Origin: Acetobacteraceae bacterium
Lineage (GTDB): Bacteria; Pseudomonadota; Alphaproteobacteria; Acetobacterales; Acetobacteraceae
Length of the DNA: 64,000 bases
Assembly (NCBI GenBank): GCA_025352375.1
Contig: JANXTL010000092.1
Location: 1 to 64,000 of the forward strand
Direction: 5' to 3'
Positions 1-64,000 of this stretch are shown piece after piece. The position numbers and the translations under genes were made by a program. Within the stretch, counting starts at the first letter, position 1, and the number at the start of each line of letters is the position of its first letter. The notes under the pieces are model-generated. The model did no database searches. It was not told the DNA's origin and saw nothing but the letters and a program-made list of their open reading frames with translations.

Positions 1-639
1 CCACGGCGCGATGTCCGGCGGCAGCAGCGATTCCGTCATGCGGGTGTAAGCGGATGGCGAGATTGCGTTCAGGCGGATATTGTATTTCGCGCCCTCGTGC
101 CGCAGCACGTTGATCAACCCGTTCACGGCCATTTTCGCCGCGCCGTAATTGGCCTGGCCGAAATTGCCGACGGTGCCGGAGCCGGAGGTCGTCACCACGA
201 TGCGTCCATATTGCTGCTTGCGCATGATGGGCCAGGCGGCCTTGATGCAGTATGCGGTGCCGAAATGGTGCACCTGGTTGACGAACTCGTAGTCCTCCAT
301 GGACATGTTGTTGAACGCCTTGTCGCGCAGGATGCCGGCGTTGTTGACCAGGATATCCAGCCGGCCCCATGTATTCACAGCGGTGTCGACGATGCCTTGC
401 GCGGCGGCTTCCTCGGCGACGGAGTTGTAGTTGGCGACAGCCTGCCCACCGGCCGCCTTTATTTCCGCCACCACCGCGTCCGCGACCCTATGCGCACCGC
501 CGGTGCCGTCCACCGATCCGCCGGGATCGTTCACCACCACCTTTGCCCCGCGGGAGGCCAAAAGCAGTGCGTGGCAACGGCCGAGGCCAGCGCCAGCCCC
601 GGTGACGATCGCCACCCGGTCATCGTAACGTACGTCCAT
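1..639 (-). CDS. SDR-family dehydrogenase, 3' end beyond window
   Basis: Absent from the ORF track because the reading frame leaves the window. The minus-strand frame from ATG at 639 encodes a Rossmann-fold short-chain dehydrogenase. Near residue 14 is the NAD(P)-binding TGAGAGLGR, then NDPGG, the NNAG motif (NNAGILRD) and an active-site YGAAK (YxxxK). The glycine motif and NDPGGS resemble the dehydrogenase domain of multifunctional beta-oxidation (MFE-2 type) enzymes, so a 3-hydroxyacyl-CoA or related hydroxy substrate is plausible. It lies 3 bp downstream of the esterase gene on the same strand, consistent with a shared catabolic operon. The C-terminus is not visible. Confidence 0.88.
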   Translation of the reverse strand, partial: MDVRYDDRVAIVTGAGAGLGRCHALLLASRGAKVVVNDPGGSVDGTGGAHRVADAVVAEIKAAGGQAVANYNSVAEEAAAQGIVDTAVNTWGRLDILVNNAGILRDKAFNNMSMEDYEFVNQVHHFGTAYCIKAAWPIMRKQQYGRIVVTTSGSGTVGNFGQANYGAAKMAVNGLINVLRHEGAKYNIRLNAISPSAYTRMTESLLPPDIAPW

Positions 640-642
640 GGA

Positions 643-1530
643 TTAAACTCCCAACTTGGATTTCACGAAGGCTCCGCCGGCTGCGATAGCGCGTTTTCCG
701 GCGGACAGTTCGGTGTGGTAGGTGTGCCAGACGTGGATCATTTCAGGCCAGATTTGCAGGTCTACCGCCACGTCGGCGATGCCGGCGGCGCGGGCCAACT
801 GGATGGAATCGTCCAGCAGCGTCTCGCACGCGCCCACCTGGATCATCATGGGCGGCAAACCGCGCAGATCGCCGTAGTGAGGCGCGGCATGGGCGGAACG
901 AGGATCGGCCCCGGCCAGGTATGTTTCCGCCATGAACCTGATGGTCGGTGCCTGCACGGTTGGGTCGGTCGCGGCACGATCGGTAAAGGATTCGCCTCGT
1001 GCTTCCATGTCCACCCACGGGGAAATGCACCAGGCGCAGGCAGGCAAAGGCAATCCGGCATCGCGAATGGCCAGAATGCCGCCGACCACCAGCCCGCCGC
1101 CGGCGCTGTCACCCGCGATGCATATTTTCCCGGCCGCGACACCGCTGGATAGCAGGAACCGATACGCCGCGACCGTATCCTCCACCGCCGCCGGAAACGG
1201 GTGCTCGGGTGCCATACGGTAATCGATCGCGAGTGTTCGCACGCCCGCGGTGCGCCCACACTCGGCGACCAGATGCCGATGGCTGTCGAGCGAGCCGATC
1301 ACGTAGCCGCCGCCATGCAGGAAAAGGATGACCTTGGAGGCGTCGGCACCCGGGGTCGAAGTCCACTCGGCCTTCACGCCATTGGCGCTGAGCGGTTCGA
1401 CCTTCACGTCGGAAGGCAGTCCAAAGTCCAGGCCGCGTGCGTCGTAATCCCTGCGCATTTGGGGAATTTCAGTGGCGCGCGTTCGGTCGGCTATCTGAGC
1501 GCGTATCGCGGTGATTTCTGGGTCGCTCAT
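643..1530 (-). CDS. alpha/beta hydrolase, HSL-type esterase
   Basis: The 295-residue product shows the hormone-sensitive-lipase family signature: an oxyanion-hole HGGGYVIGS near residue 75 and the nucleophile motif GDSAGGG near residue 143. A DD motif and a His (EMIHVWH) near the C-terminus fit the acid and histidine of the triad. No signal peptide is seen, so it is probably cytoplasmic and hydrolyses short acyl esters. A GGAGA-like ribosome site precedes the ATG. It sits between the SDR and a TPR gene on the same strand. The substrate cannot be told from sequence; the neighbourhood suggests ester or lactone catabolism. Confidence 0.88.
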   Translation of the reverse strand: MSDPEITAIRAQIADRTRATEIPQMRRDYDARGLDFGLPSDVKVEPLSANGVKAEWTSTPGADASKVILFLHGGGYVIGSLDSHRHLVAECGRTAGVRTLAIDYRMAPEHPFPAAVEDTVAAYRFLLSSGVAAGKICIAGDSAGGGLVVGGILAIRDAGLPLPACAWCISPWVDMEARGESFTDRAATDPTVQAPTIRFMAETYLAGADPRSAHAAPHYGDLRGLPPMMIQVGACETLLDDSIQLARAAGIADVAVDLQIWPEMIHVWHTYHTELSAGKRAIAAGGAFVKSKLGV

Positions 1531-1575
1531 GAGATTTTTCTCCGGGTTTGGTCAATCGGACACAAGGCGGCGCAC

Positions 1576-2406
1576 CTATTTCCTGGCGGGCGAATTGGGC
1601 GTGACCAGTTCGATCGGCGCTTTGGTCGGATTCTTACGCAGGCGAGCGATATAGTCCAGTTCCCGCATTGCGATAGGATTGTTGGGATCGGTGACAAGCG
1701 AGTCACGGTACGATTTCTCGGCCTCGTCCAGCCGACCTAATTCGGTCAGTGCGAGGCCGCGGCCACGAAGCATGCGCCCTCGATATTTGTTGTCGAGATT
1801 TGGTATACGTAATCCGCCATCATAAGCAACAAGCGCCTCCCCGAAGCGTTTCAGCCCGATCAGCGCGATAGCCCGCTCCGTCGTAAGGTTGGGCAGGGTT
1901 TCGCCCAGCAATTCACCCGGCAGAGGCGAAGGCAGCGCCAAACCAGCGTCGAGTACCCTCAATGCGTCGGGTACTCTGCCAATTTCGTTATAATAGGTTC
2001 CGAGCAATAACGCCGCCGACGGGTACGGGTTGTTCACGGCGATAATTCTGTCGCTGGTCTTGCCCCCTGGCGCCAGCACGTATCTCAACGGCGCCTTCAC
2101 AGACTCGGTCTGCCCATCGACCAGGATGGCGATCGTGTTGTCTGCCTGCCGCGCGGCCGCGAACCGTTTATCCGCCGCGGCAAGCGCTTCCTCCAGTTCC
2201 GCGACGTGGCTTCCAATGGCTTGCAGCCCGCCCTTATTCACGTCCGCCCGTACGGCGGCGACGATGGTTTGGGTTTTCTTCCAGTAGGGCAATAATTTGA
2301 CGGTTAGCGGAGCGACGTTTACCGTCGTTTCCTCGGCCGCGGTCGAACGCAGGGGGGCAAATAGCAGACCGAACGCGAGTATCGCGAAGGCGAGGCACGG
2401 CTTCAT
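1576..2406 (-). CDS. exported tetratricopeptide-repeat protein
   Basis: The ORF can start at a GTG at 2436 that overlaps the upstream stop (GTGA). I prefer the ATG at 2406 because it opens a clean signal peptide: MKPCLAFAILAFGLLFAPL, cleaved near STAAEE. The mature part is helical with TPR-like helix pairs in its C-terminal half (GRVPDALRVLDAGLAL, GRLDEAEKSYRDSLVTDPNN), so it is likely a periplasmic scaffold. No catalytic motif is seen. It lies in the middle of the minus-strand catabolic cluster, but a direct role there is not evident. Confidence 0.75.
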   Translation of the reverse strand: MKPCLAFAILAFGLLFAPLRSTAAEETTVNVAPLTVKLLPYWKKTQTIVAAVRADVNKGGLQAIGSHVAELEEALAAADKRFAAARQADNTIAILVDGQTESVKAPLRYVLAPGGKTSDRIIAVNNPYPSAALLLGTYYNEIGRVPDALRVLDAGLALPSPLPGELLGETLPNLTTERAIALIGLKRFGEALVAYDGGLRIPNLDNKYRGRMLRGRGLALTELGRLDEAEKSYRDSLVTDPNNPIAMRELDYIARLRKNPTKAPIELVTPNSPARK

Positions 2407-2432
2407 CCGCGGTAGAGGCGGGCTCAGGAACG

Positions 2433-2744
2433 TCACAATACCTCATCCCCAGCCACAAAAACCTCCCGGGCCCGGGTGACATCGGGCCAGCACCGATCGA
2501 ACACGGCAATCGAAGCTTTAATCGCAGCCCCCTGTATCACCGCGTCCAACCGTTCATGGGATTCAAAGCGGTAATGCGCGCAATGAATTGCCGGATCCTG
2601 CTCGCTCCACCCGCGCCACGCGGTCGCAACGCCGAACGCCTTCATGGCGTCCGGCATGTGCTCCGCGCGATACCAGGCATCGAAGCCCGCACGGTCGGCG
2701 ACCGAAGCCACCGTCGCGCGGACCACCAACCAGGCGGCGGGCAT
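2433..2744 (-). CDS. small EthD-like dimeric alpha-beta barrel protein
   Basis: This 103-residue protein has the look of the ferredoxin-like dimeric alpha-beta barrel fold: a beta strand (WLVVRATV), then FDAWYRAEHMPDAMKAFG, where the YxxEHMP segment is typical of EthD-like small proteins. It starts one base after the TAA of the upstream FAH-family gene and overlaps or abuts the TPR gene, so it is surely co-transcribed. Family members assist degradation of ethers or aromatic compounds, often without a known reaction. Function here is inferred from fold resemblance only. Confidence 0.65.
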   Translation of the reverse strand: MPAAWLVVRATVASVADRAGFDAWYRAEHMPDAMKAFGVATAWRGWSEQDPAIHCAHYRFESHERLDAVIQGAAIKASIAVFDRCWPDVTRAREVFVAGDEVL

Positions 2745-2745
2745 G

Positions 2746-3666
2746 TTACGCTTTCGCGTATTTGCCGGTAAGCTGGTTGGTCGGGCCTTCCAGGCCCTTC
2801 TCCTTGCGATCCTGCCGGGTTTCCCGCGACCAGGTGCGCTTCAGGTCGTCCTTGATGTTGAACGTCAGCTTGCCGAGGCCCTGAGTCTCCAGCGTCACCA
2901 CGTCGCCATCCATGAAGGACGACAGGCCGCGATGGTTGGTGCCGGTGGCGAGAATATCGCCGGGTTCCAGCACATGCACGGACGACGCCCACTCGATGCA
3001 GCGGGCGATCTGGTGCGCCATGTCGTTGGTGTTGAAGTCCTGCTTGACCTCACCGTTCACGGTCAACTTGATCGGCAAATTCTGCGGATCGGTTATTTCA
3101 TCCGCCGTCACCAAATACGGCCCGATGGGGGCGAAGGTGGCGCGCGACTTCATCGCGAAGAACCCGGCCGAGGCCAGCCCCCGAGCGGACCCGTCGATGA
3201 AGTTCATATAGCCAAAAATGTAGTTCATCGCGTCGGCGGCTTTGACGTTGTCGGCGCGCTTGGAGATCACCAGGGCCATTTCGGCCTCGCCCTCGAAGAT
3301 CGTGGCGGGTTCGTCCGGCAGTACCATTGTGTCGCCGTTGCCGATCACGGCCGTCGCGGCTTTATGGAAGGCGTTGATTTGCGGCTTCTTCGGCAGGGTG
3401 CCGTTTTCCATATAATTCACCGCCATGCAGACGATATTGCCGGGCTTGGGCACCGGCGGGCGGATGCGCACGCTGGACACTGGGACGCCGGCACCGGCTG
3501 AGGCCGCCTCGATCTTGCCCTTATAGTCGCCCCAGGCGGCGATCAGGTTGGACAGTAGGTCGCCAGGACCGGTGTGCGGTATGGACGCGACGGCGGCGGA
3601 CACGTCGACGATGTTTTCACCAACGACGACGCCCAGACGGAAGTCGTTAAAAAACGCGAGTTTCAT
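2746..3666 (-). CDS. fumarylacetoacetate hydrolase family protein
   Basis: The 306-residue protein has the FAH catalytic-domain pattern: a small N-terminal domain, then KPGNIVCMAVNYMEN, the metal-binding acidic motif FEGEAEMALVISKRA (ExE), GYMNFIDGSARGL, and the C-terminal GDILATGTNHRGL. Members hydrolyse C-C bonds of fumarylacetoacetate-like diketo acids or act as hydratases/decarboxylases on aromatic meta-cleavage products. A strong AAGGAGG site sits just before the ATG at 3666. It heads the run FAH, EthD-like, TPR, which supports a role in a degradative pathway. Confidence 0.88.
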   Translation of the reverse strand: MKLAFFNDFRLGVVVGENIVDVSAAVASIPHTGPGDLLSNLIAAWGDYKGKIEAASAGAGVPVSSVRIRPPVPKPGNIVCMAVNYMENGTLPKKPQINAFHKAATAVIGNGDTMVLPDEPATIFEGEAEMALVISKRADNVKAADAMNYIFGYMNFIDGSARGLASAGFFAMKSRATFAPIGPYLVTADEITDPQNLPIKLTVNGEVKQDFNTNDMAHQIARCIEWASSVHVLEPGDILATGTNHRGLSSFMDGDVVTLETQGLGKLTFNIKDDLKRTWSRETRQDRKEKGLEGPTNQLTGKYAKA

Positions 3667-3693
3667 GGTTTCCTCCTTGGAACTACCAACACA

Positions 3694-4680
3694 CTAGCCC
3701 GCTGTCAGGTCCGCCAGCAACGGCAGGCATTCAGCGGCGAACCATTCGATCTGGCGGTTGCGTTCCTCGTAGGGTCCGAGCAGGTCCAACGCGATATGCC
3801 GCACCCCGGCGGCGTGGAATTCCCGGATGCGGTCGGCGACCTGTTGCGAGGTGCCAAGGGCGCAATACCGCGCCGCCGCCTTCCGGAAATCCATCGCATA
3901 CCGAACGCTGAGGGTCTCCGTCGCTCGGTCCAGCGCGGTCTCGTAATCCTTGTCCAGCCGGGTGAACAACAAATGCCCGGTGCCGAACGGAACCGTCCCC
4001 CTGCCCTTTTCATCCGCCGTGTCGCCGATCGTCGCCAGCGCATCGCGGTACATCTCGGGGGAGATCACATAGGCCAGGAATCCGTCGCCTAGCCTTCCGA
4101 TGCGGCGCAGCGCGGCGGGCTTGCGGCCGGCGAACCAGATCGGCGGGCCGCCGGCTTGGCGGGGGCCGGGACGCATGGGGATGTCCTCGAACGGGCCGTA
4201 GAATTTGCCGTGGTGGCTGACCGGTTCGCCGCTGAAGTATTTGCGGATGACCTGCACGCCCTCGGCCAGACGGGCGCCGCGTTCGTTGTGGGGGACGTCG
4301 CAGGCGGCGTATTCCTTGGGGAATTCTCCGCCCACGCCGACGCCGAAGATGAACCGGCCCTCGGTCAGGTGGTCCAGCGTCAGCACCTGCTTGGCGACCG
4401 GCGTGGGGTGGCGCAGCGGCACCAGCAGCACGGACGTCCCCAGCGTCAGTCGCCGGCTCACCACCGCCGCCTGCGCCAATTGCAACAGCGGGTCCAGAAT
4501 GGGGATGGCGAAGGAGATGTGATCTCCGGCCCAGAGCGAATCGTAGCCGCAGCGATCCACAAGCTGCACCAGTTCCACCAGCTCGTCGATCCGCGGCTCC
4601 CACGGGCCGTTCGCCGGTTCCGTGCGGCGGTGGATGGTCTGGATTCCGATGCGCAGCTTTTTGTCCAGGATCAGGGCCAT
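3694..4680 (-). CDS. LLM-class flavin-dependent oxidoreductase
   Basis: A luciferase-like TIM barrel of about 328 residues. The track start at 4740 is rejected in favour of ATG 4680 (MALILDKKLRIGIQ), which has AGGAGG seven bases upstream. Visible landmarks are DSLWAGDHISFAIP, LGTSVLLVPLRHPTPVAKQ, the LTEGRFIFGVGVGGEFPKE segment typical of the F420/FMN-dependent group, and GGPPIWFAGRKPAALRR. Such enzymes oxidise or monooxygenate small organic substrates. It is divergent from the enoyl-CoA hydratase, with 77 bp between the start codons that must hold both promoters. Confidence 0.87.
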   Translation of the reverse strand: MALILDKKLRIGIQTIHRRTEPANGPWEPRIDELVELVQLVDRCGYDSLWAGDHISFAIPILDPLLQLAQAAVVSRRLTLGTSVLLVPLRHPTPVAKQVLTLDHLTEGRFIFGVGVGGEFPKEYAACDVPHNERGARLAEGVQVIRKYFSGEPVSHHGKFYGPFEDIPMRPGPRQAGGPPIWFAGRKPAALRRIGRLGDGFLAYVISPEMYRDALATIGDTADEKGRGTVPFGTGHLLFTRLDKDYETALDRATETLSVRYAMDFRKAAARYCALGTSQQVADRIREFHAAGVRHIALDLLGPYEERNRQIEWFAAECLPLLADLTAG

Positions 4681-4757
4681 AGATGCGTCCTCCTGCGCGG
4701 ATGTTGCAGCCAACGCCGTCGCCCGCCAAGCTACGGCCAACGCATTTGGAGGAACCC

Positions 4758-5540
4758 ATGCCCGATTTGCTCGAGAAAATCGAAAACGGCGTCGCCACGC
4801 TGACCCTGAACCGGCCGGAGGCGCTAAACGCGCTGTCGATGGATATCCGCAACGGGCTGATCGCCGCCCTGAACCGCTATGCCGAGGATGACTCCGTCCG
4901 CTGCATCGTCATCACTGGCGCCGGCCGCGCGTTCTGTTCGGGAGGCGACGTCAAGGGCATGGGCGAGCGGGCGGCGCGCGGGCTGGAATCAAGGGCACGC
5001 GGGATCCAGTTCTCCAACTCGATCCCGATGGCGATGCGCAAACATCCGAAAGTCATCATCGCCATGGTGAACGGCGTCGCAGCCGGCGCCGGCCTGAGCA
5101 TGTCCATGGCCTGCGACATGCGCATCGCGGCGCGGTCCGCACGCTTCACCACCGCCTTCCTGAAGATTGGCCTGTCCGGCGATTGGGGCGGTTCCTGGAC
5201 GCTCACCCGCCTCGTCGGCACAGCCAAGGCCCGGGAGCTTTTTTTCCTCCCCGACCTCATTGGGTCGGAGGAAGCGCTGCGGATCGGTCTGGTCAACCGC
5301 GTGGTGGACGACGCGGAATTGCATGCGACGACCATGGAAATGGCGCAGCGCATCGCGGAGATGCCGCAAATCGCAGTCGCCGCGACCAAGCGGAACCTGT
5401 TCGAATCGGAAACCGGCAGCTTCGATACGGTGCTGGATATGGAAGCCTTCAACCAGGCTCGCTGCTCGCAGACCGGGGATCACCGGGAGGCTGTCGCCGC
5501 CTTTAAGGAAAAGCGCAAGCCAGTGTTCGAGGGGCACTGA
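4758..5540 (+). CDS. enoyl-CoA hydratase/isomerase family protein
   Basis: The real start is ATG 4758 (MPDLLEKIENGVATLTLNRP), preceded by GGAGGA; the track start at 4683 lies upstream of this ribosome site. The 260-residue crotonase-fold protein shows NRPEALNALS, the first oxyanion-hole stretch GAGRAFCSGGDVKGMGE and the second one GVAAGAGLSMSMACDMRIA. The Glu pair of classical hydratases is not obvious: the second catalytic position reads GLSGDWGG, so isomerase, dehalogenase-like or hydrolase chemistry is possible. It is divergent from the LLM oxidoreductase and probably belongs to the same catabolic module. Confidence 0.87.
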   Translation: MPDLLEKIENGVATLTLNRPEALNALSMDIRNGLIAALNRYAEDDSVRCIVITGAGRAFCSGGDVKGMGERAARGLESRARGIQFSNSIPMAMRKHPKVIIAMVNGVAAGAGLSMSMACDMRIAARSARFTTAFLKIGLSGDWGGSWTLTRLVGTAKARELFFLPDLIGSEEALRIGLVNRVVDDAELHATTMEMAQRIAEMPQIAVAATKRNLFESETGSFDTVLDMEAFNQARCSQTGDHREAVAAFKEKRKPVFEGH

Positions 5541-5673
5541 GACTTGAACACTCGTTTGAGCCAGATCGCGGCATCCGCCAAGGCGTCGGAAAGTGCCGGC
5601 AGTCGTAACGCAGAACATCGAACGCATCCCGACCCCGTTCCTGGGCTACAAGACAGCTTGGTGAGGTAACCCG

Positions 5674-6285
5674 ATGAAATTTTTCTACGCCGAAGGCTCC
5701 CCCTACGCGCGAATCGTGCGGATCGCGCTGCTCGAACTGGGGATGAACGATACGGTGGAGAAGGAGATCGTTACCCTGCGCGATCCCGAGTCCGCCCTGC
5801 TGCCCTATAACCCCATCGGGCGGGTGCCGACCCTGCAACTGGACGACGGCACGATCCTGACGGAATCGCTGCTGATTTTCTTCTATTTGGACACCCAGCA
5901 CGGTGGCCAACCGCTGCTGCCGCGCGACGGCTCCGACGGCTGGGTCACCCTCTCACGCATGGGCACCGCAATGGGCCTGATCGACGGCATCGCCGTCTGG
6001 AACCGCGCTTTACGCCTGCCGGAGCATGAACGCTCGCCTGGCGTGCTGGCGCTGGAACGCACCCGCGCTACGCGCACCCTCGACGCACTGGAAAAGGCGG
6101 TGGCGGGGGGCGCCTACACCGGCCGGCTTGACGCTGCGCGCATTGCCCTCGGTTCTACCCTGGGATGGACAGAGCGGCGCCATCGGAAATTTAATTGGCG
6201 AGAGGGACATCCGGTACTGTCGGCCTGGTATGACGACATTGCCCAAACCCCTTCGTTTACGATGACTTTACCGCCGATCGTGTAA
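5674..6285 (+). CDS. glutathione S-transferase family protein
   Basis: The 203-residue protein has a thioredoxin-like N-terminal domain (MKFFYAEGSPYARIVRIALLE, then NPIGRVPTLQLDDGTILTES with the cis-Pro VPTL and the gamma-Glu-binding ES), followed by an all-helical C-terminal domain. The SPYARKVR-like start is typical of bacterial GSTs that conjugate or isomerise small electrophiles. An AGGT-like site precedes the ATG. It lies 133 bp after the enoyl-CoA hydratase in the same direction and may share its transcript. Confidence 0.87.
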   Translation: MKFFYAEGSPYARIVRIALLELGMNDTVEKEIVTLRDPESALLPYNPIGRVPTLQLDDGTILTESLLIFFYLDTQHGGQPLLPRDGSDGWVTLSRMGTAMGLIDGIAVWNRALRLPEHERSPGVLALERTRATRTLDALEKAVAGGAYTGRLDAARIALGSTLGWTERRHRKFNWREGHPVLSAWYDDIAQTPSFTMTLPPIV

Positions 6286-6335
6286 AAGGTGCAGATTCGA
6301 TAATATATGTTACAAACTGAAGCGCCTCGGTTGGT

Positions 6336-6452
6336 TAGACCATGATCGTTTGAGGTCGCACGCGATCTCGGCGTTGGATCATGGTCTAAGCCTTTGTTTG
6401 AGAGGGTGATTCACGCCCGAGGTTGAAGTCAACCTCAGGCGATCACGCTCTA
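6336..6452 (+). repeat. 117-bp double-hairpin repeat, copy A
   Basis: First of four 117-bp near-identical copies in the window (also 8083, 12044 inverted, 62559). Hairpin 1 has perfect 12-bp arms TAGACCATGATC/GATCATGGTCTA. A spacer CTAAGCCTTTGTTTGAG follows. Hairpin 2 is centred on the palindrome GAGGTTGAAGTCAACCTC. Both outer ends read inward as TAGA; without the TA, the termini GACCATGATCG and GAGCGTGATCG match at 9 of 11 positions, so it looks like a TA-flanked miniature element. This copy lies between the GST and the small lipoprotein gene. Confidence 0.9.
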
Positions 6453-6489
6453 ATGTGCATGCGTGCCAACCAATCGAGGAGCCCACTTC

Positions 6490-6612
6490 ATGAAGCGTTT
6501 CGTTATCCTGCTCGTCTTGTTCGGCCTGGGACTCCCCCTTGCCGGATGCGTGGTCGAAGGGCCCGGCCGTCCCGGAGGCTCGTGCTACTGGCATCCGTAT
6601 CGCTGCCGCTAA
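6490..6612 (+). CDS. 40-aa lipoprotein (too short for ORF track)
   Basis: ATG 6490 to TAA 6612 encodes 40 residues: a signal segment MKRFVILLVLFGLGLPLAGC with the lipobox LAGC, then a short mature part rich in Gly/Pro and ending SCYWHPYRCR. A GAGGAG ribosome site lies about 7 bases upstream. It resembles entericidin-sized small lipoproteins only in architecture; I do not recognise the family. Cys-His-Cys near the C-terminus could bind metal. The stop codon TAA coincides with the left edge of the 112-bp repeat. Confidence 0.6.
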   Translation: MKRFVILLVLFGLGLPLAGCVVEGPGRPGGSCYWHPYRCR

Positions 6613-6723
6613 GGCCCTGTCCAAAGATAATCGAATCGATCATGCGGATCGGACAGGGCCTAAGCTCTTGTTTTGAACGGCAACTTTGCCGGCGTGCTGA
6701 CGCACTTATTTGCCGGCGTTGCC
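6612..6723 (+). repeat. 112-bp double-hairpin repeat, second family, copy 1
   Basis: Identical over 112 bp to 19302-19413. Hairpin 1 has perfect arms AGGCCCTGTCC/GGACAGGGCCT. The spacer is CTAAGCTCTTGTTTTGAA. Hairpin 2 pairs GGCAACTTTGCCGGC with GCCGGCGTTGCC, leaving a 3-nt bulge. The spacer closely matches that of the 117-bp family, so the two families share one architecture despite different hairpin sequences. Its left edge coincides with the stop codon of the 40-aa lipoprotein. Confidence 0.88.
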
Positions 6724-6759
6724 TAAGCGCTGGATCGGGAAGCAAGCGGCGAGAGGGAA

Positions 6760-7941
6760 TCACGCGAAGTCGTAGGCGCCCGCGATCGTCCGGTCAGCAC
6801 CTGACCAGGCTGCGAGTTGGGCGTTGGCGTACGCCCGCATCCGGGCCTCCCGGCTGGTCGCGTCGCCGCCGGCGTTCGCCCAATCCCCCAGAAAGGTCCA
6901 TGTCGCGCCATCGGGAATTCGGAATGTCCAGCCACCTTCGGCGGGCGCACCGAGTTTATTGAACAGCATGTACCCCATCACTTTGTTCGACGGAATGTTC
7001 TTGTACGCCTTCTCGCCAGGCCGCCATTGGCGGTTTTGGGTCATCTGGTAGGCTTCCGTGTCGAAAGCGCGCAAGCCCGCGACATCCACCGCCCACATCA
7101 CCGCCGTATCTTCCATCTCACGCAGCGGAAAGGCCGTCGCGCCGTAGAAATTGCGCGAAACGCAAACCGCTGATTCGTTGAATAGGTCGTTCTTCGTTGT
7201 CCAGACGCGCGGAGCGTTGGTGTCGAGATCGACGGTCGTTCCCTCAACCTCCCATCCCTTTATTGTATGCATAAGATAACGGTTCTTGAGCTGTGTTGTC
7301 ATGCCTTGACCGGTAACGCGATCGATCGACCGCTGATAGTCCGCGCCAGACCCATCGACCCGAAATCCGACGCCCAGCCCCGTGAAGGCGTCCGGGATTC
7401 GCCCGTTGTTGAGATAAGCCATCGTCATGCCACCCCCCGGTCCGGGGATTGCACCGCTCGGCACGGGCGTGGTGTTGGCCCCGACCAAGGGGGATGTCGG
7501 CTCGTAGAGTTCCCGCGTGAGTTTGTTGTAGCCCCTTTTCGTGCAGACTTTGTTCCAACCCTGATCGATCGCGGCCATTTGGTCGACAGCACTCAGCGTC
7601 ATGAATTGCCGAATGGTCATGATGCCCGGAATTGTTTGCCCACCAATAAGAACGTCTCTGAACAAATCGGGTCGGGTGGAGCCGTTACCGAATGCCGCCT
7701 GTGCGATGATCGTCGTGAGACGTTGCATCATCTTGAATTCGACGCGCGGCAGATTATCGGCATCCGCTCCACCGTTCAGCATCAGGTCCCGTTTGCGCGG
7801 TTCGAAACTATCGATCGGCTTGAGGTAGTGGGTCACGAATGGACTCTGGTTACCATCCGGCATCGGTCCTACCATGCGAACGGTGATCGAATTCTTGTAA
7901 ACGGAAACGAGTTGGTCTCCGAGCATGCGGCTGGGGGGCAT
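6760..7941 (-). CDS. unrecognised 393-aa protein
   Basis: A long minus-strand frame with an AGGT-containing ribosome site before ATG 7941. The protein has no signal peptide or membrane segment that I can see. It is rich in aromatic residues and Gly, with stretches such as GAIPGPGGGMTMAYLNNGRIPD and a Trp-rich C-terminus (GGWTFRIPDGATWTFLGDWANAGG). I do not recognise a family. It stands alone between the 112-bp repeat and 117-bp repeat copy B, so it looks like accessory cargo. Coding is supported by its length and coherent composition. Confidence 0.65.
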   Translation of the reverse strand: MPPSRMLGDQLVSVYKNSITVRMVGPMPDGNQSPFVTHYLKPIDSFEPRKRDLMLNGGADADNLPRVEFKMMQRLTTIIAQAAFGNGSTRPDLFRDVLIGGQTIPGIMTIRQFMTLSAVDQMAAIDQGWNKVCTKRGYNKLTRELYEPTSPLVGANTTPVPSGAIPGPGGGMTMAYLNNGRIPDAFTGLGVGFRVDGSGADYQRSIDRVTGQGMTTQLKNRYLMHTIKGWEVEGTTVDLDTNAPRVWTTKNDLFNESAVCVSRNFYGATAFPLREMEDTAVMWAVDVAGLRAFDTEAYQMTQNRQWRPGEKAYKNIPSNKVMGYMLFNKLGAPAEGGWTFRIPDGATWTFLGDWANAGGDATSREARMRAYANAQLAAWSGADRTIAGAYDFA

Positions 7942-8082
7942 TCTTATACCTGCTTGTTGGCGGGACTTTCCGCTGATTCTTTGACGGCCGCAATGTGTCA
8001 GAACATTGGGCGTTTTTCAAGCTCCCGAACGAATAATTGCGTGAAGACGGGATTATTTTTTTATCCGGCAGTCGGAGGACGT

Positions 8083-8199
8083 TAGACCATGATCGTTTGA
8101 GGTTGCACGCGATCTCGGCGTTCGATCATGGTCTAAGCCTTTGTTTGAGAGGGTGATTCACGCCCGAGGTTGAAGTCAACCTCAGGCGATCACGCTCTA
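8083..8199 (+). repeat. 117-bp double-hairpin repeat, copy B
   Basis: Same element as copy A and in the same orientation. A few substitutions lie in the loop of hairpin 1 (for example GGTTGCACGC against GGTCGCACGC in copy A); the arms are unchanged. Its right end supplies the TAG that terminates the decayed IS66 reading frame arriving on the minus strand. Copies A and B flank the lipoprotein, the 112-bp repeat and the 393-aa gene as direct repeats about 1.75 kb apart. Confidence 0.9.
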
Positions 8200-8600
8200 A
8201 TTCCACCCCAAAATGCTCGGCAACGCCCCGACCGGGATTTCGATCGACGCGCCAGGGCGACAAAATTGCGATTGTGCAGGTCCACGCCGATCGTGCGGTC
8301 GCCATATTGGGTTTGCTGGATGCGTTTGACGTTGCCGAAAGCGCCGTCGTTCATGACGATGTCGGCGCGGCAGATCATGGTGGCATGGACGGGGTACTCG
8401 GCGATGCATCGCCCGTGCGGCGGCATTTTTGTTAGGGCAGACGCGGCCGTCGCGCAACACAGGCGTGAGCGTTCCGACCACAGGGCATAACGGATTGCCA
8501 CTGCCACATCGCACTTGTCCGACACCCGCACCAGGGTCGGGTCCAACCATTGCCGCACATGTTCGCTCGACCAAATCTGCTTGGCGAACCGGCCACAGCG
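8197..8600 (-). pseudogene. IS66-family transposase C-terminal remnant, frameshifted
   Basis: Two overlapping minus-strand frames together spell the C-terminal part of an IS66 transposase. One frame gives WLDPTLVRVSDKCDVAVAIRYALW (compare the family's KSDLAxAIRYAL). A shift then gives LTPVLRDGRVCPNKNAAARAMHR (compare LxDGRxxxxNNAAERAxR). Near the end IPVGALPSILGWN resembles the terminal IPxxRLxxLLPWNW. There are at least two frameshifts and no N-terminal half, so it is dead. It stops exactly at repeat copy B. Confidence 0.7.
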
Positions 8601-8666
8601 AAGCAAGCTCAGAGCTTCGGGCGATGACCAATTTTTATCGTCTCGTAGCCAATTATAATATCCGAC

Positions 8667-8698
8667 GCATGTGGCCAGCCCAAAGACTGGCCACATGC
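8667..8698 (-). terminator. strong hairpin after ketopantoate-reductase-like gene
   Basis: Perfect 12-bp inverted repeat GCATGTGGCCAG and CTGGCCACATGC with an 8-nt loop, starting 12 bases past the stop codon of the minus-strand gene at 8710. No long U tract follows, so it may act as a transcript-end stabiliser as well as a terminator. Confidence 0.65.
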
Positions 8699-8709
8699 GA
8701 CACGCTCAA

Positions 8710-9774
8710 TCAGTTCAGCCGCAGATCCAGAATATGCTTCGGATCGGCCTGCAACTCGCCCTTCTCCACCCGCTTCACGATATCGACCAACGCGGCGTTA
8801 GCTGGCGTCGGCAGGCCGATTTCTTCGCCTTTGCGGACGATCAGGCCATTCAGGAATTCGATTTCGGTCCGGCGGCCCTTGACCATGTCCTGGCCCATCG
8901 ACGGGCGATGCTCGCCGCCGCCGGATTTGGCGACCTCGGCCAGCCGGTGATCGTCGTATTCCTTGGTCGCGGCGGCATCGCCTTCGCCGGCCTTGGCGAT
9001 GATCTCGGGATCGATATGGTGCACTTCTTCAAGCTGATAGCCCAGCGCCTGGCCGACGCGGATGGCTTCCGACCCAAGCCGGGAACCAAATCGTCGCAGT
9101 GCGTCGTTGGTCAGGATTTGCTTGCTGATCAGACCGGTCGACGCCGACATGCCGTTCGCCATAGCGTTGGTTACCAGCTTGGACCAGCGCTCGCCCCAGA
9201 TGTTCGTCGTCGCCAGCGCGCTATCGGACAGCGCCACAAGTCGGGTCACTTCCTTCAACCGTTCGGTGATGCGGCCGTGCACTTCGCCCGCCCGAAAGAC
9301 GGTGTGTTTGGTGCCGCTTTTGCCGGCGGCGCGCTTCACGTGGCCGGGTTCGAACAGGTCGACGGTGATTGAACTGGCGATGCAGCCCAAAACCTTACCC
9401 CAGCCGACGACGCCGGCGATGGTTTCCTCATTCATGCAGTTCTGCAACGACACGACGAACCCGTTCGGCGCCAGGTACTGGGCGATCATCGTGGTCGCCC
9501 ATTCGGTGTCGTAGGATTTCATGCAGACGAAAGCGATGTCGAAGGGCTGTGCCTTCGCTGCCTGCTGCAACTCGGTCAAATGCAGGGCTTTGACCGGAGT
9601 GGACCAGGGCTCCACATCGCGCAGATGCGACACTTTCAGGCCGTTGGCCTTCATGGCCTCCACGTTTTGCGGCCAGGGGTCGATGAACGTGATGTCTTCC
9701 CCGGCGCGAGCCATATGTGCCCCGGCGTAGGCGCCGACGGCACCGGTGCCCATGACGGCGATTTTATAACCCAT
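8710..9774 (-). CDS. ketopantoate reductase family (ApbA/PanE-like) oxidoreductase
   Basis: The 354-residue protein begins with a Rossmann motif, IAVMGTGAVGAYAGAHMARAGEDITFID. The mid-region LAPNGFVVSLQNCMNEE (the SLQNG-like motif) and the C-terminal helical domain with RRTEIEFLNGLIVRKGEEIGLPTPAN are typical of PanE/ApbA reductases, which reduce 2-keto acids with NADPH. True PanE proteins are nearer 300 residues, and this longer version is commonly a paralogue, so I leave the symbol blank. GGAGG precedes the ATG, and a strong hairpin follows the stop. Confidence 0.87.
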   Translation of the reverse strand: MGYKIAVMGTGAVGAYAGAHMARAGEDITFIDPWPQNVEAMKANGLKVSHLRDVEPWSTPVKALHLTELQQAAKAQPFDIAFVCMKSYDTEWATTMIAQYLAPNGFVVSLQNCMNEETIAGVVGWGKVLGCIASSITVDLFEPGHVKRAAGKSGTKHTVFRAGEVHGRITERLKEVTRLVALSDSALATTNIWGERWSKLVTNAMANGMSASTGLISKQILTNDALRRFGSRLGSEAIRVGQALGYQLEEVHHIDPEIIAKAGEGDAAATKEYDDHRLAEVAKSGGGEHRPSMGQDMVKGRRTEIEFLNGLIVRKGEEIGLPTPANAALVDIVKRVEKGELQADPKHILDLRLN

Positions 9775-9837
9775 TGGTTTCCTCCTGACTGAGACAACGT
9801 TGGGGCCTAGTGTGACGCGATCCCCAGGAAAGGCAAT

Positions 9838-10845
9838 CTAGGCAAGGTCCTCTGGGGGCAGCCACAGGACCTGCCCGATCCGGTCCGCACCTGCCGCCAG
9901 CATCGCCAGCCGGTCGAAACCGACGGCGATTCCGGCAGCGGACGGCATGCCGTGCGCCAGCGCCGCGAGAAAATCGTCATCCATCGCCCAGTCCGGCCCG
10001 TACATATCATGCCGTCGCGAACGGTCTTCGTCGAAACGGGCGCGTTGTTCTGCCGCGTCGGTCAGTTCCACGAAGGCGTTCGCCAGTTCGATGCCGCCCA
10101 CGAACAGCTCGAACCGTTCCGCCACGCGCGGATCGTCGGGAGACCGGCGGGCCAACGCCGCCTGTGCCGCCGGCCAATGGGTCAGGAAGGTCGGTTGGTC
10201 GCGGCCCAGATGGGGTTCGATACGTTCCAGCATGAGGCGGAAAAACAGATCCTCCCATGTTTCGCCATCCCGAATCCGAGCACCGGACGCGGCTGCCAAA
10301 GCGGCCGCATCGCCGGCGGTCGCCAGGACATCCACGCCGGCATAACGCTGAAACGCGTCGGCCATGGTGAGCCGTTCGATGCGCGACAGGTCGGTGGTAA
10401 CGCCGGCCGACGTCACCACCGCGGGCAAAACCGCCTGCATGAAGGCGATGGTTTCCGCGATCAGCGCGTCCATGTCGGCGCCGGGTCGGTACCACTCCAA
10501 CATGGTGAATTCTGGCGCATGTCGCGCGCTACCCTCCCCGTTGCGCCAGACACGGGCGAGCTGAAAAATCGGCCCCGCGCCGGCCACCAGCAGCCGCTTC
10601 ATCGCGAACTCCGGGCTGGTGTGCAGCCATAACGCCTCCGTCCGCCCGTCGGGATGGACGCGTTCGGTGCGGAAGGTCGCCAGATGCACCTCCTCGCCCG
10701 GCGCGGGGACAGCGTACGGCGTTTCAACCTCGGTGTAGCCGCGTTCGGTGAAAAAACGGCGGGTGGCGGCGGTCAGTTCGCCGCGCCGCCGCAGGAAGGG
10801 TAGCCGGGCGGCGAGATTTTCGGGATGCCAAACGGGAAGGGTCAT
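9838..10845 (-). CDS. epmA: EF-P lysine lysyltransferase EpmA (GenX/PoxA)
   Basis: A class II lysyl-tRNA synthetase-like catalytic core without an anticodon-binding domain, as expected at 335 residues. Visible motifs are FFTERGYTEVETPYAVPAPGEEVHL (motif 1 region), FQLARVWRNGEGSARHAPEFTMLEWYRPG (motif 2) and GIAVGFDRLAMLAAG (motif 3). EpmA attaches (R)-beta-lysine to a conserved Lys of elongation factor P. The divergent neighbour 56 bp away is the matching aminomutase EpmB, which makes the assignment firm. No efp gene lies in the window. Confidence 0.94.
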   Translation of the reverse strand: MTLPVWHPENLAARLPFLRRRGELTAATRRFFTERGYTEVETPYAVPAPGEEVHLATFRTERVHPDGRTEALWLHTSPEFAMKRLLVAGAGPIFQLARVWRNGEGSARHAPEFTMLEWYRPGADMDALIAETIAFMQAVLPAVVTSAGVTTDLSRIERLTMADAFQRYAGVDVLATAGDAAALAAASGARIRDGETWEDLFFRLMLERIEPHLGRDQPTFLTHWPAAQAALARRSPDDPRVAERFELFVGGIELANAFVELTDAAEQRARFDEDRSRRHDMYGPDWAMDDDFLAALAHGMPSAAGIAVGFDRLAMLAAGADRIGQVLWLPPEDLA

Positions 10846-10900
10846 GGTGGCAACCTACCCCACCGACGACAAACCGGCCACGCCGTGCTAACCGGCGGCG

Positions 10901-11926
10901 ATGCATGCTACGGCACAGACCCTGCGGGATGCCGACGCGCTGGTGGACGCCGGCCTGATCCCAGCCGCCGCCCGTGACGCGATCGCGGCTGTCGAGGCGC
11001 GTTACGCGGTCGCGATCACCCCGGCGATCCAAGCCATAATTGAAAGCCCGCACGATCCCATTGGGCGGCAGTTCGTTCCGGACCAGGCGGAATTGATTAC
11101 CGCGTCGCACGAAAGCCTCGACCCGATCGCCGACGACGCGCTGTCACCGGTCAAAGGCGTCGTGCATCGTTACACCGATCGAGCGCTGCTGAAACCGCTG
11201 CTGGTGTGCCCGGTCTATTGCCGGTTCTGTTTTCGTCGGGAACATGTCGGCCCCTCCGGCGGCCTTTTGACCGAAGCCGAGTTGGAGGCCGCCTACACCT
11301 GGTTCACGGATCATCCGGCGATCGAGGAAGTCATTCTGACCGGGGGCGATCCGCTCATGCTGTCGGCACGGCGCCTGTCGGACATACTCGCACGCCTGTC
11401 GGCCATCCCCCATATCCGGACCTTGCGTATCCACACCCGTGTCCCCGTCGCGGATCCCGATCGGGTCACGGCAGCGCTGGCTGGCGCGCTGGACACCGGG
11501 ACTCCGCTATGGGTCGTCGTCCATGCGAACCACGCGCGTGAGTTCTCTCCCGCCGCCCGCGCAGCCCTCGACCGGCTTCGTCGCCACGGCATTCCTCTGC
11601 TCGGACAATCCGTGTTGCTGCGTGGCGTGAACGATAGTGCCGAGGCTTTGGAGGCGCTGTTCAAAGCCATGCTCGCTTGCCGGGTGAAACCGTACTACCT
11701 GCACCAGCTGGATGCGGCGCCGGGCACCGCGCGATTCCATGTGCCGATCGAACAAGGTCAGGCATTATTGGCATCGTTACGCGGACGTGTGACGGGCCTG
11801 GCCTGGCCTACTTATGTGCTGGATATTCCCGGCGGGCATGGGAAAGTGCCCATCGGTCCCAATTATCTGATGGACGATGACAGGGTCGCCGCGCCCGACG
11901 GCTCGATCCACCGGTTGCCACGGTAG
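10901..11926 (+). CDS. epmB: L-lysine 2,3-aminomutase EpmB, radical SAM
   Basis: The 341-residue radical-SAM/PLP enzyme converts L-lysine to (R)-beta-lysine for EF-P modification. The cluster motif CPVYCRFCFRREHVG (CxxxCxxC) is near residue 105. It is followed by EEVILTGGDPLMLS, IRTLRIHTRVPVADP, the PLP-lysine region LACRVKPYYLHQLDAAPGTARFHV, and the family's C-terminal PGGHGKVPIGPNYL. It is shorter than clostridial KamA, as usual for EpmB. It is divergent from epmA, and the 56-bp gap must hold both promoters. Confidence 0.94.
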   Translation: MHATAQTLRDADALVDAGLIPAAARDAIAAVEARYAVAITPAIQAIIESPHDPIGRQFVPDQAELITASHESLDPIADDALSPVKGVVHRYTDRALLKPLLVCPVYCRFCFRREHVGPSGGLLTEAELEAAYTWFTDHPAIEEVILTGGDPLMLSARRLSDILARLSAIPHIRTLRIHTRVPVADPDRVTAALAGALDTGTPLWVVVHANHAREFSPAARAALDRLRRHGIPLLGQSVLLRGVNDSAEALEALFKAMLACRVKPYYLHQLDAAPGTARFHVPIEQGQALLASLRGRVTGLAWPTYVLDIPGGHGKVPIGPNYLMDDDRVAAPDGSIHRLPR

Positions 11927-12043
11927 AAGCGGGCAGCGATGGAGGCTGCGACGGTGCGAAACTGCAAACAGCCTAGCGTCCGTTTTTCGGCCTCAAACGA
12001 TGCCCCGCCCTATCCGGCGTTGGAACAACGAAGATTTAACGGC

Positions 12044-12160
12044 TAGAGCGTGATCGCCTGAGGTTGACTTCAACCTCGGGCGTGAATCACCCTCTCAAAC
12101 AAAGGCTTAGACCATGATCGAACGCCGCGATCGCGTGCAACCTCAAACGATCATGGTCTA
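12044..12160 (-). repeat. 117-bp double-hairpin repeat, copy C (inverted)
   Basis: Same element as copies A, B and D in the opposite orientation: it begins TAGAGCGTGATCGCC on the plus strand and ends GATCATGGTCTA. Its right edge provides the TAG stop of the ArsC-like gene (12158-12160). It fills most of the space between epmB and the ArsC-like gene. Confidence 0.9.
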
Positions 12161-12508
12161 GGCGCTGAAGCGCGCCGCATAGGCTTCCTGCTTGAACCCG
12201 ACCAGTAGCGTGCCGTCCACCGCCAGAACCGGGCGCTTGATCATGGAGGGTTGAGCCAGCATCAGGCAGATGGCCTTGGCTGCGTCCAGGTTCTGGCGTT
12301 CGGCTTCCGGCAGCTTACGGAACGTCGTGCCGGACCGATTCAGCAATGGCTCCCAGCCGAGTTGGGCAACCCATCCGCGCAACGTTGCTTCGTCGATGCC
12401 TTGCGTCCTGTAGTCGTGGAAGGCATAGGTCACGCCATGAGCCTCCAGCCAGGAACGGGCTTTCTTCATAGTATCGCAGGCCTTGATACCGTGGACCGTG
12501 ACGGGCAA
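12158..12508 (-). CDS. ArsC/YffB-family thioredoxin-fold reductase
   Basis: A 116-residue ArsC/Spx-fold protein. It shows VTVHGIKACDTMKKARSWLEAHG with the single active-site Cys, YAFHDYRTQGID, LLNRSGTTFRKLP and SMIKRPVLAVDG, which places it in the YffB-like group of uncertain substrate rather than with true arsenate reductases. The track start at 12547 runs into island DNA. I favour TTG 12508, eight bases after an in-frame remnant of a guaA-like 3' end (IIEWD-stop) on the same strand. This suggests the gene once followed guaA directly and was separated from it by the island. Its stop lies in repeat copy C. Confidence 0.85.
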   Translation of the reverse strand: MPVTVHGIKACDTMKKARSWLEAHGVTYAFHDYRTQGIDEATLRGWVAQLGWEPLLNRSGTTFRKLPEAERQNLDAAKAICLMLAQPSMIKRPVLAVDGTLLVGFKQEAYAARFSA

Positions 12509-12513
12509 TTTGG

Positions 12514-12531
12514 TTAGTCCCACTCGATTAT
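12514..12531 (-). other. guaA 3'-end remnant, candidate attachment site 1
   Basis: Read on the minus strand this encodes I-I-E-W-D-stop, matching the invariant GuaA C-terminus (TIEWE-stop at 16772). The plus-strand core CCCACTCGATT (12519-12529) is identical to 13298-13308 and differs by one base from CCCATTCGAT at the guaA end. It marks the outer far end of the island. Confidence 0.6.
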
Positions 12532-12868
12532 TTCCAGAGCATATCACTATTTTAATTTACATGCAATTTTTTGCGCCGTGACGTTATGTTCCGCCAAGCA
12601 GACCGTCAAAAAATTACGTTATCGATTTTAAAGAGCAATCGCAGCGAAATTTTTTCTTGTGTTTCGCCAACTATCGGGGCCAATCGGACGATTTCTGCAT
12701 CTAGCGGTGTCCGGCGCCCCTTCCGGACTCGGCAAAACTACCGTCGCGAACTATATCACGCCACGCAGATCGAGGCCATCTGCCCCAAGCGAGGCTTGCG
12801 CACCGACGAGATTCCTTGCTCGAATCCTGTTCCCCGACTATATTACTGGAAATACTCAGGAGTTCGCA
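12532..12868. other. AT-richer non-coding island flank, left unit
   Basis: No convincing gene. Several blocks reappear, diverged, at 13309-13500: AATTTTTTGC, ACCGTCAAAA, GATTTTAAAG/GATTTTGAAG and CGCCAAC(T)ATCGG. The segment therefore looks like a diverged duplicate of the other unit's terminus. The ORFs here in the track are short and of odd composition. Confidence 0.5.
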
Positions 12869-13168
12869 TTGGGCAGTTCGCAAAAACGCGTCATCCAAAA
12901 TTATCGATCTCGCCTTAGCGACCGCGGCTTGGCTCGCTTCGAGGTGCTCGGTCGCGATGCCGACCGCGACCTCATTCGATCGCTGGCGCGCCGCCTGGCA
13001 GAAGATGGCCCGGAGACATCGCGCCTACGTGCAGCGGTTAGCCAGACCATCGCTGGTGAGCCCCCTAAGAAGGGCGGCATCCTGGCTGCGCTCCGCCGCT
13101 CTCCCATGGTCGGCGCCGACCTCGATCTGACGCGTCCTCGCGAGAAAGGTCGTAGGGTCGATCTTTGA
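12869..13168 (+). CDS. antitoxin-like protein without visible toxin partner
   Basis: The track ORF (12659) is too long: a CAGGAG site six bases before TTG 12869 gives a 99-residue protein. The product contains KRVIQNYRSRLSDRGLARFEVLG, DRDLIRSLARRLAEDGPE, GGILAALRRSPMVGADLDL and ends GRRVDL. This layout I associate with small VapB/Phd-like antitoxins that precede PIN-domain toxins. No PIN ORF follows: the next 120 bp hold no LLDTN-type start. Either the toxin was lost or the element was truncated at the second attachment-like site. The family assignment is from memory of the pattern. Confidence 0.6.
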   Translation: MGSSQKRVIQNYRSRLSDRGLARFEVLGRDADRDLIRSLARRLAEDGPETSRLRAAVSQTIAGEPPKKGGILAALRRSPMVGADLDLTRPREKGRRVDL

Positions 13169-13292
13169 CGGAGGCCTGCCGTCAGCCCACGCTCTATCCT
13201 TCATGTCCGCGCGGCTGCTGGAACTCGGCGAAACCGCCCTGGCCGATGCGATCGATGACGCCCCCCTCTGTGGACGATGACGGGTAACCTGG

Positions 13293-13313
13293 TCACGCCC
13301 ACTCGATTCTTTC
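13293..13313 (-). other. guaA 3'-end remnant, candidate attachment site 2
   Basis: The minus strand encodes I-E-R-I-E-W-A-stop around the core CCCACTCGATT (13298-13308), the same core as at 12519. It separates the orphan-antitoxin unit from the HNH/toxin unit, as expected if two elements inserted one after the other at guaA. Confidence 0.55.
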
Positions 13314-13579
13314 AATGCATTGTAACGCGCTGATTTATAATAGAAAAATTTTTTGCTGACGGTCGAAACCCGACTATCGAACCGTCAAAATTTTGTGCTG
13401 TTGATTTTGAAGGGAAATTTGCGCGATTCGAATCCATCGACGTTACAGCGTCCATCGCCAACGATCGGTCGATTTTTCGCATTGTCGATCGCGGAGCACA
13501 TTCTGTGCCGGGATGAAAAAATACCGTCGGCCTCTTTGGCACGATATGATGCCCCGGCCACGTCAGGACTGAGAGGCAT
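13314..13579. other. AT-richer non-coding island flank, right unit
   Basis: About 270 bp without a supported gene, partly alignable with 12532-12700 (AATTTTTTGC, ACCGTCAAAATTT, GATTTTGAAG). It contains the upstream region of the HNH gene; no clear promoter boxes stand out. Confidence 0.5.
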
Positions 13580-14596
13580 GTGCCGAACGACAAGACCTGC
13601 ATCTATTGCCCGCAGTCAGAGCCGTTTCGGTTCTGCGGAGTCGAGCACGTCATCCCACAAGGGTTTGGCCGCTTCGGAAGCGGGACGCCCACGCTCAATT
13701 GCGTGTGCGATGACTGCAACACCTATTTCGGCCGCGAACTCGATCAGCTTCTGACCCGCGACACCTATGAAGGGATTTCCCGATACAGCCGCGGCCAGTT
13801 CTCCAGCCAGGCGCGCTCGCAGAAGCGCGTGAGACTCGCGTTTGCCGATCCGGCAGAGGCCGGCGCATTTCAGGGCCTTCGAGTCGCGCTCGATGGAACG
13901 ACCGGGCAGCTCATGCCGTTCACCGTCCAATTCCACATCCACAACTTCAGGACGGGCAAGGACGAGGTCTATTTCCTATCGCGGATCGCCGGCCTGACCC
14001 TGCCGGAGGCGGATTACGGCAAACCGGGCGCGGACGGCGAAAAGGGTACGTGGCGGTGCAAGATTCTCGCGCCATCGCGGGAAGCATACGATGCAATGGT
14101 CGAGGCGCTACAGTCCTCCGGGATCGCCTTCAGACCTGGAACGCCCTTTCAAAACCCTTGGGCCGCGGAGACTGCGGCGCCGTCGTCCCTCCTAGTCGAG
14201 ATCACCTCGGAGATCGAAAAGCCCCATAAGCGCGCGATCGCCAAGATCCTCATGAACTTCGTCGCCTTCCATCTTGGCCGCGATGAGGCGCTCAGACCGC
14301 GGTGGGACTTTCTTCGTTGCTACGTCCGCAACGCCGCGGGCGAGATCAAGGCAAGGCTTTCGCAGCGACCGTTCTGGACCGGCCAGGAGACGGACGAACT
14401 TCGCTTGCGCGACGACAGCATCAATGTCCGCATCGAGAATCTGGATGGGAATATCGTCGGCGCCATCCAGTTCTATAATCTCTACACCTACGAGATGATC
14501 CTCGTGGAAAATGAGAGCCTCGGTACCGCCCAAGAGATCGGGCGCCGGTACACGCCCGACGAGCTTCCGCTTGAAGGTGAAAAGCGCCCGGTCTGA
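13580..14596 (+). CDS. HNH-domain protein in the guaA island
   Basis: The 338-residue product starts at GTG 13580 with a GAGAGG stretch just upstream. At the N-terminus it has CIYC, then EHVIPQGFG, and after a short loop CVCDDCNTYFGRELD. This is a treble-clef zinc site plus the His of an HNH nuclease fold (CxxC...EHxIP...CxxCN). The remaining 250 residues are unrecognised. HNH proteins of this size are frequent in defence and mobile loci, and a nuclease role is inferred from the motif only. It is convergent with the minus-strand toxin operon, 58 bp away. Confidence 0.75.
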   Translation: MPNDKTCIYCPQSEPFRFCGVEHVIPQGFGRFGSGTPTLNCVCDDCNTYFGRELDQLLTRDTYEGISRYSRGQFSSQARSQKRVRLAFADPAEAGAFQGLRVALDGTTGQLMPFTVQFHIHNFRTGKDEVYFLSRIAGLTLPEADYGKPGADGEKGTWRCKILAPSREAYDAMVEALQSSGIAFRPGTPFQNPWAAETAAPSSLLVEITSEIEKPHKRAIAKILMNFVAFHLGRDEALRPRWDFLRCYVRNAAGEIKARLSQRPFWTGQETDELRLRDDSINVRIENLDGNIVGAIQFYNLYTYEMILVENESLGTAQEIGRRYTPDELPLEGEKRPV

Positions 14597-14654
14597 TGGA
14601 TCGCTCTTCCGCCCCTAAACCAAGCGTACTCCATGCTCGCGCCGTCTTCTTCTC

Positions 14655-15608
14655 TTAGAATAACATGAAATCGGCATCCTCTCCGACGTCCTGCTGGCTC
14701 TCGACCGTCCGCACGAACGCGTCTGCGATCTTCTTTGCTCTTTCAGTACCCCACCGGTCGTAGTGGCGTGGCGAGATGAGGACATTGGATATCCGGCTCA
14801 ATACGAGCTTGGACAACTCGTACTTCTGCAGATCCCCGCTTGAGCCCAGGACGCGGTCCAACGCAGCGCGTACACTCCCTTGGTCCTTCTTCGCATAGGA
14901 GAACACAGCGAGTGTCCTTGTTTCGCTGACTGGCAGGATGTTGATCGCGACGCCGACCAGTTCCTCATGGAACGGCGCATCCCTGACCGTGATGAACGAC
15001 GAGGCCGCAAGACACGGCGCTTGGCTGCTCAGCTCGATGACATCGTGCTCGACGCCGTCGAAGGAACCGCGCAACAACGGCCCGTCGTAGTAGCTATGGC
15101 GATACCGCCACGTCGCCCAAAACAGGAGCATCTGCTCCACGGCCTTCTGCCCCGACGGACTGGAAGAATCCGCAGAGTCGACCCCGCGTTCGACCCTTGC
15201 CGTGTACAGGCTTTGCAACTGCACGGCGGAGGACATGATCGCGTGCAGCTCACAGGTGATCCCTCGATAAGCCAGCAGGAAGAGCTGCTCGCGATCGGCG
15301 CCATCGAGCGGTTTGGTGTCGAGCGGCCGGAAGAGCTCGGTGTCGTGCTGATTGCAGAACCCCGCGAATGTCGATGCGTCGTTCCGCCCAATCCGTCTGA
15401 GCGCGATGTCGGGTCCAGCCTGTGAGAATCGCGGCTGCCAGGCGAGTACATGATTGTCCTGTTCAAGCAGCGCGATGGTCTGACGATTCTGGATCGAATG
15501 CGCGCGGATGGCCGGCTGATCGCATTGCATCGTGGGTACGAGACACCGGCCGAACCCGATCTTTCGAATCCGAAAGAACTCAGCCAGATCTTCGGTCTTA
15601 GGCGCCAT
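14655..15608 (-). CDS. zinc-finger/HNH-like protein coupled to GNAT toxin
   Basis: The 317-residue protein has an N-terminal C...C...RAHSIQ...L segment, then DASTFAGFCNQHDTELFRPLD and FLLAYRG. I associate this C/H arrangement (AHSIQ ... ASTFxGFCxxHDxxLFxPL) with an uncharacterised widespread family that looks like a treble-clef/HNH relative. The rest includes RISNVLISPRHYDRWGTER and an acidic tail. Its start overlaps the GNAT toxin stop by 11 bp, so it is translated from the same mRNA as the toxin-antitoxin pair. Its function is unknown. Confidence 0.72.
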   Translation of the reverse strand: MAPKTEDLAEFFRIRKIGFGRCLVPTMQCDQPAIRAHSIQNRQTIALLEQDNHVLAWQPRFSQAGPDIALRRIGRNDASTFAGFCNQHDTELFRPLDTKPLDGADREQLFLLAYRGITCELHAIMSSAVQLQSLYTARVERGVDSADSSSPSGQKAVEQMLLFWATWRYRHSYYDGPLLRGSFDGVEHDVIELSSQAPCLAASSFITVRDAPFHEELVGVAINILPVSETRTLAVFSYAKKDQGSVRAALDRVLGSSGDLQKYELSKLVLSRISNVLISPRHYDRWGTERAKKIADAFVRTVESQQDVGEDADFMLF

Positions 15609-16116
15609 AGAACAGCCGCCGGATATCCGCCATCGGCCGGAACAGCTTCATCGGCTGATCGGGAAACGGCAGGAAGCTCTCGCGTTCATAGAAACGGCGC
15701 GCTGCCTCATCTTTCGCGTCGACGACAACGGCGAACGACGCGATCTCACTACGGACCGCGCGGAACAGAGCGTCGGCGAGCAGGAAACGACCGTAGCCTC
15801 GCCCTTGATAGTTTCGATCGACAGCGAGCCGACCCAAAAGCGTCGCCGGGACGAGTGGATAGCGCGGCAGCTTGCGGGTGATATCAGCCGGAAACTCGGT
15901 GAGGTTCACGCCAGTCGCGGACAGCGTGTAATAGCCGCCGATGGCGCCGTCCGGCAACACGAGCACGAACGGCGCCGCCATGTTCTTGCGGGCGTCCTGG
16001 CCAGCCTGGTTTCTTAGGTAGCGATCGAGCGCTTCGGCGCCGCTGACGAACGAACCGCGATCGTGCCGCGGACCGAGCGCTTCGACCCGAAGCGATCCCT
16101 TAGAAGCGTCCAGCAC
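15598..16116 (-). CDS. GNAT-family toxin (TacT-like acetyltransferase)
   Basis: The 172-residue product has the TacT-type GNAT layout: FVSGAEALDRYLRNQAGQDARKNMAAPFVLV, GGYYTLSATGV, and the acetyl-CoA-binding RLAVDRNYQGRGYGRFLLADAL (QxxGxG), ending in a Tyr-rich FYGA tail. Such toxins acetylate the aminoacyl group of charged tRNAs and stop translation. The gene starts 3 bp after the antitoxin stop. The C-terminus overlaps the downstream zinc-finger gene. The assignment as a toxin rests on domain layout plus the RHH partner. Confidence 0.88.
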   Translation of the reverse strand: MLDASKGSLRVEALGPRHDRGSFVSGAEALDRYLRNQAGQDARKNMAAPFVLVLPDGAIGGYYTLSATGVNLTEFPADITRKLPRYPLVPATLLGRLAVDRNYQGRGYGRFLLADALFRAVRSEIASFAVVVDAKDEAARRFYERESFLPFPDQPMKLFRPMADIRRLFYGA

Positions 16117-16119
16117 CTG

Positions 16120-16422
16120 CTATACGCCGGTGGCTTCGCGATAGCGGTGCACCGTGTCGCGAAGGCGGTCGTTGACGGGCTTCGGATTCAGCAGCGCATC
16201 GACAAACGCCTGACTGTCGCGAACCGACAGCTCGAGTTGCTGGTGTTCCTCGATCGCCCGCCGCGCAGCGTCCTGGACGCTGGTCAGCACGAAGTCCGTG
16301 ACCGTCCGTCCCTGGAGGGCGGCGGCATGTTCGATGAGAGTCTTCTGCTCCGTCGTCACCCGCGTCTCAAGGCGCTGTGCACGCGTGCGACCGCGAGTCG
16401 ATTTCGAAGCTACGTTTGCCAT
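16120..16422 (-). CDS. RHH-type antitoxin (DUF1778, TacA-like)
   Basis: ATG 16422, with CAGGAG eight bases upstream, gives 100 residues; the track start at 16569 is not supported. RLETRVTTEQKTLIEHAAALQGRTVTDFVLTSVQDAARRAIEE is the ribbon-helix-helix DUF1778 pattern, followed by a toxin-neutralising tail (LSVRDSQAFVDALLNP). TacA-type antitoxins bind their own promoter and wrap the GNAT toxin with the C-terminal tail. It is the first gene of the three-gene island operon. Confidence 0.88.
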   Translation of the reverse strand: MANVASKSTRGRTRAQRLETRVTTEQKTLIEHAAALQGRTVTDFVLTSVQDAARRAIEEHQQLELSVRDSQAFVDALLNPKPVNDRLRDTVHRYREATGV

Positions 16423-16771
16423 ACCAATTCTCCTGCCCTCAATGTACGGCCAATACCCGGCGATTTCAAGAGCGGAACCCCGCACGACTGCTTCCGGGAC
16501 CAAGCTAGGCGGCCGGCCACTTAGTCGTAAAAACGCGTCGAACAGGCTTAAATTTACCTCTTCCAGCACATTTTCCAGAACTTACCGGTCAGAAAAGGAC
16601 CGTCAACCCATCCGGCTACGAATATCCAAAGCTGCTCGAAGCACTACTAATTCTCGTGATCGTTCAATGAGTTATCAGAGCGCGCGGCAGACCTGACAAC
16701 CTACGGCGATCATTCTCTTCGCCTGACAAGCTATTGAGTTAACACCAAAATTTCTCAAGGACCGTAGCCCC
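16423..16771. other. non-coding stretch between toxin operon and guaA
   Basis: About 350 bp with no gene that I can support. It must hold the promoter/operator of the RHH-GNAT operon and the guaA-side end of the island. It is richer in A/T than neighbouring genes. No clear inverted repeat operator was recognised. Confidence 0.5.
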
Positions 16772-18337
16772 TCATTCCCATTCGATGGTGCCCGGCGGCT
16801 TGCTGGTGATGTCGTACGTCACCCGGTTGATGCCCCGCACTTCGTTCACGATGCGGCCGGCGACGCGGGTCAGGAATGCCATATCGAATGGGTAAACATC
16901 CGCCGTCATGCCGTCGGTGCTGGTGACGGCGCGCAAGGCGCACGCGTAATCGTAGGTACGCCCGTCGCCCATGACGCCGACGGTTCGTACCGGTAACAGC
17001 ACCGCGAAAGCCTGCCAGATCGCGTCATAGAGGCCGGCGTTGCGGATTTCCTCCAGATAGATTGCATCGGCCTTGCGGAGAATATCCGCTCGTTCGTGGG
17101 TGATCGCGCCGGGGATGCGGATCGCCAGACCCGGTCCGGGAAAAGGATGACGGCCCACAATGATTTCGGGTATCCCGAGTTCGCGACCGAGCACGCGGAC
17201 TTCATCTTTGAATAGTTCGCGGAGGGGTTCGACGAGTTTCATCCGCATACTGTCTGGCAATCCGCCCACATTGTGGTGCGATTTTATCGTTACAGACGGA
17301 CCGCCGGTGAAGCTCACGCTTTCGATGACGTCCGGATAAAGCGTGCCCTGCGCGAGGAAATCGGCGCCGCCGATTTTCGTTGCCTCTTCCTCAAAAACTT
17401 CGATGAATAGGCGTCCGATGGTTTTACGCTTTAATTCGGGATCCGTTACACCTTCCAATGCACCCAGGAAAAGATCGGACGCGTCGCGATGCACCAGCTT
17501 AATATTGAACCGATCGCGGAATGTGGCGACCACATCGTCCGCCTCGCCGTGCCGCAGCAGACCGTGGTCGACGAAGATGCAGGTGAGTTGGTCGCCGATC
17601 GCCTCATGGATCAGCACTGCCGCAACGGATGAATCAACGCCGCCGGACAGGCCGCAAATCACCCGCCCCTGCCCCACTTGCGCCCGGATTTTCGCGATCT
17701 CGGCCGCTCGGAATCCGGCCATGGTCCAGTTGCCACTGAGGCCCGCTACCTTATGGGTGAAATTGCGCAGCAGCTGCGCGCCATGCGGGGTGTGTACGAC
17801 CTCCGGATGGAACATCGCACCGTAAAACTTTCGCGAATCATCGGCGAACAGCGCGAAGGGGGCGCCTTCCGATGACGCAACCACGCGGAAGCCGGGCGGC
17901 AACTTCGTGACCCGGTCGCCGTGGCTCATCCAGACCTGTTCGCGCGCGCCTTTATGCCACATGCCGTCCAGCAACTCGCACTCACCGGTGACATCGACGA
18001 AGGCCCGGCCGAACTCCCGATGGTCCGACCCCTGGGTTTCACCACCGAGCTGCGCGCACATCACCATTTGGCCGTAGCAGATGCCGAGGACGGGAACGCC
18101 CTGCTCGAACACCATTTGCGGGGCGCGGGGCGACTCGCCCTCATGCACGCTGGCCGGGCCGCCGGACAGGATGAAGGCTTTGGCGTTGAAGGCGGCGATA
18201 CGCGCGGGATCGGCGTTGAACGGCCAGATCTCGCAGTAGACGCCGGATTCGCGCAGGCGGCGGGCGATCAGCTGGGTGACCTGGCTGCCGAAATCCAGGA
18301 TCAGAACGCGTTCGGCGGTGTCGGCAGGATCAAGCAT
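16772..18337 (-). CDS. guaA: GMP synthase, glutamine-hydrolysing
   Basis: I use ATG 18337 ([19 protein letters not shown]) rather than the track start, giving 521 residues, the normal GuaA length. The class I glutaminase domain shows [15 protein letters not shown] and the nucleophile GICYGQMVM. The ATP-pyrophosphatase domain has [15 protein letters not shown], and the dimerisation domain ends GTIEWE. It amidates XMP to GMP in the cytoplasm. The last codons are the apparent attachment site of the adjacent island, which leaves the gene intact. Confidence 0.97.
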
Positions 18338-18421
18338 GGCGGATTCTCTCGCGGTTTCCCTTGGGGGGAGAAGCATGATCGGCCGGCTTGGACCACGGAA
18401 CCCCGCCGCGACGCAAGGCGT

Positions 18422-19177
18422 TTACGTGAGGAACAGCCCCCCGTTTACGTGCAGTGTCTGGCCCGTCACGTACCGTCCGTCGGGCCCCGCCAGGTACCGC
18501 ACGGCTGCCGAGATTTCCGCGACCGCGGCCTTGCGTCCCAGGGGAATGCCGGCCTCACCCAAGGCGCGCGGCCCCGGACCGCCAGCGGAGGCACCCCGCA
18601 CGGTGTCGACCATACCCGGTGCCACGCAGTTGCAGGTGATGGCGTGCGGCGCCAGCTCGATGGCCAGGGCCCGCATCAAACCCTCCAGCCCCGCCTTCGA
18701 CGCCGAGACATGGCAGCGGTTGGGGGTGCCGACATGGGTCGATATCCCGGACAGCGATACAATCGCCCCGCCCCCGCGCCCGATCATGTGCGGGACCGCG
18801 GCGCGGGTCAGGATAAACGCGCCGTCGAGCGCGACCGACATGATTTCCCGCCACTCGGCGAGGCTCATGTCGAGGAACTTCGTTTGACGGCGCAAGCCGG
18901 CGTTGCTGACCACGACGTCCAGGCCCCCGAACGCCGCGACCGCGTCGGCGATCATACGCTGGGTCGAGCCCTCATCGGACACGTCCGCCATACAGCCGAT
19001 GGCCTGCCCTCCCGCCGCATCGATCTCGCCCACCACGGCATCCACCGCCGCTCGGTCTGAGCGCCCGTTGACCACGACCGACGCACCGCGTTGCGCGAGG
19101 TCCAGCGCGATGGTGCGCCCGATATTTTTGCCGGCGCCGGTAACCAGCGCGACCTTGCCGGCGAATGTTTGTTCCAT
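18422..19177 (-). CDS. SDR-family oxidoreductase
   Basis: A classical short-chain dehydrogenase of 251 residues: VTGAGKNIGRTIALDLAQRGASVVVNGRSD (NADP-type), DVSDEG, VVSNAGLR, the active Ser in VSLSGIS and Tyr/Lys displaced to HVSASKAGLEG. The usual YxxxK is thus HVSASK, with His at the Tyr position, which is unusual for a working SDR. The tail GQTLHVNGGLFLT is normal. It is 84 bp upstream of guaA on the same strand, but no functional link is apparent. Confidence 0.85.
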   Translation of the reverse strand: MEQTFAGKVALVTGAGKNIGRTIALDLAQRGASVVVNGRSDRAAVDAVVGEIDAAGGQAIGCMADVSDEGSTQRMIADAVAAFGGLDVVVSNAGLRRQTKFLDMSLAEWREIMSVALDGAFILTRAAVPHMIGRGGGAIVSLSGISTHVGTPNRCHVSASKAGLEGLMRALAIELAPHAITCNCVAPGMVDTVRGASAGGPGPRALGEAGIPLGRKAAVAEISAAVRYLAGPDGRYVTGQTLHVNGGLFLT

Positions 19178-19301
19178 TGCGGTGTTCCCTTGGGGTATGG
19201 ATCGGTGTTAGCGGGATTGGCTACGAATACCAACGTATGCATCTGAAAATAATTAAAAAATCTCATTCCCGTTTATCTTTTGTTAACCAGATTATGCGCA
19301 T

Positions 19302-19413
19302 AGGCCCTGTCCAAAGATAATCGAATCGATCATGCGGATCGGACAGGGCCTAAGCTCTTGTTTTGAACGGCAACTTTGCCGGCGTGCTGACGCACTTATT
19401 TGCCGGCGTTGCC
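19302..19413 (+). repeat. 112-bp double-hairpin repeat, second family, copy 2
   Basis: Identical to 6612-6723 over the full 112 bp despite lying 12.7 kb away, so it has spread recently or is under constraint. It sits in the 430-bp gap between the SDR start and the gltX-like stop. The remaining 19414-19610 and 19178-19301 contain no gene I can support; the latter is AT-rich and probably includes the SDR promoter. Confidence 0.9.
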
Positions 19414-19610
19414 ATAGTCCCGGGCGAAGGACGACCACCCGCACCGAGCCGAGCGTTCATCGGCATCATGGAGGTGGGCGCCGGGTCGGTCATCAAATTT
19501 ATGGCCGCAATCGAGCCAGCCGTATTAAAGGCGGTCGCCGTCTTTCGGATGCCACTTTTTACGCTCGGCCTCGCCGGCCTGCGCAGCTCCTGGCGGTGCG
19601 TTCTGCGCGG

Positions 19611-20945
19611 TTAAGCCGCCGCGATCCGAAGGCGGATAGATGCCCTGGCACGGCCGATCAAGGGAAGCAGCGCCTCTAACGCCGGTCCATGTTCTTCGCC
19701 GGTTAACGCCAGCCGCAACGGCATCAACAACGCGTCGCCGACCCGGCCCGTCGCCTGCGCCAAGGCGTCGGTCCAACGGCGCCAGACCGAATCGTCCCAC
19801 GGTTCCGGTGGCAGCAGGGCCTCAGCTTCCGATAGGAACGCGCCTTCGCCATAAATCACGGGGGGCACGATGGTCCCCGCCACAACCTCCCACCAGCCCC
19901 GCACCTCGTTCAGCAAATCCAGACTGCCGCGCACCGCCAGCCAGAATGCCTCGGTCGCGCCGCTGGGTAGCCGATCGGCGATGGCGCCGAAATCCACGCG
20001 ACTGAGCGCACGCCGGTTCAGCGACAGCAGTTGCGAAGCATCGAACCCAGCGGCCGTCTGCGACAATCGGCTGAGGTCGAAGGTTCGGGCCAGATCGTCC
20101 GGCGTGGCGGGTTCGCCTGAAGCCGGTAAGCCGACGCGGGCCAGACATGTCGCCAAGGCGGTCGGATCCACGCCGTCGCCGCGCAACGCGCGAACCGATA
20201 GGCTGCTGGCCTTGCGCGCCAACCGAACGCGGCCTGTGTCCGCCAATGCCGGCAGATGAGCGAATTGCACGAGCGGCGGCTTGCCCGTCAAAGCTTCCCA
20301 CAGGTCGAGCTGCACGCCCGTGTTGACGGCGTTGTCCTCACCGCGAATGACGAGGGTTATGCCGGTTTCGATATCGTCGACCACGCTGGCGAAGAGCGGA
20401 GTCGCAGTGCCATCGGCGCGCACCACGACGGGATCGGACACGGCCGTCAGCTTGGCTTGCCGCGGCCCCGCGATTTGATCGCGCCATTCCAATGTGCGCG
20501 GCGACAGCAGGAAGCGCCAATAAGGGCGCTTGCCGTTGGCCTCGGCTTTGGCGCGCTGTTCGGCGGTCATGCGCAGCATGCCGCGGTCGTAGACGGCTGA
20601 TTTACCGCGCTTGAGCTGCTGGTCCCGCTTGGCGCGCAGCTCGTCGTCGCCCTCGAAACAGGGGTAAATACGGTTCGACTGCCGCAATTTATCGGCGGCC
20701 TGGGCGTATAGGCTCAGCCGGCCGGACTGTAGGAAGGTTTCATCCCATGCGACGCCCAACCATTGCAGGTCGTGGGCGATAGTCTCGGCGAAGGCCGGGC
20801 GGGCGCGGTCCCGATCGACGTCGTCGAACCGCAGCAGCATATGGCCACCGTGACGCCGAGCATGCAGGAAATTGGCGAGTGCGACCCTGGCGCCGCTGAC
20901 AAAGAGGTGACCGGTCGGGCTCGGGGCAAACCGGACGCGGGTCAT
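19611..20945 (-). CDS. gltX: glutamyl-tRNA synthetase-like protein with eroded motifs
   Basis: 444 residues collinear with bacterial GluRS: VRFAPSPTG start, LLRFDDVDRDRARP, YPCFEGDDELRAKRDQQL, ITLVIRGEDNAVNTG and an all-helical C-terminus. However, the class I HIGH equivalent (normally LHVGNAR) reads LFVSGAR, and the KMSKS equivalent (normally LSKRxGSLS) reads LARKASSLS. RGEDH is RGEDN. ATP binding should be impaired, so this may be a divergent second GluRS or a pseudoenzyme. Its ATG overlaps the upstream stop (ATGA). The symbol denotes family, not proven activity. Confidence 0.8.
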   Translation of the reverse strand: MTRVRFAPSPTGHLFVSGARVALANFLHARRHGGHMLLRFDDVDRDRARPAFAETIAHDLQWLGVAWDETFLQSGRLSLYAQAADKLRQSNRIYPCFEGDDELRAKRDQQLKRGKSAVYDRGMLRMTAEQRAKAEANGKRPYWRFLLSPRTLEWRDQIAGPRQAKLTAVSDPVVVRADGTATPLFASVVDDIETGITLVIRGEDNAVNTGVQLDLWEALTGKPPLVQFAHLPALADTGRVRLARKASSLSVRALRGDGVDPTALATCLARVGLPASGEPATPDDLARTFDLSRLSQTAAGFDASQLLSLNRRALSRVDFGAIADRLPSGATEAFWLAVRGSLDLLNEVRGWWEVVAGTIVPPVIYGEGAFLSEAEALLPPEPWDDSVWRRWTDALAQATGRVGDALLMPLRLALTGEEHGPALEALLPLIGRARASIRLRIAAA

Positions 20946-21310
20946 TCGTCGTCACCACTGTCATCGTCGTCCCGACGGGGATCGAGAGCACGCCAGTCGC
21001 GTTCCTCGCCGCCGGCGCGGTTGTCGACGAAGTCCCCCAGTTCGGTCGCGCTGCGCCACCCTCCCTGTTCGGCGTCTACGACAAGGGCGTCCTCGCCGAA
21101 GGCGAACCAGGATTCGAGGACGTCTTTGGTGGACATGCCGGCTCCGCGGCATAGTTCAACGGAGTCCCGCACGTAACGGCGGGCGAAGGCGTTGGCTTGC
21201 ATGAGAGTAGGAAATCCGCCGACTTCCTCGACGATATTGTCCTCGGCACCGCCGGAGAGGTCCAGAATGCGGACCCGCCAGCCTCCGTCGGGGGCAAAGA
21301 TGTCGCTCAT
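20942..21310 (-). CDS. hypothetical acidic protein coupled to gltX-like gene
   Basis: 122 residues without a recognised domain: a predicted mixed alpha/beta N-terminal part (GGWRVRILDLSGG, PTLMQANAFARRYVRDSVELCR, LESWFAFGEDALVVDAE) and a very acidic tail (DDDDSGDDE). It has no signal peptide. The stop overlaps the start of the gltX-like gene by ATGA, so the two are translationally coupled. Confidence 0.7.
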   Translation of the reverse strand: MSDIFAPDGGWRVRILDLSGGAEDNIVEEVGGFPTLMQANAFARRYVRDSVELCRGAGMSTKDVLESWFAFGEDALVVDAEQGGWRSATELGDFVDNRAGGEERDWRALDPRRDDDDSGDDE

Positions 21311-21384
21311 GGTTTACGTTGGACGTTTGGACTCATTCGGCGAGGCTAGTGCATTTATCGAAGCACGGAAACGTGGCCATTTGA

Positions 21385-21417
21385 CCACAGGCAACTGTGG
21401 CCCTGCTGCATCAGGGC
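21385..21417 (-). terminator. tandem short hairpins after the ABC operon
   Basis: CCACAG-GCAA-CTGTGG is followed at once by GCCCTG/CAGGGC, just past the stop of the last permease gene (21425). These two small GC-rich stems are plausible for transcript ending. No T tract is seen. Confidence 0.45.
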
Positions 21418-21424
21418 GCTGACG

Positions 21425-22273
21425 CTACTGCTTCACCGCCCCTGCCGTCAGTCCTGCCACGTAGTGTTCAACAAAGAATGAATAAATCACCGCTACCGGC
21501 ACCGATCCCAGCAAGGCCGCCGCCATCAGCTGACCCCAGTAGAAGACGTCGCCCTTCACGAGTTCGGCGATCGCTCCGACCGGCACGGTGCGCACGTCGG
21601 TTTGGGTCAGGAAAATCAGTGCGTAAAGAAACTCATTCTGCGACAGGGTAAACGCGAAAATGCCGGCGGAAATGAATCCAGGCACGCACAACGGCAGAAA
21701 CACCTTGAACATGGTCTGTAGCCGCGTGGCGCCGTCGATCCGCGCCGCATCCTCCAGCTCGGTCGGCACGGAACGAAAATACCCCATCAAAAGCCAGGCG
21801 CAGAACGGCACCAACAGAGTCGGGTATGTCAGAATGACCGAGGTCAGCGTATCCCCGAGGTGCAGCTGATTAATGATATCCGCCAAGGGAATGAACAACA
21901 GCGGCTGCGGCACCAGATAAGTCGCGGCTATGGCGAACGAGATCAGCGCCGATCCCGCGAATTTCATACGTGCCAGCGGATAGGCCAGCATGGTGCCGAA
22001 CACGAGGGAAATCGCTGTGGAGGTAATCGCGACCAGGAACGTGTTCCAGGTCCACTGAAGAAAATTCGTCTCGGTCAGCAAATCCACATAATGCTTCAAC
22101 GTCGGGTGATACACGATCATCGGCATGATCTTACGGTTGTACAACTCGCTGTTCGGCTTAATGGACGTTACCGCCATCCAATAAAACGGGAACAACGTAA
22201 ACACCATGAACGCCCCCAGAGGGATCCACAATTTCAGTGTCCGGACTTTCCAGCCGCCGCGTTCGACGCTCAT
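21425..22273 (-). CDS. sugar-type ABC transporter permease (MalG/UgpE-like)
   Basis: 282 residues with six predicted membrane helices, beginning LWIPLGAFMVFTLFPFYWMAVTSIKP, the standard MalG-like opening. The EAA-type cytoplasmic loop reads ELEDAARIDGATRLQTMFKVFLPLCVPGF. It forms the inner-membrane channel together with the upstream permease. Its ATG overlaps that gene's stop (ATGA). No ATP-binding subunit gene follows, so the complex must borrow one encoded elsewhere. Confidence 0.92.
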   Translation of the reverse strand: MSVERGGWKVRTLKLWIPLGAFMVFTLFPFYWMAVTSIKPNSELYNRKIMPMIVYHPTLKHYVDLLTETNFLQWTWNTFLVAITSTAISLVFGTMLAYPLARMKFAGSALISFAIAATYLVPQPLLFIPLADIINQLHLGDTLTSVILTYPTLLVPFCAWLLMGYFRSVPTELEDAARIDGATRLQTMFKVFLPLCVPGFISAGIFAFTLSQNEFLYALIFLTQTDVRTVPVGAIAELVKGDVFYWGQLMAAALLGSVPVAVIYSFFVEHYVAGLTAGAVKQ

Positions 22274-23187
22274 GATTTATTGGGTTTCATATACACCGAC
22301 ATGGCGATGATGATCAGGGCAAGCGGCGGCAGCATGGCCAGCGCGACGGAGGCACCCATGCCCAACTGACCGCCGCTCATGGCGATGTCGAAGGCATAGG
22401 TGGCGAACAGATGCGTGGCATTCGCGGGTCCGCCGCGAGTCAACACATAGACCAGCTGGAAATCGGCGAAGGTGAAAATGACCGAGAACATGGTCACGAT
22501 GAAAATCACCGGCTTCAGCAACGGCAAGGTAACGTAACGAAACCGAGCCCATGTGCCGGCGCCATCGATCGTCGCGGCCTCATACAGGTCGGGGGAGATC
22601 GTTTGCAGCCCCGCCAGCAAGGTGATCGCGTAGAACGGCAAACCGCGCCAGACGTTAACGATAATCAGCGACATCATCGCCAGCGATGGATTGCCTAGCC
22701 AAGACGGGCCGGGATCGGCAATGCCGGTGTATTTCAGGAACCAGTTAATCACACTGAATCCGGGATCGAGCATCCACATCCACGCAATGGTGGATAAGAC
22801 CGTCGGCACGATGAACGGCAGCAGCATCATCGCACGGATGGTGTTCTTGAAACGAAAATCCTGGTTCATCGTCAGCGCCAACGCAAGACCGCCGACCATT
22901 TTCAGGATTGTCGCGAAGAACGTATAAACGAACGTGTTGATCGCGACTTGCCAGAACACCGGATCGTTGAAGTCGGCGATGAAATTGGCCAACCCCACGA
23001 ACTTACCGGCATGTGCGACCGGCCGGTCTTCCAGGCTCAACCAAATGCCGTATGCGAAGGGGTACCCAACCAGCAGAATCAGGAAAAGGATCGGCGGGCC
23101 GATCATCAGCCAACTGAATATTCCCTCCCGCTCCGTCCAGCGGCGGAACGCGGAGGCTCGGCGGTATTCGAGGTAGGTTGCCGACAC
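22270..23187 (-). CDS. sugar-type ABC transporter permease (MalF/UgpA-like)
   Basis: 305 residues with a GTG start. FSWLMIGPPILFLILLVGYPFAYGIWLSL opens the first helix, and the EAA loop is PDLYEAATIDGAGTWARFRYVTLPLLKPV. The pairing and order (binding protein, MalF-like, MalG-like) match CUT1 carbohydrate importers. It begins one base after the binding-protein stop and overlaps the next permease. Confidence 0.92.
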   Translation of the reverse strand: MSATYLEYRRASAFRRWTEREGIFSWLMIGPPILFLILLVGYPFAYGIWLSLEDRPVAHAGKFVGLANFIADFNDPVFWQVAINTFVYTFFATILKMVGGLALALTMNQDFRFKNTIRAMMLLPFIVPTVLSTIAWMWMLDPGFSVINWFLKYTGIADPGPSWLGNPSLAMMSLIIVNVWRGLPFYAITLLAGLQTISPDLYEAATIDGAGTWARFRYVTLPLLKPVIFIVTMFSVIFTFADFQLVYVLTRGGPANATHLFATYAFDIAMSGGQLGMGASVALAMLPPLALIIIAMSVYMKPNKS

Positions 23188-23188
23188 G

Positions 23189-24493
23189 TCAGGCAGACTT
23201 GAAAATCTGCTTGAGTTGCGCGGAAGCGTCGGCGATGACCTCCTTGGTAGATTTGCCGGCGCACGCCTTGGCGAACATGTCCACGATCACATATTTCGCA
23301 ACGCTTTCCGACTGCGGGCGGCTGATCGGCGCTGGCCAGCCGGGCAGATGGGAGTTTGCCATCGAGTCCCGGTACGGCAGATTGCGCGGTTCGGTGTGCC
23401 AGAACGGCGCGTCGTCGTAGGCGTGCAAGAACGGACCGTAGTAGCTGACGGCCACATCGTACCAGCCGCTGACCTGCTTCGGGTCCATCAGCCACACCAT
23501 GAAGTCTTTGGCCGCCTGCACGTCCGGGGTGTGGGTAAAGATGCCATGGGTCCAGGGGTTCAGCATATGGAACCGCTCGCCGGTCGGGCCCTTCGGATTT
23601 TGCGCCTGACCCATGGCCTTGCCGATTTCAGGGAAGTCGCGCTTGGCGATATAGAGAATGCTCTCGGCGTTGTTGGTGCAGGAGATTTGTTCGGACAGGA
23701 ACGCCTTGTTGTTGGACACGTCGGTCCAGCCCAACACGTCCTCCAACATCGTCTTTTGGAAGAATTCGCGGCAGAAATCGATGGCCCGAGCGGTCTCGGC
23801 CGAGTCGATGGCGACGGTCTTGCCGTCCTTGTCCACTTCCCGCGCGCCGAACGACCACAGCAGCGGATAGAGCCAGCCATGGTTGTCGCCAAAGCCGTGG
23901 CCGAGTTCGAACCCAAAGGGGTGGCCGGCCTTCTTCAGTTTGATACCGGCTTCCAGCAGCTCGGCCCAGGTTTCGGGGAAGGATTTAACGCCGGCCTCAT
24001 TGAACCAATCGGTGCGGTAGTTCATCAACTGGCCGATATTGCCGAACGGGATAGCTTTCCACTTGCCCTTCACCACTACTGCCTCGGCCGCGCTGGCGTG
24101 CCAGCCGCCGGACTTGTCGCCAATGATTTTGGCGATGTCGGTGACATCGACCAGCTTCTCGTCGAACAGGAACGGCCAGTTGAACGCCATCTGCGCGATT
24201 TCCGGTCCGGTGCCGGTTTCCGCGACGGTGGTATCGCGGGTCTGGATGCTGCCGACGCTGACGGTTTCGTATATGATTTTGATGCCGGTGGCCTTCTCGT
24301 AGGCCGGGGCGAGCGTGTTCTTGAAATAGGCGTCATAGGCCGGGATGAACGAACTTTCGTGCATCATGGTCATCTGCTTCGGTGCGGCGTTTGCCCGAGC
24401 CGCGCCAAGAATTCCACCCACCGCTGTCGCGGCGGAGATTTTGAGAATGTCGCGACGCGACGCCGCCTGGATAATGTTGGCCACTTGTTGCAC
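23189..24493 (-). CDS. ABC transporter extracellular solute-binding protein, family 1
   Basis: 434 residues. The N-terminus has a Tat-like signal: SRRDILKISAATAVGGILGAARANA. The mature part follows the carbohydrate-binding family (KQMTMMHESSFIPAYDAYFK, FGFELGHGFGDNHGW, RFHMLNPWTHGIFTHTPDVQAAKDFMVWL). The track start is a GTG; a second GTG three codons on has better spacing from the AGGGAAG site. It delivers a sugar or polyol to the two downstream permeases. The substrate cannot be deduced. Confidence 0.9.
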   Translation of the reverse strand: MQQVANIIQAASRRDILKISAATAVGGILGAARANAAPKQMTMMHESSFIPAYDAYFKNTLAPAYEKATGIKIIYETVSVGSIQTRDTTVAETGTGPEIAQMAFNWPFLFDEKLVDVTDIAKIIGDKSGGWHASAAEAVVVKGKWKAIPFGNIGQLMNYRTDWFNEAGVKSFPETWAELLEAGIKLKKAGHPFGFELGHGFGDNHGWLYPLLWSFGAREVDKDGKTVAIDSAETARAIDFCREFFQKTMLEDVLGWTDVSNNKAFLSEQISCTNNAESILYIAKRDFPEIGKAMGQAQNPKGPTGERFHMLNPWTHGIFTHTPDVQAAKDFMVWLMDPKQVSGWYDVAVSYYGPFLHAYDDAPFWHTEPRNLPYRDSMANSHLPGWPAPISRPQSESVAKYVIVDMFAKACAGKSTKEVIADASAQLKQIFKSA

Positions 24494-24567
24494 CTTCCCT
24501 GTCTTATGTTTGTCCCGTCGCGAGCGGGACAGCGTGATACGATATTAGTACGCTGCCCCGAGGCTGG

Positions 24568-25783
24568 TCAATCGGACGGCTTCTCGCATTTCCCGGTGTC
24601 CCAGAAACGCCGCCATTTCTGAATGCGGGCCTCGCGCTCCGACAATGAGATTGCCTCGACGCCGTTTCCTGTTTTCAGTTCCTCTGGAACCCCCGTGGAC
24701 CTGACTGCCGCCATCGCGATCAAACTGCCATTTACCCTACGCCGAATGTCGGAATTTTCCACGGCCAAAGCCGCGATCATGACGCAAGCGATGTCGCGGG
24801 TCCAATAGCCGTCGGCCCCGGCCCGCACTAAAATCGGCAGAATCTGGTCGACGCGGTCCATCGGAAGGCTGGGATCCCGCAACAGCGGTCCGAGGGATTC
24901 CACCATATCTTTCGCCCGCTTTACATCCGCCGCGTCGTCAGTCTTCGCACGCAGCAACTCCGCGATGTGCTCCCGGGCACGATACTGATCTGCCGCGGTC
25001 GCGTTCGCCTTGCCAACTCGCCATAAGATATAGACCGGCCGCAGGTATTCTTTCGCGTAGATGCCACCACCGAGCATCAGAACGATCGCGGCAATCACGA
25101 ATTTGGCCGCATGTTGGGCCAGCCACCGCCATGCCACTTGCCTTTTATTCAGTCGCCGATGTTGTTTTCCGACGTGATCGACAAGCGCGGGAAATGGCAT
25201 CATGAAGCCATAAAGACGGCGAATCTCGGTTTCTCTGTCCAGGTGGCGACCCGTGGAGGCCGGTTCCGATTGAACCGAGGCCAATACCGCCCTGACGCCT
25301 TCCTGGTCCGGAACATGCGACTGAGCATAGTCCTTGAATTTTTGATACTTGGCGTCAGTGCTCGCTATATCGGCGATGATACTATCCTCGTCCGACCTCC
25401 GCCGTCGATCGATAGTCTCACGCACCTTCACGACCACTGAGTCGGCATATGTTTGAAATGGGGTCCAAAATCCGGACAAATCGCTTCCGGCACGGATGGA
25501 ATCGCTCTTTCCCGCGATAATGCTCTTGTATCCGAACCCGACAAAAACCGCCGCAAACATGCTGGTGTCGTTGAGCGCCCCCCCGGTCGAGCAGCCAAAA
25601 GAGACCCATTGGCACGCATGTGTACAGCAGAGCCAGGACATAGGTCCGAAGGATCGACCAAATACCCGGGATGTCCGCCAGTTGTGCCGAGATTTGCTGG
25701 ACGGCTACCCAGGCGCCGACCAGAAACACAATCCCGTAGCACCAGAATGCCGGGAAATCCGGCGAGATACCCATTTCGAACAT
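24568..25783 (-). pseudogene. membrane protein gene split by a G7 run
   Basis: Two frames abut at a run of seven G (minus strand; seven C at 25577-25583). The first, from ATG 25783, encodes two membrane helices (FWCYGIVFLVGAWVAVQQI, YVLALLYTCVPMGLFWLLDR). The second continues sensibly as GALNDTSMFAAVFVGFGYKSIIAGKSDS, with another helix (FVIAAIVLMLGGGIYA) and a soluble C-terminus. Removing one G rejoins them into a protein of about 405 residues. The cause may be a sequencing slip, a true frameshift or phase variation. The family is not recognised. Confidence 0.7.
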
Positions 25784-25801
25784 CGAATATCCGCCGACCG
25801 T

Positions 25802-26077
25802 CTACCAGGCCGTCAGCTCACGCAGCCGTCTTTCGCGCGACGGTGGCGTCGTAAACGTCGCGAATAATACGGTGTCAGCGGTCAATTCCGCTCCCAGACC
25901 ACTCGCATCGATCAGGCGGTACTTCAACAATTGCTTTATTGGTTCGACAAGATCTTGCGGTGTTTTGAAACTCTCATAGCGCAGCAGTTCCCCACCTCGC
26001 ACCAGCTTGCGATCAAGTACGGCTCGGAGCACGGTCTGCGCCTCGGGGGACAGACTGATTATCGGGCTTTCGGACAT
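25802..26077 (-). CDS. small hypothetical protein upstream of split membrane gene
   Basis: 91 residues: a short helical protein (LSPEAQTVLRAVLDRKLVRGGELLRYESFKTPQDLVEPIKQLLKYRLIDASG) resembling a winged-helix-like or helical adaptor. It has no membrane segment and lies 18 bp before the split membrane-protein gene, so the two probably form one operon. The family is not recognised. Confidence 0.6.
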   Translation of the reverse strand: MSESPIISLSPEAQTVLRAVLDRKLVRGGELLRYESFKTPQDLVEPIKQLLKYRLIDASGLGAELTADTVLFATFTTPPSRERRLRELTAW

Positions 26078-26119
26078 CGCAATACCCTTGGTCAGTGTTC
26101 TGAACGCTCACTATGCTAA

Positions 26120-26154
26120 GGCGATAGCACGTTCAACAGCAACGTGCTATCGCC
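26120..26154 (-). terminator. 14-bp stem hairpin after tartrate dehydrogenase gene
   Basis: Perfect inverted repeat GGCGATAGCACGTT/AACGTGCTATCGCC with a 7-nt loop, eight bases past the stop of the minus-strand dehydrogenase gene (26162) and before the small ORF at 26077. It is a convincing intrinsic terminator stem, though the T tract is weak. Confidence 0.75.
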
Positions 26155-26161
26155 GCAGTCA

Positions 26162-27232
26162 TCACCCCCGCGCCACCACCTGCGCGATCGCCGTGCCCAC
26201 ATCCTGCGTGCCGGCCTGGCCACCCATGTCGCGGGTTTTCGGGCCGTCTTCCCGCAGCAGTTGCTCAATCGCGGCGACGATGGCGTTGCCGGCCTCGTTC
26301 TCCCCGAGATGGTTCAGCATCAGCGCCGCCGACCAGATCTGCCCGATCGGGTTGGCGATGAATCGCCCCGCGATATCGGGCGCCGATCCGTGGACTGGCT
26401 CGAACATAGACGGAAAAATCCGCTCCGGGTTGATGTTGGCACTGGCGGCAATACCGATGGAGCCGGCCAATGCCGGACCCAGATCCGAGAGAATATCGCC
26501 GAACAGGTTGGAACCGACCACGACGTCGAACCAATCGGGGTGCTGCACGAAATGGGCGCACAAGATGTCGATGTGATACTGGTCGGTGCGGATGGACGGG
26601 TAGTTCTTCGCCATTTCGGCGAATCGCTCATCCCAGTACGGCATGGTGTGGATGATGCCGTTCGACTTGGTCGCGGATGTGACGTGCTTCTTGTCGCGGG
26701 TCATCGCCAGCTCGAAGGCGTATTTCATGATCCGGTCGGTGCCCTTGCGGGTCAGGATGCTCTGCTGGGAGACGAATTCGCGGTCGGTGCCCTCGAACAT
26801 GCGCCCGCCGACGGACGAATACTCGCCCTCGGTGTTTTCCCGCACGACGTAGAAGTCGATGTCCTTCTCGGTGCGGTTGGCCAGCGGGGTGTAAACGCCC
26901 GGCATCAGCTTGCAGGGGCGCACGTTGGCATACTGGTCGAAGCCGCGGCGGATGGGGATCAGCAGGCCCCAGAGCGAGATATGGTCGGGAACGCCCGGCC
27001 AGCCGACCGCACCCAGCAAGATCGAGTCGGATTTCGCCAACTGGGCCATGCCGTCCTTGGGCATGAACTCCCCGGTTTCCTTGTAGGTCTCGCAGGACCA
27101 GTCGTAGTGCGTCAGCTCCAGGTCGAAGCCGAACTTGCGCGCGGCGGCGTCGAGCACCTTCAGCGACTCCGGCACGGTTTCCTTGCCGATACCGTCGCCG
27201 GGCAGTACGGCGATCTTATGTTTGCGGGTCAT
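26162..27232 (-). CDS. tartrate dehydrogenase / D-malate dehydrogenase family
   Basis: Start at ATG 27232 (MTRKHKIAVLPGDGIGKETV) gives 356 residues, the usual length of TtuC/DmlA enzymes; the track start is 54 codons too early. It shows the IDH/IPMDH beta-decarboxylating dehydrogenase fold: LLGAVGWPGVPDHISLWGLLIPIRR, RENTEGEYSSVGGR, and the metal/NAD region SNLFGDILSDLGPALAGSIGIAASANI with EPVHGSAPDIAG. It oxidises D-malate or tartrate with NAD. It is divergent from pyrE. Confidence 0.92.
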   Translation of the reverse strand: MTRKHKIAVLPGDGIGKETVPESLKVLDAAARKFGFDLELTHYDWSCETYKETGEFMPKDGMAQLAKSDSILLGAVGWPGVPDHISLWGLLIPIRRGFDQYANVRPCKLMPGVYTPLANRTEKDIDFYVVRENTEGEYSSVGGRMFEGTDREFVSQQSILTRKGTDRIMKYAFELAMTRDKKHVTSATKSNGIIHTMPYWDERFAEMAKNYPSIRTDQYHIDILCAHFVQHPDWFDVVVGSNLFGDILSDLGPALAGSIGIAASANINPERIFPSMFEPVHGSAPDIAGRFIANPIGQIWSAALMLNHLGENEAGNAIVAAIEQLLREDGPKTRDMGGQAGTQDVGTAIAQVVARG

Positions 27233-27296
27233 ATGGGGTGGTTCCTGGGCCAGTCGTCCGTTATCAATAGCCCATTGGATAAAGGACTCACCCCAA

Positions 27297-28037
27297 ATGG
27301 CCAAGCCCGCCCGCGCCGCATCCCCTACGACGGAATGGGATCGCGACGCCGCCCTGACCGCCGCACGCATCCTGCTCGAGATCAAAGCCGTCAATTTCCG
27401 CCCGGAGGAGCCTTACACCTTCACCGCAGGCTGGAAATCGCCGGTCTATATCGATTGCCGCCGCATCATCTATTTCCCCCGCGCTCGGGCTAAAATCTGC
27501 GATTTGGCGGTGGAGAAGATCGACCGGCACGTCGGCTATGAGAACATCGAGGCCGTGGCGGGCGGCGAAACCGCCGGCATCCCCTTCGCCGCATGGATCG
27601 CCGATCGCATGTCCGCGCCGATGGCCTACGTCCGCAAGAAGCCTAAGGGCTTCGGCCAGAACGCGCTGATCGAGGGTGACGTCCCTGTCGGCAAGCGCAC
27701 CCTGCTGGTGGAAGATTTGACCACCGACGGCGGTTCCAAGATCAAGTTCGCGAATGCGCTGCGCGACGCCGGTGCGATCTGCAACCACACCTTCGTGGTG
27801 TTCTTTTACGGCGTGTTCCCCGGCGCGTTCGAGAAGCTGGCGGAGATGGATATCTCCCTGCACAGTCTATGCACGTGGTGGGACGTGCTGGAAGCCTGCA
27901 AGGACCGGCCGTATTTTTCCGACGCGGCCATGTCGGAAGTTCGCCGATTCCTGGAAAACCCGGTCGCCTGGTCCGCCGCGCATGGCGGCGTCGCATCGGC
28001 CGAGGAAGCCGCGGCGCGGCGTGCCGCCTCGGAATAG
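27297..28037 (+). CDS. pyrE: orotate phosphoribosyltransferase
   Basis: Start ATG 27297 gives 246 residues, with AAAGGA upstream. It contains FTAGWKSPVYIDCRRIIYFPRAR, GGETAGIPFAAWIADRM, YVRKKPKGFGQNALIEG (catalytic Lys region) and the PRPP-binding LLVEDLTTDGGSKIKFANAL. It converts orotate and PRPP to OMP in pyrimidine synthesis. The alphaproteobacterial type has a longer C-terminus, as here. It is followed after 9 bp by a TTC38-like gene. Confidence 0.96.
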   Translation: MAKPARAASPTTEWDRDAALTAARILLEIKAVNFRPEEPYTFTAGWKSPVYIDCRRIIYFPRARAKICDLAVEKIDRHVGYENIEAVAGGETAGIPFAAWIADRMSAPMAYVRKKPKGFGQNALIEGDVPVGKRTLLVEDLTTDGGSKIKFANALRDAGAICNHTFVVFFYGVFPGAFEKLAEMDISLHSLCTWWDVLEACKDRPYFSDAAMSEVRRFLENPVAWSAAHGGVASAEEAAARRAASE

Positions 28038-28046
28038 GAGGGAACA

Positions 28047-29381
28047 ATGCTGAAGGACGCTCAGGGACACGCACTCACAGGTGCCACGCCGGAGGCGGTT
28101 CAGCATTACGACACGGCCATCGCCGCGTACAACCAAGCCTATGGCGACGCCATGGGTGGGTTCAACGCGGCGATCGCCGCGGCCCCCGAATTCGTCATGC
28201 CGCGTTTGGCGAAGGGCTGGCTGCTTTCCCAATCCCGCGACCCCTCTATCGTTCCGAAGGCTCATGACGCGCTGCACGCCGCTGTTGCGCTGCCGATGAA
28301 CGAGCGCGAACAAGGCCACGCCGCCGCATTGGCCAAAGCGGTCGAGGGCGCACGCTTTAGCGCCGTCGGACTGCTCGACCGGCACCTCATGCGCTTCCCC
28401 TTCGACACCTTGGCGCATCAGATCGCGCTGTTGTCCGACCTAGCGCTGGGACGGTCCCGCTGGATGCGGGATCGGCTGGGCCGCGCGATGCCGCTGTGGT
28501 CGAAGGACATCCCGGGCCATGCGCCGATGCAGACCTTCCACGCCTTCGGGTTGGAGGAAAACGGCCACTACGCCTGGGCCGAAGACCTGGCCCGCATGGC
28601 GTCCGAAACCATCCCCAACAGCTATTTCGTGCATCACACCGTCACCCACGTCATGGAGATGACCGGCCGCCCAGAAGACGGCGTCGGTTGGATGGCGGCG
28701 CGCGAGCCGCTATGGGCCAGCGGCGCGCATCCCAATCGCGATCATATCTGGTGGCATAAGGCGCTGTATCACCTCGATCTCGGCCAGCACGAGGCTGCGT
28801 TAGCAATTTACGACGGGCCGTTTTTGGCGTCGGAGAAGGCGCTGGCTATCAGCCTGACGCATGCCTCGGCGCTGCTGTGGCGGTTGGACACGCTGGGCGT
28901 CGACGTCGCGAATCGCTGGCAGGCATTGCTGAAACGTTGGGACGGGCACGCGGACGGGCGGTGCCTGGCCTTCGCCGATCTGCACGCGATCATGGCCGAG
29001 CTGCGATCGGGACAGGAAGCGGCAGCAGAACGCCGGCTCGGCGCGATGCGCGAGGCCGCGGCCGGCACCGATGAGGGCGCGCCGGTCTACCGCGACGCGG
29101 GCGTGCCCTTCGCCGAGGGGCTGATCGCCTTCCATCGCGGCCAATACGGCGTGGCTCTCGAGCACATGCTTCCGACGCGCTTCGCGATCTGGCAGGTCGG
29201 CGGCAGCCACGCGCAGCGCGACGTGTTCGACTGGACGATCGCCGAGGCCGCTGTGCGGTCTGGCGTACGCGACGTCGCTGTGTCCCTCGCGAACGAGCGG
29301 CTGACATTAAAGCCACGCAGCCATATCAACCGCCGTTTCGCTCAGAAGGCCGAGGCGATCACATCTGCACCTGCTGAATAG
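28047..29381 (+). CDS. TTC38-like tetratricopeptide-repeat protein
   Basis: 444 residues of helical repeats resembling the TTC38 family: YDTAIAAYNQAYGDAMGGFNAAIAAAPEFVMPRLAKGWLL, DTLAHQIALLSDLALGRSRWMRDRLGRAMPLW, FALEENGHYAWAED-like and HHTVTHVMEMTGRPEDGVGWM. The family has no known biochemical role in bacteria. An AGGAGG site precedes the ATG. It follows pyrE closely and overlaps motA on the other strand by 23 bp at the 3' ends. Confidence 0.85.
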   Translation: MLKDAQGHALTGATPEAVQHYDTAIAAYNQAYGDAMGGFNAAIAAAPEFVMPRLAKGWLLSQSRDPSIVPKAHDALHAAVALPMNEREQGHAAALAKAVEGARFSAVGLLDRHLMRFPFDTLAHQIALLSDLALGRSRWMRDRLGRAMPLWSKDIPGHAPMQTFHAFGLEENGHYAWAEDLARMASETIPNSYFVHHTVTHVMEMTGRPEDGVGWMAAREPLWASGAHPNRDHIWWHKALYHLDLGQHEAALAIYDGPFLASEKALAISLTHASALLWRLDTLGVDVANRWQALLKRWDGHADGRCLAFADLHAIMAELRSGQEAAAERRLGAMREAAAGTDEGAPVYRDAGVPFAEGLIAFHRGQYGVALEHMLPTRFAIWQVGGSHAQRDVFDWTIAEAAVRSGVRDVAVSLANERLTLKPRSHINRRFAQKAEAITSAPAE

Positions 29382-30222
29382 CCTCCTCCATATCGGCGAA
29401 GCTTGGCATGTGTTGGTTCGGTACCATCTTGCGGCCGGACTCGACACTCACCTGCGGGGCGTTCCCATGCAGATGTGTCACGATCACCGCTCGTATGACC
29501 TCGGTGAATTTCGCTTCCTCCTCCACGACGCCTTTCAGCCGGCTCGCGAAGGGGGCGAACATCCCGTAAGCCAGCAAAATCCCCAGGAACGTGCCGGTTA
29601 GTGCCCCTCCGATCATCGCCCCCAGGACTGCCGGCGGCTGATCGATGTGCGACATGGTTTTGATCACCCCCAGCACGGCGGCGATGATACCCAATGCCGG
29701 CAGACCGTCAGCCATGGTCTGCAATGCATGCGCTGGGTGCATTTCCTCGTTCAACGTCTTCTTCAACTCCCGCGCCATCACGTCTTCGATCTGATTGGGA
29801 TCGTCGGCATTCATGCCGACCATACGCAGGTAGTCGCATATCAAGTCGCAAGCGTGTTGATTACCGACAATTTTGGGAAATTTCTGGAATGCCGAGCTTT
29901 CGGTCGGCTTCTCGATATGGGGCTCCAGCGCCATGTTGCCTTTAGTACTCGCGAGACGCACCAGGAAATACATCAAGCTGAGCAATTCGACATAGTCGCC
30001 CTTGTGGTACTTCGCCCCTTTAATAATCTTCCCGAATCCGCCGATGGTATGTTTCACGTCGTGCAACGAGTTCGACATTAGAAAGGTGCCGATCGCCGCG
30101 CCGCCGATCGTCCACATTTCGAAGGGCACCGCTTCGATCAGCGGCTCCATGCTGCCGCCAGATACAATGTAGCTGGCGAAAACACAGAAAAAGACGAAAA
30201 CAAGACCGCCGATGGTGGTCAT
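29359..30222 (-). CDS. motA: flagellar motor stator protein MotA
   Basis: 287 residues; the true start is ATG 30222 (MTTIGGLVFVFFCVFASYIV), not the track start in the motB frame. It has four membrane segments and the proton-channel region HPAHALQTMADGLPALGIIAAVLGVIKTM with the conserved Pro, plus FTEVIRAVIVTHLHG near the end. It forms the stator ring with MotB. Its start overlaps the motB stop (ATGA), so motB precedes motA, the reverse of the enteric order. Confidence 0.95.
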   Translation of the reverse strand: MTTIGGLVFVFFCVFASYIVSGGSMEPLIEAVPFEMWTIGGAAIGTFLMSNSLHDVKHTIGGFGKIIKGAKYHKGDYVELLSLMYFLVRLASTKGNMALEPHIEKPTESSAFQKFPKIVGNQHACDLICDYLRMVGMNADDPNQIEDVMARELKKTLNEEMHPAHALQTMADGLPALGIIAAVLGVIKTMSHIDQPPAVLGAMIGGALTGTFLGILLAYGMFAPFASRLKGVVEEEAKFTEVIRAVIVTHLHGNAPQVSVESGRKMVPNQHMPSFADMEEAIQQVQM

Positions 30223-31241
30223 GGGGCAGTCTTCCTTTCGCGCAGCACCAGAATCGCAATGCGCCGGTTTGCCGCGGCGAGCGGTTCGGCCGGCAGCAAC
30301 GGATCCTTGTCGGCATTGCCGGCCACCGAACGAAACCGCCCCTCGGGCAGCCCGCCCTCGACGAGCAGACGCCGGGTCGCGTTGGCCCGATCGGTCGACA
30401 ATTCCCAATTCGTGCGGCCGGGACCTGGAAACGGCGCGGCGTCGGTATGTCCGGCGATGGAGATTGCTTGCGGTAGTTTCAGAAGCACCGGGGCCACTTT
30501 TTGCAGCAGGAGGCGGGCCCGTTCGTTCGGTTCCGCCGAACCGGTGGCAAACATCGGCAGCTTCACCTCATCCATGATCTGGATGCGCAGCCCGTCCGGG
30601 GTCATGTCGATGGATAGTTGACGCGCGAGGTCCGCCAATGCCGGATCGGCCTTCACCGCCTCCCGGATTTGTCGAGCCGCGGCGTCGAATGCGGCTTTCT
30701 CCTGGCGCTCCTGCTCGGCTCGCAGTTCGGCTTCGGTCGGCTTTGGATCGCCAGCCCGTATTTCTACAACCGGGGGTGTGACGGGGTTCGGCGTAACCTC
30801 GGGGCCCAGTGGCGCCGAGGGGGGCGCGGAGGGGGGAGCCGAGGGGGGATTCGAGGCCGGCGTGCGCCGGGTTTCGAGCGTGATTTCGGTGGAATCTTCG
30901 TCGGACGGCGAGACCGGGGGGCGTTTGCCGGGCACGATTTCCACCGAACCCCGGTCGGATACCAGCGCACCTTCGTCGAACGCGGTATGGCCACCGAAGG
31001 GCTGGCCGGTGCCAGACGACGCATGGCTGAGCAAATTGTTGGGGCTGAAATAGTCTGCCAAACCCTTGCGCTGATCCTCGGTCGTGGCATTCAGCAGCCA
31101 CATCAGCAGGAAGAACGCCATCATGGCGGTCACGAAATCGGCGTAAGCCACCTTCCAGGCGCCACCGTGATGGCCACCTTCGATGATTTCCGTCTTCCGG
31201 ATGATGACCACGCCACCCTTTTTGTCACCGCCACGCGCCAT
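30219..31241 (-). CDS. motB: flagellar motor stator protein MotB
   Basis: ATG 31241 gives 340 residues. The single membrane helix with the proton-binding Asp reads AYADFVTAMMAFFLLMWLLNA. It is followed by a plug region, a Pro-rich linker with the repeat SAPPSAPPSAP encoded across three G6 runs, and a C-terminal OmpA-like peptidoglycan-binding domain (ISIAGHTDAAPFPGPGRTNWELSTDRANATRRLL). It anchors the stator to the cell wall. It is co-translated with motA. Confidence 0.95.
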   Translation of the reverse strand: MARGGDKKGGVVIIRKTEIIEGGHHGGAWKVAYADFVTAMMAFFLLMWLLNATTEDQRKGLADYFSPNNLLSHASSGTGQPFGGHTAFDEGALVSDRGSVEIVPGKRPPVSPSDEDSTEITLETRRTPASNPPSAPPSAPPSAPLGPEVTPNPVTPPVVEIRAGDPKPTEAELRAEQERQEKAAFDAAARQIREAVKADPALADLARQLSIDMTPDGLRIQIMDEVKLPMFATGSAEPNERARLLLQKVAPVLLKLPQAISIAGHTDAAPFPGPGRTNWELSTDRANATRRLLVEGGLPEGRFRSVAGNADKDPLLPAEPLAAANRRIAILVLRERKTAP

Positions 31242-31308
31242 GCCTGCCTCCGTTACCGGCGGCAGGATGACGCGTAATAGTTGACGAAAGGTTAACGCCG
31301 GGCAGGAT

Positions 31309-31455
31309 TTATTGGGCGGGGCGCTTTTTTCTGGCAGCATCTGCCTGTGGCAGCCCGGCCTCGGCGGCGCCGATCGGCACGCGGATGGTGACGAAGCTCC
31401 AGAGACCGGTCACAAATGCCGTTGCGGCGGGCATCGGTCCCCAGGTCGGATGCAT
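31309..31455 (-). CDS. possible 48-aa membrane peptide upstream of motB
   Basis: The gap between motB and fliK (31242-31641) has no certain gene. The only suggestive frame is this minus-strand segment, MHPTWGPMPAATAFVTGLWSFVTIRVP, which has one hydrophobic stretch and ends 67 bp before motB. It could extend upstream (CRACGFERRSRIALRRDAGPWEDERW). No ribosome site is evident. The rest of the gap must carry the divergent flagellar promoters; none was recognised. Confidence 0.25.
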   Translation of the reverse strand: MHPTWGPMPAATAFVTGLWSFVTIRVPIGAAEAGLPQADAARKKRPAQ

Positions 31456-31641
31456 CCACCGCTCATCCTCCCACGGGCCGGCATCCCGTCGTAGTGCGAT
31501 ACGGGATCGCCGCTCGAACCCGCAAGCGCGGCACTTGCTGCCGAGCGGCGCGATGTGCCGGGTGGCTCGTATGGCGTTGCGCCGTGATAGGCCGCCGATT
31601 TTATGGCCCGAACCTTGCGTTGCGCGACGCGGAGGGCCGAG

Positions 31642-32703
31642 ATGCCGACGCCAGATCTGATCGCCGCGCCGAACCCGACGACCGCCGCGCGCGGTCCGGC
31701 TCCGCTTGTGCAGCCTGACGGCGGCGTGCCGCAAGGCTTCGAGGCTCTGCTGACGGCGCTGCTGCCGGTTGCCTCGTCGGTGGCCGATACACCACCCCAG
31801 GCAGCGCCGGACATTCGAACCGATGAGGCTACGAAAGCACCGAAGCCATCGTCCGGCAAGATGGACATCGGCCGTACGTCGAAGATCCGGTCGCTCCTGC
31901 CCAGCCAAACGCCCGTGACCGAACCGAAACCACCCGCGCTGGACACGCCGTTACCGGTCATTCTCCCGATCCCACCAATGATGCCCGCCGTTCAATCGTC
32001 GCTTGCCGATGCCTCGCCGCCTGGCATACCGGCGGAGGCTGCGCCTCTTGTTATCTCCCAGTCCGCCCCGCCCCATGTGAGCGGACCGTCCGAAGCAGCA
32101 AAGAGGCGAGACCTGCCAACGCCGGATCGTGCACCCTTGCAAGTCGATTTCGCGCCAGTGGTGAGTCTACCGACAAGCGCTCCCGTACTGACCCCGGCAC
32201 CGGCCAAACCGGCTTCGCCCAACACCGCCGCACCGCCCGTTGAGCAACTCGCTCCGGTCCTCCTCTCGGTCGCCCACACGCCGCCCGGCACCACGCACCT
32301 GACCCTCCAGTTGCGGCCCGATGCCCTCGGCGACTTGCATATCGCGATCGACCGCGCGCCGGGTGCTCCGACCCAAATCCGCATCGAAGCAACGCGGCCG
32401 GAGACGCTGGCCTTGCTCCAACGCGATACGACGCAGTTGCTGCATGCGCTGGATCGCGCCGGTGTCGCACGTGATTCGATGGTCGTGACATTCCACGCAG
32501 CGCCTGCCGTCGCGCCCATCCCCTCAACACAGGATAGCGGCCAGACGTCCACGCAATTCATGGGAACCGGCCAGCATCAGCAGGGTTTTGGCGAAGGACG
32601 GGCCAGGCAGGGGACACGTCCCTTTACCGAGGCCGCGATGGCCACCGACGTCCCGCCACCCAACGACAGATCGGCCCGATCTGGAATCAACATCACTGCC
32701 TGA
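31642..32703 (+). CDS. fliK: flagellar hook-length control protein FliK
   Basis: 353 residues from ATG 31642. The long N-terminal part is low-complexity, rich in Pro, Ala and Thr. The C-terminal hook-length domain is recognisable: THLTLQLRPDALGDLHIAIDRAPGAPTQIRIEATRPETLALLQRDTTQLLHALDRAGV (LxPxxLGxLxVxI). It acts as the molecular ruler and switches export substrate specificity. It is directly followed by flgD, the normal partner. Confidence 0.85.
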   Translation: MPTPDLIAAPNPTTAARGPAPLVQPDGGVPQGFEALLTALLPVASSVADTPPQAAPDIRTDEATKAPKPSSGKMDIGRTSKIRSLLPSQTPVTEPKPPALDTPLPVILPIPPMMPAVQSSLADASPPGIPAEAAPLVISQSAPPHVSGPSEAAKRRDLPTPDRAPLQVDFAPVVSLPTSAPVLTPAPAKPASPNTAAPPVEQLAPVLLSVAHTPPGTTHLTLQLRPDALGDLHIAIDRAPGAPTQIRIEATRPETLALLQRDTTQLLHALDRAGVARDSMVVTFHAAPAVAPIPSTQDSGQTSTQFMGTGQHQQGFGEGRARQGTRPFTEAAMATDVPPPNDRSARSGINITA

Positions 32704-32717
32704 AGGAAAACCAAACC

Positions 32718-33371
32718 ATGACCATTCCCGCGGTTACCGCACAGACGACTCCCCCGGCCAGCGCCACCGATCCCCTGAAGTCGCTGACGTCCAACATGAA
32801 CGATTTCCTGAAGCTGCTGATGACCCAGCTGCGGAATCAGGATCCCACCACCCCCATGGACACAGGCCAGTTCACCGCGCAATTGGTGCAGTTCGCAAGC
32901 GTCGAGCAGCAGGTGAATATCAATACCGGCGTGCAATCGCTGATCCAGCTCGCGCAGTCCAACAACGTGCTGCAAGCGTCGGCGCTGATCGGCAAGACGG
33001 TGACCGCGACTGCCAACCAGATTTCGCTCCAGAAAGGCACCGGCAATATTCAATTCCATACGCCGGCCGCGGAACCGGTCACGGTCACGGTCGCCGACAG
33101 CACCGGCGCGACCGTTTCACAGGCAGCTCTCACCAGCAACGCGGGACAGAACACATGGACCTGGAACGGCAAGGACGGCAGCGGCCAGCAACGACCGGAT
33201 GGCGCTTACACGGTCACCGTCTTGGGCGGCACGGCCGGCACCACGCCCGCGCCGATCCCCTTCACCGTCAGCGGCATTGCCTCCGGTGTGACGACACAGA
33301 ACAACATCGAACTGGTACGATTGGGGCAGCTGACCGTGCCGGTCAGCGCGATTCAGTCGGTTGCAAACTGA
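32718..33371 (+). CDS. flgD: flagellar hook assembly protein FlgD
   Basis: 217 residues. The N-terminal hook-cap signature is SNMNDFLKLLMTQLRNQDPTTPMDTGQFTAQLVQFASVEQQVNINTGV. The C-terminal beta domain has the FlgD Ig-like motif NTWTWNGKDGSGQQRPDGAYTV. It caps the growing hook. It starts 14 bp after fliK. Its last 19 bp overlap the truncated glycosyltransferase gene on the other strand. Confidence 0.95.
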   Translation: MTIPAVTAQTTPPASATDPLKSLTSNMNDFLKLLMTQLRNQDPTTPMDTGQFTAQLVQFASVEQQVNINTGVQSLIQLAQSNNVLQASALIGKTVTATANQISLQKGTGNIQFHTPAAEPVTVTVADSTGATVSQAALTSNAGQNTWTWNGKDGSGQQRPDGAYTVTVLGGTAGTTPAPIPFTVSGIASGVTTQNNIELVRLGQLTVPVSAIQSVAN

Positions 33372-33682
33372 TCCGCCGGCGGATAAAAGAACGCCGTATA
33401 ATTCAGCGGCGCGCCGCCGAACGCCGCTCGCTGCGCCGCGAAATGAACCGCGACGTCGTAAACCTTGGCTGGATGACCGGACAGCGCGATCCCAGACGCC
33501 GTCCAAAACGATATAAAATCCGTCCCGATCGGACGATTGTCGAAGGCCAGTCCACCATGCGCGCCAACGACGACGACGACCGCCGCCAACACCTGAGCAG
33601 CCAGCAATATGTTACGGTAGGCACGCGAACGTGCCGGCCTGAGCCAAATTGCGTCGCGCAGGATCGAGAACTGGAGGCGCAT
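33353..33682 (-). pseudogene. truncated GT87 (DUF2029) membrane glycosyltransferase
   Basis: From ATG 33682 the frame gives RNILLAAQVLAAVVVVVGAHGGLAFDNRPIGTDFISFWTASGIALSGHPAKVYD...LNYTAFFYPP, the N-terminal helix and catalytic loop of GT-C family 87. It then breaks off (ADQFATD-stop) inside the 3' end of flgD, where a full protein would continue FLL with about ten more helices. It is a 5' fragment of roughly 110 residues left by a deletion or rearrangement. Confidence 0.75.
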
Positions 33683-33726
33683 GAGGATGCGGGTATCCCC
33701 AGTTCCCGAGTCAGGTCGAGCCCCTT

Positions 33727-35037
33727 CTATACGGGTATCGCTACCGTGCGCGGCTGTTTTCGTCCGATGGTCAGAATGCAAATCGTGCCAATGGTGGCAA
33801 CGAGTGCGATCGGCATGATCGCCAGCGGAAAGCTGCCGGTCTCGTCCTTGATCCAACCGATCATATAGTTAAAGAAGAAACCGGACAGATTTCCCAGTGC
33901 GTTGATCTGTGCCAACCCGGCGGCGGCGGTGGTCGCCCCGAGCCATTCCGACGACAAGGCCCAGAACGGTCCTTTGCTGGCATAAGTACCGGCGGCGATC
34001 AGCGTCATAAGCGGGATGACTACCCAGATGTTCTTGATGAAGAAGAATGTCAGTACCATCGCCACGACCATCCAAACCAGTGGCAAGGCGTTATGCCAAA
34101 CCCGCTCCCCGCTGCGATCGGAGCTGCGGCCCCAAAGGATCATCCAAACGGCGGCGATCCCAAAGGGGATGGAATTAACCAACCCAGTCTGGAAGTTGGT
34201 CATCCCGAACGATTTGACCAAGGCGGGCAACCAAAGCGCAAGCGAGGTGGAGGCCCCGGCCGCTCCGGCATAGACCAATGCCATGATCAGCACGTATTTG
34301 TTGGTCATCGTCTTCCACACCGACTGGTGCGTGACCTTCGTTTCGCGGCGCTTCTCGGCGGCGAGGCGGGCGATCAGCCATTGTTGCTGCTGTGCCGGCA
34401 ACCAAGGCGCATGCTCGGGACGATCGGTCAGCCAATAGAACGCGGCAATGCCCAATATCAGTGTGGGAATGGCCTCGATAATGAAAATCCACTGCCAGCC
34501 ACCCAGACCCAACACACCGTCCATGCCCAGGACCGCACCCGAAATGGGGGAGCCGATCAGCCCGGCCACTGGGATGGCAACCATGAAGATGCCGACGATC
34601 TTTGCTCGGTACACGGCGGGGAACCAGTACGTCAGATAGAGGATCACACCGGGGAAAAACCCTGCCTCGGCGGCACCCAGCATGAAGCGCAGCACCAGAA
34701 ACGAGGTCGGTCCACCGATCAGTGCGAAAGCCCCAGAGACGATCCCCCAAGTGAGCATGATCCGCGCAATCCATTTTCGCGCGCCGAATCGCTCCAACCC
34801 CAGATTGCTGGGCACTTCGAGAAGGAAGTAACCAATGAAGAAAATCCCGGCTCCAAGACCGTAGGTCTTGGGATCGATCCCGACCGCCTTGTTCATTTGC
34901 AAGGAGGCAAACCCAACGTTCACCCGATCGATATAGCAAAGCAGATACGCGAATATCAAAAAAGGCATCAGGCGCCAGGAGACCCGGCGCATCGTGGCGG
35001 CCTCCAAGGCTTTATCGTCAAGCAAGCTGGCGGACAT
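33727..35037 (-). CDS. MFS transporter, anion:cation symporter (ACS) type
   Basis: 436 residues from ATG 35037, preceded by AAGGGAG. Twelve membrane helices; the ACS-family opening is RLMPFLIFAYLLCYIDRVNVGFASLQM. GLGAGIFFIGYFLLEVPSNLGLERFGARKWIARIMLTWG and RFMLGAAEAGFFPGVILYLTYWFP follow. Members take up organic acids such as tartrate, phthalate, hexuronates or 4-hydroxyphenylacetate. The substrate is not determinable; a tartrate-type enzyme lies 7 kb away but not in an operon with it. Confidence 0.92.
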   Translation of the reverse strand: MSASLLDDKALEAATMRRVSWRLMPFLIFAYLLCYIDRVNVGFASLQMNKAVGIDPKTYGLGAGIFFIGYFLLEVPSNLGLERFGARKWIARIMLTWGIVSGAFALIGGPTSFLVLRFMLGAAEAGFFPGVILYLTYWFPAVYRAKIVGIFMVAIPVAGLIGSPISGAVLGMDGVLGLGGWQWIFIIEAIPTLILGIAAFYWLTDRPEHAPWLPAQQQQWLIARLAAEKRRETKVTHQSVWKTMTNKYVLIMALVYAGAAGASTSLALWLPALVKSFGMTNFQTGLVNSIPFGIAAVWMILWGRSSDRSGERVWHNALPLVWMVVAMVLTFFFIKNIWVVIPLMTLIAAGTYASKGPFWALSSEWLGATTAAAGLAQINALGNLSGFFFNYMIGWIKDETGSFPLAIMPIALVATIGTICILTIGRKQPRTVAIPV

Positions 35038-35077
35038 CGAGACGCTCCCTTTCTGGTTAAGGGCAGCGTAACGCCAA

Positions 35078-36535
35078 CTATTGTCGGACGACAAATCCCG
35101 GGGTGGGCATCGTCGCGCCGGTCGTTCGGCCAATGACGCGCCATACGCGATAACGCTCCGTCGTACCGCGCGCGGATGGCCGGTCGATGAAGCCGAGGGG
35201 GATCGCGGCTGACCAGGTTTCCGGGTCGATTTCATCGCCGCGATGTTCGGCGCGCACCAGGATTCCGACGCGACCGGTCATGTCGGCGGGCGCAAGGCCC
35301 ATCGGCTTTAGCCGTGGTTCGATCCCCACGACCGGCATCGTGGCAGGCGCATCCCACGCCAATTCCGAGATCAGCGCGTATTCTTCCGCCACAACATAAG
35401 CACCATTTTCCCGCTGCCTGATGCCTTCGGCGGCGGAGGCCAGTTCCACCCATCCGGCGAGTTGCCTCGCCGCTGGATCGGTTCTCGCCGGTAGCGGTAA
35501 GCCACCGGTGACCGCATGCAGCAACACCACAGCGGTCAGACCGAATCCCAGCCCGACCGAGGGTGCGACCCACCGGCGCCACCGACGTGCCGTCAGTCCG
35601 GCGGCGGCTAGGATGGCGGCGGGATAAATAATGGCCGGCCAATTTCCCTGCACACGGTCGCCCAACGCGTGCTGGAAAAAGACCAGGGATGCGGGAACGG
35701 TCAGCATCAGCACGAGCACCCGTCCCGCCCGGTTACCCGCTGCATCCTTGCCGCGCGCTGCCGAAATCAGCCCGGCCATGCACAACACCCAAATGCCTGG
35801 GGTGACCAATCCGATCTGCCCGCCGACGAGCTCTGCCAGATACCCGAGCGCACGTTCGGGCCGCCAATCTCCGACACGGTGGCCCTGTTTCAGGAAACTC
35901 ACCCACCCATGGTCGGCGTTCCAGATCAAAACCGGAAGGAATATCGCCAAACCCAGCATTGCCCCGGTCCAAGGCAGCGGACTTCGCAGCCAGCGGCGGC
36001 GATCGGGCGCCATCAGGACCCATATCCCGATGCCGAACCACAGGAAGACCGCGGTGTATTTGCTGGCCAACGCCGAACCAGCGAAGGCGCCCGCGAGAAG
36101 CCACCACCCTGCCCCGGCGCCGCTGGCGATCCTGACCGCCGCCCAGATCGTCGCGCACCAGAAGAACAAAAGCGGCGTGTCCGGGGTCATGGCGATCGAT
36201 CCCGCCCCTACCAGCAGCGTCGCGTTCCAGAGCGCACCTGCGATCAACCCTGAGCGTTGGTTGGGAAACAGACGTTCCGCCGCATCCGCTAGCATGGCGG
36301 TAGCCAACGCGACCGCTATCGGCCCCAGCAGACGCACACCCAGCGCTGTTTCGCCGACCAGCCCTGTGCCGGTTCGGATCCACAACGCCACCATCGGCGG
36401 ATGATCCACATAGCCCGGCGCCAATGTTCGAGACCAAACCCAGTAGTACGCCTCATCAGGCGTCAGGGGCAGAATGGCGGCGAGCAGCAGCCGAACGACG
36501 GTCAGCGCCGCCAGAGCAGCGGCGGCACGTCTCAA
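35078..36535 (-). CDS. GT39-family (ArnT/PMT-like) membrane glycosyltransferase
   Basis: Multi-helix GT-C protein with the catalytic first-loop motif LPLTPDEAYYWVWSRTLAPGYVDHPPMVALWI (DE...DHPP). A TTG at 36535 overlaps the upstream stop (TTGA) and gives about 485 residues; the track start 14 codons earlier is unlikely. Members transfer sugars from polyprenyl phosphate to lipid A, proteins or glycans on the periplasmic side. It follows the GT2 gene that makes such polyprenyl-linked donors, so the two likely act in series. Confidence 0.87.
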   Translation of the reverse strand: MRRAAAALAALTVVRLLLAAILPLTPDEAYYWVWSRTLAPGYVDHPPMVALWIRTGTGLVGETALGVRLLGPIAVALATAMLADAAERLFPNQRSGLIAGALWNATLLVGAGSIAMTPDTPLLFFWCATIWAAVRIASGAGAGWWLLAGAFAGSALASKYTAVFLWFGIGIWVLMAPDRRRWLRSPLPWTGAMLGLAIFLPVLIWNADHGWVSFLKQGHRVGDWRPERALGYLAELVGGQIGLVTPGIWVLCMAGLISAARGKDAAGNRAGRVLVLMLTVPASLVFFQHALGDRVQGNWPAIIYPAAILAAAGLTARRWRRWVAPSVGLGFGLTAVVLLHAVTGGLPLPARTDPAARQLAGWVELASAAEGIRQRENGAYVVAEEYALISELAWDAPATMPVVGIEPRLKPMGLAPADMTGRVGILVRAEHRGDEIDPETWSAAIPLGFIDRPSARGTTERYRVWRVIGRTTGATMPTPGFVVRQ

Positions 36536-37635
36536 CGTGCGCGCCACACCAAGGTGGCGGACACCGCATAGTTCCAAACCACGCCGATCACGGCGCCAAT
36601 GGCACCGGCAGCGGTCCAGTTGGTATGCGATTCATAGAGCACGTTGGCGATGCCGACGTTCGCAATCGCCCCGACGCTACAGACCGCAACGAACAACACC
36701 AGCCCACGCCACAATTTGGGTCCGCGCAGCCGTTGATCACGATAGGTAATGGAATTGTTCAGTTTGAAGTTGAAAATCATGGCGACGACGGTGGCGACGA
36801 TTTGTTCGATTCCGAAACTTAATCCCGTGGTCTGGCGCAGCCCGGCCAATACGAACAGGTGCACGATGACGCCGATCGCGCCCACCAGACCAAACGAGAT
36901 AAAGCGCAGAGGCAGCAGTCCGCCGCAGATCTTGTCCAGCAGCATTCCGCCGAATTGGATCATCACCAGCATATCGAGCTTGCTCTCGCCGGCGACACGT
37001 TCGCGGAACGTGGCGGGGACTTCCCTGACCCGCAGCGGTGCCGGGGAGGACAGGACGAGATCGAGCAGGATCTTGAACCCCTGGCCATTTAGATTATGCG
37101 CTAATTCCTCGAACAATGGGCGCGGGAGCATAAAGAACCCGCTCATGGGATCGGTCAGCTTCGCCGGCAGGAAGATCTGCGCCAGTTTGATCCCGCCGTC
37201 GGACAGCATATGCCGCCATCGATTCGCCAGCCCGGCGTTATCGCCCCCTTCGACATGGCGGCTCGCCACCGCCAAATCGTATTCTCCCGACCGCAGCGCC
37301 TCCAGCATGACGGGAAGCCGAGTTTCGTCATGTTGCAAATCGCCGTCGATGCAGGCGACGTAGGCCGCCGAGGACGACAATGCTCCTTCGATCACCGCGG
37401 AAGCCAGGCCGCGTCGGCCGATCCGTCGTATACAACGCACCCGTGGGTCTGTTTGGGCGATACGGCGTACTTCGGACGCTGTGCCGTCGGGGCTATTGTC
37501 GTCGACGTAGATCGCCTCCCACGCAATGCCGGCCAAAGCGGCGTCGAGCTTCGCGATCATAGGGGCGACGTTTGGTCGTTCGTTGTAGCAGGGTACTACA
37601 ACGCTCAATATCGGGGCGTGCGGTAATTCGCTCAT
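36532..37635 (-). CDS. GT2 polyprenyl-phosphate glycosyltransferase with GtrA domain
   Basis: 367 residues. The N-terminal GT-A domain resembles dolichol-phosphate mannosyltransferase: LSVVVPCYNERPNVAPMIAKL, YVDDNSPDGTAS, ACIDGDLQHDE, DPMSGFFMLPR and FRERVAGESKLD. The C-terminus is a four-helix GtrA-like membrane domain (FGLVGAIGVIVHLFVLAGL, FNFKLNNSITYRD). It makes or flips a polyprenyl-linked sugar for the next gene's GT39. Its ATG overlaps the Lrp-type regulator stop (ATGA). Confidence 0.92.
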   Translation of the reverse strand: MSELPHAPILSVVVPCYNERPNVAPMIAKLDAALAGIAWEAIYVDDNSPDGTASEVRRIAQTDPRVRCIRRIGRRGLASAVIEGALSSSAAYVACIDGDLQHDETRLPVMLEALRSGEYDLAVASRHVEGGDNAGLANRWRHMLSDGGIKLAQIFLPAKLTDPMSGFFMLPRPLFEELAHNLNGQGFKILLDLVLSSPAPLRVREVPATFRERVAGESKLDMLVMIQFGGMLLDKICGGLLPLRFISFGLVGAIGVIVHLFVLAGLRQTTGLSFGIEQIVATVVAMIFNFKLNNSITYRDQRLRGPKLWRGLVLFVAVCSVGAIANVGIANVLYESHTNWTAAGAIGAVIGVVWNYAVSATLVWRAR

Positions 37636-38138
37636 GTTGTGCGGGCCGGCACGTCCTGGAAGGGCACGCCGGCAAGGCTCCTGCTGGTACGGATTGTTTG
37701 CAAGGTTTGCACGCGGCTGACGGTCGCAAGCCCGGTCAGGCGCTGGGTGAGCTGGTTTTCATGTGCCGTGTCGCGGGCGACGAGCTTCAGCAGAAAATCG
37801 CCGCCGCCACGGATCATGTGGCATTCGCGCACCTCCACCCAGGTCGCGGCGGTCTGTTCGAACGCGGCCAGCACGGCCTCCTTCTGGCTATCCAACCCGA
37901 CGATGGCGAAGAACGTGATCTCCCACCCCAGCTTCTGCGGGTCGGTATCGGCATGGTAGCCGCGGATAACGCCCGCCTGCTCCAGCACTCGCACGCGTCG
38001 CAGACATGGCGGTGCGGACACGCCCGCGTGGCGCGACAGCTCCACATTCGTCATCCGGCCGTCCTCCTGCAGCGCGGACAGGATGCGTCGGTCGATGGCG
38101 TCGAGGTGGATGGTCACCTCAGGTCCTGGTTTTTTCAT
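37632..38138 (-). CDS. Lrp/AsnC-family transcriptional regulator
   Basis: 168 residues from ATG 38138. The N-terminal HTH is LDAIDRRILSALQEDGRMTNVELSRHAGVSAPPCLRRVRVLEQAGVIRGY, and the C-terminal RAM domain reads IVGLDSQKEAVLAAFEQ...HMIRGGGDFLLKLVARDT. Members sense amino acids and regulate their metabolism. It is coupled by ATGA to the GT2 gene, an unusual operon partner for a feast/famine regulator. Confidence 0.92.
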   Translation of the reverse strand: MKKPGPEVTIHLDAIDRRILSALQEDGRMTNVELSRHAGVSAPPCLRRVRVLEQAGVIRGYHADTDPQKLGWEITFFAIVGLDSQKEAVLAAFEQTAATWVEVRECHMIRGGGDFLLKLVARDTAHENQLTQRLTGLATVSRVQTLQTIRTSRSLAGVPFQDVPARTT

Positions 38139-38222
38139 GGTTCTTGGTGACCGGTGAGCGGTGTCCAGGGGGGGGTGGCGAGGCATATTATGGGTCGGGG
38201 CCGCAGCCGCAAGGGCATATCG

Positions 38223-39881
38223 CTACTTGACCGGCTTGCATGCCGGATCGGGCCTGATTCGAAACAGCGCGGCGGTGTCGTTGCCCGCGATCAGCGTCAG
38301 GCGGTCGGATGCGTAATGCGCGAGGTCCGGCTGCCCCCCGGCGATCATCAAGAGCACGGAATCGAAGCCGCACAGTCCGACCTTACCGGGCACTTCCAGG
38401 TCGCGGTGCGGCGGCAAATTCACCATGGTGTCGGCCAGACCGCGATAGGGCTGTCGCGTACGGATCGGCTGTTGCGAGGGATTATCGAACAAGTACGGCC
38501 ACCAGGCCCGGCGCTCGATGATCAGCAGCGCCGGCCAATGCGGATCCATGCGTTTTTCATTGGATAACCACCGAGCGCGCGGTCCTTGATTCCAGTAGGC
38601 CGGTTCTTCCTCGGGTTTAACGTCGGTCACGAACACCAGGCTGCCGGGTTCGGCGTGCGCGATAATAGCCCGTAGCTGTGCCAGGTCGCGGTTGTGGCCA
38701 ATCCAGACGTCGCTCAATACCGCCATCCGCACAATGAACAGGGCCGCGACGCCAGCCAGGATCAGTCGGCCCGTGCGCGGCTGGAACCCCACCGGCGCAA
38801 CGGCGCCAAACAGCATGAAGCCGAGATAGACGACAAACCGCATATCGAGGTTGTACGTGCCCTTATATTCGAACGGTGCCGCCAGATAGAGCAATGCGAT
38901 CATAACGAGCGCGACTATGGAGCGTGCGGGCATCCGCAAATGCCCGGTTACCGCGGCCAGGATCAATCCGCCAGCAAGAAGAACGGCCGTGGCGATGTCG
39001 AGCGGCAAGGAATAATTGGAGACGGCGTCCAACAGTTGCGCCGCTTTTTTCGCCAGCGACAGATAAACGGTCTCGTCCGGCATTTCCTGCAATGCGGAGA
39101 ATCGATAGAGCACCGCGGGAACGACGAATATCGTTGCCGCGTAAAGCACTCGCAGCGCCAGCCTGCGCGGTTGGCGCAGATACGCTGGCAGCTGGGAAAG
39201 CTCCGATGCGCCGATCAGCAGTGCGAAAAACACCACCCCCATCAGGTGACAAAAAAACAGCACGACCGCGCCTGGAATGGCTATCGCCAGGGTCCGCAGC
39301 GGCGCGGTTTCCCGCCAGCGCAGCCAGACTGCCGCCAGCAGCAACGCCAGCCCGGTGCCGGCCATGAAATTGAGGAAGCCTTGCAAATACCCCGCGTTAT
39401 ACGCAACGAGCACCGATCCCAACGACCACCAGGTCGCCCGGCCGAACGCCGCTCGGCTGTACGCGACCGTGCCAAGCACCGGCAGGAGCAATACGATTCC
39501 CAGCAAGACCCGGCCCGCGACGTGCACCGGCAGCGCCCACATCAGCGGCAACCCGATCACGTCGATGCCAAGGTTCGGCATAATGCCCCAATTGGGGCGG
39601 TAAAAACGAGCCAGGATGGGATCCGCACCATTATCGGCGAGCACCATCAAACGAGCCAGATGATTGGAATAATCCAGGAGCGGAGGGACATCCGTCAGCA
39701 GCAGCGGGAAGAGCAGAATCGCGCACAGAATGGCGAGAGCAGTCCACCACCAATGCCCCTCGGTTGCAGCGACCTCCCCGCGATCGGCAAGCAACTCGGA
39801 AGTCGCTGCGTCAAACCGGAAGGGGGCGGCACCGATAGCGGCCGTGGGCGTAACGTTTATCGAGGTCATGGTCGCTTTCAT
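38223..39881 (-). CDS. large multi-pass membrane protein, unknown
   Basis: 552 residues with about ten or eleven predicted helices and a soluble C-terminal domain. Near the N-terminus after the first helix is LLLTDVPPLLDYSNHLARLMVL. The periplasmic-loop placement of D and H resembles GT-C proteins, but no family is certain. The C-terminal part (FVTDVKPEEEPAYWNQG, RWLSNEKRMDPHWPALLIIERR) could be catalytic or binding. It starts at ATG 39881 or 39869. It may belong with the neighbouring glycosyltransferases. Confidence 0.75.
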   Translation of the reverse strand: MKATMTSINVTPTAAIGAAPFRFDAATSELLADRGEVAATEGHWWWTALAILCAILLFPLLLTDVPPLLDYSNHLARLMVLADNGADPILARFYRPNWGIMPNLGIDVIGLPLMWALPVHVAGRVLLGIVLLLPVLGTVAYSRAAFGRATWWSLGSVLVAYNAGYLQGFLNFMAGTGLALLLAAVWLRWRETAPLRTLAIAIPGAVVLFFCHLMGVVFFALLIGASELSQLPAYLRQPRRLALRVLYAATIFVVPAVLYRFSALQEMPDETVYLSLAKKAAQLLDAVSNYSLPLDIATAVLLAGGLILAAVTGHLRMPARSIVALVMIALLYLAAPFEYKGTYNLDMRFVVYLGFMLFGAVAPVGFQPRTGRLILAGVAALFIVRMAVLSDVWIGHNRDLAQLRAIIAHAEPGSLVFVTDVKPEEEPAYWNQGPRARWLSNEKRMDPHWPALLIIERRAWWPYLFDNPSQQPIRTRQPYRGLADTMVNLPPHRDLEVPGKVGLCGFDSVLLMIAGGQPDLAHYASDRLTLIAGNDTAALFRIRPDPACKPVK

Positions 39882-39957
39882 GGACGGGGTTCGGACGGGG
39901 CTGGACAGCCCTTAGATGCGGTTTAGGCAGCCGGTATGGCGGCAATGTGACGGACGC

Positions 39958-40014
39958 TTGACATTCTTATACTCGGGACTAGCATAAGCCCGATAAATGC
40001 TCATATTGAGCATT
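39958..40014 (+). promoter_or_regulatory. nadA promoter with palindromic operator (NadQ-type)
   Basis: TTGACA at 39958 and TAGCAT 16 bases later make a plausible sigma-70 promoter. Just downstream lies a perfect 19-bp palindrome, AATGCTCATATTGAGCATT (39996-40014), ending 17 bases before the nadA start codon. Its position suits a repressor. Alphaproteobacterial NAD genes are commonly controlled by NadQ through an ATNCTCA-TGAGNAT-like palindrome, and this matches as I recall it. The regulator gene is not in the window. Confidence 0.65.
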
Positions 40015-40031
40015 ACAAGGAGAGGCATCCC

Positions 40032-41015
40032 ATGTCGACTTCCACGGTTCTCGAGCGTACCGCGCCTTTGTATGCGAAGGTAAGATCGGTCATCCCGCCG
40101 ATCGAATGGCCGGTCTTCGCCGACGACATCGAGGCTATCCTCGCACTGAAACGCGAGCGCGACGCGGTGATCCTGGCACATAACTACATGACGCCGGAGA
40201 TCTTTCACTGTGTGGCGGATATCGTCGGCGACAGCCTGGCCCTTGCGCGCGAGGCGATGAAAGTGGACGCCAAGGTCATCGTGCTGGCTGGCGTGCACTT
40301 CATGGCCGAGACGGCGAAGATGCTGAACCCTCGCAAGACCGTGCTGATCCCGGACGTGGAGGCCGGTTGCTCCCTGGCGTCGTCCATCACCGCCGCCGAT
40401 GTGCGCCTGATGCGTGCGCGTTACCCCGGCGTTCCCGTGGTCACCTATGTGAATTCCACCGCCGATGTGAAAGCCGAATCCGACATCTGCTGTACGTCCG
40501 GCAACGCGCTGAAGATCGTGGAATCCCTTGGCGTGCCCGAGGTCATCATGCTGCCGGATGAGTTCCTGGCACAGAACATCGCCAAACAGACCAAGGTCAA
40601 AATCATCGCCTGGGCCGGACATTGCGAGGTGCACGAACGTTTCACCGCCGCCGAGGTGCGTACCCTGCGCGCCGACCATCCTGGCGTTGTGATCCTGGCA
40701 CACCCCGAATGCCCACCGGAGGTCGTGGCCGAGGCGGATTATGCCGGCTCCACCGCCGATATGTTGGCCTATGTCGGGCGCGAACAGCCGAAGCGGGTGG
40801 TGCTGCTGACCGAATGCTCGATGGCAGACAACATTTCGGTGCATCACCCCAATGTGGATTTCGTGCGCCCCTGCAATCTGTGCCCGCACATGAAGCGGAT
40901 CACATTGCCGAAAATCCGGCGCGCGCTGGAAACCATGACCCACGAAGTGACCATCGACCCCGCTTTGGCCGTTCGTGCCCGTATGTCGGTCGAACGCATG
41001 CTGGCGGTGAAGTAG
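40032..41015 (+). CDS. nadA: quinolinate synthase A
   Basis: 327 residues. It uses iminoaspartate and DHAP to make quinolinate with a [4Fe-4S] cluster. Visible: [24 protein letters not shown], the cysteines in [18 protein letters not shown] and [11 protein letters not shown] (cluster ligands), and [30 protein letters not shown] precedes the ATG. nadC follows after 10 bp. nadB (aspartate oxidase) is not in the window. Confidence 0.96.
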
Positions 41016-41025
41016 GAGTACGCAG

Positions 41026-41877
41026 ATGTCTATCCCTCCCCTTCCTGCCATCATGATCGAACCGTTGGTTCGCGCCACCCTGCTGGAAGATTTGGGTCGC
41101 GCTGGCGATTTGACGACGGACTCCATCGTGCCGGCGGATGCCGTGACACGGTGCGCGCTGATAGCGCGCCAGCCCGGTGTCGTTGCCGGACTGGATTTCG
41201 CGCTGATGGCGTTCCGGCTGATCGATCCGCGGATCGACTTTATGGTGGAGCGGGGGGACGGGACGCGGCTGAAACCAGGCGACCTCATCGCCACGATCTG
41301 CGGCCCCGCCCGCGGCATTCTGACCGGGGAACGGACGGCGCTGAACTTCCTGTCGCATCTCAGCGGCGTGGCTTCGGCCACACGCGGCATCGCCGATGCG
41401 ATCGCGGGCACCAAGGCGCAGGTGTGCTGCACCCGCAAGACCATGCCAGGACTGCGATCGGCCCAGAAATACGCGGTACGGGTGGGCGGTGGATCGAATC
41501 ACCGTTTCGGCCTGGACGATGCCGTGCTGATCAAGGACAACCATGTCGCCATCGCTGGCGGCGTGCGCCCGGCCGTGGAACGCGCCCGAGCCGGGGTCGG
41601 CCATCTGGTGAAGATCGAGTTGGAAGTGGATACGCTCGATCAGCTGCGGGAGGCCATGCATCTGCGCGTCGATGCGGTGCTGTTGGACAATATGGGGCCG
41701 GAGATGCTGCGAGAGGCTGTCGGCATCGTTGACGGACGCGCGATCACCGAGGCCTCTGGCCGCATTCGCCCGGAAACGGCGCCCGCGATCGCGGCATCGG
41801 GCGTGGATTTGCTATCGGTCGGCTGGCTCACCCATAGCGCGACTGTGCTGGACATTGGTTTGGACCATTTGGGGTGA
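41026..41877 (+). CDS. nadC: nicotinate-nucleotide pyrophosphorylase (carboxylating)
   Basis: 283 residues, QPRTase type II fold: LLEDLGRAGDLTTDSIVPADA, GERTALNFLSHLSGVAS, CTRKTMPGLRSAQKYAVRVGGGSNHRFGLDDAVLIKDNH (catalytic Arg/Lys/His signature) and LDNMGPEMLREAV. It converts quinolinate and PRPP to NaMN. TAGGAG precedes the ATG. It forms the nadAC operon under the palindromic operator. Confidence 0.96.
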   Translation: MSIPPLPAIMIEPLVRATLLEDLGRAGDLTTDSIVPADAVTRCALIARQPGVVAGLDFALMAFRLIDPRIDFMVERGDGTRLKPGDLIATICGPARGILTGERTALNFLSHLSGVASATRGIADAIAGTKAQVCCTRKTMPGLRSAQKYAVRVGGGSNHRFGLDDAVLIKDNHVAIAGGVRPAVERARAGVGHLVKIELEVDTLDQLREAMHLRVDAVLLDNMGPEMLREAVGIVDGRAITEASGRIRPETAPAIAASGVDLLSVGWLTHSATVLDIGLDHLG

Positions 41878-42009
41878 AGCGACCACCGCGATAGGGGCAT
41901 TCCAGGGGAAGCAGACCCCAAAAAACTGGCCACCATACCAAAACATCACCGAGAAACGGAAATGCAGGCCGCAGGTTGTGCCAATGGGCGGCGCCATGTT
42001 CACGCCCGG

Positions 42010-42741
42010 TCACATTGTCGCGGTTGGAGAGACCAGCAATTCCCGCAGCGACCGAATGATCCGGTCCGGACGTGCCTCTGTTCCAGCCGGCAGTCCAGCT
42101 CCAAGGGAATCGTGCCAGACCGCATGGATCCCAAGCCGTTGCGGCGCAATCACCTCCCACTCAAGGTTGTCGCCTACCATCCACGTCTCATGCGCTTCAA
42201 CGCCGAGAACCTCCATGGCATGACGATAGGCGCGTTCCTCCGGTTTCCCGAAGCCGTGCTCACCTTCGATCTGGATGTGATGGAACCTGTGGGTCAGCTC
42301 GAAACGCTCGACCTTGGCACGCTGCGGTCGGGCGGCGCCATTGGTAATCAGCGCCAGCTTGACCCCGGCGTCCCGCATCGTATCGACAACTTCATGGGCA
42401 TGCGGGAACAGGAACATTTGCTCGTTGCGATAGCTGTCGTAACGAGCCGACATCCGATGAGCCACCCGGTCATCGGGGGCACCGGCACCCAGCTGCGCGA
42501 GCCCTTCTCGAACGATCCCGGCCCGCGCCTCCAGCAGGTTCAGCCGTCCAAGACGGTGCCGGCTTTCGTCGGACCAAAATCGCTCCGCCGCCTCCGACAC
42601 AGCGTGCGCCACGTCGGCCGGTGACCAACCGGCCAGGTCAGCTTCGAACTCCCGCGCGATTGCCACCCAGGCCAGTTGCGGCAGCCGATAGGCCGAGATC
42701 AACGTGTCATCCATGTCGAACAGGACCGCCCGAGGGAACAT
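42010..42741 (-). CDS. HAD-superfamily hydrolase
   Basis: 243 residues from ATG 42741. HAD motif I is VLFDMDDTLIS, motif II LALITNGA, motif III Lys in GFGKPEERAYRHAM, and motif IV WMVGDNLEWEVIAPQ. It has a four-helix cap (YjjG/REG-2 type), so it is probably a phosphatase for a small phosphorylated metabolite. It starts one base after the thiD stop. Role unknown; it may be a pyrimidine or thiamine phosphate housekeeping enzyme by context. Confidence 0.88.
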   Translation of the reverse strand: MFPRAVLFDMDDTLISAYRLPQLAWVAIAREFEADLAGWSPADVAHAVSEAAERFWSDESRHRLGRLNLLEARAGIVREGLAQLGAGAPDDRVAHRMSARYDSYRNEQMFLFPHAHEVVDTMRDAGVKLALITNGAARPQRAKVERFELTHRFHHIQIEGEHGFGKPEERAYRHAMEVLGVEAHETWMVGDNLEWEVIAPQRLGIHAVWHDSLGAGLPAGTEARPDRIIRSLRELLVSPTATM

Positions 42742-42742
42742 G

Positions 42743-43555
42743 TCAAACCTCCAACCGGGACGGATCGAACGTGACGCCATGATCCAGCGGCCCATGCCCA
42801 GCCCCGAAGCCTGGGGCCGATGCGATCGCCGCCCGAACATAAGCCCGTGCCCGAATGACGGCATCGCGGAGCGACATGCCCTGCGCCAATCCCACCGCGA
42901 CCGCCGACGCCGTGGTGCATCCCGTGCCATGGGTATGCCGCGTCGCGATCCGCAGGCCGACAAAGGCCTCGATCCCATCCGGGGTCGCCAGCAAATCGGT
43001 GAGTTCGTCGCCGGCCAGATGCCCGCCCTTGAGCAGCACCGCCGGCACCCCCAGGGACAGCAACACGCCGCATGCGGTCCGCATGTCGGCAACGGACTGG
43101 ATGGTCATCCCCGATAGCGCCTCCGCCTCCGGTAGATTGGGGGTGATGACGCGCGCCATGGGCAGCAACCGGGACCGGAGCACACCCACAGCGGCGTCCG
43201 CCAACAGCGCATGGCCGCCCTTCGCCACCATTACGGGGTCTAGAACCAATGGCACGCCATGGGCAAAATCGGACAGGGCGGCGCAGACAGCCTCGATCGT
43301 CGGGACGTCGCCCAGCATGCCGGTCTTGATCACGTCGGCGCCGATATCCTCCATCACGACCTGGATTTGCTGGCGGATGAAGGCAGGGGGCACCGGATGG
43401 ACGCCAAAAACGCCCACCGTATTTTGTGCCGTGAGCGCCGTCAGCGCCGTCGCCGCGAAGCCACCGAGCGCGGTGATGGACTTGATGTCCGCCTGGATCC
43501 CCGCGCCGCCGCCGGAGTCCGACCCCGCGACGACCAGCACCCGCCCGCGCATCAT
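42743..43555 (-). CDS. thiD: hydroxymethylpyrimidine/phosphomethylpyrimidine kinase
   Basis: 270 residues of the ribokinase fold: [67 protein letters not shown] and the anion-hole [18 protein letters not shown]. It phosphorylates HMP and HMP-P in thiamine synthesis. Its ATG overlaps the glmM stop (ATGA). No other thi gene is adjacent. Confidence 0.95.
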
Positions 43556-44916
43556 GCGTCCTTCGCCCGCTCAACGGCGGCGATACAGGCACAGAGCCCG
43601 TCGACGACCTCGGCCACCAGCGCCTCATCCTCGCCTTCCGCCATCACGCGCACCAGCGGTTCGGTGCCGCTTTCGCGGATCAGTATCCGGCCGGTGCTGG
43701 CCAATCGCGCGGATGCTCCGGCAATGGCATGCTTGACCGCCGCGTCGCCAAGCGGCGACACCCCGGCGAACCGCACATTCTTCAAACGCTGCGGCAAGGG
43801 CTTAAACACGCGGCAAACGTGAGATGCCGGGCGTCCGCTTTCGACCATCACCGCCAGCACTTGCAACGCCGCCAGCAAGCCATCGCCGGTCGTCGCGAAG
43901 TCCGACATGATCACATGGCCGGACTGCTCCCCGCCCAGGTTGGCACCGGTTTCGCGCATGCGTTCGGCCACATAGCGATCGCCGACCTGGGTGCGATGAA
44001 GGCGCAGACCGTACTCCTCCATCAGCCGTTCCAGCCCCAGATTGGACATCACGGTCGCCACGACGCCACCGCCGCGCAATTGCCCGCTGGCGATCCAGGA
44101 CCGCGCGATCAGCGCCAGAATCTGGTCGCCGTCCACGACTTCCCCGTTTTCGTCGGCAACGATCAGGCGGTCGGCGTCACCATCGAGGGCGATGCCGATA
44201 TGGGCGCCGTGCTGCACGACCTGCGAGCACAAATATTCCGGCACTGTCGAGCCGCAGCCCCGGTTGATGTTGAAGCCGTCCGGGGTCACGCCAACGGCGA
44301 TGACAGTTGCCCCCAGTTCCCACAATACCGAAGGCGCGACGCGGTAGGCCGCACCATTGGCGCAGTCGACGACGATCGTCAGGTCATCCAGCCGCAGGCC
44401 GCGGGGGAAGCTCGCTTTCACGGCTTCGATATAACGACCGCCCGCATCGTCAAGCCGGGACGCACGCCCCAACTCGGCCGGCGCCGCCAGCCGGTCCCCG
44501 AAGTCGCTGTCCATCAGCGCCTCGATCTCAAGCTCTTTCTCATCCGACAATTTGCTGCCGTCGGGGCCGAACAACTTGATGCCGTTATCCTCATAGGCGT
44601 TGTGCGAGGCGGAAATCATCACCCCTAGATCGGCGCGAAGGCTACGGGTGAGCATCGCGATCGCCGGGGTCGGCAGCGGACCGAGTAAAGTGACGTCCAT
44701 GCCGGCGCTGATGAAACCGGCGGTCAAAGCCGGTTCGATCAAGTAACCCGACAAACGTGTATCCTTGCCGATCACGACTTTGTGGCGGTGCGCACCATGG
44801 GTGAACATCAAGCCGGCCGCCTGCCCCAGGCGCAGGGCGATCCCCGCGGTCATGGGTGCAGTATTGGCCTTGCCTCTGATACCGTCAGTTCCGAATAGGC
44901 GTCTGGTCTTTGTCAT
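43552..44916 (-). CDS. glmM: phosphoglucosamine mutase
   Basis: 454 residues from ATG 44916; the track start is far upstream. [14 protein letters not shown], the phosphoserine loop [17 protein letters not shown], the metal-binding [13 protein letters not shown] and sugar-binding GGEQSGHVI, and the phosphate-binding [17 protein letters not shown] are all present. It interconverts glucosamine-6-P and glucosamine-1-P for peptidoglycan and LPS. It is coupled to thiD. It is usually downstream of ftsH-folP; here a plus-strand lipoprotein gene separates it from folP. Confidence 0.97.
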
Positions 44917-45038
44917 CGATGTCTCGTTTAACGATTGCGATGGTTTACCCCGCTTATGCGGCGTTGGGGAAGCAGTGTATAAGCATGGCTTGCCAAGGTG
45001 CTGGCACATAAGGCAAAACGACTCGGGAGGTGCCCACC

Positions 45039-45056
45039 ATGCTGGGCACGACATGA
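45039..45056 (+). CDS. five-codon leader ORF overlapping the SPOR gene start
   Basis: GGAGGT at 45027 is the only good ribosome site near the lipoprotein start, but its correctly spaced ATG (45039) opens MLGTT-stop. The TGA overlaps the ATG of the lipoprotein (ATGA). This would couple translation of the long gene to a pentapeptide. Translation is not proven. Confidence 0.35.
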
Positions 45057-46480
45057 AAGCCGGTAAAATGTCAAGCACATCGAAGTTGCTTTCCGCACGC
45101 GACAGCGCCTCTGGCGTGCTGCCGGCCTTGCTGCTTGCGGCCACCTTGTCGGGTTGCTCGCTCTTCACGTCCACCACCACTGGCACTGGCACTGGTACTG
45201 GGGGAGCCAGCATCCATGTCGCGGAAGTCGCCTTGAGCGCGGGCTCGCCCCGCGTTGCTCTACAGGTGGCACAAAGCATTCTCGACCGCTCACCCGACAA
45301 CGTACCAGCTTTGCTGATCCGTGGCGACGCGCTGACGCAACTTGGCCAGAACGACGCCGCCGCTGCCACGTTTCAGCGCGCACTGGCTAAGGAGCCGGCT
45401 TCGGTTCACGGTAGAATTGGGCTCGCCCGCCTTCGGTTGACCACCGACCCGACCGAGGCTGCCAGCCTGCTCCGGGAGGCTTTGCGCACCGAACCCAATA
45501 ACACCAATGCTCTTACCGACCTCGGTATTGCGCTCGATCTGCTCGGGCAGCACCGGGAAGCGCAGGCGTCCTATCGGCATGTGCTGCATGACACCCCCGC
45601 CAGCGTGCCCGCACAAGTCAATCTTGCGCTGTCCCTGGCGATGTCGGGCGATGGTGCGGCCGCATTGAGATTGATTGAGCCGCTCGCGCGGGACCAAAAT
45701 GCCACAATCAAGATACGGCATAACTACGCTGCGATCTTGGCGATGTCCGGTCGGGTCAATGACGCTGCCGCCGTTCTGAAAGCAGACCTGTCCGCGGAAG
45801 ATACGGCAAAGGCGGTTGCAGCCTACAAATTGGGAACCGCGATCGTCGCATCCGGACCGGCCCAGCCGGAATCGGCACCCACGCGGGCGGCCGCTGCGCC
45901 CGCGCCGCCGCCGCCAGCCGTCGTGGCAATAGCCGAACCTGCTCCGGTCTTGGCCCCTGTATCCGAACCCGTACCTGTATCCGAACCCGTACCGGCCCGG
46001 GCTGTTATCGCGCAAGCGCCGAGACTGCCAACGGTCATGCCGACCGAAACAATCGTGGTGACTCAGACATCTGCCCCCCTGACCGCCGTTCCCCTGACCG
46101 CCGTTCCCCTGGCAGCGGCCCCGGCAGCGATCTCGCCGGCCTTCGATCCTCCGGTTCCCGTACCACCCGCGACCAATGCCGCCGAAGTGGCGCCCCCCGC
46201 CGCACCAAGCGCGTCCCTGCCGACTGAAACCGAGATCGGCCCGCACGTTCAGTTGGGTGCGTTCAACTCGGAAACCGCGGCCAGGGATGAATGGGTCCGC
46301 CTGCAGCAACGTCTGCCAGACCTGTTGGCAGGTCGTGAACCCGCGATCACGACGGTCGAGCGCAATGGCACCACATTCTGGCGCTTAAGGACCTGGGGTT
46401 TCTCCGATCAGGCGGCCGCCCGCGGCTTCTGCACGCAGATCAAGGCCGCGACGCCCCGTTGCATGGTCTATGGCGCCTGA
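45053..46480 (+). CDS. TPR lipoprotein with C-terminal SPOR domain
   Basis: 475 residues. Signal peptide and lipobox: [16 protein letters not shown]. Then TPR pairs ([65 protein letters not shown]), a Pro/Ala linker with tandem copies (SEPVPV, PLTAV), and a C-terminal SPOR domain ([28 protein letters not shown]...[20 protein letters not shown]) that should bind denuded septal peptidoglycan. It is likely an outer-membrane lipoprotein at the division site. Its 3' end overlaps folP on the other strand by 96 bp. Confidence 0.87.
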
Positions 46481-47305
46481 GTTTAACGCCGACCAAACCT
46501 GGATTGCCTGTCGCGTCTCGGCCACGTCGTGCACCCGCAGGATCGCTGCCCCATGCGTCAGCGCGAAAAGGGCCGCAACCAGTGACCCTGGCAACCGCTT
46601 ACGGGGGTCGGGTTCGTTCGCGACCGTTCCTATGAACGATTTCCTGGATACCCCGACCAGGAGCGGGTAGCCGAGTGACAGCAAGCGGTTCAGCCCCCTT
46701 AATAAGGCGACCGACTGATTGGCATCCTTGGCGAACCCAATGCCGGGATCGAGCATAATCGCCGCCCGCCGAACGCCCGCGCGTTCCGCTTTTTCCGCGC
46801 ACGCCCGAAGCTCGGCCACCACATCTTCGACCACATCGTCGTACGCGCCGAGGCCCCGCATGGTCGCCGGGGTGCCGCGCATGTGCATAAGCACGACCGG
46901 GCACCCGTTTTCGGCGACGACAGCCATCGCCGCTGGATCGTATTTCAGCCCGGATACATCGTTGACGATGGCCGCACCCGCCCGCAACGCGGCGGCCATG
47001 GTGCTGGCGTTGCGGGTGTCGACAGAAATCAGAACACCCCGAGCCGCCAGTTCCAGAATGACCGGGACAATACGTTGCTGCTCGCGGTCTGGATCGACGC
47101 TCGCAGCGTCCGGTCGGGTGCTTTCCCCGCCGATATCGATAATATCGGCTCCGTCCTCGACCATCTGGCGGGCAGCGGCAACTGCGGCATCCACCGTGCT
47201 GTATGAACCACCATCGCTGAAACTATCGGGCGTAACGTTCAGAATGCCCATGATACGAGGGCAATCGAGCGAAAGGCCCGCCCAGACCGGCGTCGGCCGG
47301 ATCAA
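46385..47305 (-). CDS. folP: dihydropteroate synthase
   Basis: 306 residues: [82 protein letters not shown] and [14 protein letters not shown]. It condenses pABA with DHPPP in folate synthesis. It starts at TTG 47305 overlapping the ftsH stop (TTGA). The domain ends near VWSALNS; the last 30 or so residues run antisense through the neighbouring SPOR-domain gene and look like a read-through extension. Confidence 0.94.
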
Positions 47306-49227
47306 CCCGGCTGTGGCAGCGGGGCGGCGCCGCCCGGCGGGGGCGGAGTGGCTGCACGACCCGCCGTCGGCACGGATGCGCGCCGGTTTTCCGCCGCCGG
47401 CTCGTCCACGACCTTCCGGATGACCGGCTCGCCCCTCAGCACGGTGCGGATTTCGTCGCCACTGAGCGTTTCATGCTCCAGCAGGCCGCGCGCAATCCGG
47501 TGCAGTTCTTCCACGTTCTCGCTCAGGATACGGCGTGCCTTCGCATAAGCGTTGTCGATGATGGCTTTGATCTCGCCATCGATCTCGCGCGCCGTCGCTT
47601 CCGACACGTTTTTGCTTTGGGTGACGGAGTGCCCCAAGAACACCTCCTGGCTGTTGTCGCCGTACGCGATCATGCCGAGTTTATCGGACATACCCCATTC
47701 GGTGATCATTCGGCGGGCCTGATCGGTGGCCATCTTGATGTCGCCGGACGCTCCATTAGACACTTTGTCGGCGCCAAAAATGACCTCCTCGGCAGCCCGA
47801 CCGCCCATCGCCATCGTCAATTCGGCCAACAGCTTGGATTTCGACTTGGAGTAGCGGTCGCCTTCCGGCAGGCTCATGACCAAACCCAGCGCCCGTCCGC
47901 GCGGGATGATCGTTGCTTTGTGAACCGGGTCGCATTCCGGCTCGTACATCGCGCAAAGCGCGTGTCCGCCTTCGTGATAGGCCGTCATTTTCTTCTCGGC
48001 CTCCGACATGACCAAGGAGCGCCGTTCGGTGCCCATCATGACCTTGTCCTTGGCGGCCTCGAATTCGTGCATCGCCACCACGCGCTTGCCCATGCGGGCT
48101 GCCAGCAGCGCCGCCTCGTTTACCAGGTTGGCCAGATCGGCGCCGGAGAAACCCGGAGTCCCACGCGCGATCGTCTTCGGATCGACGTCGGAGGCGAGCG
48201 GCACCCTTTTCATGTGAACGCGCAAGATTTTTTCGCGCCCGTTTACGTCGGGGTTAGGCACCACGACCTGCCGGTCGAAACGGCCGGGACGCAGCAGCGC
48301 GGGATCGAGCACGTCGGGCCGGTTGGTGGCGGCGATCAGAATGACGCCTTCGTTCGCCTCGAACCCGTCCATCTCAACGAGCATCTGGTTCAACGTCTGC
48401 TCGCGTTCGTCGTTACCGCCGCCCAGGCCGGCACCACGATGACGCCCGACCGCGTCGATTTCGTCGATGAAGATGATGCAAGGGGCATTTTTCTTGCCCT
48501 GCTCGAACATGTCGCGCACGCGAGACGCACCGACGCCGACGAACATCTCCACGAAATCGGAGCCGGAGATCGTGAAGAACGGCACGTTCGCCTCACCCGC
48601 GATCGCGCGGGCCAGGAGCGTCTTACCGGTGCCGGGGGGGCCAACGAGCAAAACACCCTTGGGGATCTTACCGCCGAGACGCTGGAATTTCTGCGGGTCC
48701 TTCAGGAACTCGACAATTTCCTGAAGCTCCTGCTTGGCCTCATCGATGCCGGCCACGTCGTCGAACGTCACGCGGCCCTGCTTTTCCGTGAGCAAGCGCG
48801 CCCGGGACTTGCCGAAACCCATGGCACGGCCACCGCCGGATTGCATCTGGCGCATGAAGAACACCCAGACGCCGATCAGCAGCAGCATCGGCAGCCACGA
48901 CAAGACGTAGTGCAGCAGCGGATTGACGCCATCGTCGTCGGGCTTGGCGATGACCCGAACATTCTTATCGGTCAGCGACTTCACCAGCGTCGGATCTTCC
49001 GGCGTGTAGGTCTGGAAGGCGGTGCCGTCGTTCCGCTGTCCTGTCACGGTGCGGCCCTGAATGACCACATCGCGGACCCGGCCGCTGTTCACGTCGGCGA
49101 TAAAGTCGGAATACGCAACCTGTGTCGCACTGGTACGCGAGACACCGGGCTGGAAGAGGTTGAACAGCACCACCAGCAGAAGGGCGATGATCACCCAAAG
49201 CGCCAGGTTGCGGCCGAAATTGCTCAT
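47302..49227 (-). CDS. ftsH: ATP-dependent zinc metalloprotease FtsH
   Basis: 641 residues. Two N-terminal membrane helices ([38 protein letters not shown]) flank a periplasmic domain. The AAA domain has [21 protein letters not shown] and the [24 protein letters not shown]. The protease domain has HEGGH and the third ligand region. It degrades membrane and regulatory proteins such as LpxC. It lies between tilS and folP as usual in proteobacteria. Confidence 0.97.
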
Positions 49228-49371
49228 CAGACTTCGCTCACTTTGAAAGGCGTGTAAGTGCCATGCCGCGCACGCCGGAGGTGCGCTCCTTCGGCATGCG
49301 TGTTTTCCAACATAGGGTGTCTCCGCATCGGCCGCATCCCCTCCTCCGCGCTTTCTTCGGACGAAACCCGT

Positions 49372-50685
49372 TCAGGCGGGACAAAATGGCGCGCCAGACA
49401 GAGGTTGGGGCGGGTCGAACAGCAAACGACAGCCCCCTTCGCGCGCGACAGCGTCAGGATATAGGAGTTGCGGGACTGCTACCAGAATATTGCAACGCCA
49501 AAGCGCTGGCATCGCCGACAGGACCGCCGTCGGCAGATCGGTATGTCGGCGTAGCCTCGCGGCGGCGTCGCCGAGCGCGCCCAGCATCGTGCCGTTTGGC
49601 AGCGGGTTGGGTGTTCGCAGCCGAAAACGGCCATCCCAAAGCGCGCCGTCCCGCGCCGGTACCGGCGGTGCGACCGCCGCTTGTTCCCGCACCAGCAGCC
49701 AACCTTCGCCCAACCGTCCCGCCGGCATGGCACGAACGCCGCCGACGGTTTGCGGCTTTGGATTGGCGGCAAACGCCGCGACCTGTTCGATCGGCGGTGC
49801 AAAGGGCGCGCCGGCGATCGCGCGTACCAGCTCCGCCACCGCTTCCGGCGCAATGGCACCTGGAGACAGGAGCGCATAACCTTCTGGCCGCATCGCAACA
49901 CGGCTCGCCAGGATCGCTGCCACGGCGGCATCGTTATTCGATCTCGACACCCCGGCGCTCCGCGCCGCGTTTAGGAGAGCCTGGGTCGCCTCGCTTTCTC
50001 CAGTCACATCCTGCCGCGACCGGCGGATACGCGATCGCAACGCCTTCGGGTCCTGGTTGGACGGATCTTCCACCCAAGCCATACCCTGGCCAATCAGAAA
50101 TGCACGCAACCAGGCCGGGGGAACCGTCAACAACGGGCGTACGATCCTCAGCGACCGGCCCTCCGCCACCAAGGCCATACCGGCCAGTCCACGGGCGCCG
50201 CTACCGCTTAGGACGCGGATCATCATGGTTTCCGCTTGATCGGACCCATGGTGTCCCAACAGCAGGTGCAGAACGCCTCCTTCGGCGCAGGCCTCCGCCA
50301 GGGCGCGGTATCGGGCATCCCGAGCGCGTTCGGCCAACCCTGGCCCTTTCGCCAGGCTGGAAAGGGTGAGCATGCGCGCCTGCATGCCGCGCGCGCGCAG
50401 TCGCGAGACAGTCAACGCGGCTTCGGCGGCTGAGTCCGGCCGGAGCCCATGATCGACGACAAAGGCCAGCAGGCGACCATCCCGGTTCTGAACCCAATCG
50501 GCGGCCAACATCGCCAGCGCCATGCTGTCGGCGCCGCCCGACACGGCAGCCGCCAGTAACGGTCCATCTTCAAACGGTTCTAATGCCGCCATCGCGGCAT
50601 TGAAACGCGCGATCGGATGCGTTTCGGCCACCGTGCCAACGTTACCGGCACCCGGCGCGTTGGGTGGCGGCGGCGATGCCGTCAC
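49372..50685 (-). CDS. tilS: tRNA(Ile)-lysidine synthetase
   Basis: 437 residues. The N-type ATP-pyrophosphatase P-loop is AAVSGGADSMALAMLAADW, with VVDHGLRPDSAAEA, LLGHHGSDQAETMMIRVLSGSG and VEDPSNQDPKALRSRIR typical of TilS. It makes lysidine at C34 of the CAU-anticodon tRNA-Ile. Its start overlaps the end of the cpoB gene by 44 bp. It is followed by ftsH after 144 bp. Confidence 0.95.
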   Translation of the reverse strand: MTASPPPPNAPGAGNVGTVAETHPIARFNAAMAALEPFEDGPLLAAAVSGGADSMALAMLAADWVQNRDGRLLAFVVDHGLRPDSAAEAALTVSRLRARGMQARMLTLSSLAKGPGLAERARDARYRALAEACAEGGVLHLLLGHHGSDQAETMMIRVLSGSGARGLAGMALVAEGRSLRIVRPLLTVPPAWLRAFLIGQGMAWVEDPSNQDPKALRSRIRRSRQDVTGESEATQALLNAARSAGVSRSNNDAAVAAILASRVAMRPEGYALLSPGAIAPEAVAELVRAIAGAPFAPPIEQVAAFAANPKPQTVGGVRAMPAGRLGEGWLLVREQAAVAPPVPARDGALWDGRFRLRTPNPLPNGTMLGALGDAAARLRRHTDLPTAVLSAMPALWRCNILVAVPQLLYPDAVAREGGCRLLFDPPQPLSGAPFCPA

Positions 50686-51487
50686 GCAAATCCGAACGGG
50701 CCTGCGGGAATTCCGCCTGCAGCTTTGTCAGGGCGGCGCAAGCCGACGGTTTTTCGCCAATTCCGACGAAGGAGTTGGCCAGTCCCAGCAGCGCGTTCGG
50801 CGCGTGCGCCCCTTTGCGATTGCGCTTGTAGGTATCGTCGAAGGCGATCGCGGATTCCGAATATTTGCGCTCGCCAAACAGCGCCTGCGCCAGCAGCATC
50901 TGACCATCGTACGCGCGCGGCGAGGTCCGCGATGCGACAGCTTCCCGCGCTGCCGCCTCGGCCGCCGGGTAATCGCGGCGCGCGAGGGCGGCGTTACCCT
51001 CCTGCATGGCGACCTCCGGCGTGCGGACGCGAGGGTCATTGCCTGGCGGAATCAGGGGTGGGGCCACCAGCCCACCGCCGCTTCGGCCCAAGCCCGGCGT
51101 GGGATCGGGCGCACCGCCGCCACGGGAATTCATCTGATATGTGAGATCGTCGAGGCGCTTGGCGAGGTCCGCGTTCTGGCGCTGCAGCAGGTTCTGCTGT
51201 TCGTCGATGCGCCCGCGCAGCTGGCGAATCTGGTCTTCCAGGCCGTCGACCCGGGTCAGCAACTGCGCGACCATATCGTTGCCTGACGTCGCGGGGTAGC
51301 GACCGCCGCCTCCACCGCCATGCGCGGCCTGATCGCGCAGCATCTGCACTTCCTGGCGCAACTGATAGATTTGGTTCTGCAGGGCGATGCCTTCGCGGCT
51401 GTCGACCTGCGCGCAGGCCCTGTTCAGCGGAGCGGCCAAGGTCAGGACGCCGGCAATTGTCAAAACCGCGATCGATGACGGGCGCAT
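50642..51487 (-). CDS. cpoB: Tol-Pal system coordinator CpoB (YbgF)
   Basis: 281 residues. A signal peptide (SIAVLTIAGVLTLAAPLNRACA) is followed by a trimerising coiled coil (LQNQIYQLRQEVQMLRDQ...VDGLEDQIRQLRGRIDEQQNLLQRQNADLAKRLDDL), a Gly/Pro linker and a C-terminal TPR domain (EGNAALARRDYPAAEAAAREAV, AHAPNALLGLANSFVGIGEKPSACAALTKLQAEFP). It coordinates peptidoglycan synthesis with outer-membrane constriction. It is placed after pal as in most tol-pal clusters. Confidence 0.93.
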   Translation of the reverse strand: MRPSSIAVLTIAGVLTLAAPLNRACAQVDSREGIALQNQIYQLRQEVQMLRDQAAHGGGGGGRYPATSGNDMVAQLLTRVDGLEDQIRQLRGRIDEQQNLLQRQNADLAKRLDDLTYQMNSRGGGAPDPTPGLGRSGGGLVAPPLIPPGNDPRVRTPEVAMQEGNAALARRDYPAAEAAAREAVASRTSPRAYDGQMLLAQALFGERKYSESAIAFDDTYKRNRKGAHAPNALLGLANSFVGIGEKPSACAALTKLQAEFPQARSDLRDGIAAATQRAGCR

Positions 51488-51543
51488 TCAGCCACTCCTA
51501 AGGTCGCAAGCGGGTGCGGGCTCGCGCTATCGTACATACATCC

Positions 51544-51570
51544 AACCGGCGCCCCCAGGGGCCGCCGGTT
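51544..51570 (-). terminator. GC-rich hairpin between pal and cpoB
   Basis: AACCGGCG...CGCCGGTT-type stem with one mismatch, about 60 bases past the pal stop in the 145-bp gap before cpoB. It could attenuate read-through from the tol genes into cpoB-tilS. Confidence 0.45.
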
Positions 51571-51632
51571 CAAGTAGCACAGTCAGGCGCCCAAGGCGGT
51601 CGTCCAACCGAACCGCCCGTGGTTGCTTTGGA

Positions 51633-52094
51633 TCAACGGACCGAGGTGGTCGCGTTGCGGTTCGCTGCCCAAGCCTGCTCGTTGGAAGCCAGCTGACTCG
51701 GGCGGTCTTTGCCGAAGCTGATCGTGGTCATGCGCGCGGCGGCGATGCCCTTGGCCTTCAGATAGGAGGCAGCGGCGTTCGCGCGGCGCTGTCCGAGGGC
51801 CAGATTGTATTCGGTCGTGCCGCGTTCGTCGCAGTTACCGGCGATCTGAACGTTGTTGCTGGCATACTGGGTCAGCCACGCGGCCTGCTTATCGAGGGTT
51901 GCTCTGCCGTCATCGCGAAGGACCGACTGGTTGAAATCGTAGAACACGCGATCGCCGACGTTCGCCACCAGGTCTTCCTGGCTGCCCGGCCCGACCGTGT
52001 GCACGGTGCCGGTGGTGGTCGTGGTGGTCGTTTGATCCGCGCACGCCGCAAGCAGGCCGACAGCGGCAAAGGCGCCGAGAATTTTGATGTTCAT
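51633..52094 (-). CDS. pal: peptidoglycan-associated lipoprotein Pal
   Basis: 153 residues from ATG 52094. Lipobox LLAAC near residue 18, a Thr run (TTTTTTTG), then the OmpA-like peptidoglycan-binding domain: RVFYDFNQSVL, LTQYASNNVQIAGNCDERGTTEYNLALGQRRANAAASYL and ISFGKDRPSQLASNEQAWAANRNA. It anchors the outer membrane to the wall and binds TolB. Confidence 0.96.
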   Translation of the reverse strand: MNIKILGAFAAVGLLAACADQTTTTTTTGTVHTVGPGSQEDLVANVGDRVFYDFNQSVLRDDGRATLDKQAAWLTQYASNNVQIAGNCDERGTTEYNLALGQRRANAAASYLKAKGIAAARMTTISFGKDRPSQLASNEQAWAANRNATTSVR

Positions 52095-52275
52095 TTTTTT
52101 CGTCCCTGGATTGGGGTGCACGCGACGGGTCGGGCGAGCCGGGAAAGCGAGCACGCGGAGCCGGCTCCTCCGCCCACGCGTTTAGCTTGTTTCGCCCTTT
52201 GCGGTCAAGCATTTGAGACTCCGAACATTGCGTCCCAATCCCATATTTTCCGCGCTTTCTGGATCGATCGCTAGG

Positions 52276-53679
52276 TCATGCGGTCACAGGTGACCAGGCC
52301 GGATCGGACGCATCCGTCGGGGTTGGAACCGCACGTTCATTGAAGCCGGTGATGTCAACCGAGTAGAGGCGCGAACTGAACCCCTCCCCTCGCGCACCGC
52401 TGGCGCGAGTTTCCCGCCAGAACATCAAAACCCGGCCATTTGGCGCGAACGTTGGGCCTTCGACCAGCCATCCCTTCGCCAGAATGCGTTCGCCCGATCC
52501 GTCGGGATGCATGACACCGATATCGAACTCGCTCTCGCCGCCGCCATAGCGCGTGAACGCGATCAAATCGCCACGAGGCGACCAGACCGGGGTGGCATAG
52601 CGGCCGCTGCCGAAACTGATCCGCTGCGCCCCGCCGCCGCCGGCCCCCATCACGTAAATTTGCTGATCGCCCCCGCGGTCGGACGCGAATGCGATCTTGC
52701 TGCCGTCCGGGCTGAAGCACGGGCTGACATCGATCGCGCCGGAATTCGTCAGGTTGCGGGCCCCGCCGCCGCCGAGACCGGTCATCACGATGTCCGAGCC
52801 GCCGCCATTGGCCACCGCCATGACCACATTGCCGCCATCGGGCGAGAAGCGCGGTGCGAAGGTCATGCCGCTGAAGTCGCCCAGGACCGTCTGCCGGCGA
52901 CTGTCCAGGTCGAACAGATACACCCTCGGACGGTTGCTGGCATAACTCATGAACGCGATTTTGTTCTGCGTGGGGTGAAAGCGCGGCGTCAGGACCAGCG
53001 AGGAACCGTCCGTCAGGAACTGATTATTCTCGCTGTCCTGGTCCATGATCGCAAGCCGCTTGGTGCGGCGGTCGCGCGGGCCGGTGGCACCGATATAGAC
53101 CACCCGTGTGTCGAAATAGCCTTTCTCGCCGAGCAGGCGTTCATAGATCACGTCTGCGATGACATGCGCGATGCGACGCCATGAACCTTGCGCGGTCGTA
53201 TAGGCGGTGCCTTGGATTTGCTTTCCCGGCGAAACATCCCACAGGCGGAACTCGACCCTCACGCGTCCGTCACCCATCGTCTGGGTTTGGCCTGTTACCA
53301 GCGCCTGCGCCCCGATGGGCTTCCAGTTCTGGAAATTCGGCGCGTCTGGACGCGACGGGCCAGCCTGGATGAAGCTCGCGGGATCGATAATCCGGAACAG
53401 ACCCGAGCGGGCCAGATCGGCGGAGATAACCCCAGCGATCTGGCGCCCCAATTGTGACCCCGCGCCGTCGCCACCCCCCAGATCCGGAATAGCGATGGGG
53501 ATCGGCTCAACCCGGGCCTTGTTCACATCGATGACCGCGCTTTGCCCGCCGCCCTGCCCGGCTGGCGGCGGCAACGTTTGCGCCATGACGGACGCGGGTG
53601 TGGCCGCGACCAGAAGTGCGCTGGCAGCCGACAGCATCAGATCGCGGCGGCGGAATTCGGGGTTCGGAATGTGTATCAT
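52276..53679 (-). CDS. tolB: Tol-Pal system protein TolB
   Basis: 467 residues from ATG 53679. The signal peptide follows an RRRDLM motif (Tat-like): [25 protein letters not shown]. The N-terminal domain ends at about residue 170; the six-bladed propeller shows repeated FSPDG/FAPNG/WSPRG motifs ([40 protein letters not shown]). It is periplasmic, bridging TolA and Pal. Confidence 0.96.
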
Positions 53680-53740
53680 GGCGCGGAGTCCTATCCTACG
53701 GTCGTGGCGCAACGATGGCATGGTTGGGTCCGGCGTCGAA

Positions 53741-54772
53741 TCACGGGCTGAACCGGAACGTCAGCACATTTGTCTTCCCTAGCATGTTCCCGGGAAGCGG
53801 CAGATTCGCACAGCGCACATCCATAACCGCGCGTATCGCACGCTCGGCGAACACACGGAACCTCGGATCGGGCATTCTGGACAAATCGTCACCCGAGACC
53901 TCGGCCTTGCGGACGATGCCGGTTGGGTCCGTTTCGACGGTCAACGTCACCTGCTGTTTTTCCAAATCGAGCGCGCCGGCGTCCTTGGTCCAGCATTCCC
54001 GCACATGACCGCCGATCGCGTCGCGTTGCGCCGCCGATAATGCCGCGGTGTCGTTGCCCAGCGGGTTGCCGCCGCCGCGCGGATCGCCGCCAGCCCGGGG
54101 GTTGGGACGCGCGGTCGGCGGCTTCTGTTGCTGTAGCTGCTGCCTGAGCCGCTCCAGGGTGTTGTCGACCTCGTTGCTATTCGTAGCCGGGTTTGTCGTC
54201 ACGTTCGGTTGCGACGTGCGGCTCGGAGGGGCCGGCAGCGGCGGTTTGATGGGCGGCGGCAGCGGCAAAGGCGGTTGCGGCTTCGGCGGTGTCGGTGGCG
54301 GCGGTGTCGGCTGCGTGGCCGGCGGTGGCGGCACCGGGGCTAAGCTAGGCTCCAGCGTTTGCGGCGGCGGTGCCAGTGGCGGGATCGGAGTCGGCGGTGC
54401 CGGAACCACAACGCTCGGAGGTGGCGGGGGTGGCGGAGGAGGAGGCGGTGGCGGCGGTTCGTCGGGCTGCGGCGTCGGAGGCTTGGTCACCGGCGGCGCT
54501 GGCGTCGGGTTTGGGTCCGGCGATGGCGCTGGCACCGGTGCGGCCGTCGGGGCCTTCATGGTGTTCGCCTCAGTGCCCTGGAAAACGACCGCGACCGACT
54601 GTTCCTCCGGCTGCGGGTCGGGCTGACGGGCAAACTCCAGGCGCACCAACAGCGCGACAATAATGATGATGTGAACGACCAGCGAAACCGCGGCGCATCG
54701 GCGCAACAGGGGGCTCATGCCATCCCGGCGGTGGCCGCGCTCTGTTACGCTGCGCAGCACCTGTTGCAACAT
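53741..54772 (-). CDS. tolA: TolA/TonB-like energy-transducing protein
   Basis: 343 residues. One membrane anchor ([19 protein letters not shown]), then a very Pro-rich domain with a run of 14 Pro and [18 protein letters not shown] stretches, and a C-terminal domain ([43 protein letters not shown]) typical of TolA. The usual Ala/Lys-rich helical domain II is replaced by a TonB-like Pro-rich rod. It spans the periplasm between TolQR and TolB/Pal. Confidence 0.88.
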
Positions 54773-54780
54773 GGCTCCCG

Positions 54781-55275
<495 letters not shown>

Positions 55276-55278
55276 CGC

Positions 55279-55995
55279 TCAGGCCCGCTCTTCGATCTGG
55301 CGCGACAGGATCGCGCTGAACTCGCTGCCGAACGCTTCGATCCGGCTGGCGAAACGCGACAGGTCGGTGCTGATCTTATTGTAGGCGAGAACGGCCGGGA
55401 TCGCGGCCACCAAGCCAATGGCGGTGGCGAACAGCGCCTCGGCAATGCCAGGCGCGACGACGGCCAAATTGGTGTTGTGCATCGCGGCAATGGCCGAGAA
55501 CGACCGCATGATGCCCCAGACCGTGCCGAACAGCCCGACGAATGGGGCGGTTGCGCCGACAGATGCCAGAAAAACCATCCATCGCTCCAAGCGGTCCATC
55601 TCCCGCTGCACCGTCACCGTGATCGCGCGATCGATGCGGTCGCGCACACTGGTATGGGAGATGTCGGCGCCGGCAACCCGCACGGACCGCCGCCATTCGC
55701 CCATCGCGGCACCGAACACGGCGGCCATCGGATGGGTTGGGTTGGTGCCCTCATCGTCGAACAGCTCATCCAGGCTGCCGCCGGACCAAAATCGGTCCTC
55801 GAACCCGTCGGCTGCTTTGGTGACACGCCGCAGGCTGGACCACTTCTCGAACACCACCGCCCACACCCAAATGCTCGCCCCGATGAGGCCGAGCATCACG
55901 AGTTTGACGACGATGTCGGCCTGCAGGAAGAGGCCGACGAGTGAGATTTCTCCGCCCGCAGCTGCCAGGTTTACCGCTTCGACTGTCCGGTCCAC
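55279..55995 (-). CDS. tolQ: Tol-Pal system protein TolQ (ExbB-like)
   Basis: 238 residues with three membrane helices: FLQADIVVKLVMLGLIGASIWVWAVVFEKW, then VFLASVGATAPFVGLFGTVWGIMRSF and LFATAIGLVAAIPAVLAYN. It is the proton-channel scaffold of the Tol motor. It begins 9 bp after ybgC. Confidence 0.97.
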   Translation of the reverse strand: MDRTVEAVNLAAAGGEISLVGLFLQADIVVKLVMLGLIGASIWVWAVVFEKWSSLRRVTKAADGFEDRFWSGGSLDELFDDEGTNPTHPMAAVFGAAMGEWRRSVRVAGADISHTSVRDRIDRAITVTVQREMDRLERWMVFLASVGATAPFVGLFGTVWGIMRSFSAIAAMHNTNLAVVAPGIAEALFATAIGLVAAIPAVLAYNKISTDLSRFASRIEAFGSEFSAILSRQIEERA

Positions 55996-56004
55996 TGCTA
56001 CCCC

Positions 56005-56508
56005 CTAGTGGCCGCCAGGGGAGACGTCCCCCGCGGCGGCTGGTGTCTCGACTGCGTTTGCCACACCGGCATCGCGCATCGCGGTTAACGCGGCGCGCCA
56101 ACGGGGCGGCATCGGTCTTGGTTTGTTGTCTCCCGGTCGCACGCACGCCAGCCGCACTGTCAACACGGCGCAGGAGCCATGGATTCCCCGCACATCCTGC
56201 CGCAGGGTCAACGAGGCGCCCCCGACTTCCACCGATTCGGTTACCACCGTCAGCGAATCGTCCAGCCGCGCGACACGCTGATAATCGACTTCGATGCGTC
56301 GCACCACGAACATTACGTTGAATTGCTCGACCATCGCCGCATGCGGGATGCCCATCGCGCGCAGGGCTTCCGTCCGCGCCCGTTCGGCGTAGCGGAGGTA
56401 ATTGGCATGGTAAACGATGCCACCGGCATCCGTGTCCTCATAGTAGATACGAACGGTGTAAAGGTGGCGACCGGCCGCCGGGATGGAGGGCGGATGAATG
56501 TTCGTCAA
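56005..56508 (-). CDS. ybgC: acyl-CoA thioesterase YbgC, Tol-Pal associated
   Basis: Hotdog-fold thioesterase: [41 protein letters not shown] carries the catalytic Asp of the 4-hydroxybenzoyl-CoA type. I favour TTG 56508, which overlaps the ruvB stop (TTGA), giving 167 residues; the track start at 56586 would overlap ruvB by 82 bp. It is the first gene of the tol-pal cluster and may feed phospholipid metabolism at the envelope. Confidence 0.9.
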
Positions 56509-57551
56509 TTCTGTGCTTGCTCCCCCTGTAACAAATCCATCTGCGCGAGAGCGCTTCTGGGCGGCTTGATATCGAGATGTCGCCATCCCGGTTCGCCCAG
56601 CATGCGGCCTCGGCTGGTGCGCAGGACCAGCCCTTCCTGAATCAGGAATGGCTCGATCACGTCCTCCAGAGTATCGCGGGCTTCGGCCAACGCGGCGGCC
56701 AGGGTCTCGACCCCGACAGGCCCACCGGCATGGTGTTCGGCGATGCGGCGAAGATACCGGCGGTCCATCGCATCCAAACCGAGGCGATCGACCTCCAGCC
56801 GGGTCAGCGCGGCATCCGCGAGCTTTCGATCGACGGGGCCGGATTCGGCAACGGTCGCAAAGTCGCGGACCCGGCGCAGCAACCGCCCGGCGATGCGAGG
56901 CGTGCCGCGGGATCGCCGGGCGATTTCGATGGCGCCGTCCTCGGTGAGTGCGAAATTCAGCAGTTTAGCGCCCCGGATCACAATTTGGCGCAACTCTTCG
57001 GGGGTGTAGAATATCAACCGCAACGGAATGCCGAACCGGTCGCGCAGCGGTGTCGCCAGTAACCCTGCCCGCGTGGTGGCGCCAACCAGTGTGAACGGCG
57101 GCAGGTCGATCCGCACGGAACGCGCCGCCGGCCCCTCGCCGATGATAAGGTCGAGCTGAAAATCCTCCATCGCGGGATACAGCACCTCCTCGATCGCGGG
57201 CTGGAGGCGATGGATCTCGTCTATAAAAAGGACATCTCGTGGTTGAAGGTTGGTCAAAATCGCTGCGAGATCGCCGGCCTTCTGGATGACCGGGCCCGAG
57301 GTCGCACGGAACCCAACGCCGAGTTCCAGCGCCACGATCTGCGCGAGGGTCGTTTTCCCGAGGCCGGGCGGACCATGCAGCAGCACATGGTCCAATGCCT
57401 CCCCCCGGCCGCGCGCGGCCTGAATGAAGACCGCGAGATTCTCCCGCGATGCCTTCTGGCCGGTGAATTCCGCGAGACTACGCGGCCGAAGCGACGCCTC
57501 CACCGCGTCTTCTTCTCGTCGGCCGGAGGAGACGGTGCGATCCTCAGTCAT
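56505..57551 (-). CDS. ruvB: Holliday junction helicase RuvB
   Basis: 348 residues. [26 protein letters not shown], Walker [14 protein letters not shown], Walker B FIDEIHRL, sensor [17 protein letters not shown] and the winged helix ([35 protein letters not shown]). It drives branch migration with RuvA, whose gene is not adjacent here. Confidence 0.97.
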
Positions 57552-57564
57552 CGAGCGAGAGCGC

Positions 57565-58128
57565 TCACCCCTCCGGCGGGGCGGCGATGATCAGGATTTC
57601 GCGTGCTTCTGGCTGATCGCCCATGCCGGGAGTGCGGATTTCCGCTTCCTCGGTTTCCGGGGCCTGGACGCTCTCATCGGTCTGGTAACGCTGGCGGTGG
57701 CCACCACCGTGCTGGGGACCGCGACCGTCGGGCTGCTGCCCACCCTGCTGCGTGCCTTGTTGCATACCGTGTTGTCCTGGGGGTTGTCCGGGGGCCTGTC
57801 CCTGCGGCTGGTTCTGCTGTGCCGCCTGGTTCATGGCATTCAGGATGCGGAAATAATGTTCCGCGTGCTGGAAGTAACCCTCAGCCATCACCCGATCGCC
57901 GCTGCTGGTCGCGTCGCGTCCAAGCTGCAGGTACTTTTCGAACAATTGCTGCGACGTGCCACGCAGCCGAATGTCTGGCCCATTGCTGTCGAAAACGTGA
58001 TTGCGGTTCAGTGGAACACCGCCACCCGAATTGTGCCGGATGGTCTGGGTGCCACCACCCCCACCCCCGCTCCCGCCGCTACCACCGCCAGAGCGATGAT
58101 TGCGGCCACGCATGCGCTTCATGTTCAT
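57565..58128 (-). CDS. DUF4167 domain protein
   Basis: ATG 58128 gives 187 residues. The N-terminal [15 protein letters not shown] start and Gly-rich run are followed by the conserved segment [59 protein letters not shown]. This is the alphaproteobacterial DUF4167, often near prmC or prfA. A Gln/Gly/Pro-rich low-complexity tail follows. RNA binding is suggested by the RGRN/RG composition, but the function is unknown. Confidence 0.9.
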
Positions 58129-58377
58129 GTTTCTGCCGTCGTGCTTTCCCGTTGCGGACGAGCCTGGGGCGTGCTGGGGCAGAATCGCCCCAAGATTGCA
58201 TGCCCGTGGGAACACTTCCCCCCAAGCTGGCCAAGATATCCACCGACGTTGGTGCTGGCTGGTGCCTGGGCCCACAAAATCGGCCGCACACCGGGATTCG
58301 GCCACCTAGCGGCGAATCGAGCCATCCGAAACACCGTAACCGCCCGATGGCTTCCTGCCAACGGTTAATTTTCGAAC

Positions 58378-59208
58378 CTAATCCCGTTGTAGGACGATAG
58401 CCCGTTCGATCCCCGCCAAATCCGGGTGAAAGCGGGTCGTGAACCCGACCGATCGGGCAAGCGCGGCGACATCTGGCCCCTGCCCTATCCCCAACTCAAG
58501 CACCGCCCCGCCATCGGTGGCCAGCAGCGCAGGAAGGGCGAGCAGAATTCCGCGGTACGCATCCAGGCCGTCCGCTCCGCCATCCAGAGCACGTCGCGGC
58601 TCATATCGCCAGACTTCCGGCATCAAGGTTTGGATTGTGGACGCCTCTATGTAAGGGGGATTGCTGACCACCAGGTCGAACCGCCCGTTCAACGACGCCG
58701 CCCAATCGCCGCACAAGAAGGCCGCGCGAGACCCAAGGCCGAGGTTCTCGGCGTTGGTCCGCGCGAGCCGGGCTGCCCCTGGAGCCAGATCGACGCCGAC
58801 CCCGAAAGCATCGGGGCGTTCGTGCAGGACCGACAACAGCAGGCAGCCGGTACCCGTCCCAAGATCGAGCACCTGCCTGGGCGGCGGCAATGCCAACGCC
58901 GCTTCGACGATCGCCTCGGAGTCGGGCCGCGGGATCAGCGTGGCGGGCGAGACCAGGAACTCCATGCTCCAGAACCCCTGCCGCCCCAGAATGAGCGCCA
59001 TTGGTTCGTGCGCTGCGCGGCGGACGAGCAAGGCTTCGAACCGCGAGGGGTCGATGCAGGCAGATGGCGTCCGCAGGAGCGCTTCCGCCGGCTGCGCCAG
59101 CGCATGAGACAGCAGCAGCCGAGCCTCCCGCGCGGGGCTGTCAATGCCGGCATCGCGCAAGGTCGCGGCGCCGTGACGCAACGCGCGGTCGACGGTCGTT
59201 TCGTTCAT
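58378..59208 (-). CDS. prmC: release-factor glutamine methyltransferase PrmC
   Basis: 276 residues from ATG 59208. The helical N-terminal domain (RHGAATLRDAGIDSPAREARLLLSHAL) is followed by IPRPDSEAIVEAAL, the SAM-binding VLDLGTGTGCLLLSVL, and the catalytic VSNPPYIEA. It methylates the GGQ glutamine of RF1/RF2. prfA, the usual upstream partner, is replaced by a phzF-like gene 11 bp away. The 249-bp gap to the DUF4167 gene holds no other gene. Confidence 0.95.
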   Translation of the reverse strand: MNETTVDRALRHGAATLRDAGIDSPAREARLLLSHALAQPAEALLRTPSACIDPSRFEALLVRRAAHEPMALILGRQGFWSMEFLVSPATLIPRPDSEAIVEAALALPPPRQVLDLGTGTGCLLLSVLHERPDAFGVGVDLAPGAARLARTNAENLGLGSRAAFLCGDWAASLNGRFDLVVSNPPYIEASTIQTLMPEVWRYEPRRALDGGADGLDAYRGILLALPALLATDGGAVLELGIGQGPDVAALARSVGFTTRFHPDLAGIERAIVLQRD

Positions 59209-59219
59209 GCGGGTGCGGC

Positions 59220-60128
59220 CTAAATATCCAGCGTGCCTCGCATTACCGGCACGCAATTGCCGGCAATCGTCGCGGTTACGGCGCCTTCCGCCGTTTTGCG
59301 GGCACCGCCGATCAACAGGCTGGGGCGGCCCATCTCGATGCCCTGCTCGATCTCGAAGTGCAAGGCGACATCCTCCCCGGGGGCCAAAGACACCAACAGT
59401 GCCGATAGCGCGGCGTTAGCGCTGCCGGTCGCCGGGTCTTCGAGCACCCCACCCAATGGTGCGAACATCCGCGTCCGTAGCGTCGTCGCATCGCCATCCT
59501 TGCGGACGTACAGGTGTAGATTGAACCGCGTTGCCAGTTCGGGGAACTGCGCCGCCGCGGCCCGGAATGCGCCAATGTCCGGTTGGGCTCGGGCCAAAGC
59601 GTCAAGATTCGCGACCTCCGCGATCACGAACGGCGTGCCCACCGAGGCAACCAGCGGCGTATGAGCGTTTGTCAGGAAATCGTCCTGGCTCAAGCCGGCG
59701 CAGGCAGCGACGACATTGGTTGGAATGGCGGACGTGACGGTCAGTGAATGCGGGGCGGAAATGCGTGCACCGACGATCGCCTTTGCGGCATCGCGGAGAA
59801 TATGAACCCGCACCAAACCGGCGATTTCCTCGAACGTGTAATGCTCAGGTGGGTTCGGGTCGGCGCAGGCGACTACGAAGCCGGTGCCCACGTTCGGATG
59901 GCCGGCAAATGGCATTTCGTATTTCGGGGTGAAGATACGAACGCGCGCGTGGTTTTGCGGGTTATCCGGGGGAAGGACGAACGTGGTTTCCGACAAGTTG
60001 AACTCGGTCGCGATGGACTGCATATCCCCGGCGGTGAGACCATGTGCGTTGGGAAACACGGCCAGCGGATTGCCCCCGAAACGCTCGCTGGTGAATACAT
60101 CGACCGTGACGAAATCGTAGCTCGGCAT
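59220..60128 (-). CDS. PhzF-family isomerase/epimerase
   Basis: 302 residues from ATG 60128, with GGAGGT just upstream, in preference to the ATG at 60140. The two-domain diaminopimelate-epimerase-like fold shows VDVFTSERFGGNPLAVFPNA, FNLSETTFV with the catalytic Glu, RIFTPKYEMPFAGHPNVGTGFV and EDPATGSANAALSALL. The family isomerises small acids, and most members are uncharacterised. It is located 11 bp before prmC. Confidence 0.92.
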   Translation of the reverse strand: MPSYDFVTVDVFTSERFGGNPLAVFPNAHGLTAGDMQSIATEFNLSETTFVLPPDNPQNHARVRIFTPKYEMPFAGHPNVGTGFVVACADPNPPEHYTFEEIAGLVRVHILRDAAKAIVGARISAPHSLTVTSAIPTNVVAACAGLSQDDFLTNAHTPLVASVGTPFVIAEVANLDALARAQPDIGAFRAAAAQFPELATRFNLHLYVRKDGDATTLRTRMFAPLGGVLEDPATGSANAALSALLVSLAPGEDVALHFEIEQGIEMGRPSLLIGGARKTAEGAVTATIAGNCVPVMRGTLDI

Positions 60129-60229
60129 GAGGACCTCCATGAGTTCGTATCAGGGGTCTAGCACGAACGGGCCGGAATAAGTCGCACCGGAACGTCCATT
60201 CTGCCCCACCATGAATGTTCGGTTTATAC

Positions 60230-61801
60230 CTATAGTCGCCGGACGTCGTACCCTTGCACGAACCCTATGCGCGGCGCACTCAGGTTCCGGCTGTAGGCGT
60301 TCGGCTGATACTGCGCACCCAGCGGGATATATGGCACGTCGATCCACGCCCGCAACTGTATGGCCTCGCAGATTTTCATGCGGCTTGGCTGGTCCGGCGC
60401 TTCCAACCAGGCGGCACGCAGCGCCTCGATCTCCGGCGATGTTGGCCATCCCGGCCACGCTGCTTCCCCATTGCCGCGCAGGCCCAGATGGCCGGCGGGG
60501 TCGAAATTATTCACGCCGGTGATGCTGGAATAGAAGATGTTCCAGCCGCCGTCCTTTGGGGGTTTGCGGCTGTTCCGCCGCTGTACCGTGGTACCCCAGT
60601 CGACTGCCTGGAAATCGACGTTCATGCCGACCTTGCGCAACAGGTCGGCGCCCACGAGTGCCAGTCCCTGCAACGCCGGGTAATCGGTGGCGCCGAGCAT
60701 GATAACGGGCTCGTTGGTATATCCCGCCGCTTTCAGTTCACGGCGGACGCGATCGAGGTCGCGTTTACCAGCCAGAACTTCGAGCCCCGCGCTGTTCGCC
60801 ATCGGCGTGCCAGGGCTGAAGAACCCGACGCCGTCCTTCCAGAGCGTCCGGTCTTCGCCCAGCGAGGCGGTTTCGAACTCCGCCTGATCGATGCCCCATA
60901 GCAGGGCGCGCCGGATAGCGGGGTTATCGAAGGGCGGGTAGAGATGGTTGAACCGCATCAACGCGAGGGAACCACCGGGTTCCAGCACCGTGGTCGTCAG
61001 CTTCGGATTGGCGCGAATTTTCGGGAGCAGATCGGCGACCGGCTGCTGCACCCAATCCACTTCGCCATTGGCCAGCGCGTTTACCGCGGTCGATGCGTCT
61101 GGAATGACGTGCCATTCCACCCGAGGGAAATGGGCAATCTTAGGGCCGGCGGTGAATGTGGCCGGCGCACCTTCCCGTGGCACGTAAGCCGAGAAACGTT
61201 CGTAGACGACGCGGGAGCCGGGCACCCGTTCGGCAGTCACGAACCGGTAAGGGCCCGACCCCACCATCTCGGTCACCTGCTTGTTGGCGTCCGTGAGCGC
61301 CAGCCGTTCGGGCATTATGCACGGCATGGGTGTCGACGGTTTCCCCAGCGCGTTCGGCAGCAGCGGGAATGGCTTTTTCAGCCTGAAGCGAATGCGGTGG
61401 TCGTCCAGGGCGGACAACGCATCGGTCACGGCCATCAGAGCCTGCCCGAACGAGTCCTTCGCGCAATATCGACGGATCGACGCCACGCAGTCGCGGGCGA
61501 GCACCGGTGTGCCGTCATGGAACATCAGGCCTGGGCGCAGGGTCAGGGTCCAGCGGCGGCCGTCGTCCTCGGTGCTGTGCCCTGCCAGCATCTGAGGTTG
61601 CATCTGGTATGCGGCATCCATGCCATAGAGCGTGTCCCAGACCATATAGCCGTGGTTGCGCACCACGGTGGCAGTGGTGAACACGGGATCCAGGATCGGC
61701 AGATCGCCTTCCGGCACGATCTTCAGCGTATCGAGGCTTTGCGCCCGCGCGACAAATGGGGTGCTCATTGCGCCGGCAAGGATGTACCGGCGGCGGATCA
61801 A
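60230..61801 (-). CDS. ABC transporter substrate-binding protein, family 5 (peptide/nickel type)
   Basis: TTG 61801 overlaps the SDR stop (TTGA) and opens a signal peptide (LIRRRYILAGAMSTPFVARAQ), giving about 523 residues; the track start in the SDR frame is not supported. Domain hallmarks: VVRNHGYMVWDTLYGMDAAYQMQPQMLAGHSTEDDGRRWTLTLRPGLMFHDG, MVGSGPYRFV and FDNPAIRRALLWGIDQ. It binds peptides or other small solutes in the periplasm. No permease or ATPase is adjacent, so it is an orphan binding protein. Confidence 0.9.
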   Translation of the reverse strand: MIRRRYILAGAMSTPFVARAQSLDTLKIVPEGDLPILDPVFTTATVVRNHGYMVWDTLYGMDAAYQMQPQMLAGHSTEDDGRRWTLTLRPGLMFHDGTPVLARDCVASIRRYCAKDSFGQALMAVTDALSALDDHRIRFRLKKPFPLLPNALGKPSTPMPCIMPERLALTDANKQVTEMVGSGPYRFVTAERVPGSRVVYERFSAYVPREGAPATFTAGPKIAHFPRVEWHVIPDASTAVNALANGEVDWVQQPVADLLPKIRANPKLTTTVLEPGGSLALMRFNHLYPPFDNPAIRRALLWGIDQAEFETASLGEDRTLWKDGVGFFSPGTPMANSAGLEVLAGKRDLDRVRRELKAAGYTNEPVIMLGATDYPALQGLALVGADLLRKVGMNVDFQAVDWGTTVQRRNSRKPPKDGGWNIFYSSITGVNNFDPAGHLGLRGNGEAAWPGWPTSPEIEALRAAWLEAPDQPSRMKICEAIQLRAWIDVPYIPLGAQYQPNAYSRNLSAPRIGFVQGYDVRRL

Positions 61802-62541
61802 TGGAATGTCCGCCCACCGTCCACCGGCAGCGCGATGCCGGTCATGAACGACGATTCGTCGGAAGTCAGGAACAGAATCGCCGCCGCCAGTTCCTCCGGC
61901 TGGCCGTGCCGGCCCAGGGCGTAGCGCTGTGTAATCGCCGGATTGGGTGCGCCGTCGGCGGTGCGGATATGGGCGGCGGTCATCGCCGTCTCCACCGCGC
62001 CGGGGCAAACCGAGTTTACCCGGATCGCCGGCGCCAGCTCCATGGCGGCAGATTTAGTCAACCCGATCACGCCGGCTTTGGAGGCGACGTATGCGACGCT
62101 TCCCGGACCCGTGGGCATCAAGCCGACGCCGGAGGCGATGTTGACGATGGTCCCCTTCCCCGCCGCCCGCATGAACGGCTCGGCGGCCTGGATGACCAGG
62201 AAGGTGCCGGTCAGGTTCACCGCCAGCGTGCGGGCGAAAACGTCGTGCGGGGTATCGGCGATGCCGGTTTCCGACAGGATCCCAGCGGCGTTGACCAGAC
62301 CGTCCAGCCCGCCCATGGTCTCAGCCGCCTTGGCGACGGCGGCGGACACCGACGCTGGATCGGACACGTCGCAGGCGAAGGCCACGGCGCCGATTTCGTC
62401 GGCCACCGCTTTGGCGGCGTTATCGGAACGGTCGAGGACAGCGACCGCCGCGCCCTCCTGCCGGAAAAGCCGAGCGGTGGCGCGGCCGATGCCGGAGGCA
62501 CCGCCGGTGACGATGATTCTTCTTCCACTGAGACGTCCCAT
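61798..62541 (-). CDS. SDR-family oxidoreductase
   Basis: 247 residues: IIVTGGASGIGRATARLFRQEGAAVAVLD (NAD type), CDVSDP, VNAAGI, the active-site Ser IASGVG and YVASKAGVIGL, and GIALPVDGGRTFH. A canonical 3-ketoacyl/alcohol dehydrogenase. AAGGAG before the ATG lies immediately beside repeat copy D. It probably shares a transcript with the TPP enzyme upstream and the binding protein downstream. Confidence 0.92.
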   Translation of the reverse strand: MGRLSGRRIIVTGGASGIGRATARLFRQEGAAVAVLDRSDNAAKAVADEIGAVAFACDVSDPASVSAAVAKAAETMGGLDGLVNAAGILSETGIADTPHDVFARTLAVNLTGTFLVIQAAEPFMRAAGKGTIVNIASGVGLMPTGPGSVAYVASKAGVIGLTKSAAMELAPAIRVNSVCPGAVETAMTAAHIRTADGAPNPAITQRYALGRHGQPEELAAAILFLTSDESSFMTGIALPVDGGRTFH

Positions 62542-62558
62542 TGGTATTTCTCCTTGGC

Positions 62559-62675
62559 TAGACCATGATCGTTTGAGGTTGCATGCGATCTCGGCGTTGG
62601 ATCATGGTCTAAGCCTTTGTTTGAGAGGGTGATTCACGCCCGAGGTTGAAGTCAACCTCAGGCGATCACGCTCTA
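62559..62675 (+). repeat. 117-bp double-hairpin repeat, copy D
   Basis: Same orientation as copies A and B. Its right edge supplies the TAG stop of the TPP-enzyme gene (62673-62675). Its left edge lies three bases before the SDR ribosome-binding site, so it sits inside an operon without damaging either gene. Confidence 0.9.
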
Positions 62676-64000
62676 GACCGGTTTCCAGGAACGATCGACC
62701 TCGACATCGATCAGGGTGGGTCCATCGTGTTTCAGCGCGGCTTCCAGCAGGTCCTGGAAGTCCGACAGCGTGTGCGACTTATGCGCGGTCAATCCGAGGC
62801 CTCGGGCCACACTCACGAAGTCGATGCGGGGCTTATCCAGCTCCATCCCGACATACAGATCGGCCTGCTGGGCCAAGCCTTTCATCGCGTTGGTGCGCTG
62901 CTTCAGGATTCGGTACGAGTAATTATTGATGATGACGAACACCATTTGCAGGTTTTCGCGCGCCGCTGTCCACAGGCCCTGGATTGTGTACATCGCCGAT
63001 CCGTCGCCGATCAGCGCGACCACCGGGCGGTCGGGCAGCGCCAGCTTGGCACCAATCGCCGCCGGCAACCCCCAGCCAATGCCGCCGCCGCGCATGCCGA
63101 AGAAGCTTTGGGGGTCATCGCTTTTCAGGAAGCGGCGCAAACCGTTACCCGACGACACGGTTTCGTCGATCACCACCGCCTCGGGCGGCAGCATACGGCC
63201 GATGACCTGCATCAGCGGCAACGGATGGATGGGGTGACGTTCGGCCAGTGCATCGGCCATGGCGTTCAATTTTGCCAGCGACGAGATGCCCTCGGTCCGC
63301 ACATGCGCAAGGCGCGAGATGGCAGACTGGGTTTCGGCCGCGGTGCGGGCTTTCAGGATCGCGGCGGTCAGTTCCGGCAGTGTGGTTTTCGGCTCGCCGA
63401 GGATGGCGACTTTTGCGGGGTAGTTTTTGCCCAGCTCCCACGGATCGGTATCGATATGGACGACCGGCATGCCCTCGGGCATCGATTCGACGTCACCGGG
63501 TAGCGACAATGTGAACAGGTCGGCGCCGACGGAGAGAAGAAAGTCATGCTGCATCAGCATGCCGCGAATGGCCGGCGGCAGCCGCACCAACGCGCCGCGA
63601 TACAGCGGGTGCGACGACGGGAACATGCACCGCGTTGCCATGCCTTCATCGTAGACCGGGGCGCCCAAGGCCTCGGCCAGTGCCACCAATTCCGACAAGG
63701 CGTTGCCCTGCGGCACGGCGTCGCCGGCGATAATCACCGGGCTTTTGGCCGCGGCGAGAAGCGCGGCAGCCTGGCCGATAGCCGTAATATCGCCGCGTAT
63801 GCCGCTGGCAATGCGGGTCGGTTCGCCAAGGTCCAGGTCGGCGCTATCGGTCAGGATGTCGCCGGGCAGCGACAGGAACACCGGGCCCATAGGCGGCGCC
63901 AGTGCGGTCTTGGCGGCGCGATGGATGGCGCGCGGCAGATCCTCCAGGCGGCGCACTTCCTCCGACCATTTCACAAAGGGGCGGGCAATCACCGGCAGAT
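62673..64000 (-). CDS. TPP-dependent acetolactate synthase/decarboxylase-like enzyme, 5' end beyond window
   Basis: The 442 or so visible residues begin inside the protein (the frame is open to the edge). A central FAD/nucleotide-like domain (IAGDAVPQGNALSELVALAEALGAPVYDE, FLLSVGADLFTL) is followed by a C-terminal TPP domain with GDGSAMYTIQGLWTAARENLQMVFVIINN (GDGx25-NN). FFGMRGGGIGWGLPAAIGAKLALPDRPV favours a benzoylformate-decarboxylase or acetolactate-synthase-like 2-keto-acid enzyme. The reaction is not assignable. Its stop codon comes from repeat copy D. Confidence 0.88.
   Translation of the reverse strand, partial: LPVIARPFVKWSEEVRRLEDLPRAIHRAAKTALAPPMGPVFLSLPGDILTDSADLDLGEPTRIASGIRGDITAIGQAAALLAAAKSPVIIAGDAVPQGNALSELVALAEALGAPVYDEGMATRCMFPSSHPLYRGALVRLPPAIRGMLMQHDFLLSVGADLFTLSLPGDVESMPEGMPVVHIDTDPWELGKNYPAKVAILGEPKTTLPELTAAILKARTAAETQSAISRLAHVRTEGISSLAKLNAMADALAERHPIHPLPLMQVIGRMLPPEAVVIDETVSSGNGLRRFLKSDDPQSFFGMRGGGIGWGLPAAIGAKLALPDRPVVALIGDGSAMYTIQGLWTAARENLQMVFVIINNYSYRILKQRTNAMKGLAQQADLYVGMELDKPRIDFVSVARGLGLTAHKSHTLSDFQDLLEAALKHDGPTLIDVEVDRSWKPV

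Follow-up and report, generated by a model that had tools for sequence, protein, structure and literature searches.

A GluRS2-derived protein with degenerate catalytic motifs in a GlnRS-containing genus of freshwater Acetobacteraceae: a probable pseudoenzyme under purifying selection

The HxGN motif is the mark of proteobacterial GluRS2 (Dasgupta and Basu, PMC3927822), for which the same authors argue a separate (chimeric, transferred) origin. tRNA-Gln is the only tRNA charged by the assayed GluRS2 enzymes of H. pylori and A. ferrooxidans, and GluRS2 and GlnRS rarely coexist, Mesorhizobium being one such case (PMC3927822). The protein described here, GltX2, shares the domain layout of the alphaproteobacterial GluRS2 of this HxGN type, and its sequence, tree position, fold and gene neighbourhood mark it as an orthologue, but it has lost the HIGH, RGEDH and KMSKS motifs and co-occurs with GlnRS. 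A second GluRS-like protein without charging of tRNA-Glu or tRNA-Gln was reported from Thermotoga maritima (PMC3927822); that protein was put down to a duplication of GluRS1 in hyperthermophiles, in an account that involves neither motif loss nor a takeover by GlnRS. HisZ, a paralogue of HisRS and regulatory subunit of HisG (PMC9437257), is likewise a non-catalytic bacterial synthetase paralogue kept as a regulatory partner, but it is of class II, belongs to another family and has a known partner. GluQ-RS (YadB) is a GluRS paralogue with a role beyond standard charging, but it is catalytic and lacks an anticodon domain, and the genome studied here has a separate copy of it. Phosphorylation of GltX by HipA has also been described (PMC7029023). 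Single pieces of the present case thus have precedents in HisZ and the inactive GluRS2 of T. maritima; the open-licence literature, which omits most subscription papers, held no description of the case itself, a GltX2 with dead motifs. Here we present the features of this protein, its distribution and an explanation for its retention.

The window analyzed is a stretch of 64,000 nucleotides from an Acetobacteraceae bacterium (contig JANXTL010000092.1, assembly GCA_025352375.1). The initial annotation placed the open reading frame correctly; it starts with ATG and contains zero internal stops (Table 1). Its product matches the class I Glu/Gln catalytic domain (PF00749, 171.6 bits) and, in the C-terminal part, an anticodon-binding domain (PF19269, 31.4 bits), and stays under the cut-off of the NCBIfam model gltX_bact (TIGR00464; 258.2 vs 289.95 bits). 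The AlphaFold2 model is confident, with residues 239-244 in the KMSKS loop as the sole segment with a pLDDT below 50. The best PDB matches of the model are GluRS structures, the C-terminal anticodon-binding part being included in the fold, and the top match is 2cfo, a non-discriminating GluRS (TM 0.86, E 5e-31). Alignment against type 1 and type 2 GluRS, which the initial annotation had proposed, placed the protein on the type 2 side: it is 55-61% identical to the best canonical GltX2 of near genera vs 37% to GltX1 of its own genome. These same values rule out a recent duplicate of the housekeeping gltX. Sequence identity, position in the tree, fold and gene neighbourhood together establish orthology by descent, and the protein is an orthologue of GluRS2 (GltX2), not of GltX1 or GluQ-RS.

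Table 1. Features of the gltX2 locus within the window.
Feature	Coordinates	Strand	Remarks
gltX2-derived ORF, putative GluRS2-type pseudo-synthetase, 444 aa	19611..20945	(-)	intact; PF00749 + PF19269; AF2 pLDDT 90.8
HIGH-motif region, residues 14-20, LFVSGAR (canonical LHVGNAR)	20886..20906	(-)	His15 lost in 21/21; G17 and N18 replaced too
RGEDH-motif region, residues 201-205, RGEDN	20331..20345	(-)	His205 lost in 21/21; R201 kept in all
KMSKS-loop region, residues 239-247	20205..20231	(-)	K244 lost in 21/21; S243 lost in most
First anticodon-binding domain, residues 311-365	19851..20015	(-)	largest conservation rise in the genus
122-aa ORF, uncharacterised, upstream, translationally coupled	20942..21310	(-)	stop overlaps gltX2 start as ATGA

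The motif strings LFVSGAR, RGEDN and LARKASSLS (the last at residues 242-250) read exactly as the initial annotation had quoted them, and the strings that it expected instead (LHVGNAR, RGEDH and LSKRxGSLS) are those found in canonical relatives, which carry LHVGN(AR), RGEDH and LSKR. The HIGH signature of His plus Gly is replaced by FVSG. A comparison set of 63 canonical GltX2, taken from other genera and other families, showed no departures of this type. A search of 24 genomes of the genus yielded 21 full or nearly full gltX2 genes, two C-terminal pieces at contig ends and one genome, G002 (80% complete), in which the gene was not found. All 21 orthologues lack the HIGH His, the RGEDH His and the KMSKS Lys; the HIGH His is replaced by Phe in 14, Leu in four, Tyr in two and Thr in one. 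Independent assemblies of many species show the same changes, which rules out a sequencing or assembly error. Among other genera of the family, 29/29 inspected GltX2 are canonical. In a quick tree, the copies of the genus form a monophyletic group inside the family (SH-aLRT 100) whose stem measures 0.29 changes per site, so that the motif change is most simply explained by a single origin. Identity to the copy of the window falls to 46-60% in the most distant copies. Dead-motif GltX2 is therefore a property of this whole genus of freshwater Acetobacteraceae and not a one-off.

The assembly that contains the window (98% complete, 355 contigs) encodes four members of PF00749: GltX2, GluRS1, GlnRS and GluQ-RS. 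The second gltX that the initial annotation had suggested looking for is thus present as a canonical GluRS1 (HIGG, KLSKR), and GlnRS matches TIGR00440 with 702 bits. Genes for tRNA-Gln (UUG, CUG) and tRNA-Glu are present, and GatB is encoded too. GlnRS was found in 22 of the 24 genomes of the genus (the two without it are 84% and 77% complete), and GatB is retained in 23, with a 64% complete genome as the only one lacking it. Of 150 genomes sampled from the order, 4/4 members of the genus and 0/146 others had GlnRS; GltX2 occurred in 149 of the 150. Among 190 Alphaproteobacteria, GltX2 accompanied GlnRS in only 3 of 26 genomes vs 137 of 164 without GlnRS (Fisher p 6.8e-13, which serves as a guide only, because the genomes are not phylogenetically independent). 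This mutual exclusion fits a GltX2 that acts as the tRNA-Gln-charging enzyme and is replaced by GlnRS. GlnRS permits the loss of the motifs and does not compel it, since the remaining two of these three genomes, G079 (L044, L082) and G143 (L083, listed with 5% contamination), which belong to other families, have GlnRS together with a canonical GltX2, as in the Mesorhizobium case. Regarding the glnS genes themselves, one member of the genus (G020; 86% complete, 7% contaminated) gave two full-length matches, G020:C48 and G020:C208, perhaps through contamination, and the ORF adjoining glnS in the genome of the window (L001:2593-3261) was judged by eye to be Hint-domain-like (CFVAGTRLATESGEVAVQSLRVGDRVRAV).

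The gene directly upstream of gltX2 encodes a protein of 122 residues. It occupies this position in the loci of the genus and in 29/29 other loci of the family, where gltX2 is canonical, and occurred in no other family among the 190 genomes of the class. The 4-nucleotide overlap with gltX2 is available in 20/21 loci of the genus, and the junction of the last one contains a run of N. Four broken-up assemblies (G340, G002, G014 and G015) yielded no full gltX2 and no 122-aa gene, a result of little weight for the question of whether the latter persists without gltX2. Within the genus the 122-aa protein is more conserved than GltX2. Profile searches of Pfam and NCBIfam gave zero matches above cut-off; a folded structure is predicted for the protein (pLDDT 87.6), and its best match in a PDB fold comparison, an ERH-like fold (E 0.05), was not significant. 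Presence of the gene beside canonical gltX2 across the family indicates that the operon and the partner are older than the loss of catalysis.

We consider it likely that GltX2 of this genus is a pseudoenzyme, freed from its charging role by GlnRS and kept for a non-catalytic function, perhaps exercised with the 122-aa protein. The canonical GltX2 of other Acetobacteraceae most likely supplies the Glu-tRNA(Gln) that the GatCAB route turns into Gln-tRNA(Gln). With GlnRS present in the ancestor of the genus, this task would have become dispensable, and the ATP/adenylate site (HIGH, RGEDH, KMSKS) would have eroded afterwards. The folded body, the first anticodon-binding domain above all, would have been held by purifying selection because GltX2 would also have a non-catalytic function that it performs with the coupled 122-aa protein. 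Both the loss of charging and this order of events are inferred. One of the two readings in the initial annotation was a paralogue that is catalytically dead and has taken on a new role; a second canonical gltX, GlnRS, GluQ-RS, the genus-wide degeneration and the purifying selection all agree with this, but the protein did not arise by recent duplication of gltX. The role may also be an old second one that outlived the enzymatic one, rather than new. It is conceivable, though we hold it only tentatively, that GltX2 of Acetobacteraceae has from the start served a second, non-catalytic function together with the 122-aa protein, and that GlnRS stripped it of the enzymatic role here, leaving that function alone.

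Regarding the nature of the retained role, conservation along the protein was compared with that in canonical family members, using domain names that we take from general knowledge of GluRS structure. Column identity at residues 311-365 is 0.74 in the genus vs 0.58 in canonical family members, and the shift relative to other regions is pronounced (MWU p 6.6e-9). In the KMSKS and SC-fold regions, variability is higher in the genus than in the canonical members, and conservation of the CP1/acceptor domain is near the canonical level. Because gltX2 is coupled to the 122-aa gene and constraint has shifted towards residues 311-365, binding of the 122-aa partner is the first guess and tRNA binding the second. 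That the retained role involves this partner is our best guess, although a cautious one; binding of tRNA-Gln or tRNA-Glu without charging is somewhat less probable, and an unrelated partner is the third alternative. A further reading does without the 122-aa protein altogether and takes GltX2 as a tRNA-binding factor alone, serving in sequestration, as a chaperone or as an aid to modification of tRNA-Gln or tRNA-Glu. The rise in constraint on an anticodon-binding domain and the near-canonical CP1/acceptor domain would suit such a factor, but the C-terminal part has lost one near-invariant residue, N341, its net charge is lower by about 4.5 units, the basic RKGK stretch that many canonical copies carry is missing, and the conserved coupling to the 122-aa gene would be left unexplained. 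We regard this reading as unlikely, if the best of the rivals to a pseudoenzyme with a partner.

Less probable still is a synthetase that continues to work, perhaps slowly or in a specialized way, on some tRNAs or under some conditions only, with an unusual ATP site that has Arg for the KMSKS Lys and Phe/Ser for the HIGH His/Gly. The residues of the amino-acid site (R5, D41, R47, R201) are mostly retained, gltX2 is under strong selection, and the KMSKS Lys is usually exchanged for Arg (18 of the 21 sequences, with Gly in one and a deletion in two), so that charge is preserved; the protein of the window has R244 at this position and keeps the basic residues R241, R244 and K245 in the loop. Loss of the HIGH His alone may also be tolerated, since an unrelated alphaproteobacterium without GlnRS (G027; L028 / L201) has Gln there. 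Its GltX2, with LQAGNGR for LHVGNAR, is otherwise canonical and is possibly another altered GluRS2 or a case of a tolerated HIGH substitution; a congener, G163 (L200), has a canonical GltX2. Against a working enzyme stand the joint alteration of the HIGH His and Gly, the RGEDH His and the KMSKS Ser and Lys across the genus, and the supply of tRNA-Gln and tRNA-Glu by GlnRS and the canonical GluRS1. In two species (G007 and G004), moreover, both the KMSKS loop and the DDxDxxR stretch are gone although the reading frame is open. The copy on the longest branch of the genus (G019, L079:7745-9856) has an insertion after the KMSKS region with the frame kept. Among 105 positions that are near-invariant in the 63 canonical GltX2, the genus keeps 84 and loses 21, and 12 of these 21 belong to HIGH, RGEDH, KMSKS or neighbouring active-site positions. 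Residues gained specifically by the genus were considered as an argument and set aside, as the 25 positions of a first count came to 7 against family members and were mostly mild.

Selection on gltX2 was estimated by pairwise Nei-Gojobori counts; in several pairs the synonymous sites are close to saturated. Most close pairs within the genus gave a dN/dS of 0.06-0.14, and the most degenerate pair (G007/G004) about 0.22; for the same pairs, gltX1 gave 0.04-0.11 and glnS 0.08-0.11. The values for most close pairs, together with the intact frames of the full-length copies, rule out a pseudogene. The other view in the initial annotation, of an enzyme on the way to loss, was not supported either, since every full-length copy in the genus has an intact ORF and dN/dS differs little from that of gltX1 and glnS, which are working genes. 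A relic under loss, kept by its operon position or for too little time to have disappeared, would accommodate the faster change of gltX2 than of gltX1 (84% vs 94% identity between G000 and G016), the relaxed SC-fold and KMSKS regions and the missing gene in G002, but is very improbable in view of the low dN/dS, the intactness of full-length copies despite their divergence, a domain more conserved than in active relatives, and the downstream position of gltX2, because of which the 122-aa gene has no need of an intact gltX2.

A pseudoenzyme derived from GltX2 and kept with the 122-aa protein therefore remains the preferred explanation. Non-catalytic synthetase paralogues are known, yet the shift in their role is usually guessed. 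In this family the likely trigger (GlnRS), the state before (other sampled genera, with their canonical GltX2) and the state after (dead motifs under purifying selection) are visible side by side. The case allows one to test cleanly whether a housekeeping synthetase can have a separable second function, and flags the 122-aa protein as a candidate partner. Annotation pipelines may label GltX2 of the genus as glutamate--tRNA ligase, and models of tRNA charging could be led astray by that label. If the explanation is true, these bacteria would possess a conserved module of two genes that is based on a dead synthetase, and the genus would be a natural experiment.
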